Assembly (NCBI GenBank): GCA_001029295.1
Contig: LDXJ01000062.1
Span: 124,001 to 188,000 of the forward strand
Length of the DNA: 64,000 bases
Reading direction: 5' to 3'
Source of the DNA: Peptococcaceae bacterium CEB3
Lineage (GTDB): Bacteria > Bacillota > Desulfitobacteriia > Desulfitobacteriales > Desulfitobacteriaceae
Part shown: positions 1 through 64,000 of the stretch, one piece after another
Position numbering within the stretch: position 1 is the stretch's first letter
Layout of the letters: every line of letters starts with the position of its first letter
Notes under the pieces: model-generated
What the model saw: only the letters and a program-made list of their open reading frames with translations
Databases searched by the model: none
Told to the model about the DNA's origin: nothing
Translations under genes and position numbers: made by a program

Positions 1-576
1 CGGGATACCGACAAACCTTTCCTCATGCCCGTTGAAGACGTCTTCACCATTACCGGCCGCGGAACTGTGGCTACCGGCAGGGTAGAGCGCGGTATGGTGA
101 AAGTCGGGGACGAAGTGGAGATCGTCGGCTTGACGGATGCGCCCCGCAAAACCGTGGTGACCGGGGTGGAAATGTTCCGCAAGCTGCTTGATCAAGCGCA
201 GGCGGGAGACAATATCGGCTGCTTGCTGCGCGGCGTGGAACGTAAGGACGTCGAACGCGGTCAGGTTCTGGCGAAGACGGGCAGCATCAAACCTCATACG
301 AAGTTCAGTGGCGAAGTCTACGTCTTGAGTAAGGAAGAGGGCGGACGCCATACGCCTTTCTTCAATAACTACCGGCCGCAGTTCTACTTCCGCACCACGG
401 ACGTGACCGGAGTCATCACTCTGCCCGAAGGGACGGAGATGATCATGCCGGGAGACCGGGTGACGATCAATGTGGAACTCATTACCCCGATCGCCATGGA
501 AGTGGGCCTGCGTTTCGCTATCCGTGAGGGCGGCCGCACAGTGGGCGCCGGAGTGGTTGCCAGCATCACCGAATAA
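1..576 (+). CDS. tuf: Elongation factor Tu, C-terminal part (5' end outside window)
   Basis: EF-Tu is the GTPase that delivers aminoacyl-tRNA to the ribosome. The frame is open from the first base, and about 191 residues are visible, roughly half of the usual ~400. The visible part starts at the end of the G domain ([12 protein letters not shown]) and covers beta-barrel domains II and III, with the family motifs [13 protein letters not shown] and FRTTDVTG and the C-terminal GRTVGAGVV. The GTP-binding motifs lie upstream of the window. It sits just before rpsJ, the usual end of the str operon. The stop is TAA at 574-576. Identity is certain from the sequence. Confidence 0.98.
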
Positions 577-828
577 GGCCTGAAGAACCGCACGGTTCGG
601 TCAGGGAGTCTGTGACGAGAGTGCCGAAATCCGTGGCCAGCCCGGATTTCGGTTTCCCGGTTTGCGCGTTTGGGGAGTGCGGCGGTTTTCCCGGCCGCGC
701 GCAGCTCCCCCCGGCGCGGGGCTGGGAAAAAGTGAAGCGTAAAAGGTTGCCGGCACGGGGGCTCCGCCCGGACCGGGTAATTTTTACGCCATTTGCCCGC
801 TTGAGAGGGCTGAAGGAGGATGTTTATA
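577..828 (+). promoter_or_regulatory. tuf-rpsJ intergenic region with candidate leader hairpin
   Basis: This 252-base gap holds no convincing gene. Near its end, GCGTAAAA at 737-744 is complementary to TTTTACGC at 782-789, with GC-rich complementary segments between them, so a long imperfect hairpin can form just upstream of the rpsJ ribosome-binding site (AAGGAGGA, 813-820). There is no T-run after it, so it is more like a structured leader or mRNA-stabilising element of the S10 operon than a terminator. No clear -35/-10 pair was found. Confidence 0.35.
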
Positions 829-1134
829 ATGAGTCAAAAGATCCGCATTCGTTTAAAAGCGTTTGATCACAAAGCGCTGGACCAGTCGGCCGCTAAGATC
901 GTCGAGACGGCAAAACGGACCGGAGCGCAGGTGAGCGGTCCCATTCCTTTGCCCACGGAGAAAAATATCTACACGATTCTTCGTTCTCCGCACGTCAATA
1001 AAGATTCCCGTGAACAGTTTGAGATGAGAACACACAAGCGCCTGATTGACATTCTCGAGCCCACGTCGAAAACGGTTGATTCCCTTATGCGTCTGGATTT
1101 GCCGGCGGGGGTCGATATTGAGATCAAATTATAG
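829..1134 (+). CDS. rpsJ: 30S ribosomal protein S10
   Basis: S10 is a small-subunit head protein, and as NusE it is also part of transcription antitermination complexes. It has 101 residues, close to the usual 102, and opens with the typical [13 protein letters not shown]. The start is ATG 829 rather than the in-frame ATG 820, because AGGAGG at 814-819 lies at a good distance from 829 and touches 820. It is the first gene of the S10 operon and is separated from rplC by a 220-base gap that seems to carry its own promoter. Confidence 0.97.
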
Positions 1135-1354
1135 GGGTGATTATTCGCCGGACGGGAAGTTTTCCTGGCATTGAAAAGGTATTTGTGCTACAATATGTGT
1201 GTTTGTGGTGTGAAACGCCCGGAGGCGTGGTTCCAAAATCCGGGCCGCGGTCAAACCCGAAAGGGCGGGCGTGGCACAGCTTCTGAGCGAAATAGAAACG
1301 CTCTCGTGCTCCGGAAAACTTCGGTGCACTTCAAAGCGTCAGGAGGTGGCATTC
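1135..1354 (+). promoter_or_regulatory. rpsJ-rplC spacer with extended -10 promoter and structured leader
   Basis: A TGC-TACAAT motif (1186-1194) fits an extended -10 promoter; no good -35 box is seen at 17 bases. The roughly 150 bases after it can fold: GAGCG at 1286-1290 pairs with CGCTC at 1299-1303, and GTGCTCCG near 1306 pairs with CGGTGCAC near 1322. Such a gap inside the S10 operon is unusual, since these genes are normally only tens of bases apart. Internal start and leader control are inferred. Confidence 0.4.
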
Positions 1355-1999
1355 GTGTCTAAAGGAATCTTGGGTAGGAAAGTCGGGATGACCCAAGTCT
1401 TCGTGGAAGGCGGGCATTTGATTCCCGTCACGGTTGTGGAGGCGGGACCTTGTTATGTCGTGCAGAAAAAAACAGCCGCAACTGACGGGTATAACGCCAT
1501 TCAAGTGGGTTTTGCGGAGAAAAGGGAGAGCTTGGCGAATAAGCCGGAGAAAGGCCATTTTCAAAAAGCTCAGCAGAAGCCGCTGCGTTTTCTCAGGGAG
1601 TTTAAAGTGTCTGCGGACGACCTGGAGCGCTACCAGTTAGGACAGGAGATCAAGGCGGACGTTTTTCAAAGCGGGGACAAGATCGATGTAGTGGGCATGT
1701 CCAGGGGAAAAGGCTTTGAAGGGATGATCAAGCGGCACGGCGCGCGGCGGGGCCCCATGAAACACGGGTCAAAATACCATCACCGGACAGGTTCGTTAGG
1801 CGCGAAGGGTCCGGCTCGTGTCTTTAAAGGACGCAAACTTCCCGGACGTATGGGCGGAGACCGGGTTACGGTGCAAAATCTCGAGATCGTCCGGGTTGAT
1901 GTGGATAAGAACATGGTCTTAGTCAAAGGGGCAGTTCCGGGGGCAAAAAAAGGATTGCTCATTCTTAAAGCCTCCGTCAAGGGCGTCAAGGCGAAGTAA
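1355..1999 (+). CDS. rplC: 50S ribosomal protein L3
   Basis: L3 is an early-assembling 23S rRNA-binding protein near the peptidyl transferase centre. The protein has 214 residues (family about 206-215) and begins [15 protein letters not shown], the canonical L3 opening. The central [13 protein letters not shown] and [11 protein letters not shown] motifs, which form the long internal loop, are present. The start is GTG 1355, preceded by AGGAGGTGG at 1341-1349; an in-frame upstream extension from 1271 has no family similarity and is not used. It is followed by rplD after 24 bases. Confidence 0.97.
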
Positions 2000-2023
2000 C
2001 GCGAGAGAAAGGAGGAATCGGGC

Positions 2024-2647
2024 ATGCCTAAAGTTCAAGTGGTGAATATGCAAGGCGCTCCCGTCGGGGAGATGGACTTGAATGAAGATATCTTCGGAAT
2101 AAAACCTAACCAACACGCGGTGCATACGACGGTTGTCTCTCTCCTGGCCGGCCGGCGCAGCGGCAGCCAATCCGCTTTATTGCGCAGTGAAGTGCGCGGC
2201 GGCGGACGCAAGCCCTGGCGGCAGAAAGGAACGGGCAAGGCGCGCTCCGGCAGCACACGTTCGCCGATTTGGCGGGGCGGCGGAGTAGTATTCGCCCCTA
2301 AGCCTCGCAAGTACGGTTTCCAAGTGCCGAAGAAAGTACGGCGGCTGGCGTTGTGCTCCGCTCTCTCGGCCAAAGTTCAGCTGGACAATTTGATTGTGCT
2401 GGACCGGCTAAAGCTGGAGGAAGCGAAAACACGCGAGATGGTTAAAGTTCTGGAGGCCCTGAAAGCAGGGAAGAAGACCCTGGTTGTAACCGCTCAGAGC
2501 GACGAGACGGTGGGCCGCGCGGCGCGCAACATTGCCGGCGTGAAGACCACGCCGGTCCAGGGTTTGAACGTTTTCGATATTTTAAACCATGATGTTTTGG
2601 TCTTGACTCAAGAGGCCGTAGCGAAAGCGGAGGAGGTGTTTGCGTAA
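2024..2647 (+). CDS. rplD: 50S ribosomal protein L4
   Basis: L4 lines the ribosomal exit tunnel and, in some bacteria, represses the S10 operon. It has 207 residues and includes the tunnel-loop motif [16 protein letters not shown] and the following [17 protein letters not shown] lies just before ATG 2024. The stop TAA overlaps the rplW ATG by one base, which implies translational coupling. Length and motifs are normal. Confidence 0.97.
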
Positions 2648-2934
2648 TGCGCGATGCACGTGATGTTCTCAGACGTCCGGTCATTTCCGAAAAGTCGGTG
2701 AACCTGTCGACTGAAAACAAATACTCCTTCTGGGTCGACCCGGCAGCCAATAAGATCGAGATCAAAAACGCGGTGGAAAAGATGTTTAAAGTGGGTGTGA
2801 CCGAAGTCCGTACCATGAATGTCAAAGGCCGCCTGAAACGGGTGGGCCGCCACAGCGGCAGAACCGCGGATCGAAAGAAGGCCATCGTGACCTTGAGACC
2901 CGGAGACACGATCGAAGGATTTGCCGGTCTCTAA
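2647..2934 (+). CDS. rplW: 50S ribosomal protein L23
   Basis: L23 sits at the tunnel exit and is the docking site for trigger factor and the signal recognition particle. It has 95 residues and shows [12 protein letters not shown] near the N-terminus, a flexible basic loop around residues 60-80 and the [11 protein letters not shown] segment typical of the family. Its ATG overlaps the rplD stop by one base, and its end comes shortly before the rplB ribosome-binding site. Confidence 0.96.
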
Positions 2935-2959
2935 AGCGGATGCGAAGGGAGTGTTAGCC

Positions 2960-3787
2960 ATGCCGGTTAAAGCATTTAAACCAACCTCTCCGGGTCGGCG
3001 TCAGATGAGTGTCTCGACCTTCGAGGAAATTACGAAAATTGAACCCGAGCGTTCCCTGACCGAGCCTCTGCGCAAACGCGCCGGTCGCAACCAGCAAGGG
3101 CGTTTGACTGTAAGGCATAAGGGCGGGGGGCACAAACGTCTCTACCGGGTTATTGATTTTAAGCGCGGTAAAGACGGAGTCGCGGCCAAGGTCGCCGCGA
3201 TAGAATATGATCCCAACCGTTCTGCCAATATCGCCCTGCTCCATTATGCGGACGGTCTCAAAACTTACATTTTGGCTCCCAACGGCCTGCAGGTAGGTAT
3301 GACGGTCGTCTCTGGGGCGGATGCCGATATCAAGGTAGGAAACGCGTTACCCTTGAAGAATATCCCTCTGGGAACCCTTTTGCACAATATTGAGATGAAA
3401 CCGGGCAAAGGGGCTCAGCTGGTCAGGACAGCCGGCGGCTCCGCCCAATTGATGGCCAAGGAAGGGGCTTACGCCACCCTGCGCCTGCCTTCCGGAGAAA
3501 TGAGGCTTGTGCATCTGAATTGCCGGGCCACTATCGGTCAGGTCGGCAACCTTGAACACGAAAACATTCACCTCGGTAAAGCCGGGAGAACGCGCTGGCT
3601 GGGTATCAGACCGACGGTGCGCGGTTCGGTGATGAACCCCGTCGATCACCCTCACGGCGGAGGCGAGGGTCGCAACCCGATTGGGCGCAATCCTGTCACA
3701 CCTTGGGGCAAACCGGCCCTGGGTGCCAAGACTCGCAAGAAAAAGAATCCCACGAGTCGCTTTATTGTAAAGCGGCGAAGCAAGTAA
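2960..3787 (+). CDS. rplB: 50S ribosomal protein L2
   Basis: L2 is a primary 23S rRNA-binding protein required for subunit joining and peptidyl transferase activity. It has 275 residues, the family length, starting [17 protein letters not shown] and containing the highly conserved C-terminal [16 protein letters not shown] with the functionally important histidine. The start is ATG 2960, 25 bases past the rplW stop, with GAAGGGAG upstream; an in-frame ATG at 2921 lies inside rplW and is not used. Confidence 0.97.
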
Positions 3788-3817
3788 GCTTTATGTCAGC
3801 CGAAAGGAGGCCCAGGA

Positions 3818-4099
3818 ATGAGCAGATCCCTTAAAAAAGGACCCTACGCGCAAGCCCGGCTGTTGCAACGGGTGGAAGCGATGAATCAATCAGGTGAAAA
3901 GCGCGTCCTCAAGACATGGTCCCGGCGTTCGACCATCTACCCTCAGATGGTAGGGCATACGATTGCCGTTCATGACGGCCGTAAGCATATTCCCATCTAT
4001 CTGACCGAAGACATGGTGGGACACAAGCTGGGTGAGTTCGCACCGACCCGCACCTTTAAGGGCCATGCCGGCAGTGAAAAATCAAGCGGGCTACGTTAA
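3818..4099 (+). CDS. rpsS: 30S ribosomal protein S19
   Basis: S19 binds 16S rRNA in the head with S13 and contacts the A-site tRNA region. It has 93 residues and begins SRSLKKGPY, followed by [28 protein letters not shown], the family signature region (two parts of it named here). The C-terminus KSSGLR is slightly shorter than in some relatives. AAAGGAGG stands 9-10 bases before the ATG. Confidence 0.97.
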
Positions 4100-4117
4100 T
4101 CTGGAGGAGGTATTGGA

Positions 4118-4459
4118 ATGCAAGCCAAAGCGATTGCCAAATATGTGCGTGTCTCTCCTCGCAAGGTGCGCCAGGTCGTCGATCTGATACGCGGCAAGAA
4201 AGTTCCCGAGGCCTTGGCCATCCTCCGCTTTACTCCGAAAGGATCGACGGAGCCGGTGACGAAAGTCCTCAAGTCAGCCGTGGCCAATGCGGAGCATAAT
4301 CTGGAAATGAACCCGGACGAACTTTTTGTCACCCGGATTTACGTGGACCAGGGACCGACTATAAAGAGGATTAAACCGCGAGCTATGGGCCGGGCGGATC
4401 AAATCCGCAAACGGGGCAGTCACATTACCGTGGTGGTCGGCGACAATAAGGAGGACTAG
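4118..4459 (+). CDS. rplV: 50S ribosomal protein L22
   Basis: L22 spans domains of 23S rRNA, and its beta-hairpin lines the exit tunnel beside L4, a region linked to macrolide resistance. It has 113 residues, starting with [25 protein letters not shown] (beginning and end quoted in part), and has the [16 protein letters not shown] hairpin near residue 90. GGAGGAGG precedes ATG 4118. Only three bases separate it from rpsC. Confidence 0.97.
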
Positions 4460-4462
4460 GCG

Positions 4463-5122
4463 ATGGGTCAAAAAGTTAATCCGAAAGGCTTTCGCGTCGG
4501 AATCATCCGTGATTGGGAAGGCCGTTGGTATGCCGGTAAGAATTACTCGGAACTCCTGCATGAGGACCTGAAAGTCCGCAACTTCATCAAGAAGAAATTG
4601 TTCCAGGCCGGGGTGCCAAAGGTGGAAATTGAACGCGCGGCCAATCGGGTCAAGGTCTCCGTCCATGCCGCCAAACCGGGGATCGTTATCGGCAGGGGCG
4701 GGGTCGAAGTCGAAAACCTGCGTAAACAGTTGGAAAGGCTGACCGGGAAACAGGTCTCCGTCAACATCGTGGAAGTGAAAAAGCCCGAGCTGGATGCCCA
4801 ACTCGTGGCCGAGAGCGTGGCTCAGCAGTTAGAAAAGAGGATCTCTTTCCGCCGGGCGATGAAACAGACCGTTGGCCGTACCATGCGCCAGGGTGCCCAA
4901 GGGATCAAGATTTCCTGCGCCGGGCGTTTGGCCGGAGCGGAAATAGCCCGGACGGAGTGGTATAACGAGGGAAAGGTGCCCCTTCATACTTTGCGCGCCG
5001 ATATTGACTACGGTTTTGCCGAAGCGAATACGACCTATGGCAAAATTGGCGTTAAAGTCTGGATCTACAAAGGAGAAATTCTTCCCGCCAAGAAAGTCTC
5101 TCAGGTGGAAGGAGGAAAATAG
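4463..5122 (+). CDS. rpsC: 30S ribosomal protein S3
   Basis: S3 forms part of the mRNA entry channel with helicase activity. It has 219 residues with the N-terminal [14 protein letters not shown], a KH type II domain containing the GIVIGRGG loop around residue 75, and the C-terminal S3 domain with [17 protein letters not shown] overlaps the end of rplV. The rplP ATG starts directly after the stop, so the two are translated in a coupled way. Confidence 0.97.
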
Positions 5123-5560
5123 ATGCTTGTTCCAACCAGAGTAAAACACCGGAAACAACACCGCGGGCGTATGAGAGGGAAAGCAACCCGCGGCAATACC
5201 GTGACCTTTGGCGAATTCGGTCTGGCAGCTCTGGAACCCGCCTGGATTACCAATCGGCAGATCGAGGCGGCCCGAATCGCCATGACCCGTTACATCAAAC
5301 GGGGCGGTCAAGTGTGGATTAAGATTTTCCCGGATAAACCGATTACCGCGAAGCCGGCGGAGACCCGCATGGGCAGCGGCAAGGGAGCGCCGGAGTATTG
5401 GGTGGCGGTTGTCAAGCCCGGACGCGTGATGTTTGAACTGGCCGGCATTCCGGAAGAGGTGGCCCGCGAGGCCTTGCGGCTGGCAGCTCATAAACTTCCG
5501 ATTAAATGCCAAATCGTGCGCCACGAGGAGCTCGAAGGGGGTGGCGCGGATGAAAAGTAA
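5123..5560 (+). CDS. rplP: 50S ribosomal protein L16
   Basis: L16 helps position the A-site tRNA acceptor arm and organises the central protuberance. It has 145 residues, starting [18 protein letters not shown], with the conserved [12 protein letters not shown] and [19 protein letters not shown]. It follows rpsC with no gap (GGAGG overlaps the end of rpsC), and its last 11 bases overlap the start of rpmC. Confidence 0.97.
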
Positions 5561-5753
5561 GGAATTCCGTGATCTGACGGATGAAGAGGTCTTAAAGAAA
5601 ATCGATGAGCTCAAAACGGAACTGTTTAATTTGCGTTTTCAACTGGCCACCGGACAACTTGACAATTTCATGCGCATCCGTGAAGTGCGCAAGGGCATTG
5701 CCCGAGGGCAGACAATTCTCCGCGAGCGCGAACTGAACATCGAACGCGTTTAG
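5550..5753 (+). CDS. rpmC: 50S ribosomal protein L29
   Basis: L29 is a small helical protein near the tunnel exit, next to L23. It has 67 residues, starting [21 protein letters not shown], with the family pattern [16 protein letters not shown]. The start at ATG 5550 lies inside the end of rplP, with GAAGGGGGTGG before it. A longer in-frame extension into rplP is not supported by homology. Confidence 0.95.
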
Positions 5754-5775
5754 GCTGGGAAAGGAGGATACACGA

Positions 5776-6036
5776 GTGGAAAGAAACCAACGTAAAACCC
5801 GGATCGGCAAGGTCGTTAGCGATAAAATGGAAAAGACGGTGGTCGTGGCGGTTGAGATCAAAGAGCGTCATCCGATCTACAAACGCACGATTGCTCACAC
5901 AAAAAGGTTTCACGCTCATGACGAAAACAACTCCGCTCATGTCGGGGATACTGTTGTCATCATGGAAACCCGCCCGCTCAGCAAGAGCAAGAGGTGGCGT
6001 GTCGTTGAGGTCACGGAAAGAGCGGTCGTTCTCTAA
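5776..6036 (+). CDS. rpsQ: 30S ribosomal protein S17
   Basis: S17 is a primary 16S rRNA-binding OB-fold protein. It has 86 residues, starting [21 protein letters not shown], with TKRFHAHDE and the late motif [20 protein letters not shown]. It starts with GTG 5776 behind AAAGGAGGA, 22 bases after rpmC. Length and motifs are typical for Firmicutes. Confidence 0.96.
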
Positions 6037-6072
6037 TAGGCGCAGCAGCACAGGAAAGGGGGTCCTAAAGGG

Positions 6073-6441
6073 ATGATCCAGGTCCAGACGACACTCAAGG
6101 TCGGAGATAACACCGGAGCGAAGAAGGTCATGTGCATCCGGGTGTTGGGTGGTTCATTCAGGCGTTACGCCTCGGTCGGCGATATCATCGTCGTTGCGGT
6201 GAAAGAAGCAACACCAGGCGGCGTTGTCAAAAAAGGAGAGGTCGCAAGAGCCGTGGTTGTGCGGACCACGAAGGAAATCAGGCGAGCGGACGGTTCGTAC
6301 ATCCGCTTCAGCGAAAACGCGGCCGTTCTCATTAAAGACGACAAGAGCCCGCGGGGTACACGTATCTTTGGCCCGGTGGCCCGCGAACTGCGCGACCGGG
6401 ATTTCATGAAGATTATCTCTCTGGCCCCGGAAGTGATCTAA
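6073..6441 (+). CDS. rplN: 50S ribosomal protein L14
   Basis: L14 contacts 16S rRNA at an intersubunit bridge and is the target of the silencing factor RsfS. It has exactly 122 residues, the family length, starting [21 protein letters not shown] (abridged by family usage) and containing [15 protein letters not shown] and the end motif [21 protein letters not shown] precedes the ATG. Confidence 0.97.
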
Positions 6442-6470
6442 AGAACGTATGGCAGCGGAGGTGAAGTAAA

Positions 6471-6806
6471 GTGGCCGCAGTAAGGCAAAAGATGCATGTG
6501 CGAAAGGGCGACACGGTGATGGTGATTACCGGCAAAGATGTCGGCAGAAAAGGGAAAGTCCTGCAGGTGCTGCCGAAAAAGGGCCGGGTGGTCGTGGAGA
6601 AGGTTAATATTGTAAAACGTCATACACGCCCGTCACAAAGCATGCCGCAGGGGGGTATTTTGGAAAAAGAGGCCCCCATCGCGAGTTCCAATGTCATGCT
6701 CTACTGTCCGGAGTGCAATTCCGTGACGCGTTTAAGGGTGAAGATGACGGATTCCGGCAAGGTACGGGTTTGTACTAAGTGCGGTATGAATTTGCCGGAA
6801 AAATAG
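6471..6806 (+). CDS. rplX: 50S ribosomal protein L24
   Basis: L24 initiates 50S assembly by binding the 5' domain of 23S rRNA. It has 111 residues with an N-terminal KOW motif (KGDTVMVITGKDVGRKGKVL) and the conserved VNIVKRHTRPS. The C-terminal part carries two CxxC pairs (CPECN, CTKCG), seen in many Gram-positive L24 proteins and consistent with a zinc ribbon. The start is GTG 6471 with GGAGGTG upstream. Confidence 0.96.
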   Translation: MAAVRQKMHVRKGDTVMVITGKDVGRKGKVLQVLPKKGRVVVEKVNIVKRHTRPSQSMPQGGILEKEAPIASSNVMLYCPECNSVTRLRVKMTDSGKVRVCTKCGMNLPEK

Positions 6807-6830
6807 ATTAGGGCGAAAGGAGGGACCTAG

Positions 6831-7370
6831 GTGGCTCGCCAAAAAGAACGGTACACCAGCGAAATAGCTCCCGCTTTGCAGCAGAAGTTTGCTTATAAAA
6901 ATGTCATGCAGATTCCGAAGATGGAAAAGATCGTGATCAACGTGGGCGTGGGGGAAAACATTCAAAACTCCAAGGCCATCGACGCGGCAGTCGGTGATCT
7001 GACAAAGATCAGCGGGCAGCGCCCGATTGTCACCCGGGCCAAGAAGTCGATAGCAGCCTTCAAGCTTCGGGCCGGAATGGCTATCGGAACGAAGGTAACC
7101 CTGCGCGGGGACCGGATGTACGAATTCATGGACCGGATTTTGAACGTCGCTTTGCCCCGGGTCCGGGATTTCCGCGGGGTTTCCGCCAAGTCCTTCGATG
7201 GGCGCGGGAATTACACCTTGGGCTTAAAGGAGCAGATTATTTTTCCGGAGATCGAGTACGACAAGATTGATAAGATCCGGGGTATGAACGTTGTCTTTGT
7301 CACGACGGCTCAAACCGACGAAGAAGCGCGCGAATTGCTGCGCCTGTTCGGTATGCCGTTCCACGAATAG
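6831..7370 (+). CDS. rplE: 50S ribosomal protein L5
   Basis: L5 binds 5S rRNA and contacts the P-site tRNA. It has 179 residues, the family length, with [13 protein letters not shown] near residue 30, the [19 protein letters not shown] segment and [11 protein letters not shown] near the end. It starts with GTG 6831 after AAAGGAGGG. It lies between rplX and the zinc-type S14 gene, as in other Firmicutes. Confidence 0.97.
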
Positions 7371-7387
7371 GGGAGGGGGTCGAAAGC

Positions 7388-7573
7388 GTGGCTAAGAAGT
7401 CAATGATCGTTCGTCAATTGAAGGAACCGTCATTTAAAGTGCGTGTCCATAATCGCTGCAAAATTTGTGGCCGTCCCCATGCTTACATGCGCAAATTTGG
7501 GATTTGCCGGATCTGTTTCCGGGAATTGGCCTATAAAGGCGAGCTTCCCGGAATTACGAAAGCCAGCTGGTAG
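7388..7573 (+). CDS. rpsZ: 30S ribosomal protein S14, zinc-binding type
   Basis: This is the short S14 (61 residues), with two CxxC pairs (CKICGR and CRICFRE) that hold zinc; the zinc-independent form is about 89 residues and lacks them. S14 is needed late in 30S head assembly. It starts with GTG 7388 after GGGGAGGGGG, 18 bases past rplE, in the normal spc operon position. Confidence 0.97.
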
Positions 7574-7601
7574 GCCACTGTAAGGAAGGGGGAAGATTCC
7601 A

Positions 7602-8000
7602 GTGTCAATGTCAGATCCTATCGCCGATTTCTTGACCAGGATTCGCAACGCGGGTTTGGTTTATCACGATAAAGTCGAAATTCCCGCCTCGCGGATTAAA
7701 AAAGATATCGCGGAACTGATGAAAGCGGAAGGCTTAATCAAAGACGTGGAAACGATTCAGGACGACAAGCAGGGTGTGATCCGGCTATACTTGAAATACG
7801 GCCCCAATCGGGAACGCGTCATCAGCGGCTTGAAACGCATCAGCCGGCCGGGGTTGCGGGTGTACGCCAAGAAAGATGAGGTTCCCAAGGTACTCGGCGG
7901 CCTGGGCATCGCCGTGATCTCCACGTCCAAGGGAATTATGTCAGACAAACAGGCGCGTAAGGAAGGCTTGGGCGGAGAAGTCGTTTGCTATATCTGGTAA
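7602..8000 (+). CDS. rpsH: 30S ribosomal protein S8
   Basis: S8 binds the central domain of 16S rRNA and in many bacteria represses the spc operon. It has 132 residues from GTG 7602 with [14 protein letters not shown] at the start and the closing GGEVVCYIW, both family hallmarks. An ATG six bases downstream is possible, but GGAAGGGGGA (7583-7592) is better spaced for the GTG. Confidence 0.97.
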
Positions 8001-8039
8001 GTTGAGGGAGCTATGGACTATAAGACGGAGGTGCAGTGA

Positions 8040-8594
8040 ATGTCCAGAATTGGCAAGCTGCCCATTGGCATTCCCAACGGTGTGGTGGTCAAAATTGAGG
8101 GCAACGCGGTCACGGTGCAGGGACCGAAAGGGTCTTTGACGAGGGAGTTGCATCCGTCCATCCATCTGGCTGTGGAAAACGGGCAAATTCTTGTGACACG
8201 TTCCAGCGACGAGCCTGCGGACCGTTCTTTGCATGGGCTGACCAGGTCTCTCGTGGCCAACATGGTCCAAGGGGTTACCAACGGTTTCAGCAAAGGGCTG
8301 GAATTGGTGGGTGTCGGCTACCGGGCGGCGAAGCAGGGGAATAAGCTGGTCTTAACGGTGGGCAAATCCCATCCGGTGGAGCTGACACCGAGCGAAGGCA
8401 TTGAAATTGAAGTGCCCGCTCCGACGAAGATCCTGGTCAAAGGGATGGACAAGGAGAAAGTGGGCGCCTTTGCGGCAACCGTGCGCACACAGCGGGAGCC
8501 GGAACCTTACAAGGGCAAAGGAATCAAGTACGAGAACGAAGTGATTCGCCGCAAGGTCGGCAAGACGGGTAGCAAGAAAGGCGCCAAGAAATAG
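8040..8594 (+). CDS. rplF: 50S ribosomal protein L6
   Basis: L6 has two related domains and supports the sarcin-ricin loop and factor binding. It has 184 residues, starting [14 protein letters not shown], with [19 protein letters not shown] in the middle and the conserved [13 protein letters not shown] near the end, followed by a lysine-rich tail. A 39-base gap carrying GGAGGTG separates it from rpsH. Confidence 0.97.
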
Positions 8595-8636
8595 GGCAAG
8601 AGGTATGGCGTTTGCCCGGGAAAGGAGCGAGTTTCG

Positions 8637-9005
8637 TTGAGAAAAACCGTTGATCGCCAGGTGATTCGCAAACACAAGCATACCAGGGTGCGCAAGACGG
8701 TGGCTGGAACGGCCGAACGCCCGCGTCTGGCCGTGTTCCGCAGCCTCAATCATATTTATGCTCAGGTCATTGATGACGCTCTGGGGGCGACCCTCGCGGC
8801 GGCCTCTTCCCTGGACGCGGAGTTTAAAGGGGCGAAATTGTCCGGGGGCAATGTCGAGGGCGCTCAGAAAGTGGGCGAACTTGTTGGCAGGAGAGCCCAG
8901 GAAAAAGGAATAGGGCAAGTGGTCTTCGACCGGGGCGGATATATTTACCAGGGACGGGTCGCGGCATTGGCCGCCGGAGCGCGCGAAGGCGGATTGAACT
9001 TCTGA
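8637..9005 (+). CDS. rplR: 50S ribosomal protein L18
   Basis: L18 carries 5S rRNA into the 50S subunit together with L5. It has 122 residues with the basic N-terminal arm and the motifs [20 protein letters not shown] and [18 protein letters not shown]. It starts with TTG 8637 nine bases behind AAAGGAG (8621-8627); no ATG or GTG fits the family start better. Confidence 0.96.
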
Positions 9006-9039
9006 GCAAAGTATGAGAAAGGTAAAGGAGGGAAAATCA

Positions 9040-9540
9040 TTGGCGAAAATCGATGCGAGTAAGCTGGAACTGACGGAAAAAGTAGTGCATATCGCCCGGG
9101 TCGCGAAAGTCGTGAAAGGCGGGCGCCGCTTCAGCTTCAGTGCTCTCGTGGTTGTCGGGGACGGGCAGGGCCATGTCGGCGCCGGTCTGGGCAAGGCCGG
9201 AGAAGTTCCCGAGGCCATTCGCAAAGGGATTGAAGATGCCAAGAAGAGTCTGATTTTGATTCCGCTGACGGGGACGACGATACCGCATTCGATCGTAGGG
9301 GTGTTCGGGGCCGGTGAGGTCCTGCTCAAACCGGCTTCAGCCGGTACGGGTGTCATAGCCGGGGGTGCGGTTAGGGCGGTCTTAGAAGCGGCCGGGGTGC
9401 AGGATATTCTCACGAAATCATTGGGTTCCGCCAACCCGCACAATATGGTGAATGCGACTATGGCGGGCCTGACCGCCCTGAAACGGGTGGAAGAGGTGGC
9501 CAAACTCCGCGGCAAGACTGTGGAAGAAATCCTGGGTTAG
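9040..9540 (+). CDS. rpsE: 30S ribosomal protein S5
   Basis: S5 acts at the mRNA entrance and in decoding fidelity. It has 166 residues with an N-terminal double-stranded-RNA-binding-like domain ([16 protein letters not shown]) and the C-terminal S5 domain ([16 protein letters not shown]). The start is taken as TTG 9040, preceded by AAAGGAGGG; an ATG at 9013 is in frame but has that ribosome-binding site inside it. Confidence 0.96.
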
Positions 9541-9551
9541 GAGGGTTAGCC

Positions 9552-9734
9552 GTGAAGATTAAAGTGACACTTGTCAGAAGTGCGATCAGCCATCCGCAGA
9601 AACAGCGCTCGGTTCTCCGATCTTTGGGACTGGGCAAAGTTGGCTCCAGCGCGATTCATGCGGATACGCCTTCTATCCAAGGCATGATCCGCAAGTGTGC
9701 CCATCTGGTGTCCGTTGAACAAATCGCCGAGTAA
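9552..9734 (+). CDS. rpmD: 50S ribosomal protein L30
   Basis: L30 is a small 23S rRNA-binding protein. It has 60 residues, the family length, with [24 protein letters not shown] (in part) and the late [14 protein letters not shown]. It starts with GTG 9552, with TAGGAGGG overlapping the end of rpsE, and is 17 bases before rplO. Confidence 0.95.
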
Positions 9735-9751
9735 GGAGGTGTTTTACGAGC

Positions 9752-10195
9752 ATGAAACTGCATGAGCTAAAACCGGCCCCGGGATCGACCAGGGACAGTA
9801 AACGTCTCGGCCGGGGGATAGGTTCGGGGCAGGGAAAAACCGCGGGCAAAGGGCACAAAGGGCAGAAAGCCCGCTCCGGCGGCGGTGTGCGCCCCGGGTT
9901 TGAGGGTGGGCAGCAGCCGTTGTATCGCAGGTTGCCGAAACGGGGCTTCACCAATATCTTTGGCAAAGAATATACCGTCATCAATGTGGGTGACTTGGAA
10001 GACCGCTTTGAAAGCGGGGAAGAGGTTACGATTGAAAAGTTGTTTGAAGTCGGCCTCATTAAGAAGGTTCGGGACGGAGTGAAAGTCCTGGCGGACGGAG
10101 AGTTGACGAAAGCCCTGACCGTCAAAGTGAACAAGGTCAGTGAGGCTGCGAAAGGGAAAATCGAGGCCGTGGGCGGCAAAGTCGAGGTGGGGTAA
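9752..10195 (+). CDS. rplO: 50S ribosomal protein L15
   Basis: L15 is a late assembly protein with a long glycine/arginine-rich extension into 23S rRNA. It has 147 residues: [12 protein letters not shown], then the extension [20 protein letters not shown] (in part) and the globular C-terminal domain with [27 protein letters not shown] is upstream. The secY ATG begins two bases after its stop. Confidence 0.97.
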
Positions 10196-10196
10196 G

Positions 10197-12891
<2,695 letters not shown>

Positions 12892-12920
12892 CCGCGAGGA
12901 CGCCAGAGGAGGGATGACGC

Positions 12921-13139
12921 ATGTCTAAAGAGGACGTAATCGAAGTTGAAGGAAAAGTCTTGGAACCACTGCCCAACGCCATGTTTCTGGTAGAGTTGGC
13001 GAACGGACACAAGGTTTTGGCGCACGTCTCCGGAAAGATTCGCATGAATTTTATCCGGATCCTTCCCGGTGATCGGGTTACGGTGGAGCTTTCTCCCTAC
13101 GACCTTTCCCGGGGACGAATCGTGTATCGGTTTAAGTAA
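12921..13139 (+). CDS. infA: Translation initiation factor IF-1
   Basis: IF-1 occupies the 30S A-site during initiation. It has 72 residues, exactly the family length, a single S1/OB fold starting [18 protein letters not shown] and ending [21 protein letters not shown] precedes the ATG. It stands directly between map and rpmJ; the small KOW-domain gene found between map and infA in many Clostridia is absent here. Confidence 0.97.
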
Positions 13140-13161
13140 GGACCAAAGGGAGTGGATACGG

Positions 13162-13275
13162 GTGAAAGTCAAGCCTTCTGTTAAAAAGATGTGTGAGAAG
13201 TGCAAGATCATTAAACGCCACGGCAAAGTCATGGTGATTTGCGAAAATCCTAAACACAAGCAGAGACAGGGTTGA
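13162..13275 (+). CDS. rpmJ: 50S ribosomal protein L36
   Basis: L36 is the smallest ribosomal protein (37 residues here) and has a zinc ribbon. The pattern CEKC (residues 11-14), C27 and H32 is the CCCH zinc site of the ribosomal L36 family. It starts with GTG 13162 behind AAAGGGAGTGG, 22 bases after infA. The same frame is open farther upstream, inside infA, but the family start is clearly at [10 protein letters not shown]. Confidence 0.96.
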
Positions 13276-13313
13276 AGGAAACCCAGACTGAATAATTGGG
13301 GGTGTACAAATAA

Positions 13314-13685
13314 GTGGCACGTATCGCAGGAGTCGATTTGCCGCGCGAGAAACGTGTAGAGGTAGGTTTGACCTATATTTACGGGATAGGGATACCGACC
13401 TCCCGCAAGATTCTCGCCCTAACAGGTGTCAGCCCGGATACCCGTGTGCGCGATTTGTCTGAAGTGGAAGTGACACGCCTGCGGGAAGCAATTGATAAAG
13501 AGTACAAAGTTGAAGGAGACCTGCGCCGGGAGGTATCCCTCAATGTTAAACGGCTGGTCGAGATCGGATCCTACCGCGGTTTGCGCCACCGGCGCGGGCT
13601 GCCTGTGCGGGGACAGCGCACAAAGACCAATGCCCGGACGCGCAAGGGGCCGGCCCGTACCGTTGGGGCACGGCGTAAGAAGTAA
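13314..13685 (+). CDS. rpsM: 30S ribosomal protein S13
   Basis: S13 lies in the 30S head and forms bridges to the 50S subunit. It has 123 residues with [20 protein letters not shown] at the start, the helix-hairpin-helix YIYGIG segment and the basic tail [19 protein letters not shown]. It starts with GTG 13314 after GGGGGTG, at the head of the alpha operon part (rpsM-rpsK-rpsD-rpoA-rplQ). Confidence 0.97.
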
Positions 13686-13703
13686 TGAGGGGGGATAACC
13701 GAA

Positions 13704-14093
13704 ATGCCGCGTAAAGCAGTCCGGACAAAGCGCCGGGAACGCAAGAATATTGCTTCCGGAGTTGCCCATATCAAGTCGACGTTTAACAACACCATCGTGA
13801 CCATAGCCGATACGACGGGGAATGCGATTTCCTGGTCAAGTTCCGGCGCCCTGGGGTTCAAGGGTTCGCGCAAGAGCACGCCCTTTGCCGCTCAGATGGC
13901 GGCGGAAACCGCCGCCAAAGAGGCGATGGAGCATGGCATGAAAGAGGTCGAGTGCTTTGTGAAAGGCCCGGGAGCCGGGCGCGAAGCGGCGATCAGAGCC
14001 CTTCAGGCCGCCGGGTTGGAAGTCAATTTGATTAAGGATGTTACGCCCATTCCGCACAACGGCTGTCGTCCGCCGAAGCGCAGAAGGGTTTAA
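13704..14093 (+). CDS. rpsK: 30S ribosomal protein S11
   Basis: S11 is on the 30S platform near the mRNA exit. It has 129 residues with [20 protein letters not shown] (abridged), the [19 protein letters not shown] segment and the invariant end [26 protein letters not shown] is upstream, and rpsD follows after 12 bases carrying AAGGAGG. Confidence 0.97.
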
Positions 14094-14105
14094 GGAGGTG
14101 TCAGC

Positions 14106-14735
14106 ATGGCAAGATATACGGGGCCTGTTTGTCGTTTGTGCCGCCGGGAAGGAATGAAACTCTTTCTCAAAGGCGACCGTTGTTATACCGGCAAATGTGC
14201 CATAGACCGCAGGCAGTATGCACCGGGCCAACACGGACAAAGCCGGGGCAGGAAACCGACCGAGTATGGAATTCAGCTGCGCGAAAAACAAAAGGCGCGC
14301 CGTTTTTACGGCGTGATGGAAGGACAGTTCCGCAGCTATTTTGTGGAAGCCAATCGCCAAAAAGGGATGACCGGCGAAAATCTTTTGCGCCTCCTGGAAA
14401 GGCGTCTGGATAACGTGGTTTACCGTTTGGGTTTTGCTTCCTCAAGGCCCGAAGCCCGTCAGCTCGTACGACACGGGCACTTCACCGTCAATGGCAAACG
14501 GGTGGACATCCCCTCCTATTCACTGAGGGTCGGCGAAATCGTCGCGGTGAAGGAAGGAAGCAAGAGTTCACCGCGGATAAAAGAAATCTTGCAGAACCTG
14601 GGAACCCGGCCGGTTCCCGGTTGGATTAGCTTGGATGTCAATACGGCTGCCGGAACGATCCTCGCCTTTCCGTCTCGTGAAGACGTTCAATTACCCATCC
14701 AAGAACACCTCATCGTTGAGAAATACTCCCGTTAA
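14106..14735 (+). CDS. rpsD: 30S ribosomal protein S4
   Basis: S4 nucleates 30S assembly, and in several bacteria it represses the alpha operon. It has 209 residues with N-terminal [13 protein letters not shown] and a [10 protein letters not shown] segment. The four cysteines form the zinc-binding CxxC...C...C pattern of one S4 subtype. The S4 RNA-binding domain follows ([19 protein letters not shown] in part). AAGGAGG precedes the ATG. Confidence 0.97.
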
Positions 14736-14921
14736 TCTTTGGGTACCGCACGCCGGGGGCCGGGGTGGACGGGGAGTAAGGCATGCCGTAAAAGACCGCG
14801 AGCTGCCTTGCTTCCGGACGTCGGCTTCATTCCCCGGGGTAGGTCTTAGAGGGGGATTCGCTCTGAAAATAGATGTTAGGATGGATTTGAATCAAGTTCC
14901 CGAGAAAGAAGGTGCAACCCG
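14736..14921 (+). other. rpsD-rpoA spacer
   Basis: This is a 186-base gap without a convincing gene. It is unusually long for this operon. No clear promoter was identified; a short GC-rich complementary stretch near 14748-14775 could fold. The rpoA ribosome-binding site AAGAAGGTG lies at its end. Confidence 0.3.
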
Positions 14922-15869
14922 ATGTTAGAAATCGAGAAGCCCAAAATCGAATGCGTTGAGCGTTCCGATAACAATACCTACGCCAAGTTTGTGGTAGAGC
15001 CGCTGGAGAGAGGGTATGGTATCACTCTGGGCAACTCCTTGCGCAGGATTCTGCTTTCCTCACTGGAGGGGACAGCGGTGACCTCGGTCAAGATAGAAGG
15101 AGTTCTCCATGAATTCTCAACGATTCCCGGTGTTTTGGAAGACGTCACCGACATTATTCTCAACCTGAAAACCCTGGCACTTAAGGGGTACACCGATGAG
15201 CCCCGGATCTTGCGTCTGGAAATGGAAGGTGAAGGGGTCGTGCGGGCCGGCGATATCATCACAGACCCGGATATTGAGATTTTGAATCCGGACCTGAAGA
15301 TTGCCACTCTGGACCGTGACGGGCGCCTCTTCATGGAAATGTCTGCCGAACGGGGACGGGGCTATGTTTCTTCGGAAAAGAACAAGAAAACGGACGATGT
15401 GATCGGCGTTATCCCGATCGATTCCATCTTCGCCCCCATCTACAAAGTGAATTATACTGTGGAGGACACCCGGGTGGGCATGGTTACGGATTATGACAAG
15501 CTCACTTTGGAAGTTTGGTCCAACGGCAGCGTTTCTCCCGAAGAAGCGACGAGTTTAGCCGCCAAGATTCTCAGCGAGCACCTGCGCCTGTTCATGGGCT
15601 TGACGGACAAAATTTCCGGTGTCGAAATCATGGTGGAGAAGGAAGAAGAGCCGAAAGACAAGATTCTCGAGATGACCATCGAAGAGCTGGACCTCTCGGT
15701 CCGATCCTACAACTGCTTGAAGCGGGCGGGGATCAATACGGTTGAAGAGTTGACGCTGAAGACGGAAGAGGATATGATCAAGGTACGCAATCTGGGCCGC
15801 AAGTCCCTGGAAGAGGTCGAGCAGAAGCTGGGGGCACTCGGACTGGGTTTTCGTAAACCGGAAGACTAG
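14922..15869 (+). CDS. rpoA: RNA polymerase alpha subunit
   Basis: The alpha dimer scaffolds RNA polymerase and contacts promoter UP elements and activators. It has 315 residues: N-terminal assembly domain ([20 protein letters not shown] in part, [15 protein letters not shown]), a linker around residue 230, and the C-terminal domain with helix-hairpin-helix ([26 protein letters not shown]). Length and order are normal. Confidence 0.97.
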
Positions 15870-15890
15870 CCCGCAAAGGAGGGGAAGGCA

Positions 15891-16232
15891 GTGGCATATC
15901 GTAAACTGGGGAGAAATACGGGTCATCGCAGCGCCATGTTGCGCAACATTGTGACCTCCCTCTTCAAGCATGAACGTATCGAGACTACAGCAGCCCGGGC
16001 CAAAGAATTGAACGCTGTAGCGGAAAAACTGATCACGCTCGGCAAACAAGGAGATTTGGCGGCTCGGCGTCAGGCCATGGCTTACATGCTGGATGAAGAT
16101 ACGGTGAAGAAACTTTTCGAAACGATCGCACCGCAGTATGACGGCCGCCAAGGCGGCTACACCAGGACCATGAAACTTGGCAACCGTCGGGGCGACGCCG
16201 CTGAGATGGTGCTGGTCGAGCTGGTGAAATAG
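15891..16232 (+). CDS. rplQ: 50S ribosomal protein L17
   Basis: L17 lies near the tunnel exit. It has 113 residues, starting [18 protein letters not shown] and with the family end [12 protein letters not shown]. It starts with GTG 15891 behind AAGGAGGGG. It is the last gene of the ribosomal superoperon here and is followed by a hairpin terminator about 75 bases on. The ecfA-ecfA-ecfT genes that usually come next in Firmicutes are missing. Confidence 0.97.
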
Positions 16233-16306
16233 AGTCGTTGTTTCAGCTGTGCAGACGGCAAATGACTTCGACCCCCGATAATGCCGGGGAGTTTTCGAGA
16301 TAGGAT

Positions 16307-16337
16307 AAAGATGCTTACAAAGGTGGGCATCTTTTTT
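16307..16337 (+). terminator. Intrinsic terminator after rplQ
   Basis: AAAGATGC (16307-16314) is perfectly complementary to GCATCTTT (16327-16334) with a 12-base loop, and the T-run continues to 16337. It marks the end of the ribosomal superoperon. Confidence 0.85.
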
Positions 16338-16520
16338 CTGTGCGCCGGCCCGGACGGTCTTGATGAGCGTTATGGCAGCCGTTGGAAGGAACGGTCGGGC
16401 TCATGTTAAGCCACGACAAAATTTCTTATATTCTTGCGAAAAAGTAAAGGAATGCACGGGCAGGTGCCGAATAAGTATAGAGATTGGAGAAAGGTTAAGT
16501 CAGGATGGGGAGGGTTGCAA

Positions 16521-17285
16521 TTGACGGGCAATTTGATGTTTGATCCCCTTAGCGCCTTTTTTCTTATCTGCTTCGGCGTCGGTTTATTGACCAGTGTGGG
16601 AGCACTATTGCTTGGCAGCTTCCATAGCGGGGGCATCGGGCACGGCGGGGATATCACTCACGGCGGGGGCATCTCGCACGGCGGGGATATCACCCACGGC
16701 GGGGATATTGCCGCCCGGGGTGGGGCCACGTATACTCCTGGCGGTTCCGCAAGCGCGGGCGCGGGCGCCGGCGTGGGGCAGGGAAGCGGCCCGTCCGCTC
16801 AGGCGGCACACGGAGTGTCCGGGCAGAATGCGGGCTCACCGCAGGTATCCTTTCTCAATGTGAATACGCTTCTGGGCTTTCTCGTGGGTTTTGGTGCGGT
16901 CGGTTTTGCCGTGCAAAACGTATGGAGCGGAATTCCTCTGCTTTGGATCCTCCTCGCCGCTGCCGCAGGCGGTCTCGTTTTTGCCTACATCATTTACTGG
17001 GTGTTGGTCAATATTCTGATCAAGGGCCAAAGCGAGTATTTGTGGGCCGGCGATTTCAATTTAGTCGGAATGGAGGGAAGCGTGAGTTCGACGATTTTTG
17101 CCGGCCATTGGGGAGAGGTCAGCTACGTGTTGAACCATAACCGTGCGGCTATACCGGCCAGAGAGCGGAACGGCCGGGAGGTCAGGAAAGGTGAAACGGT
17201 GATCATCATCGAGGTTGATGAGGGCGTGGCGGTGGTGCTGCCCAAGGAGGAATTCATGCAGTATACAGGAAAAATGGAGGGATAA
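16521..17285 (+). CDS. NfeD-like membrane protein (YuaF type) with Gly/His hexapeptide repeat
   Basis: Probably the NfeD-type partner of the flotillin encoded six bases downstream, as in the yuaF-floT operons of Bacillus; such proteins act in membrane microdomain organisation. From TTG 16521 (after GGGGAGGG) it has 254 residues. It has a hydrophobic segment near residues 10-30, then a Gly/Ser/Ala-rich stretch with four and a half copies of GGxIxH, two further hydrophobic segments around 115-155, and a C-terminal OB-like NfeD domain (GMEGSVSSTIFAG, VRKGETVIIIEV). The ATG at 16536 is an alternative start. The family assignment of the C-terminal domain is firm; the exact function is inferred from context. 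Confidence 0.8.
   Translation: MTGNLMFDPLSAFFLICFGVGLLTSVGALLLGSFHSGGIGHGGDITHGGGISHGGDITHGGDIAARGGATYTPGGSASAGAGAGVGQGSGPSAQAAHGVSGQNAGSPQVSFLNVNTLLGFLVGFGAVGFAVQNVWSGIPLLWILLAAAAGGLVFAYIIYWVLVNILIKGQSEYLWAGDFNLVGMEGSVSSTIFAGHWGEVSYVLNHNRAAIPARERNGREVRKGETVIIIEVDEGVAVVLPKEEFMQYTGKMEG
16627..16716 (+). repeat. 18-bp tandem repeat inside the NfeD-like gene
   Basis: Five consecutive 18-base units begin at 16627, 16645, 16663, 16681 and 16699; the last is diverged. They alternate between GCGGGGGCATC- and GCGGGGATATC- forms. Because 18 is a multiple of three, copy number can change without a frameshift; each unit encodes a GGxIxH hexapeptide. Confidence 0.9.
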
Positions 17286-17291
17286 ATTGGG

Positions 17292-18854
17292 ATGGAGTTG
17301 CTATCGATTCTTTTCGTGGTGATCTTGGCGGTTATAGGTCTTTTGATCATCCTGTTCATTCTGGCCCGCATGTTTCAAAAGGTGGGTCCCGACGAGGCCT
17401 TGATCGTCTACGGCATCGGGGGGAACCACGTGGTTACCGGGGGAGGCAGGGTGGTGTGGCCTCTCATTCAAACTTCAAAGAAGCTTTCCCTGGAACTCAT
17501 GTCATTTGACGTTATTCCGGCCAATGAGCTTTATACCAGTCAGGGTGTGGCTGTTATGGTTGAGGCGGTGGCTCAGATCAAGGTGAAAGACGATCCGGAC
17601 AGCATTACCACGGCATCCATCCAATTCCTCAACAAGTCGGAGGAAGAACGGCAAAGCATGATCAGACTCGTCATGGAAGGCCATCTGAGGGGAATTGTCG
17701 GTACTCTGACGGTTGAACAGATCGTCAAGGAGCCGGAAATGGTGCAGTCCCAGATGCTCCAAACCTGCTCGGGGGATCTTATCAAAATGGGCCTTGAAGT
17801 CCGCTCTTTCACGATTAAGAATGTAAAGGATGGCAATGATTATATCGTCAACATGGGGAAACCGGAGATCGCCCGGATTAAGAAAGAGGCCTCCATTGCG
17901 GAGGCTATCGCGTTCAAAGAAACCGAAATGAAAAAGGCCGTTGCTTTGAGAGAAGCCGCGGTTGCCAAAGCGGAGGCTGACCAGGAGCGTGTGTTGGCCC
18001 AAGCGGCTTCAGAAGCCAAGCAAGCGGAATTTACCAAGGATATGAACTTGAAAAAAGCCGCCTTCGACGCCGAAGTGGCCAAAGCGACGGCGGAAAAAGA
18101 GCGGGCTTACGACATTCGCAACATTGAGTTGGAGCAAACAGTGACTCAGGAAAAATTGCGAGTTCAACAGATTGAGCGCGAAGGTCAAATCAAGGTTCAG
18201 GAAGCGGAAATTATTCGCAAAGAAAAGGAACTAATCGCGACCGTTCTTAAAGAGACAGAAGCGGAGCAGCAGAAAATCCGCACTCTCGCCGGAGCGGAAA
18301 AAGAACGCCTGACCCTGACCGCGGCCGGCCGGGCCGAGGCTCTGCGGTCGGAAGGGTTGGCTCAAGCCGACGCGGCCAAAGCGCAGGGTCTGGCTGCCGC
18401 CGAAGCGGAACGGGCGGCGGGTATGGCCCGGGCCGACGTTCTCAAGGCCCAGGGACTGGCTGAAGCGGAGGCTGTCGAAGCGAAAGCCAAAGCTTACCAG
18501 AATTATTCGCAGGCGGCCATTTTGGATAAACTCTTGGCCGGCTTGCCCGAACTGGCGAAAGCGGTCACGCTGCCGCTCGAACATGTCGACAAGATTACGG
18601 TGCTTTCTACGGGCGGGGCCAATACCGGGCTGCAGAAAGTGACGCAGGATGTGGCGCAAATCATGGCCCAGGCGCCGGAACTGGTGGAAGGTCTGACCGG
18701 TATCTCCGTGGGAGACTGGCTCAAACAGCTGAGAGCTGTGCCGGTGGAGAAGCGCGGAGACATCGTTAAGTCCGATACTGGTCAACTACCCGACAGCGAT
18801 AAACCCGGCACTGATAAACCCGGTGCTGACCAAAAAGGGGAAAGGCACAGTTGA
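17292..18854 (+). CDS. floT: Flotillin-like SPFH-domain protein
   Basis: Flotillins scaffold functional membrane microdomains. It has 520 residues: a membrane segment at about 5-27, an SPFH/band 7 domain at about 30-200 (VGPDEALIVYG, GVAVMVEAVAQIKV), a long Glu/Ala-rich coiled coil at about 205-400 with repeated EAE/AEA units, and a C-terminal region with LPELAKAVTLPLEHVDKITVLS, typical of FloT. A lysine/aspartate-rich tail (DKPGTDKPGADQK) closes it. GGAGGG overlapping the upstream stop indicates an operon with the NfeD-like gene. Confidence 0.93.
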   Translation: MELLSILFVVILAVIGLLIILFILARMFQKVGPDEALIVYGIGGNHVVTGGGRVVWPLIQTSKKLSLELMSFDVIPANELYTSQGVAVMVEAVAQIKVKDDPDSITTASIQFLNKSEEERQSMIRLVMEGHLRGIVGTLTVEQIVKEPEMVQSQMLQTCSGDLIKMGLEVRSFTIKNVKDGNDYIVNMGKPEIARIKKEASIAEAIAFKETEMKKAVALREAAVAKAEADQERVLAQAASEAKQAEFTKDMNLKKAAFDAEVAKATAEKERAYDIRNIELEQTVTQEKLRVQQIEREGQIKVQEAEIIRKEKELIATVLKETEAEQQKIRTLAGAEKERLTLTAAGRAEALRSEGLAQADAAKAQGLAAAEAERAAGMARADVLKAQGLAEAEAVEAKAKAYQNYSQAAILDKLLAGLPELAKAVTLPLEHVDKITVLSTGGANTGLQKVTQDVAQIMAQAPELVEGLTGISVGDWLKQLRAVPVEKRGDIVKSDTGQLPDSDKPGTDKPGADQKGERHS

Positions 18855-19270
18855 TGCCGTACAAGTGGCCTCAATGCAGTCGTTTTCACACGGCACAGTG
18901 CCCCGAGATTTTCTGAAAGGGAGTATTCCGGGGTAATGTCCGTCGAGGAGCGTTCCGGCTGCCTGGCGGGAAAGTCCACGGCAGAAGGCTTTAGCCGTGG
19001 CGAGTCTCAGAAGAGGTGCTTAAAAGAGAGCCGGGGAAAGATATTCCCCGGCTTTTTAGATTTTTGGCGATCACTCTGGATTGTCGGGCGCATTTGGCGT
19101 CAGTCCGCACCGTGGACTGACGTCTGAGGCGCGTCTTAACGCTGCGCCTTCTGCGTGCGCGGACGCTCCTTTGCCTGATAGGTTCGCTAAGCACTTGCAA
19201 CGCTCGTTCGTTAACTTTGACGAGACCCTGGACGGAACTCCGTGTGAGCGTGAGTGGCTGGCCGTGTTCG
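18855..19270 (+). other. Gap between floT and truA with IS-end-like hairpin
   Basis: About 460 bases without a supported gene. It contains CCACGGC (18976-18982) paired with GCCGTGG (18994-19000) around the loop AGAAGGCTTTA, which resembles the hairpin found at the right end of IS200/IS605-family elements, and then a terminator at 19029-19057. No transposase is present, so if it is an IS end it is a remnant. The rest shows no recognisable content. Confidence 0.35.
19029..19057 (+). terminator. Intrinsic terminator between floT and truA
   Basis: AGCCGGGGAA (19029-19038) pairs perfectly with TTCCCCGGCT (19044-19053) around a 5-base loop, followed by a T-run to 19057. It can end floT transcription or a short transcript from the preceding hairpin region. 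Confidence 0.85.
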
Positions 19271-19279
19271 TGTTATACT
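19271..19279 (+). promoter_or_regulatory. Candidate extended -10 promoter for truA-hydE
   Basis: TGT-TATACT (19271-19279) has the TGn extension of a -10 box and lies 36 bases before the truA start. No good -35 element is seen, so support is partial. Confidence 0.4.
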
Positions 19280-19315
19280 ATGGATGGAAAGCCCCGAAGT
19301 AAAAGGAGCGGATTC

Positions 19316-20131
19316 ATGCGCAACATTTGCTTAACTATTGCTTATGATGGGACAAGTTATCACGGATTCCAACGCCAGCCCCAGTTCCATGGGCCAACGA
19401 TCCAAGGTACCTTGGAAAGGGTTTGGGAGGCCTTAGCGGGGGAGAAAATCCAAGTTCACACCGCCGGACGGACTGATACCGGGGTGCATGCCAAAGGGCT
19501 GGTTGTAAATTTCCTGTCTCAGACGCGCATTCCGGAGGAGAAGATCCCAAAAGCCTTCAACAGCCTGCTGCCGCGCGATATCCGAATTCTCGGCGCCCTA
19601 AATGAGCGGCCGGAGTTTCACGCTCGCTTCTCCGCCCGTTGGAAACGCTATGATTACCAGATTGACAACCGTCCGATCCCCGATGTCTTTCAGCGCCGCT
19701 ATGCCCTGCACGAGCCTCTGCGGTTGAGGCTGGAAGCCATGGCCGAAGCGGCGGTTCTGCTGGAGGGGAGGCATGACTTTCGGGCGTTTGCGGCCGCCGG
19801 CGGTGCGAGTAAGACCTTTGAGCGGACGCTGTATATTTGCCGGGTGGCGGACGGGGAAAACGGGCTTTTAACCGTCACCTGCGCCGCCGACGGGTTTCTC
19901 TACCACATGGTCCGGATCTTTGTCGGAACACTTCTGGAAGTCGGCCGCGGGAAAATCCCGGTAGAACGGGTTGCGGGGATTTTAGCGGGCGGAGAACGCA
20001 AAAAAGCGGGAGAAACGGCTCCCGCCCACGGTCTGACCCTGGTTCACGTGCATTACGGAGAAGAATTGCCTTGGGAGGTATATCCGGATTTGAAGGGCGG
20101 GGCGGGGAAAAGGAATGGAGGAACAAAGTGA
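19316..20131 (+). CDS. truA: tRNA pseudouridine synthase A
   Basis: TruA converts uridines 38-40 of tRNA anticodon stems to pseudouridine. It has 271 residues with the catalytic Asp in AGRTDTGVHAKG, the RNA-binding FHARFSARWKRYDYQI region and the second-half motif FLYHMVRIFVGTLLEVGRGK. The start is ATG 19316 behind AAAAGGAG; an in-frame upstream extension is unrelated. Its TGA overlaps the GTG of hydE, so a housekeeping gene is translationally coupled to a hydrogenase maturase. Confidence 0.95.
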   Translation: MRNICLTIAYDGTSYHGFQRQPQFHGPTIQGTLERVWEALAGEKIQVHTAGRTDTGVHAKGLVVNFLSQTRIPEEKIPKAFNSLLPRDIRILGALNERPEFHARFSARWKRYDYQIDNRPIPDVFQRRYALHEPLRLRLEAMAEAAVLLEGRHDFRAFAAAGGASKTFERTLYICRVADGENGLLTVTCAADGFLYHMVRIFVGTLLEVGRGKIPVERVAGILAGGERKKAGETAPAHGLTLVHVHYGEELPWEVYPDLKGGAGKRNGGTK

Positions 20132-21135
20132 ACGCCATCGCAGCGGTCCTGCGCCGAGCGGAACAAGTACATGATCTCAGCCGCGATGAACTGGTCTTTT
20201 TGCTCGCTGACCACGAGTATGACCGCGAGATTTTTGCCGCGGCCGACAGGGTGCGCCGCAAGTATGTTGGGGATGAGGTTCATCTCAGGGGTCTCATCGA
20301 ATTCTCGAATATCTGCCGCAGAAACTGTTTCTACTGCGGATTGAGAGCGGGAAACCGTGGGCTGGGGCGGTATCGGCTCACCCCGGAAGAAATTATCGGA
20401 CTCGCCCAGAAGGGGTGGGAATACGGTTACAAGACTGTGGTACTTCAGTCCGGTGAAGATGAGTACTACAGCGTGGAAAAAATGTGCCACATCATTAAGA
20501 ACATCAAAAGACTCGGTCCAGTGATCGCCCTGAGTATCGGTGAGAAAACCTACGCGGAGTACGAGGCCTATAAAGAGGCCGGGGCAGAGCGATATTTAAT
20601 CAGAATTGAGACGACCGAGAAAAAGCTCTATGAAGATTTGGATCCGGGCATGAGTCATGAGAAGCGAAAACGCTGTTTGAATGACTTGAAGAAGCTGGGT
20701 TATGAGGTCGGCTCAGGCTCCTTGGTGGGGTTACCGGGCCAGACGATAGAATCATTGGCCGATGACATTCTCTATTTTCGGGAAATAGGGGCGGACATGA
20801 TTGGAATCGGTCCGTTTATACCGCATGAGGATACCCCCCTCAAAGCTGCCAAAGGAGGGGATTTTCGACTCAGTCTCAAGGTCATGGCGCTCACCCGGCT
20901 TTTAGTGCCGCATATTAACATTCCAGCCACCACAGCGATGGAGACCCTGCATAGAGATGGGAGAGCTATCGCTCTACAAAGCGGGGCCAATGTCGTCATG
21001 CCCAATATTACGGAAGGAGAGTATAGGAAACTCTACGCCCTGTATCCAGGAAAAGCCTGTGTGGACGATACCCCTGGCCGCTGCCGTGAATGTATTACGG
21101 CCAAAATCGAAGGAATAGGCAGAACGGTTGTTTGA
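20128..21135 (+). CDS. hydE: [FeFe] hydrogenase maturase HydE (radical SAM)
   Basis: HydE is the radical SAM enzyme that works with HydG and HydF to build the 2Fe subcluster of the H-cluster. It has 335 residues with the radical SAM triad CRRNCFYC near residue 66, VVLQSGEDEYY, YLIRIETTEKKLYEDLDPGMS (in part) and late ECITAKIEGIGR. It starts with GTG 20128 behind GGAGGAA and overlaps the truA stop. HydG and HydF are encoded 11-14 kb away on the other strand. A biotin-synthase-like paralogue is excluded by the HydE motifs. Confidence 0.92.
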   Translation: MNAIAAVLRRAEQVHDLSRDELVFLLADHEYDREIFAAADRVRRKYVGDEVHLRGLIEFSNICRRNCFYCGLRAGNRGLGRYRLTPEEIIGLAQKGWEYGYKTVVLQSGEDEYYSVEKMCHIIKNIKRLGPVIALSIGEKTYAEYEAYKEAGAERYLIRIETTEKKLYEDLDPGMSHEKRKRCLNDLKKLGYEVGSGSLVGLPGQTIESLADDILYFREIGADMIGIGPFIPHEDTPLKAAKGGDFRLSLKVMALTRLLVPHINIPATTAMETLHRDGRAIALQSGANVVMPNITEGEYRKLYALYPGKACVDDTPGRCRECITAKIEGIGRTVV

Positions 21136-21191
21136 CTTCGGGGCGTTAAGTGATACGTATGAACCCTACCCCTTCGAGCGGCAGGAGGATG

Positions 21192-21908
21192 TCAGCGGTG
21201 AAATGTCATAGAGTTCTGACTGAAAAAATCGGGGTGCGCCACTAAGAAATATAAGGCTAAGGCAATCATTAGGACTCCCAAGGCCGGACGCAAAGCTCTG
21301 GTGAGAGGATTGGGGCGGAAGAGATTACGTACCCAGGGCAAAAAGGCTAAGGCCAATGGCAAGCTATGCCCAAGGGCAAAAAAGCCTAAGGCGAAAGAAC
21401 CGAATAACATTTGTCCGCTTGCCAAGACGAAAGCAGTTACAGCCATGATAACCGGCAGAGTGCAAGGAGAGGGAGCTAAAGCGAAAACGGCGCCCAAAGC
21501 TGCGGGATTCAGTCCTTCTTTCGTAAAAACGGTATCCAGCCAGCGAGGTTGCTCTCGAAAAACATAAAAACTGGAGACGCGAAACGGTAGTCTGGTCTGC
21601 AGCAAGATCATTCCGGTAATCAGGTACAATATCCCCAGAGCGCTCGTCCAAAACCAGGCGGGCAAAGTTAGCACTTTTCCCAGGCTGGCAGCCGCCAGAC
21701 CCAGGATCATCAAGGTGATGGTAAATCCGCCCATAAATAGCAAGGAACGACCGAATCCCGTTTGGCGGCTTCCCCCAATAACGAGAGGGGCCATGGCCGC
21801 CATGCATGGATTAAAGGCCAACGTAATTCCCGTACCGAACATGATCAGGAATGCAACCAGCGAACCGCTGGTCAAGCTGGAATTCAGATGCTGAACTAGC
21901 TCTTCCAT
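21192..21908 (-). CDS. CcdA/DsbD-type thiol-disulfide membrane transporter
   Basis: Family members pass reducing equivalents across the membrane for cytochrome c or periplasmic thiol maturation. It has 238 residues and six predicted membrane segments, with the paired cysteines in FNPCMAAMAP (segment 1) and APSPCTLPV (segment 4), the redox pair of CcdA. The start is the ATG at 21908 with GGGAGGGGG upstream; a TTG two codons earlier is too close. It lies downstream of hypE, 100 bases apart, so it may be the last gene of the hyp operon. The specific partner is unknown. Confidence 0.75.
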   Translation of the reverse strand: MEELVQHLNSSLTSGSLVAFLIMFGTGITLAFNPCMAAMAPLVIGGSRQTGFGRSLLFMGGFTITLMILGLAAASLGKVLTLPAWFWTSALGILYLITGMILLQTRLPFRVSSFYVFREQPRWLDTVFTKEGLNPAALGAVFALAPSPCTLPVIMAVTAFVLASGQMLFGSFALGFFALGHSLPLALAFLPWVRNLFRPNPLTRALRPALGVLMIALALYFLVAHPDFFSQNSMTFHR

Positions 21909-22008
21909 AACCAAGCCCCCTCCCGTACTGCTAAAAGACTATGTACAAGGGGGCCTGTCTTAGAACCTGAATCAGGCAGATTTGACGGTAAGAGGCTCTG
22001 CCGGTGGT

Positions 22009-23145
22009 CTAGCAGATTCTGGGCAGGGGCGCACCGGCCAGCATATCGACGAGACGGGTGCCCCCTAATGGGGTTTCGAGGAGCACACGGCCCCGGCCCG
22101 GACGAACCTCCCCGATCACGGCGCTCCGTTTCCCTTCCGGAAAACGGCGGAGGAAACGGACGATCTCGTCGGCCCTCGGGGCGGCCACGATCAGAATGAT
22201 TTTACCTTCATTCGCTAAGTACAGCGGGTCCAGCCCCAGAAACTCGGTGGCGCCGCGTACTTCGGCGCGCAGAGGGATAGCGGCTTCTTCCAGCAGGAGG
22301 TCTCGGCCGCTGGAAAGGGCGATTTCTTTAGCCGTGGTGGCCAGGCCGCCGCGGGTTGGATCGCGCATAAACTTTACAGCCGAGCCGAACGTTTCAAGAA
22401 GGGGAGTAATGAGGGTATTGAGGGGGGTGCAGTCGCTGACGACGGTTTGGTCAAAGGTGAATCCCGCGCGCTCAGCCAAGACGGCGACACCGTGTTCGCC
22501 AATTCCCCCGTTGAGAAGAATCTTGTCACCGGGCTCGATCCGGTCATAGCCCAAAGCGGCGTTCCCGTCTTTGAAGCCGATTCCGGTGGTATTGATGTAA
22601 ATCCCGTCTCCTTTGCCCCGTTCCACCACTTTGGTATCGCCGGTGACCAGAGAAACGCCGCATGATTCGGCGGTGGCCGCCATGGAAGCGACAACGCGTT
22701 CCAGCAGCGCGATATCCAGCCCTTCCTCCAGGATGAAGCCGGCGGTCAAGTATTTGGGCTTGGAGCCGCTTACGGCCAGATCATTGACCGTTCCGGCCAC
22801 AGCCAGTTTGCCGATGTCCCCGCCGGGAAAGAAGAGGGGATTGACGACGAAGGAGTCCGTCGTGAGTGCTATGGTGGCGGCACCGGGCAGCAAGGCGGCA
22901 TCTGTCAAAGCCAGAAGCTCGGGGGCCGTCAGATATTTCTGAAAGACCCCGGTGATTAATTCATGAGTCAGGATTCCGCCGTCACCGTGGGCGAGAAGAA
23001 GAACTCCGGGCCCACTTTCCGTGCCGGCGGTGGGGTTCAGCGCGACAGGCAGGTCTTGATCATTGGGGTTCCCAGGACTCAGGCTATCTGGACAGTTGGG
23101 AGAGTCGGGACCGTTTGGCTGTTGCGGGTGGTTTAAGTCGGCCAT
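22009..23145 (-). CDS. hypE: [NiFe] hydrogenase maturation factor HypE
   Basis: HypE dehydrates the C-terminal thiocarboxamide to thiocyanate and gives the CN ligands of the NiFe centre. It has 378 residues: an unusual N-terminal extension of about 45 residues rich in Pro/Asn/Asp, then LLLAHGDGGILTHELI, MRDPTRGGLATTAKE, and the essential C-terminal cysteine (PRIC). It begins eight bases after the hypD stop. The N-terminal extension is not family-typical, so a downstream start is possible, but GGGAGGG stands before this ATG. Confidence 0.93.
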   Translation of the reverse strand: MADLNHPQQPNGPDSPNCPDSLSPGNPNDQDLPVALNPTAGTESGPGVLLLAHGDGGILTHELITGVFQKYLTAPELLALTDAALLPGAATIALTTDSFVVNPLFFPGGDIGKLAVAGTVNDLAVSGSKPKYLTAGFILEEGLDIALLERVVASMAATAESCGVSLVTGDTKVVERGKGDGIYINTTGIGFKDGNAALGYDRIEPGDKILLNGGIGEHGVAVLAERAGFTFDQTVVSDCTPLNTLITPLLETFGSAVKFMRDPTRGGLATTAKEIALSSGRDLLLEEAAIPLRAEVRGATEFLGLDPLYLANEGKIILIVAAPRADEIVRFLRRFPEGKRSAVIGEVRPGRGRVLLETPLGGTRLVDMLAGAPLPRIC

Positions 23146-23153
23146 GGTTTGAA

Positions 23154-24290
23154 TTATCCCTCCCTTCGCTCGTATTTGTAATAGGTGGCACAGGTACCCT
23201 CACCGGAAACCATACAGGGGCCAACGGGGTGGACCGGAGTGCAGGATTTAGCAAAGTGCCGGCAGTTAAAAGGCAGAGCCTTCCCTTTGAGGACCTCACC
23301 GCAGAGACAGCCGGCAGGTAGGTGGGAGGGCGGGAGGTTGAGCGGAAAACGCTGACGGGCGTCAAATTGCCGGTATTCCGGACGCAGAACCAAGCCGCTG
23401 CCCGGCAGCGGGCCAAGTCCCCGCCACCTGACATCACCTTGCCTAAAATAACGGTCGACGAGTTCCCAAGCCTTGCGGTTGCCCTCTTCCCGCACGATGC
23501 GGGGATAGCAATTGCTCACACGGGCGGAAGCGTCATGGTACTGAGTCAGGAGATCCCGGATGCCGCTCAGAAGATCCAACTCGGCAAAACCGGTCACGGC
23601 GGAAGGAAGGGAAAAATCCGAAGCCACAAAACCAAAGTAGCGGCGCCCGGTAATGGCCGCTACATGGCCGGGAAGAATGAGGCCGTCCAGTTTCAGTTCC
23701 GGGTCTTGCAAGAGCTGACGGATGACGGGGGCTGTCAGCTTATGCACACTGTAGACGGAGAAGTTTTCCAGTCCTTCTTCGATGGCGCTGCGTAAGGCGG
23801 CAGCTATGGTGGGGACGGTGGTCTCAAAACCGATTCCCATGAAGACGATCTGCCTCTGAGGTTCGGTTTTGGCGAAATTCACTGCTTCGAGAGGGGAATA
23901 AACGATTCGCACATCCGCTCCGGCGGCTTTGGCGTGGGCGAGGTCCCCACGGCTTCCGGGTACCCGGACCATGTCGCCGAAGGTCGTGACAGTCAATCCG
24001 GGCAAGGTGGCGAGCTCAAGCATGGCATCGATGTCTGCCTGATCTGTGACACAGACGGGACAACCCGGGCCGCTGCGAAAATCAACCCAGGAACGCAGGG
24101 CATCTCGGATACCGCTGCGAGAAAGAGCGACGGTATGGGTGCCGCAGACTTCCATCAGGGTTAATTTGCGGCCGTGCGCTCGCTGCCAGGCGGCCAGCTC
24201 CTCCTTTATTTGGGCGAGCATCGCGCGTCCGAGAGCGAGATCATCATTGAAACGAGGTAGGGGAGAGTGTTCAGCTCGATTGAACGGCAT
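23154..24290 (-). CDS. hypD: [NiFe] hydrogenase maturation factor HypD
   Basis: HypD carries a [4Fe-4S] cluster and, with HypC, assembles Fe(CN)2CO. It has 378 residues with LMEVCGTHTVALSRSG, GPGCPVCVT and the late cysteine-rich CLCGEVLKGK. The start is ATG 24290 behind CTGGAGGGAAATTT; it overlaps hypC by 20 bases, a usual hypCD arrangement. An in-frame ORF extends 84 bases further into hypC but has no homology. Confidence 0.94.
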   Translation of the reverse strand: MPFNRAEHSPLPRFNDDLALGRAMLAQIKEELAAWQRAHGRKLTLMEVCGTHTVALSRSGIRDALRSWVDFRSGPGCPVCVTDQADIDAMLELATLPGLTVTTFGDMVRVPGSRGDLAHAKAAGADVRIVYSPLEAVNFAKTEPQRQIVFMGIGFETTVPTIAAALRSAIEEGLENFSVYSVHKLTAPVIRQLLQDPELKLDGLILPGHVAAITGRRYFGFVASDFSLPSAVTGFAELDLLSGIRDLLTQYHDASARVSNCYPRIVREEGNRKAWELVDRYFRQGDVRWRGLGPLPGSGLVLRPEYRQFDARQRFPLNLPPSHLPAGCLCGEVLKGKALPFNCRHFAKSCTPVHPVGPCMVSGEGTCATYYKYERREG

Positions 24291-24498
24291 AAATTTCCCT
24301 CCAGAGTGCCAGACTTTCCTGGGCGGAGTCTTGATCGACGATCTCAATCGCAAAACCGGCATGAACCAGCACATAGTCGTCGAGTTTAACTTGATCGATC
24401 AGGGAGGTATTGACGCGGGCGCGGTTGCCAAAGGTCTCCACTTCCACGGTGAAATCATTCAGAATACGGACTACTTTTGCGGGGACGGCCAGACACAT
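24271..24498 (-). CDS. hypC: [NiFe] hydrogenase chaperone HypC
   Basis: HypC binds the iron ligand complex with HypD and delivers it to the large subunit precursor. It has 75 residues, beginning MCLAVPAKVV with the essential Cys2, followed by the small OB-like barrel and VLVHAGFAIEIVDQDSA. The start is ATG 24498; GTG three codons upstream would bury Cys2. AAAGGGGTGG precedes it. First gene of hypC-hypD-hypE on the minus strand. Confidence 0.94.
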   Translation of the reverse strand: MCLAVPAKVVRILNDFTVEVETFGNRARVNTSLIDQVKLDDYVLVHAGFAIEIVDQDSAQESLALWREIYAVQSS

Positions 24499-24813
24499 GG
24501 TTTCCACCCCTTTCTTGTATCAAACCCTTTCATGGCGTGTGAGCGCGAAACGAGGCGTTGTGGTGCTAATCCTTATTATACCTCAGAAAAAGCGATAGAG
24601 CACTCCTTGTCTCAAGGAGTGCTTACCATCGTTCGGTTTAATGTGACTATTCACCGGTTAAAAAGTTTCCGAAAATGCCGGGTTCCGTTGTAAAGCGAAG
24701 CGAAGTAAAGCCGAGCGAAGCGGGGTAAGACTCGAACGAAGCAAGCGGAAAGATTCGGCACGGCTGGTGCCGGCACGGCCGAGAGTAACGGAAGAGCGGG
24801 AAGGGATGACCGG
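24499..24813 (-). promoter_or_regulatory. hyaD-hypC spacer with hairpin and -10 box
   Basis: This 315-base gap on the minus strand has no supported gene. AGCACTCCTTG (24599-24609) is perfectly complementary to CAAGGAGTGCT (24613-24623), a strong 11-bp hairpin that may close the hydrogenase operon; the T-run lies 8 bases farther on, which is weak for an intrinsic terminator. TATAAT (minus strand, 24580 to 24575) may be the -10 of hypCDE; no clear -35. A GAAGC-rich degenerate stretch occupies 24690-24750. Confidence 0.45.
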
Positions 24814-25302
24814 TTAGGGCTGGTTTGAGCCCAGTTGAGGCGTAAGTTCCGAATAGACTCGGTCCGTGAAGTCAGGGAGCTTAGCCTGAATCTCCGGCGA
24901 AGGGGCTAGGCCCCAGTCAATCACAGCCGGTTGCATGGCGAAAATATCGGTGTCAGGTTCCCGTCCCAGGAGATCGGCGATTTGAAGGACTTCCAGCAAG
25001 CCGACATCATGGATTGAAGCCATGTAGCCTTGCGGAAAAGCACCCAAATCGGCGGGTTTGAAATGGAAGATGGCGCCGGGTTCAGCCTCCGCGTCGATGC
25101 AATCCAGCACGATCAAATGTTGCACTCCCTCAATCAGGGAAAGCAGCTGGGGCCCCGCTGTACCGGCCTCGATCACTTCCACGTTTGGGGGAAGGTCATA
25201 GCGAGTGAGAAGACGGGCGGCGTGAATACCGAGGCCCTCGTCCTGAAGGAGTTCATTTCCGACCCCAAGGATTAAAGTTTTGGGATGAGTTGCGACTGAC
25301 AT
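24814..25302 (-). CDS. hyaD: [NiFe] hydrogenase maturation protease
   Basis: Cleaves the C-terminal extension of the hydrogenase large subunit once nickel is inserted. It has 162 residues with LGVGNELLQDEGLGIHA (first metal-binding acid region), LDCIDAEAEPG (Asp) and SIHDVGLLEVL (His), matching the nickel-binding Glu/Asp-Asp-His pattern of the HyaD/HybD family. It lies after the cytochrome b gene in the hydrogenase operon. Confidence 0.92.
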   Translation of the reverse strand: MSVATHPKTLILGVGNELLQDEGLGIHAARLLTRYDLPPNVEVIEAGTAGPQLLSLIEGVQHLIVLDCIDAEAEPGAIFHFKPADLGAFPQGYMASIHDVGLLEVLQIADLLGREPDTDIFAMQPAVIDWGLAPSPEIQAKLPDFTDRVYSELTPQLGSNQP

Positions 25303-25489
25303 GGTGTTTAACGCTCCTTCGGGTGCATTGTGCGGGGAAGATTTCCTGGGGGCGGAATCCCAGTCGCACCGCTATACATGGTTATGGGCTTGATTCCGCT
25401 GCCCACGAGGGCTGCTAATTTACTCGACTCAGCGGAGCAGGCGCACCGCTATATATCTTCGCGAGCCGCATTCGTGCGCTGATGAGGAC
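25303..25489 (-). other. Spacer between cytochrome b and hyaD genes
   Basis: 187 bases without a gene. CGCACCGCTATA occurs twice as a direct repeat (25365-25376 and 25442-25453). No clear regulatory meaning. Confidence 0.3.
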
Positions 25490-26089
25490 TTAAATGCGTT
25501 CATGAGCCATGTTCTTGCCGACAGAACGGTTCACTTTGCGCTGCCGTCCCGTAAACATTTCCCAGAAGGCCTGCGGGGATTCCGTGAAGACGAGATAGAG
25601 ATGAATAACAAGGAAGGTGATAAAGAACCAGGTGAAGAGATAGTGGATGGAACGGATTTCCGCCAGACCCAACCAACCGACCAGGAAAGACATGGTTCCT
25701 TGCGGCCAGCCCATGGCGAATCCGGTCATCGCTTGGATAATGATCATGAGGATGACCGCGAGATAGGCCAGGCGCTGCAGAGGATTATAAAGCCCTTGTT
25801 TAGCATCCTTATTACTTAAAAAGAGATAGTATTTTACCTGTTGAGGCAGAGACCGAACATTCGGTTTAAACTCCCAATAGTCCCGATAGCGCCCGAGAAA
25901 GGCGTAATAGACGCGGAGGGCTAAATTGGCGAGAACCACGAATGCTGCCACATAGTGAACATAGCGGATAGTGCTCATCTGCCCGTAAGCGGCCGGCCTG
26001 TGCAGATAGAAACCGGTTGCTGCCAGTACTACCATGGCGATCAAGTTGACGGCGTGGGCAACCCTCTGCGGCAGGTGATGGGTTTCCAT
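25490..26089 (-). CDS. hyaC: [NiFe] hydrogenase cytochrome b subunit
   Basis: Diheme membrane cytochrome that anchors the hydrogenase dimer and passes electrons to the quinone pool. It has 199 residues with four hydrophobic segments and likely heme-ligand histidines in QRVAHAVNL, YVHYVAAFVV, IRSIHYLFTW and LVIHLYLVF. Start ATG 26089 is behind GAGGAGG; the in-frame extension reaching 26254 lies inside the large-subunit gene. Located after the large subunit, 28 bases apart. Confidence 0.92.
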   Translation of the reverse strand: METHHLPQRVAHAVNLIAMVVLAATGFYLHRPAAYGQMSTIRYVHYVAAFVVLANLALRVYYAFLGRYRDYWEFKPNVRSLPQQVKYYLFLSNKDAKQGLYNPLQRLAYLAVILMIIIQAMTGFAMGWPQGTMSFLVGWLGLAEIRSIHYLFTWFFITFLVIHLYLVFTESPQAFWEMFTGRQRKVNRSVGKNMAHERI

Positions 26090-26117
26090 TGAACATTCCT
26101 CCTCACATTCATGAATT

Positions 26118-27677
26118 TCAGCCAATCCGGAATTCAAGGACACGGTTGCTCTCCGGCTGGATAATATGGATGGCGCAAGCCAGGCAAGGGTCGTAAGAGC
26201 GCACGACCCGTACGATGTTGTTCGGGTTTTCCGGATCGGGTACGGGTACCCCAATCAGGGCTTGCTCAAGGGGCCCCGGCTGGCCGTTCTCGTCCCGGGG
26301 CGAGTGGTTCCACGTCGTGGGGACGACCATTTGATAATTGGCGATTTTGTGGTTGGCGATCTCCACCCAGTGACCCAGGGCGCCCCGCGGCGCTTCGATC
26401 ATGCCGATACCGGCGCCTGTCGCGGGCGGGTCCCAGTGTTCGGTGTCATGGATGCGCGTCTTGCCTTGTTTGATGTACCCTTCCAGTTCATCAAGCCAGC
26501 CGGGCATCGCCTTGGCCAGCAGCACGGTCTCATAGGCCCTGGCCGCGTGGCGGGCGACCGCTCCGGGTTTAATGCCGTACTTGGTTACGATATCCATGAA
26601 AGGAGCGGGTTTAAGGACCAGCATGCGGGCCAGCGGGCCCACCTCCATAGGTTTGCCGTCGTAGCGGGGAGCTTTGATGAACGAGTAGGCCTCGGGTTTA
26701 TTTAAATCGAACACGGTGTCACCTTGCACGGGATTCTTGGTGCCGCAGGCTGGCGTATACCAGGAGTACTTTACGGCCTCCGTGATCTTGGCTTGGTCAA
26801 CAGGCTGAACGTTGCCGAACTGGTTGTCGAAAATGACACCGGCGGGAAAGAAGAGTTCACCTTTGCCCGCGAGAGGAAAGCCGCCGTAGGTGAGATAGTG
26901 CCCATATCCGCCGCCGATACCGGCGCGGGCCAGAGGAAGCAGGGGCCCCGTGCCGAAAGTGGCGACATCTTTCCAGTATATGTTTTCCACAAAGTCAGCT
27001 TGTTCGGCCAGAAGGGTACGGAACTGCTCAATTTGCGTAATATCGGGCAACATGGTGACACCGCCGGCGATGATGCTGGATTGGTGAGGCTGTTTGCCGG
27101 AAAAGATGGCAGACATCTTTTTCGCTTTAGCCTGCATTTCCAAGGCTTTGATATAATGAGACACCGCTAAGGTCACCAAATCAGGGTCGTTGACGCTGAA
27201 TTCATCCGGTTTATAGCGGGGAAGGAGCGGAGAGGTATCCCCGGACTGCACCAGTTTCACTATTTTGTCCTTGACGGCCAGAAGTTTTGGGTCTTTGCCT
27301 TGATAATGGGCTACCGCGGTTACATCCAGGTAATCGAGAGCGGAGAGATGATAGAAATGCAGGGGGTGGTCATGGAGCCACATAGCGCCCAGAATGAGGT
27401 TTCTCAGGACCCGAGCGGCCTGAGGAAGCTTCGCTCCCTGCGCGTTTTCGACCGCGACTGAGGACACCCACCCGTGCGAACCGGCGCACACCCCACAGAC
27501 GCGCTCCGTGACATAAGTAGCGTCGCGAGGGTCTTTTCCCTTGAGAAGGACTTCAAGTCCCCGGGCCATGGTGCCGCTGGCGTGGGCATTTGTTACTTTG
27601 CCGCCTTCTATTTCAACCTCGACTTTGAGATGACCTTCAATACGAGTGATGGGGTCGATGACAATTTTTTGAGCCAT
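26118..27677 (-). CDS. hyaB: [NiFe] hydrogenase large subunit
   Basis: Catalytic subunit of a membrane-associated group 1-type uptake hydrogenase (H2 to 2H+ + 2e-). It has 519 residues with the nickel ligands in RVCGVCAGSH (Cys61, Cys64) and DPCLACAIH (Cys498, Cys501), and the RIEGH glutamate near residue 14. A 15-residue C-terminal extension after His504 is the substrate of the maturation protease encoded at 24814-25302. Its ATG overlaps the small-subunit TAA by one base (TAATG). Confidence 0.96.
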   Translation of the reverse strand: MAQKIVIDPITRIEGHLKVEVEIEGGKVTNAHASGTMARGLEVLLKGKDPRDATYVTERVCGVCAGSHGWVSSVAVENAQGAKLPQAARVLRNLILGAMWLHDHPLHFYHLSALDYLDVTAVAHYQGKDPKLLAVKDKIVKLVQSGDTSPLLPRYKPDEFSVNDPDLVTLAVSHYIKALEMQAKAKKMSAIFSGKQPHQSSIIAGGVTMLPDITQIEQFRTLLAEQADFVENIYWKDVATFGTGPLLPLARAGIGGGYGHYLTYGGFPLAGKGELFFPAGVIFDNQFGNVQPVDQAKITEAVKYSWYTPACGTKNPVQGDTVFDLNKPEAYSFIKAPRYDGKPMEVGPLARMLVLKPAPFMDIVTKYGIKPGAVARHAARAYETVLLAKAMPGWLDELEGYIKQGKTRIHDTEHWDPPATGAGIGMIEAPRGALGHWVEIANHKIANYQMVVPTTWNHSPRDENGQPGPLEQALIGVPVPDPENPNNIVRVVRSYDPCLACAIHIIQPESNRVLEFRIG

Positions 27678-28807
27678 TAGTTATGCCTTCCTTTCTCCGG
27701 TTTCTTGCCGGGTTTATCCTGTTTATCCTCTTTTTCCTGCTTAAGCCGCCCGGTGGCCGCGTTTCCGATCAGGTGTACGCCGGCTCCCACCACCGCGGCA
27801 CCGGCGATGACTTTCCCCACCGTTCCGGGGCTGACTCCGCCCACTCCGGGCAGGCTCATGGTGTCGGTCCGGACATAGAGAGGAGCAAAACCGGCGCGGT
27901 GATCCAGGGGACCGGCGGCATAGAATTCTGGTTGGGTGCAGCCGGCACAGGGAGAGGAAGCGTTAATACAGAAATTGACACCGTCATTCCACCAGCTTTG
28001 GGCACAATCCGTATAGGTTTTGGGTCCTTTGCAGCCTTTGAGCAAGAGACAATACTCCTTTTGTGACGGGTCGTTCCAGTCCGTTAAAAACTGACTCTGT
28101 TCGAAATGCCCCCGGCGAGGGCAGTTATCGTGGAGAAGAGTCCCGAAGTAAGCCACGGGACGTTTGTTGCTGTCCAGTTGGGGCACCTTCTTGAAAACTA
28201 AGTACTGAAGGACAGTGCCCAGAACCCAAGTCGGTTTAACCGGGCAGCCGGGTAAATTGATCACAGGTTTGTTCTTAACCACGTCCTGAACCCCTTTGGC
28301 CCCGGTCGGTCCCGCCGCGGGAATCCCCCCATAGCAGGCGCAGGCCCCCACGGCTACGATGGCGCCCGCCTTAGCGGCGGCTTCCTGAACGATTTGCCTG
28401 AAAGGCCTGCCGCCGATGGTCAAGAAACGATCATCCGCGGTGGGGATCGATCCCTCCACGACGAGCAGATAACCTCCTTGTTTAATGTTGTCTTCCAGCC
28501 AGCTTTCAGCCACCGTACCGCTGGCCGCCATGATTGTTTCATGATAGCGGACCGAAAGAAGATCGAGGACGATTTCGGCGGGACCGGGGTCGAACGAAGC
28601 GAGTACGGACTCTGTGCATCCGGTGCAATCCTGCCCTTCAAGCCAAATGACGGGCGGCTTGGCGGCGGCTTTTTCGACGGCTTCCGCAATACGCGGTTCA
28701 TAAATGGCCGGCAGGCCCAGAGCCGCGGTGGCGGCTGCGACCGCTTTCAGAAATTCGCGGCGATTCAAACCCTTTCTCTCGAGTCGAGATTGAAAATCCA
28801 TTCTCAC
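27677..28807 (-). CDS. hyaA: [NiFe] hydrogenase small subunit with Tat signal
   Basis: Electron-transfer subunit with three FeS clusters. It has 376 residues. The Tat motif NRREFLK (Arg16-Arg17) followed by a hydrophobic stretch shows export of the folded dimer. The cluster ligands appear in EGQDCTGCTES, the GACACYGG region, DNCPRRGHF, CLLLKGCKGP and SPCAGCTQPEFY. A C-terminal membrane helix (about residues 325-350) and a Lys/Asp-rich tail anchor it next to the cytochrome b. First gene of the operon, about 125 bases downstream of the inferred sigma54 transcription start. Confidence 0.96.
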   Translation of the reverse strand: MRMDFQSRLERKGLNRREFLKAVAAATAALGLPAIYEPRIAEAVEKAAAKPPVIWLEGQDCTGCTESVLASFDPGPAEIVLDLLSVRYHETIMAASGTVAESWLEDNIKQGGYLLVVEGSIPTADDRFLTIGGRPFRQIVQEAAAKAGAIVAVGACACYGGIPAAGPTGAKGVQDVVKNKPVINLPGCPVKPTWVLGTVLQYLVFKKVPQLDSNKRPVAYFGTLLHDNCPRRGHFEQSQFLTDWNDPSQKEYCLLLKGCKGPKTYTDCAQSWWNDGVNFCINASSPCAGCTQPEFYAAGPLDHRAGFAPLYVRTDTMSLPGVGGVSPGTVGKVIAGAAVVGAGVHLIGNAATGRLKQEKEDKQDKPGKKPEKGRHN

Positions 28808-28943
28808 ACCTCCAGCAATATTAGCGCAAAACGGTTGTTTAAGGTTTAGACGGCTAATGAAACATTCTGCCCCCTCCCCGGGCGATTGACCCTATAGAGA
28901 AAAAATTAAGGTATTTATAATAAGTCAGATAAAGTGATTTGCA

Positions 28944-28960
28944 TGCAAAAAGCATACCAA
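28944..28960 (-). promoter_or_regulatory. Sigma54 (-24/-12) promoter of the [NiFe] hydrogenase operon
   Basis: Read on the minus strand the sequence is TTGGTATGCTTTTTGCA. It has the invariant GG-N10-GC spacing and TTGCA at -12, close to the consensus TGGCACG-N4-TTGCW. The position implies a start near 28933, about 125 bases before the small-subunit ATG. An enhancer-binding protein gene lies next to it, as expected. This is seen directly; use in vivo is inferred. Confidence 0.8.
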
Positions 28961-29114
28961 CTAGCGAATGGCTTTTCCCGGGTCTGGCGACGGAAGTGAG
29001 CTTATTGGCTGAATAATGCCGAAAATAGCCAGCTGCGGGTCAACTGGAGTACGAAATACGAAATGTAAACTTTCAGAATAGGAACAAAAAATGCGCTTCC
29101 GTGAGCACTCCAAG

Positions 29115-29221
29115 TGTCTAAATACTGGACAGAAGTAAGGGCTTGTTCGCTTGTGCAGACCCGAAGAAATGGAAAGAAAGGTAAGTGTGTCTAAGTGTTA
29201 TACATGTCTAAGATTTAGACA
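29115..29221 (-). promoter_or_regulatory. Repeated TGTCTAA sites, candidate activator-binding region
   Basis: TGTCTAA occurs at 29115-29121, 29188-29194 and 29205-29211; the last is followed after GAT by its exact inverse TTAGACA (29215-29221), giving a perfect 7-3-7 palindrome. The group lies about 155-260 bp upstream of the sigma54 -24 element, the typical range for enhancer sites. Likely binding site for the activator encoded at 29472-31682. Confidence 0.55.
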
Positions 29222-29226
29222 GAAAT

Positions 29227-29265
29227 CCCCACTTGCGGAGGTAGCAAGTACGTCTGCAAGTGGGG
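29227..29265 (-). terminator. Hairpin downstream of the hydrogenase-type activator gene
   Basis: CCCCACTTGC (29227-29236) is perfectly complementary to GCAAGTGGGG (29256-29265). On the minus strand it is followed by ATTTCTG rather than a clean T-run, so it is a plausible but weak terminator for the activator gene, insulating the hydrogenase promoter from read-through. Confidence 0.4.
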
Positions 29266-29395
29266 CCGAACAGGATCATTCGCCGGAACGTGATTTCAGC
29301 GGCAGGCGGCAAAGGCGTCAGGCACCGAGACCGAATAGGATAATTCGGCGCAGAGTGATTCCTGCGGGAGAGGCAGCAGGCTCGCCCGGTACCTC
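29266..29395. repeat. Two degenerate direct repeats of about 60 bp
   Basis: A unit beginning CCGAACAGGATCATTCG (29265 onward) is followed about 64 bases later by CCGAATAGGATAATTCG (29329 onward); both continue with similar G-rich sequence ending in GTGATT and a GC-rich tail. Each core is partly palindromic (CGAAT...ATTCG). The function is unknown; extra binding sites or a duplicated intergenic repeat are possible. Confidence 0.45.
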
Positions 29396-29471
29396 TTGAG
29401 AAGTAGGATGAGATCGGCTTCCCGGCCTGCGGCAGAAGCACGCGGCAAGTGACGATTGGCGGGGCTTACTT

Positions 29472-31682
29472 TCAGCCGCTTTCCATGAGTCCGTACTCTT
29501 TTAACTTGAGGTAGAAAGTGGCCCTGGGCATGCCGAGTGTCTGGGCGGCGGCGGCCCGGTTATTTCCGCTCGTCTTTAAAGCCTGAACGATCATCTTCTT
29601 TTCCAGTTCTTGCACGGCGTCTTTCAAGGGTTTTAATTCTACAGAGGAGTCGCTTTTGGCCAACTTTGTCAGGAAGGGAGGCAGGTGGTAGGGTTGAATG
29701 ACATTTTCGTCGACGGTATAGTGCAGGCGTTCAATGATATTTTCCAGTTCGCGCACGTTTCCGGGCCAGTCATACTGCATAAAGCAGTCGATGGTGTCTT
29801 CGCTGAAGATCTTCGGGGGAACTTTGCGGGCCAGTCCCATTTTCTGCGAGAAGTGGTTGACTAGGTGGGGAATGTCCTCTTTATGGTCGCGCAAAGCGGG
29901 AACAGTAATGCTGATGACATTCAAGCGGTAGAAGAGATCAGCTCGGAACTTCCCTTCATGCACGAGGCGGCGAAGCTCACGGTTGGTGGCGGCGATGACG
30001 CGAGCGTCAAGCTTGATTGTGTGGGTCCCGCCTACCCGCTCGAATTCGCGTTCCTGCAAGACGCGCAGAAGTTTGGCCTGCATGGTTAAGGGCATGTCCC
30101 CTATTTCGTCAAGTAAAATGCTGCCGCCTTTCGCCAATTCGAATTTACCGGGTTTTCCTCCTTTTTTGGCGCCGGTGAAAGCCCCCTCTTCATAACCGAA
30201 AAGTTCCGACTCAAGCAGGCTTTCCGGCAGGGCTGCGCAATTAATGCCAATAAACGGGTGCTCACGCCGGTTGCTTAGGCGATGGACGAATTGGGCGAAG
30301 ACTTCTTTGCCCCCTCCGCTTTCTCCCTGGATGAGCACATTGGCATCATTGCGGCTGGCTTTAACCGCGAGACGCCGTAATTCCAGATTGGCGGGGCTGA
30401 TACCGATAAGAAACTGCTCATTGTCATGATAAGTCTGCTTGAGGCGCAGCCGCTCTTTATAGATTTCGATCTCTCCGTGTGATTGTTCGACCAAGTAAGG
30501 AAGGCACATGTCAATTTCTGCCAGGCCTTGGTATACGGCCACCGCTTTTTCGCGGCAGGAGTCGTAGCCGCAGGAACCGCAGTTTAACTCGTCCTCGGGC
30601 TTGAATTTGTTGGTATAACGGAGGATTTCTTTGATTTCCGATTCACTCGGTTCCTTTAAGACATGATGCTTGTCCGTGAATTCCCGCTGTAAATTAAGGG
30701 GCGGATGAGGCTCGATCTTGTCACGCTTTTTGCGCTGGGAGTATTTGAAGATCTGGTATTTGCGGCTGAAGAGGTCGAGGGGACTGTCCATTTCCGGGCC
30801 GTCGATACAACCCCGGCAAAGCAGGATGTCGACGAAGCGGGCTTGCACCAGGCCGTCCTGCAGGTTATGCAGAAATTCAAGACAGTCCTCTTTGCCGTCG
30901 ACGATGGCGATGTCTTCTTCCCGATAGAGAGACCCGTCCGGATCGAGATTGCGGGTCAGGCCGCCGCTGAGCGGAAAAAGGGGCGGCAGAGATTCGCCTT
31001 GGGGCCGCTGGGGGACGGAGCGGTCGAGATCACGGTGGAAACCATGCTTGTCCAGCATGCCCTTAAGTTCTTTAAAAGTAAGCACAGCATCGAGTACACC
31101 CTGCCCGAATTCCGCCATTTCTTCTTTCTTGGCAATGCAAGGGCCGATAAAGACGATTTTGGCTTGAGGAAATTTCCAACGCGCATATTTGGCACTGGCG
31201 AGTACCGCGGAGTCGACCGGGACGAGAAAAGGAATCAGGGTCGGAAAATGGCGCTCAATCATGCCGACAATGGCGGGGCAGTAAGAACTGATGGCCAACT
31301 CCGGGTTGTTGACCAGAAACTCCCGGTAAGCCGGAACGGTCAATTCAATGCCATGAGTCACTTCGACAATATGGCTGAAACCGAGGTCCTCCAAATCGGC
31401 GAAGAGTTCTTCGGCTTCCAGGTAGTAAAAGGAGGCCGGGAACGAGGGGGCGAGTAAGGCTACCGTTTCCCCCTCGGCGAAAAAACGCGGCAAATCTTCA
31501 ACATAGCTCACGATTTGCTTAGCATTTTGGGAACACACTCGGACACAGTTGCCACAGCTAATACAACGCTCTTCTACGACGGTAGCCTGGCCGAGCTCGA
31601 CCTTAATCGCTTTCACCGGGCAGTTGCGGACACAGGAATAACAGGCTTTGCATTTGTCGGCAATCGTTTTGACGACAGGCAT
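29472..31682 (-). CDS. Sigma54 activator with ferredoxin and [FeFe]-hydrogenase-like sensor domains
   Basis: 736 residues. Two [4Fe-4S] ferredoxin motifs lie at residues 11-21 and 40-50. A hydrogenase-like (Fe_hyd_lg_C type) domain follows with SSYCP (Cys135), GPCIAKKEE (Cys182) and CRGCIDG (Cys289, Cys292), matching the four cysteine ligands of an H-cluster, but the proton-transfer Cys is Tyr134 and the third motif is CxxC instead of CxxxC. An additional FeS domain has Cys368, 371, 376 and 393. The AAA+ core has Walker A GESGGGKE (453-460), GAFTGA (500-505) and Walker B LLDEIGD, and a Fis-type HTH ends the protein. It is co-directional with hydG and hydF upstream and faces the sigma54 promoter of the [NiFe] operon. 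Likely a redox or H2 sensor activating that operon (inferred). The start follows CGGAGG. Confidence 0.88.
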   Translation of the reverse strand: MPVVKTIADKCKACYSCVRNCPVKAIKVELGQATVVEERCISCGNCVRVCSQNAKQIVSYVEDLPRFFAEGETVALLAPSFPASFYYLEAEELFADLEDLGFSHIVEVTHGIELTVPAYREFLVNNPELAISSYCPAIVGMIERHFPTLIPFLVPVDSAVLASAKYARWKFPQAKIVFIGPCIAKKEEMAEFGQGVLDAVLTFKELKGMLDKHGFHRDLDRSVPQRPQGESLPPLFPLSGGLTRNLDPDGSLYREEDIAIVDGKEDCLEFLHNLQDGLVQARFVDILLCRGCIDGPEMDSPLDLFSRKYQIFKYSQRKKRDKIEPHPPLNLQREFTDKHHVLKEPSESEIKEILRYTNKFKPEDELNCGSCGYDSCREKAVAVYQGLAEIDMCLPYLVEQSHGEIEIYKERLRLKQTYHDNEQFLIGISPANLELRRLAVKASRNDANVLIQGESGGGKEVFAQFVHRLSNRREHPFIGINCAALPESLLESELFGYEEGAFTGAKKGGKPGKFELAKGGSILLDEIGDMPLTMQAKLLRVLQEREFERVGGTHTIKLDARVIAATNRELRRLVHEGKFRADLFYRLNVISITVPALRDHKEDIPHLVNHFSQKMGLARKVPPKIFSEDTIDCFMQYDWPGNVRELENIIERLHYTVDENVIQPYHLPPFLTKLAKSDSSVELKPLKDAVQELEKKMIVQALKTSGNNRAAAAQTLGMPRATFYLKLKEYGLMESG

Positions 31683-31711
31683 GGTAAGACCTCCGAGTTC
31701 ATTTCTTTTTT

Positions 31712-31722
31712 ACCAGACTGGT
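31712..31722. repeat. Short palindrome upstream of the activator gene
   Basis: ACCAGACTGGT is a 5-1-5 palindrome flanked on both sides by T- and A-rich tracts, 30 bases upstream of the activator ATG. It could be an operator or a weak hairpin in the hydG-activator gap. The rest of the 107-base gap shows nothing else. Confidence 0.35.
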
Positions 31723-31789
31723 TCCTTTTTTAATTAACCTAACCGCGCAAATTTCCCCCCGCATCCCCGGCCATTGGTATTGGGTATAT

Positions 31790-33223
31790 TTAAAAGTACA
31801 GGTCCCTTTCCCCTTGAGTCAGGCGTTCCAGGCGGGACTCGGTCTCAACCCTGGTTCTGGCCGACGGTATCAGGGCCAGGTGTTGAGTGATGGTTTTTTC
31901 GCCCAAGGAGCGCACCTCCGGGGAGGCGTAGTCCAGCAAATACTCTTTAAAGGTCAGGATGGCATTGGGCTGGCACATGTTCTGAATGGAGCCGTCCTTG
32001 GCCAGGGGCATAAAGTGGTCTCCGGTGCGCCCTTGGCGGTAACAGGCGGTGCAGAAGCTAGGCAGGAAATCTTTGCGGCAGAGATCGGCGATCACTTCGT
32101 CGGGCGGGCGCCGGTCGCTTAAATGAAACTGGGGTGGAGCCGACGAGCGGAGCGCGCCGTTGCCGGAGGCTGAGGCGTAGCCGCCCACATCGGTGGAAGA
32201 ACCGGCGCTCAGTTGGGAGATGCCCAGGGAGAACAGTTCATCGCGCAGAGCGGGTTCTTCCCGGGTGGAGATAATGAGGCCGGTGTAGGGTACCGCGAGC
32301 CGCAAAACGGCCACGATTTTCTTTAGATCCCTGTCTGCGACGAGGTGGGGAAAAGTCTGTAAATCTACTCCTTCGGCGGGGCGCAGGCGGGGTACGGAAA
32401 GGGTGTGCGGTCCCACTCCGAACGACTCTTCCAGGGCCTGGGCGTGCCTCAGCAAAGCCAGCGCCTCAAAATGATAATCATAGAGGCCGAACAACACGCC
32501 GAGTCCGACATCATCGATGCCGGCGCTCATGGCGCGGTGGTGGGCTGTGGTATGGTAGTCGTAATCTCTCTTGGGACCGGAGGGATGCATTTTGCGATAG
32601 GTTTCCCTGTGATAAGTTTCCTGGAAGAGAATATAAGTGCCGATTTGGGCCTTTTTCAGGCGCCGGTAGTTTTCAACGTCTGTCGCGGCGATATTGACGT
32701 TCACGCGCCGGATGCGGCCGTTTCCTTCCCGCACCCCGTAGATCGTGGAAATGGCTTCCTCCAAGTAATCCAGGTCACACTCGCGGGGGTCTTCCCCGCA
32801 TTCCAAGGCCAGGCGCTTGTGTCCCATTCGTTCCAGGGCCCGGATTTCGGCCTTTATTTCGTCCATGGTTAAACGGTGGCGTTCAAATTTGTTATCCCGG
32901 CGGTAGCCGCAATACAAGCAGTTGTTGACACAGAAACTGCTCAAATAAAGAGGAGCGAAAAAGACCATGCGCCGGCCGTAGATTTTTTGCTTGATGGCAT
33001 TGGCCGCGCGGAAAAGTTCACCGAGCACCGCTTCATCCTCGCAAAAGAGGAGTTTAGCGGCATCCTCCAGGCTGAGTCCTTGCGCTTCCCGGGCCCGGTC
33101 GATGATGGCGAGTAGGGGCGCGGGGGCAGAAGAGACGCTTTCCCGGCGAGTCTTGGCCAAAATACGATTAATTTGGTCTTCGTCGATAAAAGAGGCGTCA
33201 AATAGAGCATCCTCTCGCTTCAT
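31790..33223 (-). CDS. hydG: [FeFe] hydrogenase maturase HydG (tyrosine lyase)
   Basis: HydG is a radical SAM enzyme that splits tyrosine to produce CO and CN for the H-cluster. It has 477 residues from ATG 33223. It shows the radical SAM CVNNCLYCGYRR near residue 98, LALECGEDP, FQETYHRETYRKMHPSGPK (in part), and the C-terminal CTACYRQGRTGDHF and CQPNAILTFKEYL cysteines that bind the auxiliary cluster. The start is uncertain: the frame is open to 33334 and ATGs at 33262 and 33250 are possible, but family homology starts near KREDALFDASFID. Downstream of hydF and upstream of the activator gene. Confidence 0.93.
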   Translation of the reverse strand: MKREDALFDASFIDEDQINRILAKTRRESVSSAPAPLLAIIDRAREAQGLSLEDAAKLLFCEDEAVLGELFRAANAIKQKIYGRRMVFFAPLYLSSFCVNNCLYCGYRRDNKFERHRLTMDEIKAEIRALERMGHKRLALECGEDPRECDLDYLEEAISTIYGVREGNGRIRRVNVNIAATDVENYRRLKKAQIGTYILFQETYHRETYRKMHPSGPKRDYDYHTTAHHRAMSAGIDDVGLGVLFGLYDYHFEALALLRHAQALEESFGVGPHTLSVPRLRPAEGVDLQTFPHLVADRDLKKIVAVLRLAVPYTGLIISTREEPALRDELFSLGISQLSAGSSTDVGGYASASGNGALRSSAPPQFHLSDRRPPDEVIADLCRKDFLPSFCTACYRQGRTGDHFMPLAKDGSIQNMCQPNAILTFKEYLLDYASPEVRSLGEKTITQHLALIPSARTRVETESRLERLTQGERDLYF

Positions 33224-33487
33224 AGCATGTTCCCGGTTGTTTAATAACATGTCAAGTCCCATGGCGCCGGGCGGTGCCAACAAAGGCTGAACAGGCGCGG
33301 TGCCCGCACAATTGCCAGGTGCATCCCAGTGCACCGGCTATTTTCAAGATACAGGAAAGGGTTATAATGACTGACATGTCCATTCCCGCCGACACAGGGC
33401 GGAAACCGGGTTATTCACCCCTTTCTGTTTAAGATTCGGAAGGGCCGGGAAAGGCTTTGCCGTGAAAAGGAGTGATCGGCACCCGAG

Positions 33488-34801
33488 TTAAGAACGGATG
33501 ACCCGCAGAGCGTCGGGAAAAGGTGACAAGGTTCTGGGAAGGATCCCGTGCAGGTAGGCGATGCTGACTCCGTAGTTGACCACGGGTACTCCGGCGGAGG
33601 TAATCCGGTGCAGGCGGGCGAGCATCTGTCGACGGTTCAGCATGCAGGCGCCGCAATGTACTACGAGTTGAAACTCGCTCAGGTCCGCGGGCAGAGTGCC
33701 GCCGCTGACCCAAGTATAGGAAAGTTTGCCCTCGACTTTTCGCTCGAGCCAGGCGGGTATTTTTACTTTGCCGATATCGTCGTCCGTTCGGTGGTGGGTG
33801 CAGGCTTCGGCGATTAAAACGCGGTCACCCGGACGTAAACGCTCAATTGCTTTGGCACCGGCGGCTAATTCGCACAGGTCTCCTTTGTAGCGGGCGAAAA
33901 GGATCGAGAAGGAGGTCAGGGTGATTTCCTCCGGAGTGAGGGCGTTGACCGTTTGGAAGGCCTGAGAGTCCGTGATGATCAGCTTGGGCGGGTTTCTCAA
34001 TGAGGCTAAAGCCATAGGCAGTTCCTCGCTCTGGATGGTCAGGGCTTGAGCGTGATGATCCAGAAGATCGCGAATAGCCTGAACTTGGGGCAGGATCAAA
34101 CGGCCTTTGGGGGCGGAGCGGTCGATGGGTGCCACGAGAATTACGGTATCTCCGGCCTGGACCAGGTCCCCGAGCAGGCTGGGCTCCTCCTCTTCCGGAG
34201 AGGCGGCTTGAATAAGGGCGGACTTGAGAGCCTCGATCCCGGCTTTGGTTCGCGCACTCACCGGGATGACCGGGATTGCCGGGGGAAACCGGTTCTGAAC
34301 CGCGGCACGAATGCGGGCAGTCACGTCCGGGTCGAGGGTGTCTGCTTTGTTGAGCGCGACGACCAGCGGCAGCTGCCGTTCCGTTAACAGGGAGGCGATC
34401 TCGTCTTCGCGGCTGCCCCAGCCTTCCGGGGCATCGACGGCCAGGAGGGCGAGGTCAGTTTTGTCGAGGACATGGAGGCTGCGCCGGACCCGTTCGCTGC
34501 CTAAGATTCCTTCGTCGTCCAGACCGGCTGTGTCGATCAGAACGACCGGCCCGATGGGTAAGATCTCCATGGTTTTGTAGACCGGGTCGGTGGTCGTCCC
34601 GGGCGTGGGGGAAATGATCGCCACTTCCTGGTTGGCAATCGCGTTGATCAAGCTGGATTTGCCGGCGTTGCGGCGGCCAAAAACAGCGATGTGCAAGCGT
34701 TCCCCCCTCGGGGTCTCGTTAAGCCCGGCTACCCCGCCTGTTGGTTCGGAGTGGCCGGGGTGGGCGTCGTTCGGTAACTGATGGTTTGCTTGTTTGGACA
34801 T
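33488..34801 (-). CDS. hydF: [FeFe] hydrogenase maturation GTPase HydF
   Basis: HydF is the scaffold GTPase on which the 2Fe subcluster is finished before transfer to the apo-enzyme. It has 437 residues from ATG 34801: an N-terminal low-complexity stretch, the GTPase domain with P-loop GRRNAGKSS and NKAD, a dimerisation domain, and the C-terminal cluster ligands EACTHHRTDD and VVHCGACMLNRRQ, the CxH...HCxxC pattern of HydF. GGATGG precedes the start. Likely first gene of a hydF-hydG-activator unit. Confidence 0.94.
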   Translation of the reverse strand: MSKQANHQLPNDAHPGHSEPTGGVAGLNETPRGERLHIAVFGRRNAGKSSLINAIANQEVAIISPTPGTTTDPVYKTMEILPIGPVVLIDTAGLDDEGILGSERVRRSLHVLDKTDLALLAVDAPEGWGSREDEIASLLTERQLPLVVALNKADTLDPDVTARIRAAVQNRFPPAIPVIPVSARTKAGIEALKSALIQAASPEEEEPSLLGDLVQAGDTVILVAPIDRSAPKGRLILPQVQAIRDLLDHHAQALTIQSEELPMALASLRNPPKLIITDSQAFQTVNALTPEEITLTSFSILFARYKGDLCELAAGAKAIERLRPGDRVLIAEACTHHRTDDDIGKVKIPAWLERKVEGKLSYTWVSGGTLPADLSEFQLVVHCGACMLNRRQMLARLHRITSAGVPVVNYGVSIAYLHGILPRTLSPFPDALRVIRS

Positions 34802-35178
34802 TGGTATCCATCCGTTTCTCAGAGAAAAATACTGGGTTCTTGAGCGGCCGTAACAAGTGCCTCGCGGGTTGGCCTGAAAATGCGGCGACGCCGCAGGGAA
34901 AGGCACTGTCTAAAAATTATACATCCTTATTGTAATCCTTCCCGGGCAGTTATTCAAGGATATGAGTTTCAGGGGCCGGAAATACCGTTATTTAACGGGC
35001 CGAAAGACTACCGGCAAGCAAGGAAGCGTCACAGTCATTCCCTGAACCAACAATACATCGCCTTTGACACCCCCTGCCTTAAGTCTTAAGCCTCTATTGG
35101 CGGAGAAACTCGACTTGTGATTATTCAGCGGTTAGAAATTTCCCGAAACAGCGGGTTCTTTCAGGAAAGCGAAATCGC
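34802..35178. other. Divergent spacer between hydF and rplM
   Basis: No gene is supported here. A TATAAT on the minus strand (34921 to 34916) about 115 bases before hydF may be its -10 box, without a clear -35. TGCGGCGACGCCGCA near 34890 is a short GC-rich palindrome. The rplM promoter follows at 35179. Confidence 0.35.
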
Positions 35179-35207
35179 TTGACAGGGACTTCAAATTTTT
35201 ATATCAT
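35179..35207 (+). promoter_or_regulatory. Sigma-A-type promoter of rplM-rpsI
   Basis: TTGACA (35179-35184) and TATCAT (35202-35207) are separated by exactly 17 bases. Transcription would start near 35214, leaving a leader of about 115 bases before rplM. Confidence 0.8.
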
Positions 35208-35224
35208 ACATATATGAGTCTCTG

Positions 35225-35296
35225 GGCTGTGGTTTATGCTTGAGCCCCATAAATCACGAGCCTGGGTTGCCGGTGTGTCTGAGCCCCACACGCGGC
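35225..35296 (+). promoter_or_regulatory. Structured rplM leader with two hairpins sharing a loop (L13 leader candidate)
   Basis: Hairpin 1: GTGGTTTATG (35229-35238) pairs with CATAAATCAC (35248-35257) around CTTGAGCCC, extended by GGCT/AGCC. Hairpin 2: GGTGTG-type arm (35269-35277) pairs with CACAC plus CGGC (35287-35296) around TCTGAGCCC. The two loops share TGAGCCC. Position matches the L13 leader element known upstream of rplM in low-GC Gram-positive bacteria, thought to mediate feedback by L13; match to that family is inferred. Confidence 0.55.
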
Positions 35297-35330
35297 GAAA
35301 GGGATTATTGACAAATTTGGAGGGAAAAAC

Positions 35331-35783
35331 ATGTCGACCTACTTCGCGAAAGCGGCTGATATAGAGCGCAAGTGGTATGTGATTGATGCGGCGGGGTTGC
35401 CGTTGGGCCGGATAGCCACGGAAGCTGCCCGTCTCTTGAGGGGTAAACATAAGCCCATTTTCACTCCGAATGTTGATACGGGTGACCACGTGATCATTCT
35501 TAACGCGGAGCAAGTTGTTTTGACGGGCAATAAGTTGATGACGAAAGTTTACCGGACCCATTCCGGTTATCCGGGCGGGCTGAAAGAGATGTCCTACAAG
35601 AGGTTGATGCAGGTTTTTCCGCAGCGGGCGGTGGAACATGCCATTAAAGGAATGCTTCCTCACAACAGCTTGGGGGCCCAAATGTTCCGCAAGTTGAAGG
35701 TATACCGGGGAGCCGAGCATCCGCACCAAGCCCAGAAGCCTGAGGTGTGGACGGTTCAGGGAAAACAGGAAGGAGGAAGATAA
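35331..35783 (+). CDS. rplM: 50S ribosomal protein L13
   Basis: L13 is an early assembly protein of the 50S subunit. It has 150 residues (family about 142-150) with [20 protein letters not shown] (in part), [16 protein letters not shown] and [26 protein letters not shown] precedes ATG 35331. Transcribed with rpsI, three bases downstream. Confidence 0.97.
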
Positions 35784-35786
35784 ACG

Positions 35787-36182
35787 ATGGCTGCTCAGTT
35801 ACAGTACCTGGGAACCGGACGGCGGAAAAACGCGATTGCGCGCGTACGTTTGCTGCCCGGTCAGGGGAAAGTATCAGTAAATAAACGGGGCCTGGCTGAA
35901 TACTTTGGCAAAAAGACCCTGGAGATGATCGTTCAACAACCCTTGGAGGTTACGGAGACTCTGGGTAGGTACGATATCATCGCTTTAGTGAATGGGGGCG
36001 GGACGACCGGGCAAGCCGGGGCTCTGCGCTTGGGGATAGCCCGAGCTCTGCTCAAAGCAGACGTCAGTCTTCGACCCGCTTTAAAGAGAGCCGGGTTTTT
36101 AACCCGGGATCCGCGCATGAAGGAGCGCCGTAAATATGGGCTGAAGAAAGCCCGTAAAGCTCCGCAATTCTCGAAACGTTGA
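35787..36182 (+). CDS. rpsI: 30S ribosomal protein S9
   Basis: S9 contacts the P-site tRNA with its C-terminal arginine. It has 131 residues with [38 protein letters not shown] (in part) and the end RKAPQFSKR, the invariant SKR tail. AGGAGGA lies before the ATG. Followed by a strong terminator. Confidence 0.97.
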
Positions 36183-36202
36183 TTCACTATCGGGAGAATC
36201 GG

Positions 36203-36245
36203 AAATCCTCAGACCCGCGTGGGTTTGGGGATTTTCTTTTTGTTT
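36203..36245 (+). terminator. Intrinsic terminator after rpsI
   Basis: A 14-bp arm (36203-36216) pairs with 36221-36234 around the loop GCGT, with two G-U pairs, followed by a T-rich tract interrupted by single C and G bases. Confidence 0.88.
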
Positions 36246-36360
36246 TTCAAAAAGCGCGCCGGCGACGCCGAAGGACGGACCGCGGAAACCTCAAGCGTGA
36301 AGTATATTCCCGGATTTTTGCCCATAGTTTTAAGCATGAAGACTGGGAAGGAGAATGCGA

Positions 36361-37086
36361 ATGCGCAGATGGGGTAAAAGGCGGGCCGTTGCGGCCCTGG
36401 GCATTTTGCTGCTGCTTATCGCGGCGGGTGTGGTGGTTCTGCACCGCCAACCCCAAGACAGCAGGATTTGGAGTTGGGCGGTCGGGAAGAAAATCGTCGT
36501 TATTGACGCGGGGCACGGGGGACCGGACCCGGGGGCCGTCGGAAAAACAAAGGTTTTGGAAAAGGATGTGACGTTGGCCGTGGCCAAGCGTCTCCAGGCT
36601 TTTATCCAGCAGGGGGGCGGCAAGCCGGTCATGGTGCGGGAGGAAGATAAAGACCTTGGTACGGCATCCGGCCTTTTGCGAAGAAAGCGTGAAGACCTGG
36701 CTCAGCGCATTCAACTCGCGGCCGAAGCTCAGGCGGATGTCTACTTAAGTATCCATGCCAATAGTTTTCCCAATGAAAAACTTACCGGGCCCCAGACTTT
36801 CTACCATGCGGATTCCGTGGAAGGGCGGGTTTTGGCCCAGGCCATTCAGCGGGAGCTGAACCTCATTTCGGGAGGAAAGCGCGTGGCCAAAGCCAACAAG
36901 GATTTTTTCATTCTGAAAAAGGCCAATCAAGCCGCGGTAACCGTGGAGATGGGCTTTCTCTCCAATCCGGCGGAGGAGCAACGGTTAAACAGTCCGGAGT
37001 ATCAGCAAAAGATGGCTTGGGGCATATACCAAGGTCTCTGCCATTATTTTGCCGGGACGGACAAAGCCAAAGTCCAGTCTCCCTAA
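36361..37086 (+). CDS. cwlD: N-acetylmuramoyl-L-alanine amidase CwlD
   Basis: CwlD cuts stem peptides from spore-cortex peptidoglycan, a step to muramic-delta-lactam, and indicates an endospore former. It has 241 residues: an N-terminal signal anchor (residues about 9-28), then amidase_3 domain with the zinc ligands in VVIDAGHGGPDPGA (His), LEKDV (Glu), SIHAN (His) and catalytic Glu in TVEMGFLSN. ATG 36361 is seven bases from AAGGAG; an ATG two codons earlier is too close. It follows rpsI as in many spore formers. Confidence 0.92.
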   Translation: MRRWGKRRAVAALGILLLLIAAGVVVLHRQPQDSRIWSWAVGKKIVVIDAGHGGPDPGAVGKTKVLEKDVTLAVAKRLQAFIQQGGGKPVMVREEDKDLGTASGLLRRKREDLAQRIQLAAEAQADVYLSIHANSFPNEKLTGPQTFYHADSVEGRVLAQAIQRELNLISGGKRVAKANKDFFILKKANQAAVTVEMGFLSNPAEEQRLNSPEYQQKMAWGIYQGLCHYFAGTDKAKVQSP

Positions 37087-37192
37087 CGAAGCGGAGGCGG
37101 GGGACGGACCAAGTCTTCGCGCTTCAAATAGGCCGGCAGCACTGCTTCTTCGGGGGTCAAGCGCTTGAATCCCGTCTTAGGTGGGTTTGTCC

Positions 37193-37732
37193 TTATGTGT
37201 CGGTTCCGGGAGTTCGTTCTAAGGGCTTTTTCGGATGGGCCTGCGCCGTGGCGCTGAAGTGTTTGGCGCTAAATTCGTATTGCTTCATGGCGATTATTTT
37301 GGTCCTGAACCATTCCGTGTGCAAGTGCTCGTCGACAAAGTTATGCTGTAAGATTTTGGTCAGTTCCCGGTCGCCGTTCTGATCCTGGTGGAGCCGCTCG
37401 ATTAAGTCGTTGTAATCTTTCATAGCTTTCTCTTCGATCATGATGTCTATGGCCAGGGTTTCTTCCAGCCCGGCCATGGCAGTAAGCCCACCGGCCAGCT
37501 TACCGATGAGCGGGGAAATAAGATCGCCCAAAACCGTAGGATTGGCACCTAATTCTTTGATTTTTTCGCCGATGTTGTCCACATGGTTCTGCTCTATATA
37601 GGCTGTACGCTCTAAAACCAAGCCGCTGTACCGGCCGCGGAAGGCTTTGCTCTGAGCATTGTACAAGTCGACCTGATTCAGTTCCAGACTATAAAACCAA
37701 TTGAGCTTGGCAATAAGCGTTTCTTTGTCCAT
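37193..37732 (-). CDS. Ferritin-like diiron protein
   Basis: 179 residues. The helical pattern Glu17 ... EQNH (Glu47/His50) ... LEETLAID ... EHLH near residue 137 is the E/ExxH/E/ExxH arrangement of carboxylate-bridged diiron proteins of the ferritin-like superfamily. It may protect from peroxide or handle iron. It is transcribed away from the PAS activator gene at 37954 and is not obviously tied to its neighbours. The precise subfamily is not assigned. Confidence 0.75.
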   Translation of the reverse strand: MDKETLIAKLNWFYSLELNQVDLYNAQSKAFRGRYSGLVLERTAYIEQNHVDNIGEKIKELGANPTVLGDLISPLIGKLAGGLTAMAGLEETLAIDIMIEEKAMKDYNDLIERLHQDQNGDRELTKILQHNFVDEHLHTEWFRTKIIAMKQYEFSAKHFSATAQAHPKKPLERTPGTDT

Positions 37733-37953
37733 GCGGGTCTCCTTTCGTCACCCTGTCCGGGCTATTGAAGGTTCGGAATACTGAATAACTCGCTCTGCCT
37801 CCCGCAGTTAGTGTTCCCTAAGATGGCGGGAACATTCGGCGAAATGCGGGCGGCTGTCAGAGGAGGATTTTTGTGAAGTAAAGTCGAATCTTTTAGAAGT
37901 GCAAACAAATTTGCGGCTAGTTATTGTCAAATTTACGGGGTGGGATGAGATAA

Positions 37954-39537
37954 GTGACGGAAGATAATAGGTTTGTGCAGGTGCTGGACAGGCTGGCGGA
38001 AGGAATTCACATTGTGGATACAGAGGGTGTGACGCTTTTTTACAACCGGGCCATGGGGCGCATGGAGGGACTGAGTCCCGGGGATGTTGTCGGCAAACAA
38101 CTTTTAAGCCAGTTTCCTTCGCTCTCTCAAGAAACCAGCACTCTGTGGCAGGTTTTGAAGACCCGGGAGCCGGTTCTTGGGGTCAGCCAGACCTACTTGA
38201 ATCCGCGCGGAGAAAAGATTACTTCCGTAAACGATTCTTATCCTCTTTTTAGAGGGGGATTTTTCACAGGAGCTTTGGAGGTGGCCCGAGATCTCAGCCA
38301 TGAGGCCAAATTGACTGAACGGGTGGCTCTCTTGCAGAGTCGGCTTCGCTCTCCTCGCGGCGAGGCGGGAAGCCCCAACGGGGCTTACTATACATTTGCT
38401 GACATTAAGACGCAGAGTCCTTTAATGCTCAGAACACTGGCCAAAGCGGAAAAAGCGGCCAGGAGTACCGTGAGCGTGCTCATTTCCGGGGAGACAGGTA
38501 CCGGCAAAGAAATGGCCGCCCAAAGCATCCACATGGCGAGTCCGCGGGCCGGGGGGCCGTTTGTCGCCCAGAATTGCGCCGCTTTTCCGGAGGGACTTTT
38601 GGAAGGACTTCTGTTTGGCACGGTTCGGGGGAGTTTTACGGGAGCCATGGATCGCCCGGGGCTGTTCGAACAGACGCAGGGCGGGAGCATTCTCCTCGAT
38701 GAGCTGGATTCTATGGGTTGGAATTTACAGGCTAAGTTGCTGCGGGTTTTGCAGGAAGGGAAAGTCCGGCGACTGGGGGACACGCGCGAGCGGGAACTCG
38801 ATGTCCGTTTTCTGGCAACGACCAATGCTCGGGCTGATCAAAGTGTGAAAGAGGGCCGGCTGCGCCCGGATCTTTTTTACAGGCTGAGCGTGGTCGATCT
38901 TTATCTTCCCCCTCTGCGGGAACGGGGCAAGGACGTTGATCTTCTCATTGATTATTTCTTGGCGCACTATGCCCGGCTTCACGCCGGGAACGTTCCCCGG
39001 CTCCTGCCGGAGGCCGAGCAGGCCCTTAAAGGGCATGATTGGCCGGGCAATGTGCGGGAGCTGGCCCACGTCATAGAAGGAGGACTTGTCATTGCCGGCG
39101 AGGAGTTCGGTTTGGAGGAACTGCCCAATTACCTGCGCTACGGAACAGGGCGCGGCTCTTTGGAGGAAGCGGGAGCGGCCGGCGGGGACGCCGAAACTGG
39201 GGGCTCCGGCCATCTTGCTGAGGTGGGGGAGTCGGATTTTGCCGGGACGGACGGGCGAGCCCCGGCTTCAAACGGGAAATTCGGCCGGCGCGCGGGAGCG
39301 CCGGGTTGGGGTGAGGCAGAAGAGCGGGCTGCGAGCGGTTCCGGTGTTTCCCCGGAGATGCCCCCGGAGATACCCCCGGGGATGAGCCTGCCGGAAAGGG
39401 TCGAATGGCTGGAACGGCAGTCAATTCAGGCCGCTCTGGCCGAAACCCGGGGAAATGTAACGAAAGCGGCGGCCGCTTTGGGAATTTCCAGGCAGTTGTT
39501 GCAGTACAAGATGCGGCGCTGGTCTTTGTGGCGGTAA
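37954..39537 (+). CDS. PAS-type sigma54 activator, RocR-like
   Basis: Probable activator of the ornithine operon 2.6 kb downstream. It has 527 residues: PAS domain at about 8-120 (LDRLAEGIHIVDTEGV), AAA+ core with Walker A GETGTGKE (179-186), GSFTGA (226-231; the second residue of GAFTGA is Ser) and LLDELDS, a low-complexity Gly/Ala/Pro-rich linker at about 395-470, and a Fis-type HTH at the end (AAAALGISRQLLQYKMRR). The domain order matches RocR, which activates arginine catabolism in Bacillus. It starts with GTG 37954 behind GGGGTGGG. The target is inferred from location and the sigma54 promoter at 42084. Confidence 0.85.
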   Translation: MTEDNRFVQVLDRLAEGIHIVDTEGVTLFYNRAMGRMEGLSPGDVVGKQLLSQFPSLSQETSTLWQVLKTREPVLGVSQTYLNPRGEKITSVNDSYPLFRGGFFTGALEVARDLSHEAKLTERVALLQSRLRSPRGEAGSPNGAYYTFADIKTQSPLMLRTLAKAEKAARSTVSVLISGETGTGKEMAAQSIHMASPRAGGPFVAQNCAAFPEGLLEGLLFGTVRGSFTGAMDRPGLFEQTQGGSILLDELDSMGWNLQAKLLRVLQEGKVRRLGDTRERELDVRFLATTNARADQSVKEGRLRPDLFYRLSVVDLYLPPLRERGKDVDLLIDYFLAHYARLHAGNVPRLLPEAEQALKGHDWPGNVRELAHVIEGGLVIAGEEFGLEELPNYLRYGTGRGSLEEAGAAGGDAETGGSGHLAEVGESDFAGTDGRAPASNGKFGRRAGAPGWGEAEERAASGSGVSPEMPPEIPPGMSLPERVEWLERQSIQAALAETRGNVTKAAAALGISRQLLQYKMRRWSLWR

Positions 39538-39654
39538 AGGCCCCCGAAGATCATTCCGAATCAAGAGGCAGCGGGAATATTACGCCGGGTTTTCGGGTAT
39601 TTTGAAGGTAGACGGGTATTGTGCCGAGGGTTCGAGGTTTATGAGCAGGTAACA

Positions 39655-39683
39655 TTGACTTTGCCCTCAAACTGGCCTATATA
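39655..39683 (+). promoter_or_regulatory. Sigma-A-type promoter of the phasin-like gene
   Basis: TTGACT (39655-39660) and TATATA (39678-39683) are 17 bases apart, 25 bases before the start codon region. Confidence 0.7.
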
Positions 39684-39707
39684 TTAGTTAAAAGCGGAGG
39701 TGTCAAG

Positions 39708-40031
39708 ATGAAAGATTTGTTAAAGAAGGGCTTGGCCTTGGCTTTGGGCATGGCTGTGGCCAGCCGGGAACAGATTGAAAAAGTCGTGGATGAACTGGTG
39801 AAGAAAGGCGAGGTCTCTGCCGCGGAGTCCAAAAACTTGGTGGATGAACTGATTAAGAAAGGAGAAGAAGAACACCAGGCGATGCGTACGAAGATGCGCG
39901 AGAATGTCAATGAACACGTCAAGGAACGTTTGCGTGAACTTGAGGTTCCTTCCCAGGAAACGGTGAAGAATTTGGAAAGCCGGGTAGAGGAACTGATAAG
40001 GCGGCTGGAGAAGCTGGAGAACCGGGAATAA
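39708..40031 (+). CDS. Phasin-like coiled-coil protein
   Basis: 107 residues, nearly all helical and charged: MKDLLKKGLALALGMAVAS, then heptad-like Glu/Lys-rich sequence up to LIRRLEKLENRE. It resembles the phasin/PhaF-like small proteins often encoded next to UbiB-family kinases in Clostridia. No polyhydroxyalkanoate synthase is in the window, so a storage-granule role is not supported here. AGCGGAGGTG precedes the ATG; a terminator follows. Confidence 0.65.
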   Translation: MKDLLKKGLALALGMAVASREQIEKVVDELVKKGEVSAAESKNLVDELIKKGEEEHQAMRTKMRENVNEHVKERLRELEVPSQETVKNLESRVEELIRRLEKLENRE

Positions 40032-40040
40032 AGGCAAAGG

Positions 40041-40064
40041 GCCTGAAGCTATTCAGGCTCTTTT
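40041..40064 (+). terminator. Intrinsic terminator after the phasin-like gene
   Basis: GCCTGAA (40041-40047) pairs with TTCAGGC (40052-40058) around GCTA, followed by TCTTTT. It may be partly read through into ubiB. Confidence 0.75.
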
Positions 40065-40086
40065 GTATAGTCGTGAAGGGGTTTCG

Positions 40087-41772
40087 ATGATGATTGGAAG
40101 AAGGATGCGGCATTTCAGGCGCTATCGTTTTGTGGCCTCCGTCATGGCCCGGCACGGGTTGGGTTTCCTGGTCGAGGAAATCGGCTTATTGCACTTGCTC
40201 TCTTTGCCCAGACGTCTTTTTACGGATACGGAGCCGGCGGAAAGCGATCCGAAATCGATTGGTCAGAGAATTCGAGAAGTTTGTGAAGAGCTGGGGCCGA
40301 CTTTCGTCAAGATAGGCCAAATGGCAAGTTCAAGGCCGGATTTGATTCCCGAGGGGATCATGCTGGAACTTGCTAAACTTCAGGATCAGGTGCCGCCCTT
40401 TCCTTCGGCCGCAGCCCGGCAAATTATCGAAGAAGAGCTGGGCGTTCCTCTGGAGCGGGTGTTCCGGGAGTTTGACGATGTCCCTTTGGCTGCGGCATCC
40501 ATCGGGCAAGTGCACCGGGGGGTGCTTCTTAGCGGCGAAGAGGTGGCGGTAAAAGTCCAGAGGCCCGGAATTAAAAATCTTATCAAGACGGACTTGGAAA
40601 TTCTCACGGACTTTGCCGCCCTGGCGGAACACCGCTTGGAATGGGCGGCGCGTTACCAACTGACTGAAATCGTCGAGGAGTTTGTACGCTCGCTCACGGC
40701 CGAGATGGATTATACCATCGAGGCCCGCAATGCGGAGCGCATTGCCAAGCAGTTCAACGGCCAGGAGTATCTCAAGGTTCCGGCTATTTTTTGGGATTTG
40801 ACGACTGCTAAGGTTTTGACCATGGAGTACGTCGAGGGGATCAAACTTAACGATGTGGCGGAGTTGGAGAGGCGGGGTTACAACCCGGGGCATATGGCGA
40901 CCATGATCGTCCGGACGATTCTCCAGCAGATTTTAATGGAGGGATTTTTTCACGGAGACCCCCATCCCGGTAATATTCTTGCCGTGTCTGCCGATGTCAT
41001 CGCCCTGATCGATTTCGGCATGGTCGGGCGTTTAACTCCGGACATGAGGTATAATTTTGCTTCAATTGTCATTGCTATGATGCGCCAGAACACAGACGGC
41101 ATGCTGCAGGCGGTCTTGCGCATGGGGATTGTGCCGGACGATGTCAACATGCGCCGCCTGCGCCAGGATGTCGATGAACTGAGGGAAAAATACATGGAGG
41201 TCCCGCTCAGCAGGATTAGCCTGGGCGAGGCTGTCAATGATCTGTTTGTAGTTGCTTTTCGCCATAGAATCCGTATCCCTGCCGATTTGACCCTGGTAGG
41301 GAAATCCCTGCTGACGTTGGAAGGACTGGTGGAAGCACTGGACCCCGAATTGAGCATTATGGACGTTGCTCAGCCCTTCGGCCGCCGGCTTTTAAGGGAG
41401 CGTTTCCGGCCGGACTACCTGGGGCAGAAAGCTTGGCATAATTTGAACGAATACGGAGAACTCCTCCTGGATTTGCCCAAACAGTTAAAGGATCTCTTGC
41501 GCAATGTCCAGCGTGGGCAGTTAACCTTGCACGTTCGCCTGCCGGAGGCGGATGACCTTCTGCACAAACTCGATCGCATGACAAATCAGATTTCCTTCAG
41601 CATTGTCTTGTTGGCTTTCAGCATCGTCATGGCGGGGCTGATCATCGCATCTGCCCAAAGCAGGCAGCCCATCATGCTCTTCCATTTCCCGGCCATAGAA
41701 CTCGGTTTTGTCGTCGCGGGCATCATGTTCATCTGGATGATCTTTGCTATCTTTCGTTCGGGAAGATTCTGA
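40087..41772 (+). CDS. ubiB: UbiB/ABC1-family atypical kinase (AarF)
   Basis: UbiB-family proteins are atypical kinases/ATPases that support quinone or lipid metabolism at the membrane. It has 561 residues: the family KxGQ motif GPTFVKIGQMASSRPDLIP near residue 80, AAASIGQVHRG, VAVKVQRPG, the DYTIEARNAER segment and the catalytic HGDPHPGN, plus two C-terminal membrane helices (about 500-520 and 530-555). ATG 40087 follows AAGGGG; the next codon is also ATG. Confidence 0.88.
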   Translation: MMIGRRMRHFRRYRFVASVMARHGLGFLVEEIGLLHLLSLPRRLFTDTEPAESDPKSIGQRIREVCEELGPTFVKIGQMASSRPDLIPEGIMLELAKLQDQVPPFPSAAARQIIEEELGVPLERVFREFDDVPLAAASIGQVHRGVLLSGEEVAVKVQRPGIKNLIKTDLEILTDFAALAEHRLEWAARYQLTEIVEEFVRSLTAEMDYTIEARNAERIAKQFNGQEYLKVPAIFWDLTTAKVLTMEYVEGIKLNDVAELERRGYNPGHMATMIVRTILQQILMEGFFHGDPHPGNILAVSADVIALIDFGMVGRLTPDMRYNFASIVIAMMRQNTDGMLQAVLRMGIVPDDVNMRRLRQDVDELREKYMEVPLSRISLGEAVNDLFVVAFRHRIRIPADLTLVGKSLLTLEGLVEALDPELSIMDVAQPFGRRLLRERFRPDYLGQKAWHNLNEYGELLLDLPKQLKDLLRNVQRGQLTLHVRLPEADDLLHKLDRMTNQISFSIVLLAFSIVMAGLIIASAQSRQPIMLFHFPAIELGFVVAGIMFIWMIFAIFRSGRF

Positions 41773-42083
41773 AGAACGATGCCGCGGGCGGAGGCCTTTG
41801 GCTGGGAAGGCCTTGTACTTAATCCGTAGAGCCGGAAAGGGCGAGTTTCGGGCTTGATAGGCCCCGAGCTATTCGGAACAGGCAAATAGTTTTGCATACA
41901 TGCAAGATTGTTTGCCTGTTATTTTCGCTGACCGGATTGTCCGGGTAGGCGTAAAGTGAAAAAGAGCCCTAAAACGGAGGAACAGTGAAATTCAACTGGG
42001 GAGCGGGCTTCAGCCGGCTGCCGTAAGGAATAGGATTTTAAAATAGAGAAGAAGCTAGAAGAAGCTATTTGAGATCGGAAATA
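41773..42083 (+). promoter_or_regulatory. Upstream region of the ornithine operon with 44-bp palindrome
   Basis: 311 bases without a gene. At 41877-41920 a near-perfect palindrome has outer arms AACAGGCAAA / TTTGCCTGTT and an inner TTGCAT-AC-ATGCAA; as RNA it folds to about 20 pairs with three G-U. It is about 165 bp upstream of the sigma54 -24 element, a fitting distance for an enhancer site; it might alternatively end ubiB transcription, although the following ATTTTC is a weak T-run. Confidence 0.6.
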
Positions 42084-42100
42084 TTGGCATCAAAATTGCA
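42084..42100 (+). promoter_or_regulatory. Sigma54 promoter of the ornithine degradation operon
   Basis: TTGGCATCAAAATTGCA has GG-N10-GC and is near-identical to the -24/-12 consensus (TGGCAY, TTGCA). The transcript start would be near 42111, 75 bases before ord. Confidence 0.85.
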
Positions 42101-42185
42101 ATTACCTTTTTAATTATAGTGCGGGAATTCGCAAAGATTTATCGGATTAATTGACGGACTAATCCGGAGGGGAGAGATTGATTGT

Positions 42186-43298
42186 ATGACAACTCCGATT
42201 CAAGTGGTTCAATGGGGCCTGGGAGCCATGGGCAGCGGCATGGCCCGTTTGCTCCGGCAAAAAGACGGGATCGAAATCGTGGCTGCTTTTGACCGGGATG
42301 AGAATAAGATAGGGCAGGATCTGGGTGCTTTCCTGGGAGGAGCAAAAAGCGGGGTTCTGATTCAAGCTCCGCCTACAGGGGCGGACGGGTCAACCGCAGA
42401 GATTCCGACCGCAGGGAGTCCGACCGCGGGGACTCCGACCGGAAAGTGGCCGCCGAAAGCGGACGTGGTGATTCTGGCTACTTCGTCCTTCACGCGGGAA
42501 GTGGCTCCTCAGATTAAAGAGGCCCTCAGGCAGGGCCTGAATGTGATCTCGATTGCCGAAGAGATGGCTTATCCTTACGCCCGGGAAGAAGCCCTGGCCC
42601 GGGAGATCGATGAGGCAGCCAGGAGCAAGGGGGTCAGTGTTCTGGGGACCGGGATTAACCCCGGCTTCGTGCTCGATACTTTGGTCCTCGCTTTAACGGG
42701 GCCTTGTTTGGAAGTTAAAAAGATCAAAGCATCCCGGATCAATGACCTTTCTCCTTTTGGGCCGACGGTCATGCGGACTCAAGGTGTGGGTACGACGGTC
42801 GAAGAGTTTACCGCGGGTTTGGCGAGTGGGGAGATCGTCGGGCACGTGGGTTTCCGGGAGTCAATTCATTTAATTGCCAAGGCTTTGGGCTGGCGTCTGG
42901 AGCGGATCGAGGAGGAACGTTCTCCCATCGTCGCCAAGGTTCGGCGGGAAACGCCCTACGTCAAGGTGGAACCGGGGCAGGTGGCGGGCTGCCGGCATAC
43001 GGCGCTGGGTTATGTCGACGGGGAGGCCAAAATCGAATTGATTCATCCCCAACAGGTCTTGCCCCATTTGGAAGGGGTAGAGACGGGAGACTATATCGAA
43101 ATCAGCGGGGAACCGAGCCTGAATCTCATGATTAAACCCGAAATACCCGGCGGGCTCGGGACCATGGCCATGGCTGTGAACATGATTCCGCAAGTGCTCG
43201 CGGCCCGGCCCGGGCTGCTCAGCATGGCCGAACTTCCCACGCCCAGTGCTCTGCTGGGGGATGTGCGGGAAATCCTGAAGTGGCGGAAAGGGGAATGA
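42186..43298 (+). CDS. ord: 2,4-diaminopentanoate dehydrogenase
   Basis: Oxidatively deaminates 2,4-diaminopentanoate to 2-amino-4-oxopentanoate with NAD(P)+. It has 370 residues, slightly long. The N-terminal Rossmann domain shows VQWGLGAMGSGMARLL, and GTGINPGFVLDTL and GVGTTVEEFTAGL are family regions. Around residues 62-88 lies a low-complexity insertion with repeated PTAG units encoded by a local ~15-bp repeat (42390-42445). First gene of the operon; GGAGGGGAG precedes its ATG, and its TGA overlaps an in-frame ATG just before ortA. Confidence 0.9.
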   Translation: MTTPIQVVQWGLGAMGSGMARLLRQKDGIEIVAAFDRDENKIGQDLGAFLGGAKSGVLIQAPPTGADGSTAEIPTAGSPTAGTPTGKWPPKADVVILATSSFTREVAPQIKEALRQGLNVISIAEEMAYPYAREEALAREIDEAARSKGVSVLGTGINPGFVLDTLVLALTGPCLEVKKIKASRINDLSPFGPTVMRTQGVGTTVEEFTAGLASGEIVGHVGFRESIHLIAKALGWRLERIEEERSPIVAKVRRETPYVKVEPGQVAGCRHTALGYVDGEAKIELIHPQQVLPHLEGVETGDYIEISGEPSLNLMIKPEIPGGLGTMAMAVNMIPQVLAARPGLLSMAELPTPSALLGDVREILKWRKGE

Positions 43299-43300
43299 GC

Positions 43301-43672
43301 ATGACTGAGGGGATACGGGAAATGAAATCCGCGGGCGCTTCCGGGTCTGAGCCGGTCGGGGGCGGGGTGGCCCGGCGCGGGCAATGGGTAGAGATTGGAA
43401 ACGTTGTTTTACCTGCCGGGGAGAGGGCTCCTCAGGTCCCGGAGGATACGGCCCGGGTGCCGCTGGAGATGCGCTTGCGCGGGTTTCTGATCGAAGAAGA
43501 GGCCGAGTTGGACGACTTGGTCAGCATTCGCACCCGGATCAACCGGACGGTGAAAGGGCGCTTAGTGGATGTCGCCCCGAGATGGCGGCATGATTTCGGC
43601 AATCCCCAGGCGGAGTTGCTGGCCATCGGGTCGGAATTGCGGCAGCTGCTGGGAAGGGGAAGAGAAAGATGA
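43301..43672 (+). CDS. ortA: 2-amino-4-oxopentanoate thiolase, alpha subunit
   Basis: With OrtB and CoA, cleaves 2-amino-4-oxopentanoate to alanine and acetyl-CoA. It has 123 residues, with GQWVEIGNVVLPAGERAPQVPEDT (in part) and RVKGRLVDVAPRW-type sequence typical of OrtA; a Gly/Ser-rich stretch of about 25 residues comes first. ATG 43301 is seven bases from AAAGGGG. The end overlaps ortB by four bases. Confidence 0.9.
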   Translation: MTEGIREMKSAGASGSEPVGGGVARRGQWVEIGNVVLPAGERAPQVPEDTARVPLEMRLRGFLIEEEAELDDLVSIRTRINRTVKGRLVDVAPRWRHDFGNPQAELLAIGSELRQLLGRGRER

Positions 43673-45093
43673 GTGCGAAAGCCGGAAGCGGCTATTCGGA
43701 AGTGATGGCTCGCAAGGCGGAGATTATGCGCCGGGCGGTGGGTATCGACTATTCCCGCTTTGAGAGGGAAAAGATCGCTTTTGATTATGACGAGATGATG
43801 GGCTCTGTGGCTTATTCGATAGAAGAAACCCGTCTTGTTCAGAGGGAAACAGGGGTCGGAGATACGCCCCTCTTGGAGTTGCGCAATCTGACCGCACTGG
43901 CGCGCCAGGTGGCTGACCCCGGCAAAGGGGCCCGTATCTTCGTTAAGGACGAAGCAGCCAATCCGGCGGGCAGCTTTAAAGCCAGGCGGGCCGCTCTTTC
44001 CGTCTATGAGGCGGTAAGAAGAGGGTATCCAGGGGTGATCGCGGCGACTTCCGGCAATTACGGCGCGGCCGTGGCTTCCCAGGCCGCTATGCGGGGAATT
44101 CCCGCCCTGATTGTCCAGGAAGTGTTCGATTCCGCCGGGCGGGGACAGCCGGAAATTGTGGAAAAGAGCCGCGTTTGCGAGGCCTATGGGGCGGAAGTGC
44201 TTCAGCTCTCGGTGGGGCCGGAGTTATTTTATGTTTTCTTGCAGCTTCTCGAGGAAACCGGGTTTTTTAACGCCTCCTTGTACACGCCTTTCGGGATTGC
44301 CGGGGTCGAGACCCTGGGTTGGGAATTGGCGGAGCAGACAAAAAAGCTCACGGGAAAATTCCCGGACGCGGTGGTGGTCACCCATGCGGGAGGCGGAAAT
44401 GTCACCGGAACGGCGAGGGGCCTGCGCAAGATTGGCTGTTCGGCGCCGGTCATCGGGGCCAGCATCGATCTGAAAGGGTTGCATATGGCTTCTGATCACG
44501 ATTTCAACCGCAAGTCTTTTACGACCGGGCACACCGGCTTCGGACTTCCGTTCGCCAGTTGGCCGGACCGCTCGGACGTTCCGCGCAATGCCGCCCGTCC
44601 TTTGCGCTACCTGGATCGTTATGTCACTGTGACCCAGGGGGAGGCTTTTTATATTACGGAGGCCCTGGCGCAGGTGGAAGGTCTGGAAAGGGGCCCGGCG
44701 GGCAATACTTCTTTAACCGCGGCCTTTGTCCTGGCTCAGGAGCTCGAGCGGGATCAAGTCGTGGTGGTTCAGGAAACCGAATATACGGGTGCGGGCAAAC
44801 ATCCTCAGGCCCAGCTGACTTTTGCCCGCGAGCAGGGGATAGAAATCAGGCGGGGTGACTCAAGGGCAAGTGTTCCCGGGAAAAATATCATTATCCCCGA
44901 GCACCCCGGCCAGATTCGAGCAGTGGAGGTTGACCTCGATCACGTTCGGCGCAGTTACTTGAAAAACGCGACAAACCATGTCTCCCCGTCAGAGTTGACG
45001 GAGGCGGACTGGGACTTTCTCAGCCTGGAGACCCGTTGGAGCCGGGAACGTTTGGACCAAGAACTGTCGGCGGCGGGGGACGGCCGTCACTGA
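43669..45093 (+). CDS. ortB: 2-amino-4-oxopentanoate thiolase, beta subunit (PLP)
   Basis: Catalytic PLP subunit of the thiolase. It has 474 residues of the tryptophan-synthase-beta/threonine-synthase fold, with the likely PLP lysine in NPAGSFKARRAALS, the substrate loop ATSGNYGAAVASQ and the phosphate-binding THAGGGNVTGT. ATG overlaps the ortA stop (ATGA), suggesting stoichiometric coupling. Confidence 0.92.
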   Translation: MSAKAGSGYSEVMARKAEIMRRAVGIDYSRFEREKIAFDYDEMMGSVAYSIEETRLVQRETGVGDTPLLELRNLTALARQVADPGKGARIFVKDEAANPAGSFKARRAALSVYEAVRRGYPGVIAATSGNYGAAVASQAAMRGIPALIVQEVFDSAGRGQPEIVEKSRVCEAYGAEVLQLSVGPELFYVFLQLLEETGFFNASLYTPFGIAGVETLGWELAEQTKKLTGKFPDAVVVTHAGGGNVTGTARGLRKIGCSAPVIGASIDLKGLHMASDHDFNRKSFTTGHTGFGLPFASWPDRSDVPRNAARPLRYLDRYVTVTQGEAFYITEALAQVEGLERGPAGNTSLTAAFVLAQELERDQVVVVQETEYTGAGKHPQAQLTFAREQGIEIRRGDSRASVPGKNIIIPEHPGQIRAVEVDLDHVRRSYLKNATNHVSPSELTEADWDFLSLETRWSRERLDQELSAAGDGRH

Positions 45094-45179
45094 CCCTCGG
45101 CGGAAGGGCACAAGCTCAAAGGCGACCGGCTTTATGCCGTTTGGTGCCTTGGGCAAAGCGAAAGGAATGATCTGTAACG

Positions 45180-45551
45180 ATGGGAGAGCCGCGTGCGGAC
45201 GACTTTGCCGAAAGGCGCAAGCATCTCGATCATTTAACGGAAGAGCAATTGGAAGAACGTTTTTGGAGCCTTGCCAACGAGGTTGTGGAGCCTTTGGTGG
45301 AATTGGCCCGGGCCCATACCTCTCCATCTATTGAGCGTTCCGTACTGCTGCGGATGGGTTTTGACAGCCTCACAGCCCGGAGCATTGTGGAGCAGGCTAT
45401 GGCACACGGGCTACTCGGACACGGAGCGGGACACTCCGTCTGGCGCTACGCCCGGAGCAAAGGGCTTGGGATAGAAGCGGCGGGGCAGGCTCTGGCACGG
45501 GGTGAAGGCTGGGACAGCCTGAAAAACTATTTCGGATCATCCGGGCAGTGA
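45180..45551 (+). CDS. oraS: D-ornithine 4,5-aminomutase, small subunit
   Basis: Small subunit of the adenosylcobalamin/PLP aminomutase that moves the terminal amino group of D-ornithine to C4. It has 123 residues, family-like in FWSLANEVVEPLVELARAHTSPSIERSVLLRMGF (parts of it are diagnostic) and SVWRYARSKGL. Placed between ortB and oraE, the usual order. No cofactor sites are expected in this subunit. Confidence 0.9.
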   Translation: MGEPRADDFAERRKHLDHLTEEQLEERFWSLANEVVEPLVELARAHTSPSIERSVLLRMGFDSLTARSIVEQAMAHGLLGHGAGHSVWRYARSKGLGIEAAGQALARGEGWDSLKNYFGSSGQ

Positions 45552-45671
45552 AATACACTATTCCGGTTCATGGCCCGGTGGGTTGCGTTCAAACGAAGCA
45601 AAGTCGGTGGGACCCGCTTCCGGTTGAAAAAGCGGGTGTCTCACGATTGGATGAAAAGGTGAAGATGGAAG

Positions 45672-47861
45672 ATGACGGAAAGCTTAGATCTTAACCAAAA
45701 GATGGATATCGAAGGAATCCTTAAAGGCCTCTGCACTTACCGGCCGCGCCGGCGGGGCTGGCACTGGCGGGAGGAAGTTGCGGGACAGGAACTCGGTCCT
45801 TTTACTTATGAGCAGACTTCAAAGGGGCTAAAACAGAGTCAACCCCTGCCGGCGGCAAAATTCTTCGGGGGAATCGATCCGCAGCCGGAGTGCACGATTA
45901 CTTCGGAAATCGCCTCCGGGCGTTTTGAAGACGATTTGCGCCGCATGCGCATGGCGGCCTACCACGGCGCGGACCACATCATGGTCATTCGCACGGCGGG
46001 GCAAAGCCATTTTGACGGTTTGATCGAGGGAACACCGGAAGGAGTCGGCGGGGTGCCCATCAGCCGCAAGCAGTTGAGAGCAACCCGTAAAGCCCTGGAT
46101 CTCATTGAAGACGAAGTGGGCCGGCCTATCAATCTGCATTCCTACGTGAGCGGGGTGGCGGGGCCGGAGGTGGCGGTGCTGCTGGCCGAGGAGGGAGTGA
46201 ACGGCGCCCATCAGGATCCCCAGTACAATGTGCTTTACCGCAACATTAACGCCATCCGCTCCTTTGTGGACGCGGCCGAAGCGAAGAAGGTGATGAACTG
46301 GGGCGAAATGGCCCAGATCGACGGAGCGCACAATGCCAATGCCACGGCCCATGAAGCCTGGAAGGTCATGCCTGAGCTCTTGGTCCAGCACGCTCTCAAT
46401 TGTGCTTATTCTGTACAAGTGGGCCTGCCCAAAGACCGGATCTGCCTTTCCACCGTGCCTCCGGATGCCCCTCCCGCTCCGGCCCTACGCTTGGATCTTC
46501 CCTACGCGGTAGCTTTGCGCGAGCTTTTTCGCGGTTACCGCATGCGGGCCCAGATGAACACGAAATACATGGAGTCCGATACCCGGGAAGTGACGGTCAC
46601 GCACACCCTGAACGTGCTTTTGTCCCGGCTCACTTCGGCCGACATCCAAAGCACCATCACTCCGGATGAGGGCAGAAATGTTCCCTGGCATTATAACTCG
46701 ATTCACGCGATCAATACGGCCAAGCAGGCTTTGATCGGTTTGGACGGACTGCGGGAAATGGTGGAGATCAAGCGGGACGGGATTCTGGGGGAGAAGGTCA
46801 GGGAACTCAAAGAGCGGGCTGTGCTTTTTTTGGAGGAGATTAAAGCAGCCGGGGGGTATTTTGAGGCGGTGGAGCAGGGCTTTTTTGTCGATTCAGGCCT
46901 GTATCCGGAACGGAACGGTGACGGGATCGCCCGGGACACCAAAGGAGGAGTGGGCTTCGAGGTGATCCCCAGAGCGGACGATTATTTCGCCCCGGTTTGC
47001 AGCCACTTTGGCCGTAATACTTTGCCCGAGGGGATCACGCAGCCCTGTGCCGCTATCGACGGCTGCACCCTCTGCCGCCCGGAGAAGATAAAGTATCTGG
47101 ATGAACTGGATGAGGAGGACAATGCGGAGAAGCGGCTCAGCCGGAGCCGGCCATTCCGCCGGGAATTTCTCCGTTCCGAGGTGGAGTGGGCCGGGGACGG
47201 GGTTGTCAGCATGACGCTGTTCCTGCCCGCGGACAGCCGCACCGCTCAGTTCGCCGCTCTGGCCATTGCCCGGCAGATGGGTTGGGAGGAAGCCGAGGTC
47301 ATTCACCATCAGGTCATGCACCCGGCAGAAGGGACCCTGGTCGAAGTCAAGGGCAAGCTGAAAGTTAAGATCGATCCGGCGACCCTTAACATCCCGCCCG
47401 AAGAGGAAAAGCTGAGTCCGGAGGAGATCCGGCGGGCGATCAAAGCGCGTCCCCTGACGGTGGTGGCGGCCACGGTGGGGGAAGACGAACACTCCGTGGG
47501 GTTGAGGGAGATTCTCGATATTAAGCACGGCGGAATTGAAGGTTTCGGCATCAAAGTGCGCTATCTCGGTACTTCGGTCCCGGTCGCCAAAGTTGTCGAC
47601 GCGGCCATCGAGTCCGGGGCGGAAGCGATTCTCATCAGTACGATTATCACCCACGGGGAAGTTCATCGCCTCAATATGGAGCGTTTGCACCAATTGTGCC
47701 TTGAACGCGGAGTCAGAGACAAGTTTATCTTGATCGGGGGCGGGACCCAAGTCAATCAGGAATCGGCCCGGGCCTGGGGTATGGACGCGGGCTTTGGCCG
47801 GGGTACAAAAGGAATCGATGTGGCGAGTTTCCTGGTCAAATGCAGAGAAAGTGAGAAGTGA
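45672..47861 (+). CDS. oraE: D-ornithine 4,5-aminomutase, large subunit (B12/PLP)
   Basis: Catalytic subunit, 729 residues. An N-terminal TIM-barrel-like region binds PLP and substrate (NLHSYVSGVAGPEVAVL, YRMRAQMNTKYMESD). The C-terminal Rossmann-like domain holds cobalamin with the base-off motif DEHSVGL (D-x-H-x-x-G), the GLREILDIKHGGIEGFG segment and FILIGGGTQVN. Radical aminomutases of this type need a reactivating ATPase, probably encoded next. Confidence 0.94.
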   Translation: MTESLDLNQKMDIEGILKGLCTYRPRRRGWHWREEVAGQELGPFTYEQTSKGLKQSQPLPAAKFFGGIDPQPECTITSEIASGRFEDDLRRMRMAAYHGADHIMVIRTAGQSHFDGLIEGTPEGVGGVPISRKQLRATRKALDLIEDEVGRPINLHSYVSGVAGPEVAVLLAEEGVNGAHQDPQYNVLYRNINAIRSFVDAAEAKKVMNWGEMAQIDGAHNANATAHEAWKVMPELLVQHALNCAYSVQVGLPKDRICLSTVPPDAPPAPALRLDLPYAVALRELFRGYRMRAQMNTKYMESDTREVTVTHTLNVLLSRLTSADIQSTITPDEGRNVPWHYNSIHAINTAKQALIGLDGLREMVEIKRDGILGEKVRELKERAVLFLEEIKAAGGYFEAVEQGFFVDSGLYPERNGDGIARDTKGGVGFEVIPRADDYFAPVCSHFGRNTLPEGITQPCAAIDGCTLCRPEKIKYLDELDEEDNAEKRLSRSRPFRREFLRSEVEWAGDGVVSMTLFLPADSRTAQFAALAIARQMGWEEAEVIHHQVMHPAEGTLVEVKGKLKVKIDPATLNIPPEEEKLSPEEIRRAIKARPLTVVAATVGEDEHSVGLREILDIKHGGIEGFGIKVRYLGTSVPVAKVVDAAIESGAEAILISTIITHGEVHRLNMERLHQLCLERGVRDKFILIGGGTQVNQESARAWGMDAGFGRGTKGIDVASFLVKCRESEK

Positions 47862-48092
47862 GACGGGGTATGTTAGCAGCGGGACGCGGGATGTAAGAAA
47901 TGATGCGTGTGGCAAGCAAGAAGCGGGAGCCAGGAGGTTCAGACGCGGGATGCCGGATGTGGACGACATGAAACGAAGAGTGAGGACAGATAGGTAAGGG
48001 GTAGGGATAAGAGATAAGAGATAAAAGGTAAGAGAAAGAGATGAGAGGTAAGAGACAAGAAGCAAGGAGCAGTAATTTTAGCCCTTGGCCGA
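47862..48092 (+). repeat. Purine-rich degenerate repeat tract between oraE and the GlmL-type gene
   Basis: No gene. From about 47995 to 48070 the strand consists of slipped GAGATAA/GAGAAA-type units almost without C. Similar low-complexity purine tracts occur in other gaps of this window. Confidence 0.6.
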
Positions 48093-48119
48093 ATGGATTG
48101 GAAGTCCGAGCCGCGAAAG

Positions 48120-49490
48120 ATGGTGATTCTTGTGAACAAGGTTTTGACAGCCGAGATTGGCAGCACGACGACAGTGGTCAATGCCTTTGGGGATTTGGAC
48201 GGTAAGAATCCCCTCTTTCTTGGGCAGGGTGTAGCGCCCACGACCGTTCCGGAGGGAGATGTCAGGCAGGGCTTGCGCCAGGCGGCAGCGGATTTGGAAA
48301 AACGAATCGGACCGGTGGGAACGCTGGGTGAGGTGCCTTTTTACGCCACCAGCTCGGCGGCCGGAGGACTTAAGATGACGGTCCACGGACTGGTGCCGGA
48401 AATGACCGCGCGGGCGGCCCGGGAGGCGGCCTTGGGGGCAGGTGCCATCCTGCGCTACCAGACGGCGGGGGAACTGGATGAAGCGGATTGGCGGGAAATC
48501 GAGCGGATCAGGCCTAATATTATGCTCTTGGCCGGTGGTGTGGATTACGGAGATAAACGGGTCGTGACGGAGAATGCGCGCAAACTGGCAAGTTGGTTTC
48601 GACAGGCCGCCTGGAAAGCACCGGTGGTTTATGCCGGCAATGTGGCGGCAGCGACAACGGTGCAAGAAATCCTGGAAGGTAGTGGGGTCGATGTTCGTGT
48701 AGTGGCTAATGTTTACCCGGACATTGATGAACTCAACATTGAACCCACGCGCGGCATTATCCAGGAGGTCTTTGAACGACACATCACAGAGGCTCCGGGG
48801 ATGCAAGCCATTCGTGAAATCGTCAACGGCGGCATTCGTCCGACCCCGGAGGCAGTCTTACAGACGGCTCGGTTAATCTACGAACAAGCTGGGGATGTGC
48901 TCGTCTTCGACGTGGGCGGGGCCACCACAGATGTTCACTCCGTGACGGCCGGGGCGGAAGAGAACCAGAAGTTGGCCTTGGCGCCGGAGCCTTTGGCTAA
49001 GCGAACGGTTGAGGGAGATCTCGGGGTTTATGTCAACGCCGGCCGGGTGGCGGGGCTCTTGGGGGACGATTTCCTCGGCAGATGGGGAGAAGACTGGCGC
49101 TCTCACTTACGCCCGGTCCCCGAAACGGCCGCGGAAATCGCCCTGAGTGAAGAGCTGGCTTCAGCCGCCCTTGGGTATGCCCTGCGCCGGCATGCCGGGC
49201 GCTTTCGCCATTATTACGGGGCTTCGGGACGAATTACTCGAGTGGAGGGGCGCGATCTAAGCCGCATTCGTTGGGTGATCGGCACGGGAGGGGCTTTAAC
49301 CCGCCTGCCCAACGGCCTGGATATGATGAAGGAAGCTTTTGCCCATCCGGGCGAGGCCCTTTTTCCTACGGAAAGGGTAGCTTACTTTCTGGACCGATCC
49401 TATATCATGGCTTCTTTGGGAGTCCTGAGCCGGGATTACGGACAAGCAGCCTGGCAGCTTCTTCTGGAATCATTGGGGATCGAGGGTTAG
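48120..49490 (+). CDS. GlmL/MutL-type ATPase, probable aminomutase chaperone
   Basis: Actin-like ATPase family first seen with glutamate mutase (GlmL/MutL), thought to reactivate the cobalamin enzyme. It has 456 residues from ATG 48120 with the phosphate loop TAEIGSTTTVV and DVGGATTDVHSVT and the final NGLDMMKEAFAHPG-like segment. In ornithine clusters it follows oraE. The start is uncertain: GTG 48132 or ATG 48093 also fit; no strong ribosome-binding site is seen. Confidence 0.85.
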   Translation: MVILVNKVLTAEIGSTTTVVNAFGDLDGKNPLFLGQGVAPTTVPEGDVRQGLRQAAADLEKRIGPVGTLGEVPFYATSSAAGGLKMTVHGLVPEMTARAAREAALGAGAILRYQTAGELDEADWREIERIRPNIMLLAGGVDYGDKRVVTENARKLASWFRQAAWKAPVVYAGNVAAATTVQEILEGSGVDVRVVANVYPDIDELNIEPTRGIIQEVFERHITEAPGMQAIREIVNGGIRPTPEAVLQTARLIYEQAGDVLVFDVGGATTDVHSVTAGAEENQKLALAPEPLAKRTVEGDLGVYVNAGRVAGLLGDDFLGRWGEDWRSHLRPVPETAAEIALSEELASAALGYALRRHAGRFRHYYGASGRITRVEGRDLSRIRWVIGTGGALTRLPNGLDMMKEAFAHPGEALFPTERVAYFLDRSYIMASLGVLSRDYGQAAWQLLLESLGIEG

Positions 49491-49593
49491 GACAAAGGTG
49501 GGGTGAGGGTAAAGATGGAGTTGGAGCAGAGATTGGACTAAGTCCAAAGACTGGGACAGATCAAAGACTAGGACAGGGCTTGGGGGTAATGGC

Positions 49594-50658
49594 ATGGGCC
49601 TACCGGAAATTGTTATTGATTTAAATAAAATACGGCAAAATACCGAGACTATCTTGGCACTGGCCCGCTCTTTTCGGATTGACGTCGTTGGGGTGACGAA
49701 AGTATTCCTGGCGGAGCCGCGCATCGCGGGGGCCATGTTGGCAGGAGGGGTGCGCATGTTAGCCGATTCCCGGCTGGAGAATCTCTCCAAACTCAAGCAG
49801 GCTTTTCCCGACGTACCGCTCATGCTGCTGCGCTTGCCCGGCGTTTCCCAGGTTGAGGAAACGGTAAGGTTGGCGGAGGTGAGCCTCAACTCCGAGACTC
49901 GGGTCTTGGAAGCTCTCTCCGCGGAGGGCCGGCGCCAGGGAAGAGTCCATGGGGTGATCATCATGGTGGACTTGGGTGACCTGCGGGAAGGGGTGTGGCC
50001 GGAGGACTTACCCGACTTCATCGCGAAGGTGTTGCCCCTGGCAGGAATCAAACTTCAAGGTCTTGGCGTTAACCTGGCCTGTTACGGGGGAGTGGTTCCG
50101 ACGGAGGAGAACTTGGGCCGGCTGGTCGAACTGGCGGAAAACCTGGAAAAGAAATTCGGGATCAGCCTGCCTGTGATCTCAGGTGGGAATTCGGCCAGTC
50201 TTCCCCTTCTGCTGGAGAAACGGATGCCTGCGCAAGTGAACCAGCTGCGCGTAGGAGAGGGGATCGTTTTGGGCCGGGAGACCGTGAAACGCCAGATTAT
50301 CCCCGGTGCCTTTGGAGATGCCTTTACCCTGAGAGCGGAGATTCTGGAAGCGCATGAAAAACCTTCGGTCCCGATCGGAGAGGTTGGACAGGACGCTTTC
50401 GGGCGTGTGCCAGAGTTTGTGGATGAGGGCTGGCGGCGCCGGGGAATACTGGCTTTAGGGCGGCAGGACGTGCCGACCGAGAGCCTCTCGCCCAGGGACG
50501 GGCGGTTAAAGATCATCGGGGCCAGCTCTGATCATCTGATTATGGATTTGTCGGAGGCACCGGAGTTGGATATCGGTTCCGTTTTGGAATTTGACTTGAG
50601 TTACGGGGGGCTTCTGGGGGCGATGACTTCGCCTTATGTTCATAAACGCTACATCTGA
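49594..50658 (+). CDS. orr: Ornithine racemase
   Basis: PLP enzyme that turns L-ornithine into D-ornithine for OraSE. It has 354 residues of the alanine-racemase N-terminal fold: EIVIDLNKIRQNTE, the PLP lysine in VGVTKVFLAEP, ADSRLENL and GGNSASLPLLLE. The C-terminal part is that of the Orr subgroup, not of alanine racemase. A 100-base gap with G-rich slippage sequence precedes it. Confidence 0.9.
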   Translation: MGLPEIVIDLNKIRQNTETILALARSFRIDVVGVTKVFLAEPRIAGAMLAGGVRMLADSRLENLSKLKQAFPDVPLMLLRLPGVSQVEETVRLAEVSLNSETRVLEALSAEGRRQGRVHGVIIMVDLGDLREGVWPEDLPDFIAKVLPLAGIKLQGLGVNLACYGGVVPTEENLGRLVELAENLEKKFGISLPVISGGNSASLPLLLEKRMPAQVNQLRVGEGIVLGRETVKRQIIPGAFGDAFTLRAEILEAHEKPSVPIGEVGQDAFGRVPEFVDEGWRRRGILALGRQDVPTESLSPRDGRLKIIGASSDHLIMDLSEAPELDIGSVLEFDLSYGGLLGAMTSPYVHKRYI

Positions 50659-50712
50659 TTTGCTTTATGACAAGTATTAAGATAAGAAAAAGCAGGGACG
50701 GGAGGCATAAGG

Positions 50713-51615
50713 ATGACTAACAGAGTGATTCGGATCATCGGGGTTCCGATCGATCTGGGGGCTGACCGGCGGGGCGTGGACATGGGACCGAGCGCCATTC
50801 GCTATGCGGGACTGAATGCCCGCTTGCAGCGTTTAGGTTGGCAGGTTGAGGATATGGGGAATCTCAATGTTCCGGTTCCGGAAACGCGCGAGATTAAGGA
50901 CACGCACTTAAAGTACTTACCGGAGATTGCCAAAGTCAGTGTGGAACTGACGGAAGCGGTAGCCCGGGCCCTGCAAGATGGGGTGGTGCCATTGGTGCTC
51001 GGCGGGGATCACAGCATCGGCATCGGTTCCCTGGCGGGGATTGCGGCAGCCGGGAAGAAGCGCGGCCTTATCTGGTTTGACACACACGGGGATTACAATT
51101 CTCCGCAAACGACGCACAGCGGTAACATCCACGGGATGCCGCTGGCTGTGGCTAACGGTATCGGGGTCAAGGAACTCACAGATATTGGGGGTCCGGCGAA
51201 GAAGATCTCGGAAGAAAATACGGTCATCATCGGGGCGCGGGATTTTGACCGGGACGAGCGGGAAATGCTCCATCATTCAAAGATTAAGGTCTTCACGATG
51301 AGCGATATCGATCAACTCGGAATGAAGGAGGTGGTCTCCAGGGGGCTTAAGATTGCCGGACAGGGAACGGAAGGAATTCACATCAGCTTTGATCTCGATG
51401 TGATCGATCCCAGTGAAGCTCCTGGCGTCGGGACTCCGGTGGCCGGCGGGATCACCTACCGCGAGGCCCATTTAGCCATGGAACTGGTGGCGGAGTCGGG
51501 GCTCCTCCTCAGTCTGGATATGGCGGAAGTCAACCCTATTCTCGACACGCATAACAAGACAGCGGAACTGGCGGTAGGCTTAATCTGTTCGGCTTTCGGC
51601 AAAAAAATCTTTTGA
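50713..51615 (+). CDS. rocF: Arginase
   Basis: Hydrolyses arginine to ornithine and urea, feeding the pathway upstream. It has 300 residues with the Mn ligands GGDHSIGIGS, FDTHGDYN (D, H, D), and DLDVIDPSEAPGVGTP, and SGNIHGMPLA. AAGCAGGGACGGGAGG precedes the ATG. No terminator is clear after it. Formiminoglutamase or agmatinase are less likely given the Bacillus-arginase-like SGNIHGMPLA. Confidence 0.93.
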   Translation: MTNRVIRIIGVPIDLGADRRGVDMGPSAIRYAGLNARLQRLGWQVEDMGNLNVPVPETREIKDTHLKYLPEIAKVSVELTEAVARALQDGVVPLVLGGDHSIGIGSLAGIAAAGKKRGLIWFDTHGDYNSPQTTHSGNIHGMPLAVANGIGVKELTDIGGPAKKISEENTVIIGARDFDRDEREMLHHSKIKVFTMSDIDQLGMKEVVSRGLKIAGQGTEGIHISFDLDVIDPSEAPGVGTPVAGGITYREAHLAMELVAESGLLLSLDMAEVNPILDTHNKTAELAVGLICSAFGKKIF

Positions 51616-51859
51616 CGCGCCAGCCCCAAAAAAGCAAGATTAGAAGCGAGAGCCGGGCCGGTCTTTCGAATTGCCGGCACAGGCGTGCTAAAAAGCGTAG
51701 CTTATGCTAAAATAAAAGAGCAAAAGATAAAGATAATGTTGGGCGTTAAGCGCAAGGATAATAGGCGGGCTTAAACGCGCGGGCTCGGGGTGGCGCCCGG
51801 AACGTGGGGGCGGCCGGCAGGGACTTGTCGGTGAAAACGGGAGCAGAGGCGGGAAAACA

Positions 51860-52435
51860 ATGGAAGACTCCGAATTGATTCGACGGGTGTTGGCTGGGGA
51901 GCACGAGCAATTTTCTGTTCTCGTTCAACGCCACCAGGAACCGTTGATCCATTTCTTGCGGCGTTTGCTGGGGCCGGAAGAGGAAGTGTTTGATTGTGCC
52001 CAGGAGGCGTTTTTGGCGGCCTACCGCAACCTTTGGCGCTATTCGGAGGCTTACTCATTCAGAGCTTGGCTGTATGCGATTGCCAAGAACAAAGCCACGG
52101 ATCTCCTGAGGAAGCGCGGCAAAGAGGTGCCCTTGCTCATAGATGACTCCATTGCGGACAGGGATGCGGGGCCCGAGGACCGGTGGTTGGCCAAAGAAGA
52201 AGCCGAGGGACTTGCCGGGGTCCTGGAGAAGTTGCCGGATCCGTATCGCCAGGCCTTGTATCTGCGTTATAAACAGGAACTTTCCTATGAGGAAATCGGC
52301 CGGGTCTTGGGCGTTCCGGTGAGTAGGGTTAAGACCTACTTGCACCGCGGGAAGCAAAAGCTGCGCCGGGAGATGGAAAGGGGGAACCACGATGCGAGGG
52401 GAAGACGATTCCTGGATCCCGGCATTTCGGGATGA
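51860..52435 (+). CDS. ECF-type RNA polymerase sigma factor
   Basis: 191 residues. Region 2 is around VFDCAQEAFLAAYRNLWRY and FRAWLYAIAKNKATDLLRK, and region 4 around LPDPYRQALYLRY, LSYEEIGRVLGVPVSRVKTYLHRGKQKLR. It resembles SigW/SigE-like sigma factors. The last 44 bases overlap the next gene. A TGC-TAAAAT extended -10-like sequence lies at 51705-51713. Regulon unknown. Confidence 0.88.
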   Translation: MEDSELIRRVLAGEHEQFSVLVQRHQEPLIHFLRRLLGPEEEVFDCAQEAFLAAYRNLWRYSEAYSFRAWLYAIAKNKATDLLRKRGKEVPLLIDDSIADRDAGPEDRWLAKEEAEGLAGVLEKLPDPYRQALYLRYKQELSYEEIGRVLGVPVSRVKTYLHRGKQKLRREMERGNHDARGRRFLDPGISG

Positions 52436-52805
52436 GCCGGTAGCTTCTGAGAGCCTTGGCAATCTCCACAATCAAATTATGGCCGCGATTCGCAGAGATC
52501 CGGTGGACTTTCACGTCCGGATGGAGTTGGCCCGGCGCCGCCGCTGGGGCTTGGCCTTTGCGGCAAGTTGGCTCAGTTTGGGTTTGATTTGCCTGACGGC
52601 TCTTATCTTTATGCCGCAAGTATGGTGGAGTATGCTTTTGGGGAAAATCAGGTTTGCGGTGGGTCTGGGAATAGCGGTTGAGTCGCTTTGGCGGGAGTAT
52701 TCGTGGCAACTGACGGGGTTCGCCGTGACCGCCGGCTTTCTGATCGCCGGCTTAAAGGGGCGCACGTCAAGGCTCGGCATGGATGATACACGCGCCACGT
52801 GGTGA
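52392..52805 (+). CDS. Small membrane protein coupled to the ECF sigma gene
   Basis: 137 residues with an N-terminal cytosolic part of about 50 residues, a membrane segment at about 53-74, and a second hydrophobic stretch near 107-125. It overlaps the sigma gene and has AGGGGG upstream, so it could be its anti-sigma factor; but the zinc-finger anti-sigma motif (HxxxCxxC) is absent and it has no cysteine. Function not recognised. Confidence 0.6.
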   Translation: MRGEDDSWIPAFRDEPVASESLGNLHNQIMAAIRRDPVDFHVRMELARRRRWGLAFAASWLSLGLICLTALIFMPQVWWSMLLGKIRFAVGLGIAVESLWREYSWQLTGFAVTAGFLIAGLKGRTSRLGMDDTRATW

Positions 52806-52967
52806 AAGGCAAGATGCGGCTTCTATTTTTCGAGGAACTCTCATGAAGCGCTGGGCGGCTCGCCCAATGGAGAAATTTTCCGGAGACTCGTCGGAGCCGG
52901 TTGGACATTCAGTCTGACGTACGCCTCCCGACGGTAGTTTTCGGCCTATCAGAGGAGCAAGAGCGGG

Positions 52968-54134
52968 ATGGATGCAATAAAAGGTTTTTTTCAAGATCAG
53001 GCCCTCGCGCTGCTGCCCGCGATTTGGGATGTCGCCAAGAGAATCGGCGAAAATCCCGAACTTGGGTATCAGGAACACTATGCCGGTCAATTGGTCACCG
53101 ATTTTTTGCAAAAGCACGGCTTCGAGATCCATCTGGGGGTGGCGGGCCTGGAAACCGCCTTTTTGGCGCGGTATCGCGGGCTTCGCCCGGGGCCGAGGGT
53201 GGCTTTTCTGGCGGAATACGATGCCTTGCCTGAGGTTGGCCACGGCTGCGGGCACAACCTGATCGGAGCCGCCAGTACGGGAGCGGCGGTCGTTCTCAGT
53301 AAGAGCCTTGAACTGCCCGGGGAAGTCCTGGTCATCGGGACTCCGGCGGAAGAAACGAGCGGGGCTAAAGTCACATTGGTTGAACAGGGAATATTTGAGG
53401 GAATCGACGCGGCGATGATGTTTCACCCCGGCAGTCAGAACGTTCCGGAAATCTCGACGCTGGCCTTGGATGCGCTCGAATTCACATTTCGGGGGCGGGC
53501 TGCCCATGCCGTGGCGGCGACAAATTACGGCATCAATGCTCTCGATGCCATGGTCAGTTTCTTTGTCGGCTTATATGCCTTGAAAAAACAGATTCCCGAT
53601 GACGCCAAGATTAACGGTATCATTGTGGAAGGCGGTACCGCCCCGAACATCATCCCCGAGAAAACCGTGGGCCGGTTCTACCTGCGGGCCGCCAAGCGGA
53701 AAGACCTGGATCGCTTGCGGGAACGGGTCGTGCGTTGCGCCCAGGGAGCGGCGGCTATGGTGGGAGCCCAAGTCTCCTGGGAGAAGTTCGAATTTTCTTA
53801 TGACGAAATGCGGACCAATAAAGTGCTCGCCGACTGTTTTGCCCACAATCTCAGGGAACTTGGAGTAGAAGATATTGCCCCACCGCAAACAGCCATGGGG
53901 TCGGTCGACATGGGGAATGTCAGCCGGGTCGTCCCAGCCATTCACCCCTATCTCACACTCGGCACGGGGACAGAGATCCCCCACACCCGTGATTTCGCCC
54001 ACGTGGCGGTTTCCCGGGAGGGGGAGAACTTACTTCTGCTGGCTATGCAGGCTCTCGCTTTCACGGGTTGGGACGTCCTGACAAATGCCAAGCTGTTACA
54101 GCGGATTAGAAAGGAGTTCAAGGCACGGCATTGA
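52968..54134 (+). CDS. M20-family amidohydrolase
   Basis: Zinc-dependent amidohydrolase of the AbgB/HipO group (acyl-amino acid or aminobenzoyl-glutamate-type substrates). It has 388 residues with catalytic and metal sites in AEYDALPEVGHGCGHN, TPAEETSGAKV and the late GTGTEIPHTRDF, and the M20 dimerisation domain around residues 170-290. AGAGGAG precedes ATG 52968. The substrate is not indicated by neighbours; a link to amino acid use in the ornithine cluster is only suggestive. Confidence 0.85.
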   Translation: MDAIKGFFQDQALALLPAIWDVAKRIGENPELGYQEHYAGQLVTDFLQKHGFEIHLGVAGLETAFLARYRGLRPGPRVAFLAEYDALPEVGHGCGHNLIGAASTGAAVVLSKSLELPGEVLVIGTPAEETSGAKVTLVEQGIFEGIDAAMMFHPGSQNVPEISTLALDALEFTFRGRAAHAVAATNYGINALDAMVSFFVGLYALKKQIPDDAKINGIIVEGGTAPNIIPEKTVGRFYLRAAKRKDLDRLRERVVRCAQGAAAMVGAQVSWEKFEFSYDEMRTNKVLADCFAHNLRELGVEDIAPPQTAMGSVDMGNVSRVVPAIHPYLTLGTGTEIPHTRDFAHVAVSREGENLLLLAMQALAFTGWDVLTNAKLLQRIRKEFKARH

Positions 54135-54457
54135 GCCGGGAGGTTGGACGTTTTGGGGATGGAAGCTTTGGCGGGGGATTAGGGTTTTGGCCGGTGTGAG
54201 TTGTTAGCCCGGTGCTCAGTGAGTATTCAAGCCGGGCGTTCAGGCAGAGAGATTTCCCGAAATATTCTTCGAAAAATGTTTTTCGGAATATTTTTCGAAG
54301 AAGAAGGATTCAGGGTATGAGTGGCGAATTATAACACAACATGACAACGATGGACATAGGGGAAATCGCGCCTTCCGGCAAAACGCGCAGTTGCACAGCA
54401 CAGGGGTTATTTTCAAAAGGTCTAGATTTGGGAGTAGGATCTAGGAGTAGGATGTAA
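54135..54457 (+). promoter_or_regulatory. Spacer before the LacI-type gene with long palindrome
   Basis: 323 bases without a gene. TTCTTCGAAAAAT (54265-54277) and its exact inverse ATTTTTCGAAGAA (54290-54302) flank GTTTTTCGGAAT. The palindrome is AT-rich and contains TTCGAA cores, suiting a repressor operator or a terminator of the upstream gene. Short repeated GGAGTAGGATCTA units precede the start codon. Confidence 0.45.
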
Positions 54458-55507
54458 TTGAGCTTAAAACAGGACAGTGAAAAGGGCTTACCGACGATCA
54501 AGGATGTAGCAGAGGCTGCCAATGTATCTCTGAAAACCGTCTCCAGGGTCATCAACAAGAATGAGAATGTCCGCCCCGAAACCCGAGATAGGGTCCTTTT
54601 CGCGGCGAAAGCGTTGGGTTACCAACCCAATGCCATAGCGCGAAGCTTGCGGATGAAAAAGACCTACACCATTGGCGTATTGATTGCCGATATCACCAAC
54701 AGCTTTTACAGTGCTATGGTGCGTGGGATCGAGGAAGTAGCAGTCGCGCGGGACTATAGCGTGATTATCGCGGACACGAACGAACTGCTGAAAAAGGAGA
54801 AGCGCTATGCCAAGATTTTTGCGGAAAAGCAGGTGGAGGGATTAATTGTCGTGCCCGCACCCGGCTCTCAGAAATACTTGGAAAGTCTGATGGAGCGTTT
54901 TCCCATCGTTTTTCTGGACCGCTGCGGGGAAGGAATCAAAACCTCCGTTGTCAAGGTGGAAAATGAACGGGGGGCTTACGAGCTGACGAAACACCTGTTG
55001 GAGCACGGCTATCGTGAGGTTGCTTATGTCGGAGACTCAGAGGGCCTTTCCACGGCCCGGGAACGATTCGCGGGTTTTGCCAAGGCTCTAAAAGAAGAAG
55101 GAGTAAACCTCTCTCCCGAACTCGTTAAGACTGGGAACAAGACCGCTCAGGACGCATACTCAGCTACCCGGGGGTTACTCAGATGTTTACCCAGACCGCA
55201 GGCAGTTTTCGCCGGGAATAATTTGATGGTGCAAGGTGCCCTACGTGCTTTAAATCACGCTGGATTGGAAGTACCGCGGGATATAGCCCTGGTTGGATTC
55301 GATGATTTTGAGATGGCGGATACGCTACGCCCCAGGCTTACGGTAGTGTCGCAGCCCGCTTATGAAATGGGCAGGCAGGCGGCAAACATCCTGTTTGGGC
55401 AAGTGGAAAACGTGTCACGGGAGGCAAAGGAGGTGGTTTTCCCAGTGGAATTGATAATACGTGAATCCTGCGGTTGTCTCGGGGGAGGTCTCAATGCGCA
55501 TTCTTAG
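54458..55507 (+). CDS. LacI/GalR-family transcriptional regulator
   Basis: 349 residues with N-terminal HTH (PTIKDVAEAANVSLKTVSRVIN), the hinge helix ALGYQPNAIARSLR and a periplasmic-binding-protein-like effector domain (TIGVLIADITNSFYS, AVFAGNNLMVQGALRAL, GFDDFEMADTLRPRLT in part). It probably controls the downstream sugar importer. Start TTG 54458 behind TAGGAGTAGGA; no ATG fits. It opens the more AT-rich island. Confidence 0.9.
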   Translation: MSLKQDSEKGLPTIKDVAEAANVSLKTVSRVINKNENVRPETRDRVLFAAKALGYQPNAIARSLRMKKTYTIGVLIADITNSFYSAMVRGIEEVAVARDYSVIIADTNELLKKEKRYAKIFAEKQVEGLIVVPAPGSQKYLESLMERFPIVFLDRCGEGIKTSVVKVENERGAYELTKHLLEHGYREVAYVGDSEGLSTARERFAGFAKALKEEGVNLSPELVKTGNKTAQDAYSATRGLLRCLPRPQAVFAGNNLMVQGALRALNHAGLEVPRDIALVGFDDFEMADTLRPRLTVVSQPAYEMGRQAANILFGQVENVSREAKEVVFPVELIIRESCGCLGGGLNAHS

Positions 55508-56131
55508 TTAACGGGTCAGCGAAGGGAAAATCAGGCAAAGCAAAATAGTAAGACAAAGTAAACTAAACTAAAGCAAAGTGAAGTGGTAAGGCAAGATAGA
55601 CTAAAATACAGTCAAGTCAAGTAAAATGAACCCAGTGCCAAGAAAGGATTTCGTATATGGAGAAATGACAACGTTGGAACATTAGGCCCGGCAGGGCGAG
55701 TTTCTACGGATAAGAATACGCAGCCTAAGCCGGCCTGCCGTTCCGGGGAAAGATAAAGGCCCGGTATGTTCTGGACGCGAAGGATGGAGCGGTGTTTGGT
55801 GTGGAACCAAGCCAGGACAGACAGTTGAAGGACACTCGGTGATGCCGATTTCCGGCTTGGTCATAAAAAATAGAAGACACGATCGTGGCACAGTAGCGGG
55901 ATCCCGAGTCAGAAGGTCCTTGGCATCAAAGCCTGGGACCATTGGCCTTTGCAAGTGCAGGGTCCATAAAGTGAGAGGAGGGGATGTAAGGGGGATTCTC
56001 CGGCTCGATTTTTTCAAAAAGATCTTGGCAAAGGGGGGAACTACACTTTCTGGACCTTTATGGAGATTACGAACTGTGAGGTAAGGTAAGTCTGAAATGT
56101 GTTTAGCGCTTTTTTGAGAGGTGGGTACGCG
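55508..56131 (+). other. Long spacer between LacI-type gene and ABC binding protein
   Basis: 624 bases. The first part (about 55540-55630) is an A/G-rich degenerate repeat of AAAGTAAACTAAA/AAGTGAAG-type units. The rest has interrupted reading frames on both strands with no recognisable family. GTTTAGCGCTTTT (56101-56113), just before the ABC gene, has the AGCGCT centre seen in many LacI-type operators, weak evidence. Confidence 0.35.
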
Positions 56132-57439
56132 ATGAGATCCCATGTTAATACCAAAATAATGGCGATGGCGTCGGCAATTGTCATTATTCTCAGTATGTTC
56201 TTAGCAGGCTGCGGAAGTAGCGGGAGTACGAATAGTCCGTCAAAGGTTTCGATCTCTTACTGGACATGGGCCCCGGCTATAGAAATCGTCAAGAAACAGA
56301 TTACCGCCTTTGAGAAGGAATATCCCAACATCTCTGTAGACTACAAGGTATCTACCTACAACGACTACCTTGTGGCTCTGAAAGCGGCGGCAAATGCTGG
56401 CTCGCTCCCAACTGTCATGGCCTTGCAGCCCGTTGGCACAGGTGTGAGTGTGTCGTATCTTCGTCCCTTACAGGACTTTGCCAAGTCCTCTCTGGGACAG
56501 AACTGGCAGGCCAAGTATGTGAAGACGGGCTTGCAGCAGGCTCGAATGATCAACCCTCCTGGTGATAATAACTTCTATGCCCTGCCTGAGGGCATGCAAA
56601 GCACGTCCTTGGTCGTCAATACTGCGATTTTTCACAAATACAAGCTGCCAGTTCCTCAGACATTCTCCGAACTTGAGCAGGACGCCGCCGTTCTCAGGAG
56701 TCATGGAGTCGCTCCTATATTACTGGGTGGTGCCGACGGCTGGCAGAATGAGGATTTGTTCCTGGAGATAGCTAATCAGGTCGCGCCTGATGCCTGGTAT
56801 CAGGCGGAGAAGGCCGGCACAGGCTTTGATGCTCCTGGCCTTGTGAAGGCGATGAACATTTGGCGGAGTCTGTTTACTGAACATATCGTGCAGGGCGGTG
56901 CGATGGGTGCCCACGCCTACCCCGATGAAGTAAATGCGTTTAATAAAGGTGAGGGTGCGATTATCCCTTTAGGCTCTTGGGCAATAAGTTCTACGCCCCC
57001 GGGACCGTATAATGTCCCTCTAGCCAAGGAGTGGCAGATGATTCAATTTCCCAAGTTGAGCGCAACCGCTCAGCAAATACCATTAGCTGGAGCGGATGCG
57101 ATTTTGGGCATGGCCAAGAGTGTCTCTGGTGTCCAAGCAGACGCGGGGTGGAAACTGATTCAGTTCCTTACGCAGGGCGATGGTGAGGTGATCTATGCTA
57201 ACGAAATGTGCGACTTGCCTGCCAAGGTTGGTCTGACGCCCTCTACGTTGCCATATGCCAGCGCCAAGGTGATGTATCAGCAGTCAGTCGACTGGACTAA
57301 GGAGGGGACGAGTCGCTATGTCGCCAATCCACAGTTGAACAATGCCCTGATTACGGCACTGGCATCTGTAGCGACTGGTCAAGCAACTCCGGCGGCGGCG
57401 TTGAGCAAGCTCGATGGTGTGGCAGCCAGAAAACAGTAA
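56132..57439 (+). CDS. Sugar ABC transporter, substrate-binding lipoprotein
   Basis: Family 1 extracellular binding protein, 435 residues. A lipoprotein signal (hydrophobic segment, then FLAGCGSS, Cys at about residue 29) places it on the outer face of the membrane. SISYWTWAP and ITAFEKEYPNISVDYKVS are typical starts of the mature domain. The start is ATG 56132, behind GAGAGGTGGG. With the two permeases it forms a carbohydrate importer of the MalE type; the sugar is unknown. Confidence 0.88.
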   Translation: MRSHVNTKIMAMASAIVIILSMFLAGCGSSGSTNSPSKVSISYWTWAPAIEIVKKQITAFEKEYPNISVDYKVSTYNDYLVALKAAANAGSLPTVMALQPVGTGVSVSYLRPLQDFAKSSLGQNWQAKYVKTGLQQARMINPPGDNNFYALPEGMQSTSLVVNTAIFHKYKLPVPQTFSELEQDAAVLRSHGVAPILLGGADGWQNEDLFLEIANQVAPDAWYQAEKAGTGFDAPGLVKAMNIWRSLFTEHIVQGGAMGAHAYPDEVNAFNKGEGAIIPLGSWAISSTPPGPYNVPLAKEWQMIQFPKLSATAQQIPLAGADAILGMAKSVSGVQADAGWKLIQFLTQGDGEVIYANEMCDLPAKVGLTPSTLPYASAKVMYQQSVDWTKEGTSRYVANPQLNNALITALASVATGQATPAAALSKLDGVAARKQ

Positions 57440-57581
57440 ATAAACAGTAAGTAAACAGTAAATATAAGGTAGGATCAGTTATCCGTTTGGAGCCTTCTCT
57501 TCTTTCCCGCTGCGCCTAGCCGGCGTGGATGCTTGTTCGGCCCAGCGGGAGAGGCCATCTTAACTGGAAGGAGATGCTCGC

Positions 57582-58535
57582 ATGAGTATGAGGGGTCTGA
57601 GGGCTATGTCAGAATCAGCGTTGGGGCAAGTGACCGGATCTCGCCAGCCTGGCGGGAGGGTTAGGCGTCGTCAGCGTGAACAGCAAGGGGTTGCGTATTT
57701 GTTTGTGGCCCCGGCGACTCTGCTGTTCCTAGGTTTTATTGTTTACGGTATCGCGTACAATCTGTACAACAGTTTCCAGGGCCAGACCTTGTATGGTAAG
57801 ACTATTTTTGTAGGTTGGCTCCATTATGCTTCTATGATGCATGACCCTATTTTTTGGAAGGCCTTGTACAACAACGGGATCTGGTTTGTGGTCACAGTGG
57901 GCATCCAGACCTTGCTAGGGTACGTTCTGGCACTGTTGCTCGATCTCAGGGTTTTAGGCAGCCGCTTTGTTAAGTTTTTTAAAACCGTAATCTTTGCTCC
58001 GGTCGTTCTCTCTCCGGTAGTGATTAGCCTGGTTTGGGGTCACATCTACGATCCCTACCGGGGTCTGATTGCCGGTTTCTGGCACAACTGCCCCAACTGG
58101 CTGGGATCGCCACAACTGGCGCTTCTGAGTGTGGCTCTGGTCAACATCTGGCAATGGACAGGTTTCTCTATGTTGCTTTGCCTAGGGGCGCTCCAAGATA
58201 TTCCCCGTGAACTTCGAGAGGCAGCGTACATTGATGGTGCCGGCTACTTACAGACCGCTCGCTATATTCTCTTACCATTGCTCAAGCCTGCCACAGCGAC
58301 TCTGTTTATCCTTGGCATGATCGGTAGCCTGCAACAGTTCGGTCTGGTCTTCGTCATGACCGGAGGAGGCCCCGCTAACGCCTCTCAGGTATTGGGAACC
58401 TATATCTACAAGAAGGCCTTTTCGGAGGGCAATTTCGGTTATGGCAGTGCGATGTCGGTGGCGCTACTGGTCCTCACCCTGGTGGTGACCGTGTTGCAAC
58501 TGGCCTTTTTCAATCGCGAGCAAGGGAGGGCCTGA
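57582..58535 (+). CDS. Sugar ABC transporter permease, MalF type
   Basis: 317 residues with six membrane segments; a basic N-terminus (RVRRRQREQQ) precedes the first. The ATPase-docking EAA loop is ELREAAYIDGAGYLQTARYILLP (in part). GGAAGGAGATG precedes the ATG. It is separated from the second permease by one base. Confidence 0.9.
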   Translation: MSMRGLRAMSESALGQVTGSRQPGGRVRRRQREQQGVAYLFVAPATLLFLGFIVYGIAYNLYNSFQGQTLYGKTIFVGWLHYASMMHDPIFWKALYNNGIWFVVTVGIQTLLGYVLALLLDLRVLGSRFVKFFKTVIFAPVVLSPVVISLVWGHIYDPYRGLIAGFWHNCPNWLGSPQLALLSVALVNIWQWTGFSMLLCLGALQDIPRELREAAYIDGAGYLQTARYILLPLLKPATATLFILGMIGSLQQFGLVFVMTGGGPANASQVLGTYIYKKAFSEGNFGYGSAMSVALLVLTLVVTVLQLAFFNREQGRA

Positions 58536-58536
58536 T

Positions 58537-59337
58537 ATGCGTATACCTCGCCATGTCATCGTTCTGGTACGCAGCGTACTCCTGGTGCTGGCGCTGCTCT
58601 GGTTGCTGCCTGGTGCCTATACCCTTTTTCTTTCGCTGAGAAGCGATGTAGGCAATGGGTTTACCCTTAGCAACCTATGGGCCGCACTGAGTATCCAGGG
58701 GTTGGGACGCTTTTTTGTGAATAGCCTGGTGGTCACTCTCTCCACGGTTGCGCTGGTAACAGGCTGCGCTTCGCTGAGTGCGTACGCGATCAGCCGACTC
58801 TCGTTTCGCGGACGCTCCTTAGTCTATGCTAGCCTCTTGTTGACATTGATGATGCCGTTTACCGCTCTGGCCGTCCCGTTTTTTATCATCAACAAGACGC
58901 TGCATCTCTTCAATAACTATCTGGGGTTGATTCTGCCCTATTCAGCGCTGGGCATTCCTTTCGCCCTGGTAATTCTGAAAAATTTTTTTGACACCTTTCC
59001 GCGCGAACTGGAGGAAGCGGCTATCATAGATGGAGCTGGGGTGTTTCGTATTTTTTTCTCTTTGGTTCTGCCCAACAGTATCAGTTCTTTGACCGTTGTC
59101 ATGATCTGGACGTTTCTCAACGCCTGGAACGAGTTTTTACTGGCATTGCTTTTCATGAGTGACAACAGCATGAAGACGATTTCGTTGGCGCCGCTCTTTT
59201 ATGAGGGCGTGTATTGCAACGTAGTGGGGAGACTTATGGCGATTCTGGTGGTGATCAGTATTCCAGTGCTAGTTTTCTATCTGGCTTTGCAACAGCAGTT
59301 AGAGAAGGGCGTTCAGGGTGGTGCCCTGAAAGGATAA
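58537..59337 (+). CDS. Sugar ABC transporter permease, MalG type
   Basis: 266 residues, six membrane segments, EAA loop ELEEAAIIDGAGVFRIFFSLVLP (in part). Starts one base after the first permease, with GGGAGGG upstream. No ATP-binding subunit is found in the island, so the pair presumably uses an MsmX-like ATPase encoded elsewhere. Confidence 0.9.
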   Translation: MRIPRHVIVLVRSVLLVLALLWLLPGAYTLFLSLRSDVGNGFTLSNLWAALSIQGLGRFFVNSLVVTLSTVALVTGCASLSAYAISRLSFRGRSLVYASLLLTLMMPFTALAVPFFIINKTLHLFNNYLGLILPYSALGIPFALVILKNFFDTFPRELEEAAIIDGAGVFRIFFSLVLPNSISSLTVVMIWTFLNAWNEFLLALLFMSDNSMKTISLAPLFYEGVYCNVVGRLMAILVVISIPVLVFYLALQQQLEKGVQGGALKG

Positions 59338-59564
59338 ACGCTGTCAGGCGTTGGTTGACCGAAGTGGACATAAACTTGACATCGGAAAAAGTCAGTGCGT
59401 GGGTTGACGGTACAAGGCCACTGGAATGGGCTACCCGGAATGGTCAGGGGGGTACCCAGGAAATTGGGGAAGGATTTAACACTGTGGGGCTTCATATCTA
59501 CCGTGGATTCATTCGAAACTAAGTCCGGCTATGAAAATAGAAAATTGAAGGGAATGGTAAATGT
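59338..59564 (+). other. Spacer between permease and ADP-ribosylglycohydrolase genes
   Basis: 227 bases with no supported gene, terminator or clear promoter; AAGGGAATGG at its end is the next ribosome-binding site. Confidence 0.3.
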
Positions 59565-61073
59565 ATGAAATTATCTTTGGAAAGTTACAGGAACAAGGTT
59601 ATGGGATGCTGGATGGGAAAAAATATCGGAGGTACTCTTGGGGCGCCGTTTGAGTGCAAGCGGCAGATAAATGACGTCACGTTTTACGCCCAGGATGTGG
59701 ACAACAACCCGCCGGCCAATGATGACCTTGACCTGCAGCTTATATGGCTTAATGCAATCGAAAAATACGGACGGCGGATAAATGCGTCGATTCTAGGAGA
59801 GTACTGGCTCTCTTTTATAACCCCGCATTGGGTTGAATATGGAGCAGGTAAGACAAACATGAGGATGGGTATTGTGCCTCCGCTTTCAGGCTATCTCAAT
59901 AATCCGTACCGGGATAGCTGCGGTTGCTTTATACGGTCTGAAGTATGGGCGTGTATTGCACCAGGGCATCCGGATATAGCGGTAAAATACGCTTACGAAG
60001 ACGGGATCGTTGACCATAGTAACGAGGGACTATATGGCGAGATATTTTTTGCGGCTATAGAGAGCGCGGCTTTTGTTGAAAGTGACCGGGATAAACTCAT
60101 CAACATAGGACTATCATATATACCTGAAGATTGTGGTATTGCTAAGGGTGTAAGGGCTGCTGTCGATTCATACAGGGATGGTCTATCCTGGATGGAAGCA
60201 AGAAAAAAAGTAATGACAGCGGTGCCCGGGACTTTTGGTCTTATAAGAACATTCGAAAACCTACCTGAAGATATTCCCATCGGTGAAAGAGGATATGATG
60301 CGCCAAGTAACGTTGCCATAACGATATTAGGGTGGATTTACGGCGGGGATGATTTTGGGGAAAGTATATGCACGGCAGTAAACTGCGGCGAGGATACGGA
60401 TTGCACAGCGGCCACGCTCGGCTCAATATGGGGCATAATTCATGGATATGACGGTATACCCGAGGTATGGAAAAAACCGATGGGGGACAGGATTAACACT
60501 ATGTGCCTGAATTTCCTTGACGGTGTTGTATCTATACCCGGGACCATATCAGAACTAACTGACCGTGTCTTGAAGCTCACACCCATCTTTCTTGGCGGTG
60601 AAATATGTGATTTCATGGGGGACGGATACACGATTGATGCCTTGGAAGGTGAAGGCCTGTATAATAAACCAGTTATGAAAAATTACTGGATAAAGGAAAG
60701 CTTTGGGGACACATTAAAGCGCCAGCCGTTTTCGGTGAAATATGAGTTTGTCATATTTGACGCCGTTCTAGATTATTGTGGCGAACCGTTCATAAAGGAA
60801 AACAACACAAAAACGTTCATCCTGACATTGTCAAATAACATTGGCCGGCAGCAGTGGGTTAACATAAAATGGCATACTCCGGACGGGTGGAAAGTGTCGC
60901 CCGGGAAAAATATCAGTACTTATCTGGACCACAATGACATGGGTAAAACCATGTTGGAATTCACGCTGGAAACCGAGGTGTTAAGTGAGGCTAGGTATGA
61001 TTTACTTGTTGAGATATCATCAAATGGTCATCACTCTAAGGGAATCATTCCGATAGTACTGTTAAAAGGTTAA
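59565..61073 (+). CDS. ADP-ribosylglycohydrolase-family protein
   Basis: 502 residues. The ADP-ribosyl-hydrolase helical domain shows NKVMGCWMGKNIGGTLGAPFE (in part), metal-ligand segments NDDLDLQLIW and CGEDTDCTAATLGSIWG, and a C-terminal beta-rich extension at about 385-502. Members found in sugar clusters probably cleave ribosyl or other glycosidic substrates rather than ADP-ribosylated protein. Codons are clearly more AT-rich (ATA, AAA) than in the ribosomal part, suggesting transfer. Confidence 0.85.
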   Translation: MKLSLESYRNKVMGCWMGKNIGGTLGAPFECKRQINDVTFYAQDVDNNPPANDDLDLQLIWLNAIEKYGRRINASILGEYWLSFITPHWVEYGAGKTNMRMGIVPPLSGYLNNPYRDSCGCFIRSEVWACIAPGHPDIAVKYAYEDGIVDHSNEGLYGEIFFAAIESAAFVESDRDKLINIGLSYIPEDCGIAKGVRAAVDSYRDGLSWMEARKKVMTAVPGTFGLIRTFENLPEDIPIGERGYDAPSNVAITILGWIYGGDDFGESICTAVNCGEDTDCTAATLGSIWGIIHGYDGIPEVWKKPMGDRINTMCLNFLDGVVSIPGTISELTDRVLKLTPIFLGGEICDFMGDGYTIDALEGEGLYNKPVMKNYWIKESFGDTLKRQPFSVKYEFVIFDAVLDYCGEPFIKENNTKTFILTLSNNIGRQQWVNIKWHTPDGWKVSPGKNISTYLDHNDMGKTMLEFTLETEVLSEARYDLLVEISSNGHHSKGIIPIVLLKG

Positions 61074-61122
61074 AAGAAGCAAGATAAATGATACCCTTGA
61101 GCATCATAGAACTAAGGCATGA

Positions 61123-61596
61123 GTGAAAACATTTCCTCCCAGTATGCGAGGAGCAAGAATTTGGTTTATTCCCGATGCTTATTTATCGAGAAGCAGTTTA
61201 GGATGCGAAGAGTATGAAGGGGATGACGCAATCTGTGTTCAAAAGGCATCGGGGAGGGACGCAAATCTACGGTCAACTTGCTATGTTTTATTACACAGAC
61301 TGCGACCCGATGGAGAACGTGCTTATTTGGGCGGGAGTTAGTTTGGGGTTAAGGCATATTTGGTTGGACCACCCGGGAGAATAGGGCGAAACCCTGTTGG
61401 AGCGGGATGTTCCTTGTGGCATACAGAGGTTGAGCGCGACGTCAATGTTCGGCCACAATATTCCTACTTAGACGTGGTTCAGCCGAACTATACCCTTGTG
61501 ACAAAAGTTCATATTTTGAAGATTAACTTGGGTGGAGCCGGATGCAGTCATTCTTGGACGGAAAATTGCTTTGAACGCAGTCTAATCAACGAGTAA
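61123..61596 (+). pseudogene. Broken ASRT-family (sensory rhodopsin transducer-like) gene
   Basis: Three reading frames together give a PF07100-like protein. Part 1 (from GTG 61123) has ARIWFIPDAYLSRSSLG and GDDAICVQKASGRDANL; part 2, in another frame from about 61285, reads FYYTDCDPMENV ... LRHIWLDHPGE and then hits TAG at 61382-61384, continuing GETLLERDVPCGI; part 3, again shifted near 61424, reads VERDVNVRPQYSYLDVVQPNY. These are the characteristic blocks of the family in correct order. At least two frameshifts and one stop show it is inactive. The family is often found with carbohydrate genes, which fits. Confidence 0.75.
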
Positions 61597-61611
61597 AGGG
61601 GGGAAGAGTAG

Positions 61612-63357
61612 ATGCCTAGGATTTCTATTGGTAAGAATATTGACGTTTCCATGCGTGATGGAACCAGGCTAAAGTGTGACATTTATCGTCTCGACGGTGC
61701 GGGATCTCAGCCGGTTCTGCTTCAGCGGCTCCCTTATGGTAAAGACAACTGGAAAACAGCCAATCTGTTGCTAGATCCGATCAGGGCAGCGCAAGCTGGG
61801 TATACTGTTGTCATTCAGGATACGCGAGGGAAATTCAATTCTGAGGGCAATTTTTATTGCTTTACCGCCGAAAAGCAAGATGGATACGATACGGTTGAAT
61901 GGTGCGCCCGGCAATCCTGGTCGAACGGAATGATAGGAATGTATGGGGCTTCATACATTGGAGCGACTCAATGGCTTGCTGCAGGAACTCGACCGCCCCA
62001 TCTGAAAGCCATAGCGCCGACGTTCACTGCTTCAGACTATCATGATGGATGGGTATATCAAGGTGGCGCTTTTCAACTTGGGTTCTGTCTATATTGGGTG
62101 TTGTCGCTGGCTTTTGAAACGTTAATGCGTAGTGTTAACCTTGGACTAATCTGCGAGGGAGAACTAACAAAGCTGCTTGAAACGGCGGAACGCATAGAGG
62201 AATTATATGCGCACCGTCCGTTAGCTGATATTCCCATTTTGGGCTCGCCGTCGCCATACTATGCGGAATGGTTAGAGCACCCCCACTATGATGAATATTG
62301 GAGGCAAATAGCGCCTAAGGAATCATTTAAGGGTATAGACATTCCGGTGTTTAACATTGGTGGATGGTATGACCTATTCTTGGGTGGCACGCTCAGTAGC
62401 TATACGGGATTGCCTTCTGAGATAAGGATGAAGAAACGGTTATTGATTGGACCTTGGGCGCACGGCACAATGGGAGGGACTTATCACGAGCGAGACTTTG
62501 GTCCGTTGTCTTCAATGGAAAATATTAAGGTTGATATAGGCAGCGAGTTACTGAGGTTTTTTAATCATTGGCTGAAAAACGAGAAAAACGGGCTTGAAAA
62601 GGAACCACCCGTAAAACTATTCGTCATGGGCCGAAATCAGTGGCTACTAGCCACTGACTGGCCCTTGCCGGGAACGAATCATGTTAAGTATTTCTTGCAC
62701 AGTCAAGGGCAGGCAAACACCCTGGAGGGAGACGGATTTATTGACAACATCTGTCCTGCTACAGAACTACAAGACACCTACCTTTATGATCCTGTTAATC
62801 CGGTCCCGACAGTGGGAGGACAGACCTTTCTTCCGGGAGTTTTAATTGATTCAAATGCGGGGCCGCGGGATCAGAAAGCGATAGAAACTCGCCGTGATGT
62901 GCTCTGTTATACCAGCGAGCCTCTGAGGCAGCAACTTACAGTCATTGGACCGGTTTGCGGGATACTCTTTGCTTCATCTTCCGCGAGGGACACCGACTTT
63001 ACCATGAAATTGGTCGACGTTTTTCCGGATGGCAGGGCGTTTATTTTGACGGAGGGGATCCTGCGAGCACGTTACCGTTGCTCGCAAGAGCAGGATGAGT
63101 ATCTTATTCCCGAAACGATCTATAAATTCGAAGTTGACATGTTAGCGACGGCAAATGTCTTTATGGAAGGACACCGTATAAGAGTAGAGGTCTCAAGTAG
63201 CAATTTTCCACGCTTTGACGCCAACACGAATGCTGGAGGCAAGGTGGCAGAGCAAACTACGGCGGACTATGTGGTAGCGAGAAACCAAGTCTACCATTCA
63301 GAGCAATACAGCAGCTGCGTAATCATTCCGGTCATAAAGGATAAATGGGAGTTCTAA
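61612..63357 (+). CDS. CocE/NonD-family hydrolase
   Basis: 581 residues of the X-Pro dipeptidyl-peptidase S15 type alpha/beta hydrolases. The nucleophile lies in GMYGASYIGATQ (G-x-S-x-x-G), the oxyanion region near DTRGKFNSEG, an Asp in FNIGGWYDLFLGG and His in GPWAHGTMGG complete a catalytic triad; the C-terminal jelly-roll domain begins near residue 350. Substrates range from cocaine-like esters to glutaryl amides in characterised members; the natural one is unknown here. GGGGGGAAGAG precedes ATG 61612. Confidence 0.87.
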   Translation: MPRISIGKNIDVSMRDGTRLKCDIYRLDGAGSQPVLLQRLPYGKDNWKTANLLLDPIRAAQAGYTVVIQDTRGKFNSEGNFYCFTAEKQDGYDTVEWCARQSWSNGMIGMYGASYIGATQWLAAGTRPPHLKAIAPTFTASDYHDGWVYQGGAFQLGFCLYWVLSLAFETLMRSVNLGLICEGELTKLLETAERIEELYAHRPLADIPILGSPSPYYAEWLEHPHYDEYWRQIAPKESFKGIDIPVFNIGGWYDLFLGGTLSSYTGLPSEIRMKKRLLIGPWAHGTMGGTYHERDFGPLSSMENIKVDIGSELLRFFNHWLKNEKNGLEKEPPVKLFVMGRNQWLLATDWPLPGTNHVKYFLHSQGQANTLEGDGFIDNICPATELQDTYLYDPVNPVPTVGGQTFLPGVLIDSNAGPRDQKAIETRRDVLCYTSEPLRQQLTVIGPVCGILFASSSARDTDFTMKLVDVFPDGRAFILTEGILRARYRCSQEQDEYLIPETIYKFEVDMLATANVFMEGHRIRVEVSSSNFPRFDANTNAGGKVAEQTTADYVVARNQVYHSEQYSSCVIIPVIKDKWEF

Positions 63358-63628
63358 ACCTAAGGAGCTGTAAACAGTGACGAAGACCTGGAAAGTAGAA
63401 AGGATTGGCTTGATATGCCGGGCATTCTGCAGGGTTACCAATCTGTTTTTGGGTTGGCCTCAAGAATGACCTAGACTGCGGAGGGGGGCTAGCCAGTGCC
63501 GACCAAGTAGCAAGTTATAGTAAGCAGGTCGTTTGAGACAAAAGTCTGTTGACGGTGAGGGGAGAGTTACACCCAGAATAAGATTACCGAAAGTCGCAAC
63601 TGCTTTCGGAGTAGGTGACACTAGCTAG
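63358..63628 (+). other. Spacer with short ORF before the decarboxylase remnant
   Basis: No firm gene. AAGGAG followed by GTG 63377 opens a 30-codon frame ending at TGA 63467-63469; it has no recognisable similarity and may be the start of a decayed gene. Confidence 0.3.
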
Positions 63629-63829
63629 CATCCATGGTGTTGTTGGAGGGAGCCGGTTATCTCTAACGGCACACCGGAGGAGATCAGAGCCGATGTGAAG
63701 CGCCGTATGGAGGTTTTTGCAACAGACGGCGGGTTTGTGTTCAACCAAATACACAATATCCTGGCTAATGTACCGCCGCAGAACATTGAAGCGTTATATG
63801 ACGCTACGTATGAATGTGGTGTTTACTAA
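63629..63829 (+). pseudogene. C-terminal remnant of a uroporphyrinogen decarboxylase-family protein
   Basis: The frame from about 63629 to TAA 63827-63829 reads EPVISNGTPEEIRADVKRR, FATDGGFVFNQIHNI and NVPPQNIEALYDATYECGVY, the last about 65 residues of the URO-D/MtaA-like family (NGTPEEV..GGGFV...HNI...VPPEN). The remaining ~280 residues are absent, and an in-frame TAG lies just upstream, so it is a truncated relic. Confidence 0.7.
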
Positions 63830-63935
63830 ATGTCAATCTTTAAGGCCTACCCCGAGGGGCGATTTGTTTAGGACGTTTCCTTAATGAATTCAGGCACTGG
63901 AATTTAGACATTATCTGAAAAGAGGAGTTGTATCC

Positions 63936-64000
63936 ATGCTTTACCCTCTCAAATTTCATCCGCATTTACGGTTTTATCCCTACGGAGGTTACCAGATCAG
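63936..64000 (+). CDS. Start of a mannose-6-phosphate isomerase-like gene (partial)
   Basis: AGAGGAG (63921-63927) is followed after eight bases by ATG 63936; the 21 visible codons read MLYPLKFHPHLRFYPYGGYQ, similar to the opening of class I mannose-6-phosphate isomerases (YPLKF.P....WGG). The rest lies beyond the window. Consistent with a carbohydrate island, but the assignment rests on few residues. Confidence 0.5.
   Translation, partial: MLYPLKFHPHLRFYPYGGYQI

Follow-up and report, generated by a model that had tools for sequence, protein, structure and literature searches.

A sigma-54 activator with an [FeFe]-hydrogenase-like putative sensor domain between hydFG and a [NiFe] hydrogenase operon

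Gene content of the locus

The window, a 64,000-nucleotide stretch of the Peptococcaceae bacterium CEB3 genome, carries a minus-strand block in which H-cluster maturation genes, a transcriptional activator and a [NiFe] hydrogenase operon follow one another. The block opens with hydF (33488–34801, ATG at 34801; TIGR03918, 554.6 bits, PF18133/PF18128), which encodes the H-cluster maturation GTPase/scaffold and is the first gene of a proposed transcription unit. It is followed by hydG (31790–33223; TIGR03955, 601.9 bits), encoding the radical-SAM maturase for CO/CN ligands, and by a gene for a sigma-54-dependent activator with an N-terminal [FeFe]-hydrogenase-like sensor (29472–31682), assigned from Pfam matches and an AlphaFold model. 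A sequence-only reading of this DNA had described hydF, hydG and the activator as consecutive, as profile matches and coordinates bear out, but erred in placing hydE within the same block: hydE (about 20131–21135; TIGR03956, 368.5 bits) lies on the plus strand, ~10 kb from hydF and hydG, beside truA, whose end it overlaps.

The sole structural hydrogenase in the window is of the [NiFe] type, as that reading had recognized. Its small subunit (27677–28801; Tat signal, TIGR00391, PF14720) begins the proposed target operon, which continues on the minus strand with the large subunit (26118–27677; PF00374, 517 bits), a cytochrome b561-type membrane subunit (25490–26092, start approximate; PF01292), the hydrogenase maturation protease HycI/HyaD (24814–25302; PF01750), and the [NiFe] maturation genes hypD (23154–24374; PF01924) and hypE-like (22009–23145; assigned by sequence and synteny). 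Nine genomes of the class, this one included, carry an activator orthologue with 68–100% identity over the N-domain. In all eight orthologues with intact flanks the same [NiFe] genes follow the activator immediately, and the ninth contig ends within the activator; sequence and comparison together establish both this gene order and the [NiFe] neighbor.

Domains and residues of the activator

The front of the activator is built from hydrogenase modules. Residues 1–60 contain two [4Fe-4S] ferredoxin motifs (Pfam Fer4), residues 73–296 match the PF02906 H-domain with 115 bits against a cut-off of 22.1, and residues 366–395 match the PF04060 Fe-S domain, with C368, C371, C376 and C393 forming the Cx2Cx4Cx16C motif that defines a group C/D cluster (PMC8163306). 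No PAS domain was matched in the Pfam scan. The C-terminal half is that of a sigma-54 activator (Sigma54_activat PF00158, 229.9 bits, EGAFTGA), complete with lid (PF25601) and Fis HTH (PF02954). An AlphaFold model of residues 1–420 (mean pLDDT 88.8), which gives the fold and not the cluster geometry, matched the solved [FeFe] hydrogenases of D. desulfuricans, CbA5H and CpI with Z of 34–37 and rmsd of 2.7–3.3 Å over 324–339 residues.

The four H-cluster cysteines — C135, C182, C289 and C292, equivalent to CpI C300, C355, C499 and C503 — are invariant in 35 homologues. Together with K185, the counterpart of CpI K358 in a GPCIAKK motif, they are kept in all 31 tabulated homologues from outside Desulfuromonadia. 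In CpI, the Lys358-type residue contacts a CN ligand. Other positions have diverged (in CpI numbering, C299→Y, M353→G and M497→L), with Gly180 of the G-P-C sequence standing in place of M353 instead of the Ser/Thr exchange typical of group D. The L3 segment, LLCRGCIDGP, has a CxGC spacing rather than CxxxC and is thus one residue short between its last two cysteines, in the window and in all Bacillota-type relatives; judged from the sequence, this short L3 may block normal H-cluster geometry.

These features invite comparison with TamHydS (M2e) and TmHydS (M2f), putative sensory [FeFe] hydrogenases that bind an H-cluster (PMC8163306, PMC10055695). As far as the Fe-S motif, the activator's domains follow the order given for both proteins, and its three substitutions and Cx2Cx4Cx16C motif resemble theirs (PMC8163306, PMC10055695). 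With the group D enzyme TamHydS it shares two N-terminal [4Fe-4S] motifs, the H-domain, the C-terminal Cx2Cx4Cx16C, a non-conserved C299, M497 replaced by Leu and the lack of a PAS domain (PMC8163306); it differs in its fusion to sigma-54 AAA+ and Fis HTH domains, in the CxGC of L3, in having Gly and not Ser at M353, and in its genomic neighbor, a [NiFe] hydrogenase where TamHydS has a bifurcating [FeFe] hydrogenase. With the group C enzyme TmHydS it shares matching cluster modules, M353→Gly and the loss of C299 (PMC10055695), while lacking a PAS domain, possessing its own DNA-binding output and having a short L3. Because the L3 spacing of canonical [FeFe] hydrogenases, the PAS domain (group C) and Ser/Thr353 (group D) are missing, we claim membership in neither group and suggest only that its mode of action resembles that of a sensory [FeFe] hydrogenase coupled to a sigma-54 activator.

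The back half resembles sigma-54 enhancer-binding proteins of the NtrC/NifA/FhlA type in its AAA+ domain with GAFTGA, lid and Fis HTH, and in the –24/–12 promoter with upstream palindromes at its target, but its sensor is a hydrogenase-like Fe-S module and not a PAS, GAF or receiver domain. A related logic is known from HoxBC-HoxJ-HoxA, in which a regulatory [NiFe] hydrogenase acts as the sensor driving an NtrC-type activator of [NiFe] hydrogenase genes. The two arrangements are analogous in using a hydrogenase as sensor for [NiFe] genes; the Hox system divides sensor, kinase and regulator among separate proteins and uses a NiFe site, whereas the activator is a single polypeptide with an [FeFe]-type domain. 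Among the open-access papers searched, we found no description of a sigma-54 activator with such a hydrogenase domain.

Operators and promoters

The gap between the activator and the [NiFe] genes contains the palindrome TGTCTAA-N3-TTAGACA and a sigma-54 site in 11 of 11 loci. Within the window, the candidate operators, identified as motif matches, are UAS 1 (29205–29221, TGTCTAAATCTTAGACA, 14/14), UAS 2, spaced 17 bp from it (29188–29204, TGTATAACACTTAGACA), and UAS 3 (29115–29131, TGTCCAGTATTTAGACA), followed by the sigma-54 (–24/–12) promoter predicted for the [NiFe] operon by a promoter-site scan (28944–28959, minus strand, TGGTATGCTTTTTGCA). This is the usual layout, an operator pair 17 bp apart with a third copy 60–95 bp downstream; a weaker copy (12/14; 28836–28852) between the sigma-54 promoter and the small-subunit gene is not conserved in position. 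The sigma-54 site scores at least 10/12 in all eight orthologous gaps and 9–11/12 in three Carboxydothermus.

Across the 11 loci we counted 44 operator matches of at least 11/14, where Markov shuffles of the whole loci gave an expectation of 8.5. Of the 44, 33 fall between the activator and the [NiFe] genes, 8 stand at the head of the proposed unit and 3 lie at other places. Since the motif was picked by eye in the gaps, the shuffles flatter the result for that region. The choice does not bear on the copies at the unit head, present in 8/8 Desulfitobacteriaceae loci, or on the specificity across the genome: in the 5.3-Mb CEB3 genome only three sites match with one mismatch or none, all of them at the activator locus.

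The position of the unit-head operator follows the gene order. Where hydFG does not precede the activator (L069–L073, n = 5), a single operator is centered 27–47 bp ahead of the activator start and follows a sigma-70-like promoter. Where hydF-hydG does precede it — in the window, in Acididesulfobacillus acetoxydans (L067) and in the Desulfosporosinus metagenome-assembled genome (MAG) G034 (L068) — the single operator and the promoter lie upstream of hydF, and no strong copy was found between hydG and the activator in these three loci; nor was a copy found at Carboxydothermus hydG. In the window, the sigma-70-like promoter of hydF-hydG-activator, TTGAAT-17-TACAAT, occupies 34929–34957 on the minus strand, with the same geometry before the activator or hydF in relatives, and the operator, a 13/14 motif match proposed as an autorepression site, lies just downstream (34907–34923, TGTATAATTTTTAGACA). 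Because operator and promoter stand at the unit head, before hydF, co-transcription is favored, and hydF-hydG-activator most likely forms one autoregulated transcription unit with the [NiFe] operon as its predicted target. Beyond the activator locus, C. hydrogenoformans has a single operator pair with no more than one mismatch; it precedes a formate dehydrogenase-like operon and is accompanied by an 11/12 sigma-54 site, which suggests a second target there and thus a putative regulon of respiratory electron donors.

Clients of the HydEFG maturases

The sequence-only reading had argued that HydEFG occur without an [FeFe] hydrogenase and that the activator would be their simplest client. The premise holds for the window and fails for the genome. 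A different contig encodes a 580-aa HndD-type [FeFe] hydrogenase (G000:C48:8483-9337) with all three H-cluster motifs (TSCCPAW, MPCVAKK and MACPGGC) and an HndC-like gene on its 5′ side. Contamination or a binning artefact as its source is ruled out by similar G+C and by 98.3% identity to the HndD of A. acetoxydans, the single-contig sister genome. Because this HndD exists, HydEFG need no additional client here, and the view of the activator as their only or simplest one in this genome is not supported. Its candidacy is nonetheless plausible on independent comparative evidence, which supports it well.

That evidence comes from genomes in which the activator is the sole PF02906 protein. This is so in all three Carboxydothermus genomes (C. 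islandicus and two congeners, C. hydrogenoformans among them; one genome is a single contig of 2,401,520 bases), where HydE, HydF and HydG are all found and the order is hydG-hydF-activator-[NiFe], with frames abutting or overlapping. The HydG of the single-contig genome matches PDB 4RTB, the C. hydrogenoformans HydG (PMC6212873), over its whole length with 1024 bits. It is also so in G034 (100% complete), which has hydF-hydG directly upstream of the activator and HydE elsewhere; the co-occurrence that the sequence-only reading had proposed to look for is thus present in these four genomes. G070 (SKS1.bin106) is similar to G034, except that HydE was not found. In Dethiobacter, hydE-hydF-hydG lies upstream of the activator, with an HndD-like gene nearby. 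Against the client reading and the regulatory scheme proposed below we count the short L3, the ordinary HndD of this genome, the six of nine close orthologues in which hydFG does not adjoin the activator, the missing operator copy at Carboxydothermus hydG, and nine MAGs with an intact-pocket homologue in which neither HydF nor HydG was detected. The presence of maturases in all nine close-orthologue genomes is not significant and was not used as evidence, because HydG occurs in 51 of the 69 genomes of the class.

A further comparison concerns the diiron pocket. P79 and K185 are lost in 18/18 Desulfuromonadia homologues (for example ISSCIAGK versus IGPCIAKK), and 16 of those 18 genomes have neither HydF nor HydG. 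All 31 other tabulated homologues keep both residues, and HydF and/or HydG were found in 22 of their genomes; the remaining nine are all MAGs, judging by their record titles, so that absence is uncertain there, and in eight of them an [FeFe] hydrogenase with full score is encoded as well. The resulting contingency of K185 against maturases (22/9/2/16; Fisher 7e-5) is essentially one Desulfuromonadia-versus-rest contrast, with a p value that ignores kinship. The pattern of pocket loss is not perfectly tidy, as Desulfuromonadia homologues keep an L3 of normal length, and in a tree the Bacillota-type activators and Desulfuromonadia homologues were placed with weak deep support and long branches.

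As the best explanation of the whole, we favor with moderate confidence a one-component H-cluster sensor and activator of the [NiFe] operon that is made together with HydF and HydG, matured by HydEFG and autoregulated. The activator would combine a group C/D-like [FeFe] module at its front, whose H-cluster would probably respond to H2 or low redox potential, with a sigma-54 activator at its back that would bind the TGTCTAA-N3-TTAGACA palindromes upstream of the –24/–12 promoter. H2, or a low potential that it imposes, would alter the hydrogenase-like module and thereby free or activate the AAA+ domain, which from the upstream palindromes would open the sigma-54 promoter and switch on the neighboring operon for a membrane-bound [NiFe] uptake hydrogenase. 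Bound just downstream of the sigma-70 promoter, the same protein would limit synthesis of hydF-hydG-activator, a unit that in this genus would produce the enzymes making the diiron part together with the sensor; HydE, HydF and HydG would mature the activator and, in this genome, HndD too. In this scheme the operators, the sigma-54 site and the common unit head are established by sequence and comparison; H-cluster insertion, H2 as the signal and the sign of regulation, including repression at the unit head, are inferred. How a signal leaves the H-cluster is described as unresolved (PMC13104023).

A possible though doubtful alternative is that HydEFG serve HndD only, that the activator is an H-cluster-free Fe-S sensor of redox state or O2 with a degenerate hydrogenase fold, still regulating the [NiFe] genes, and that hydFG are adjacent by chance or through a shared anaerobic promoter. 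The HndD of this genome and of genome G001 fits such an account, as do the short L3 of the activator, the Desulfuromonadia homologues that work with a lost pocket and mostly lack HydF and HydG, and the position of hydFG beside HydA, away from the activator, in most Desulfosporosinus orthologues. It leaves unexplained, however, why full HydEFG is kept in Carboxydothermus and G034 with the activator as sole PF02906 protein, why the operator is shared at the unit head, and why K185 and the cysteines are retained completely outside Desulfuromonadia. We consider it unlikely that the signal is formate, CO or the general redox state, read by Fe-S or hydrogenase-like centers, rather than H2. C. hydrogenoformans lives on CO, which we count in favor of another signal along with the operator pair before its formate dehydrogenase-like operon, but the universal target is a hydrogenase, and related group C/D enzymes react with H2 (PMC8163306, PMC13104023).

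It is very unlikely that HydEFG have some different client where no further [FeFe] protein is encoded, such as [NiFe] sites that they would supply with CO/CN, or are decaying remnants there: hydFG do neighbor [NiFe] genes, yet the same loci contain hyp-type [NiFe] maturation genes, the hydFG open frames are intact, and the Carboxydothermus HydG is an intact enzyme of solved structure (PMC6212873). Trivial synteny, a fragmented assembly or a contaminated bin is barely credible as a source of the arrangement; although the CEB3 genome is in 64 contigs, the identical order recurs in the single-contig sister chromosome and in independent lineages, on which ground we rejected it.

For years, proposals of sensory [FeFe] hydrogenases have drawn chiefly on domain content and gene context (PMC13104023). 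In the activator, a single polypeptide would unite the sensor with the DNA-binding output, and because its promoter, operators and target are predicted, an ordinary reporter assay could test whether it senses H2. The fuller proposition, which we hold to be evenly balanced, is that a one-component transcription factor would sense by means of an organometallic H-cluster, and that HydEFG in Carboxydothermus and G034 would exist only to mature that factor, which would control a [NiFe] hydrogenase and probably also, in C. hydrogenoformans, formate dehydrogenase. Some relatives, among them the source of the crystallized HydG, have no protein of any known kind besides the activator that HydEFG could serve, and the well-studied C. 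hydrogenoformans HydG (4RTB) thereby gains a candidate natural client.

Sensor and output arrangements among activator homologues

Homologues of the hydrogenase-like activator that lack the AAA+ domain occur at L119, L120, L126, L128-L132, L134 and L135, where a separate sigma-54 activator lies 3′ of the homologue, usually together with a gene for an HndD-type (ordinary) [FeFe] hydrogenase; these loci probably represent the same sensor in two-protein form. The window itself encodes a second sigma-54 activator with a PAS-like N-terminus (37954-39537, + strand), near the hydF-hydG-activator locus, whose sensor part is unrelated to that of the hydrogenase-like activator.

At the Moorella loci L109, L112 and L116, the activator architecture is found near an HndD-type [FeFe] hydrogenase rather than a [NiFe] enzyme, and has no TGTCTAA operator. 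Homologues lacking the diiron-pocket residues and retaining a sigma-54 output are encoded divergently from [NiFe] hydrogenase genes at the Geobacteraceae loci L148, L152 and L160, apparently sharing the same target although no H-cluster is expected in them.

[FeFe] hydrogenases and their maturases

In three well-assembled genomes of class relatives (G003, G002 and G046), neither HydF nor HydG was detected above the family cut-off, and [FeFe] hydrogenase genes were present at full score; a comparable hydA without hydEFG has been published for heliobacteria (PMC9147875). The small MAGs G032 and G033 gave strong HydF and HydG matches, and their PF02906 matches were all weak or fragmentary.

A formate dehydrogenase-like operon in C. 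hydrogenoformans

The C. hydrogenoformans genome (G118) carries a second operator pair with a sigma-54 site, TGGCAAGAATTTTGCA, 5′ of a formate dehydrogenase-like operon (C1:701900-702007; L180 7400-7570 and 7608-11404). The reading frame of the operon's alpha subunit is interrupted by a stop, which may be a selenocysteine codon.
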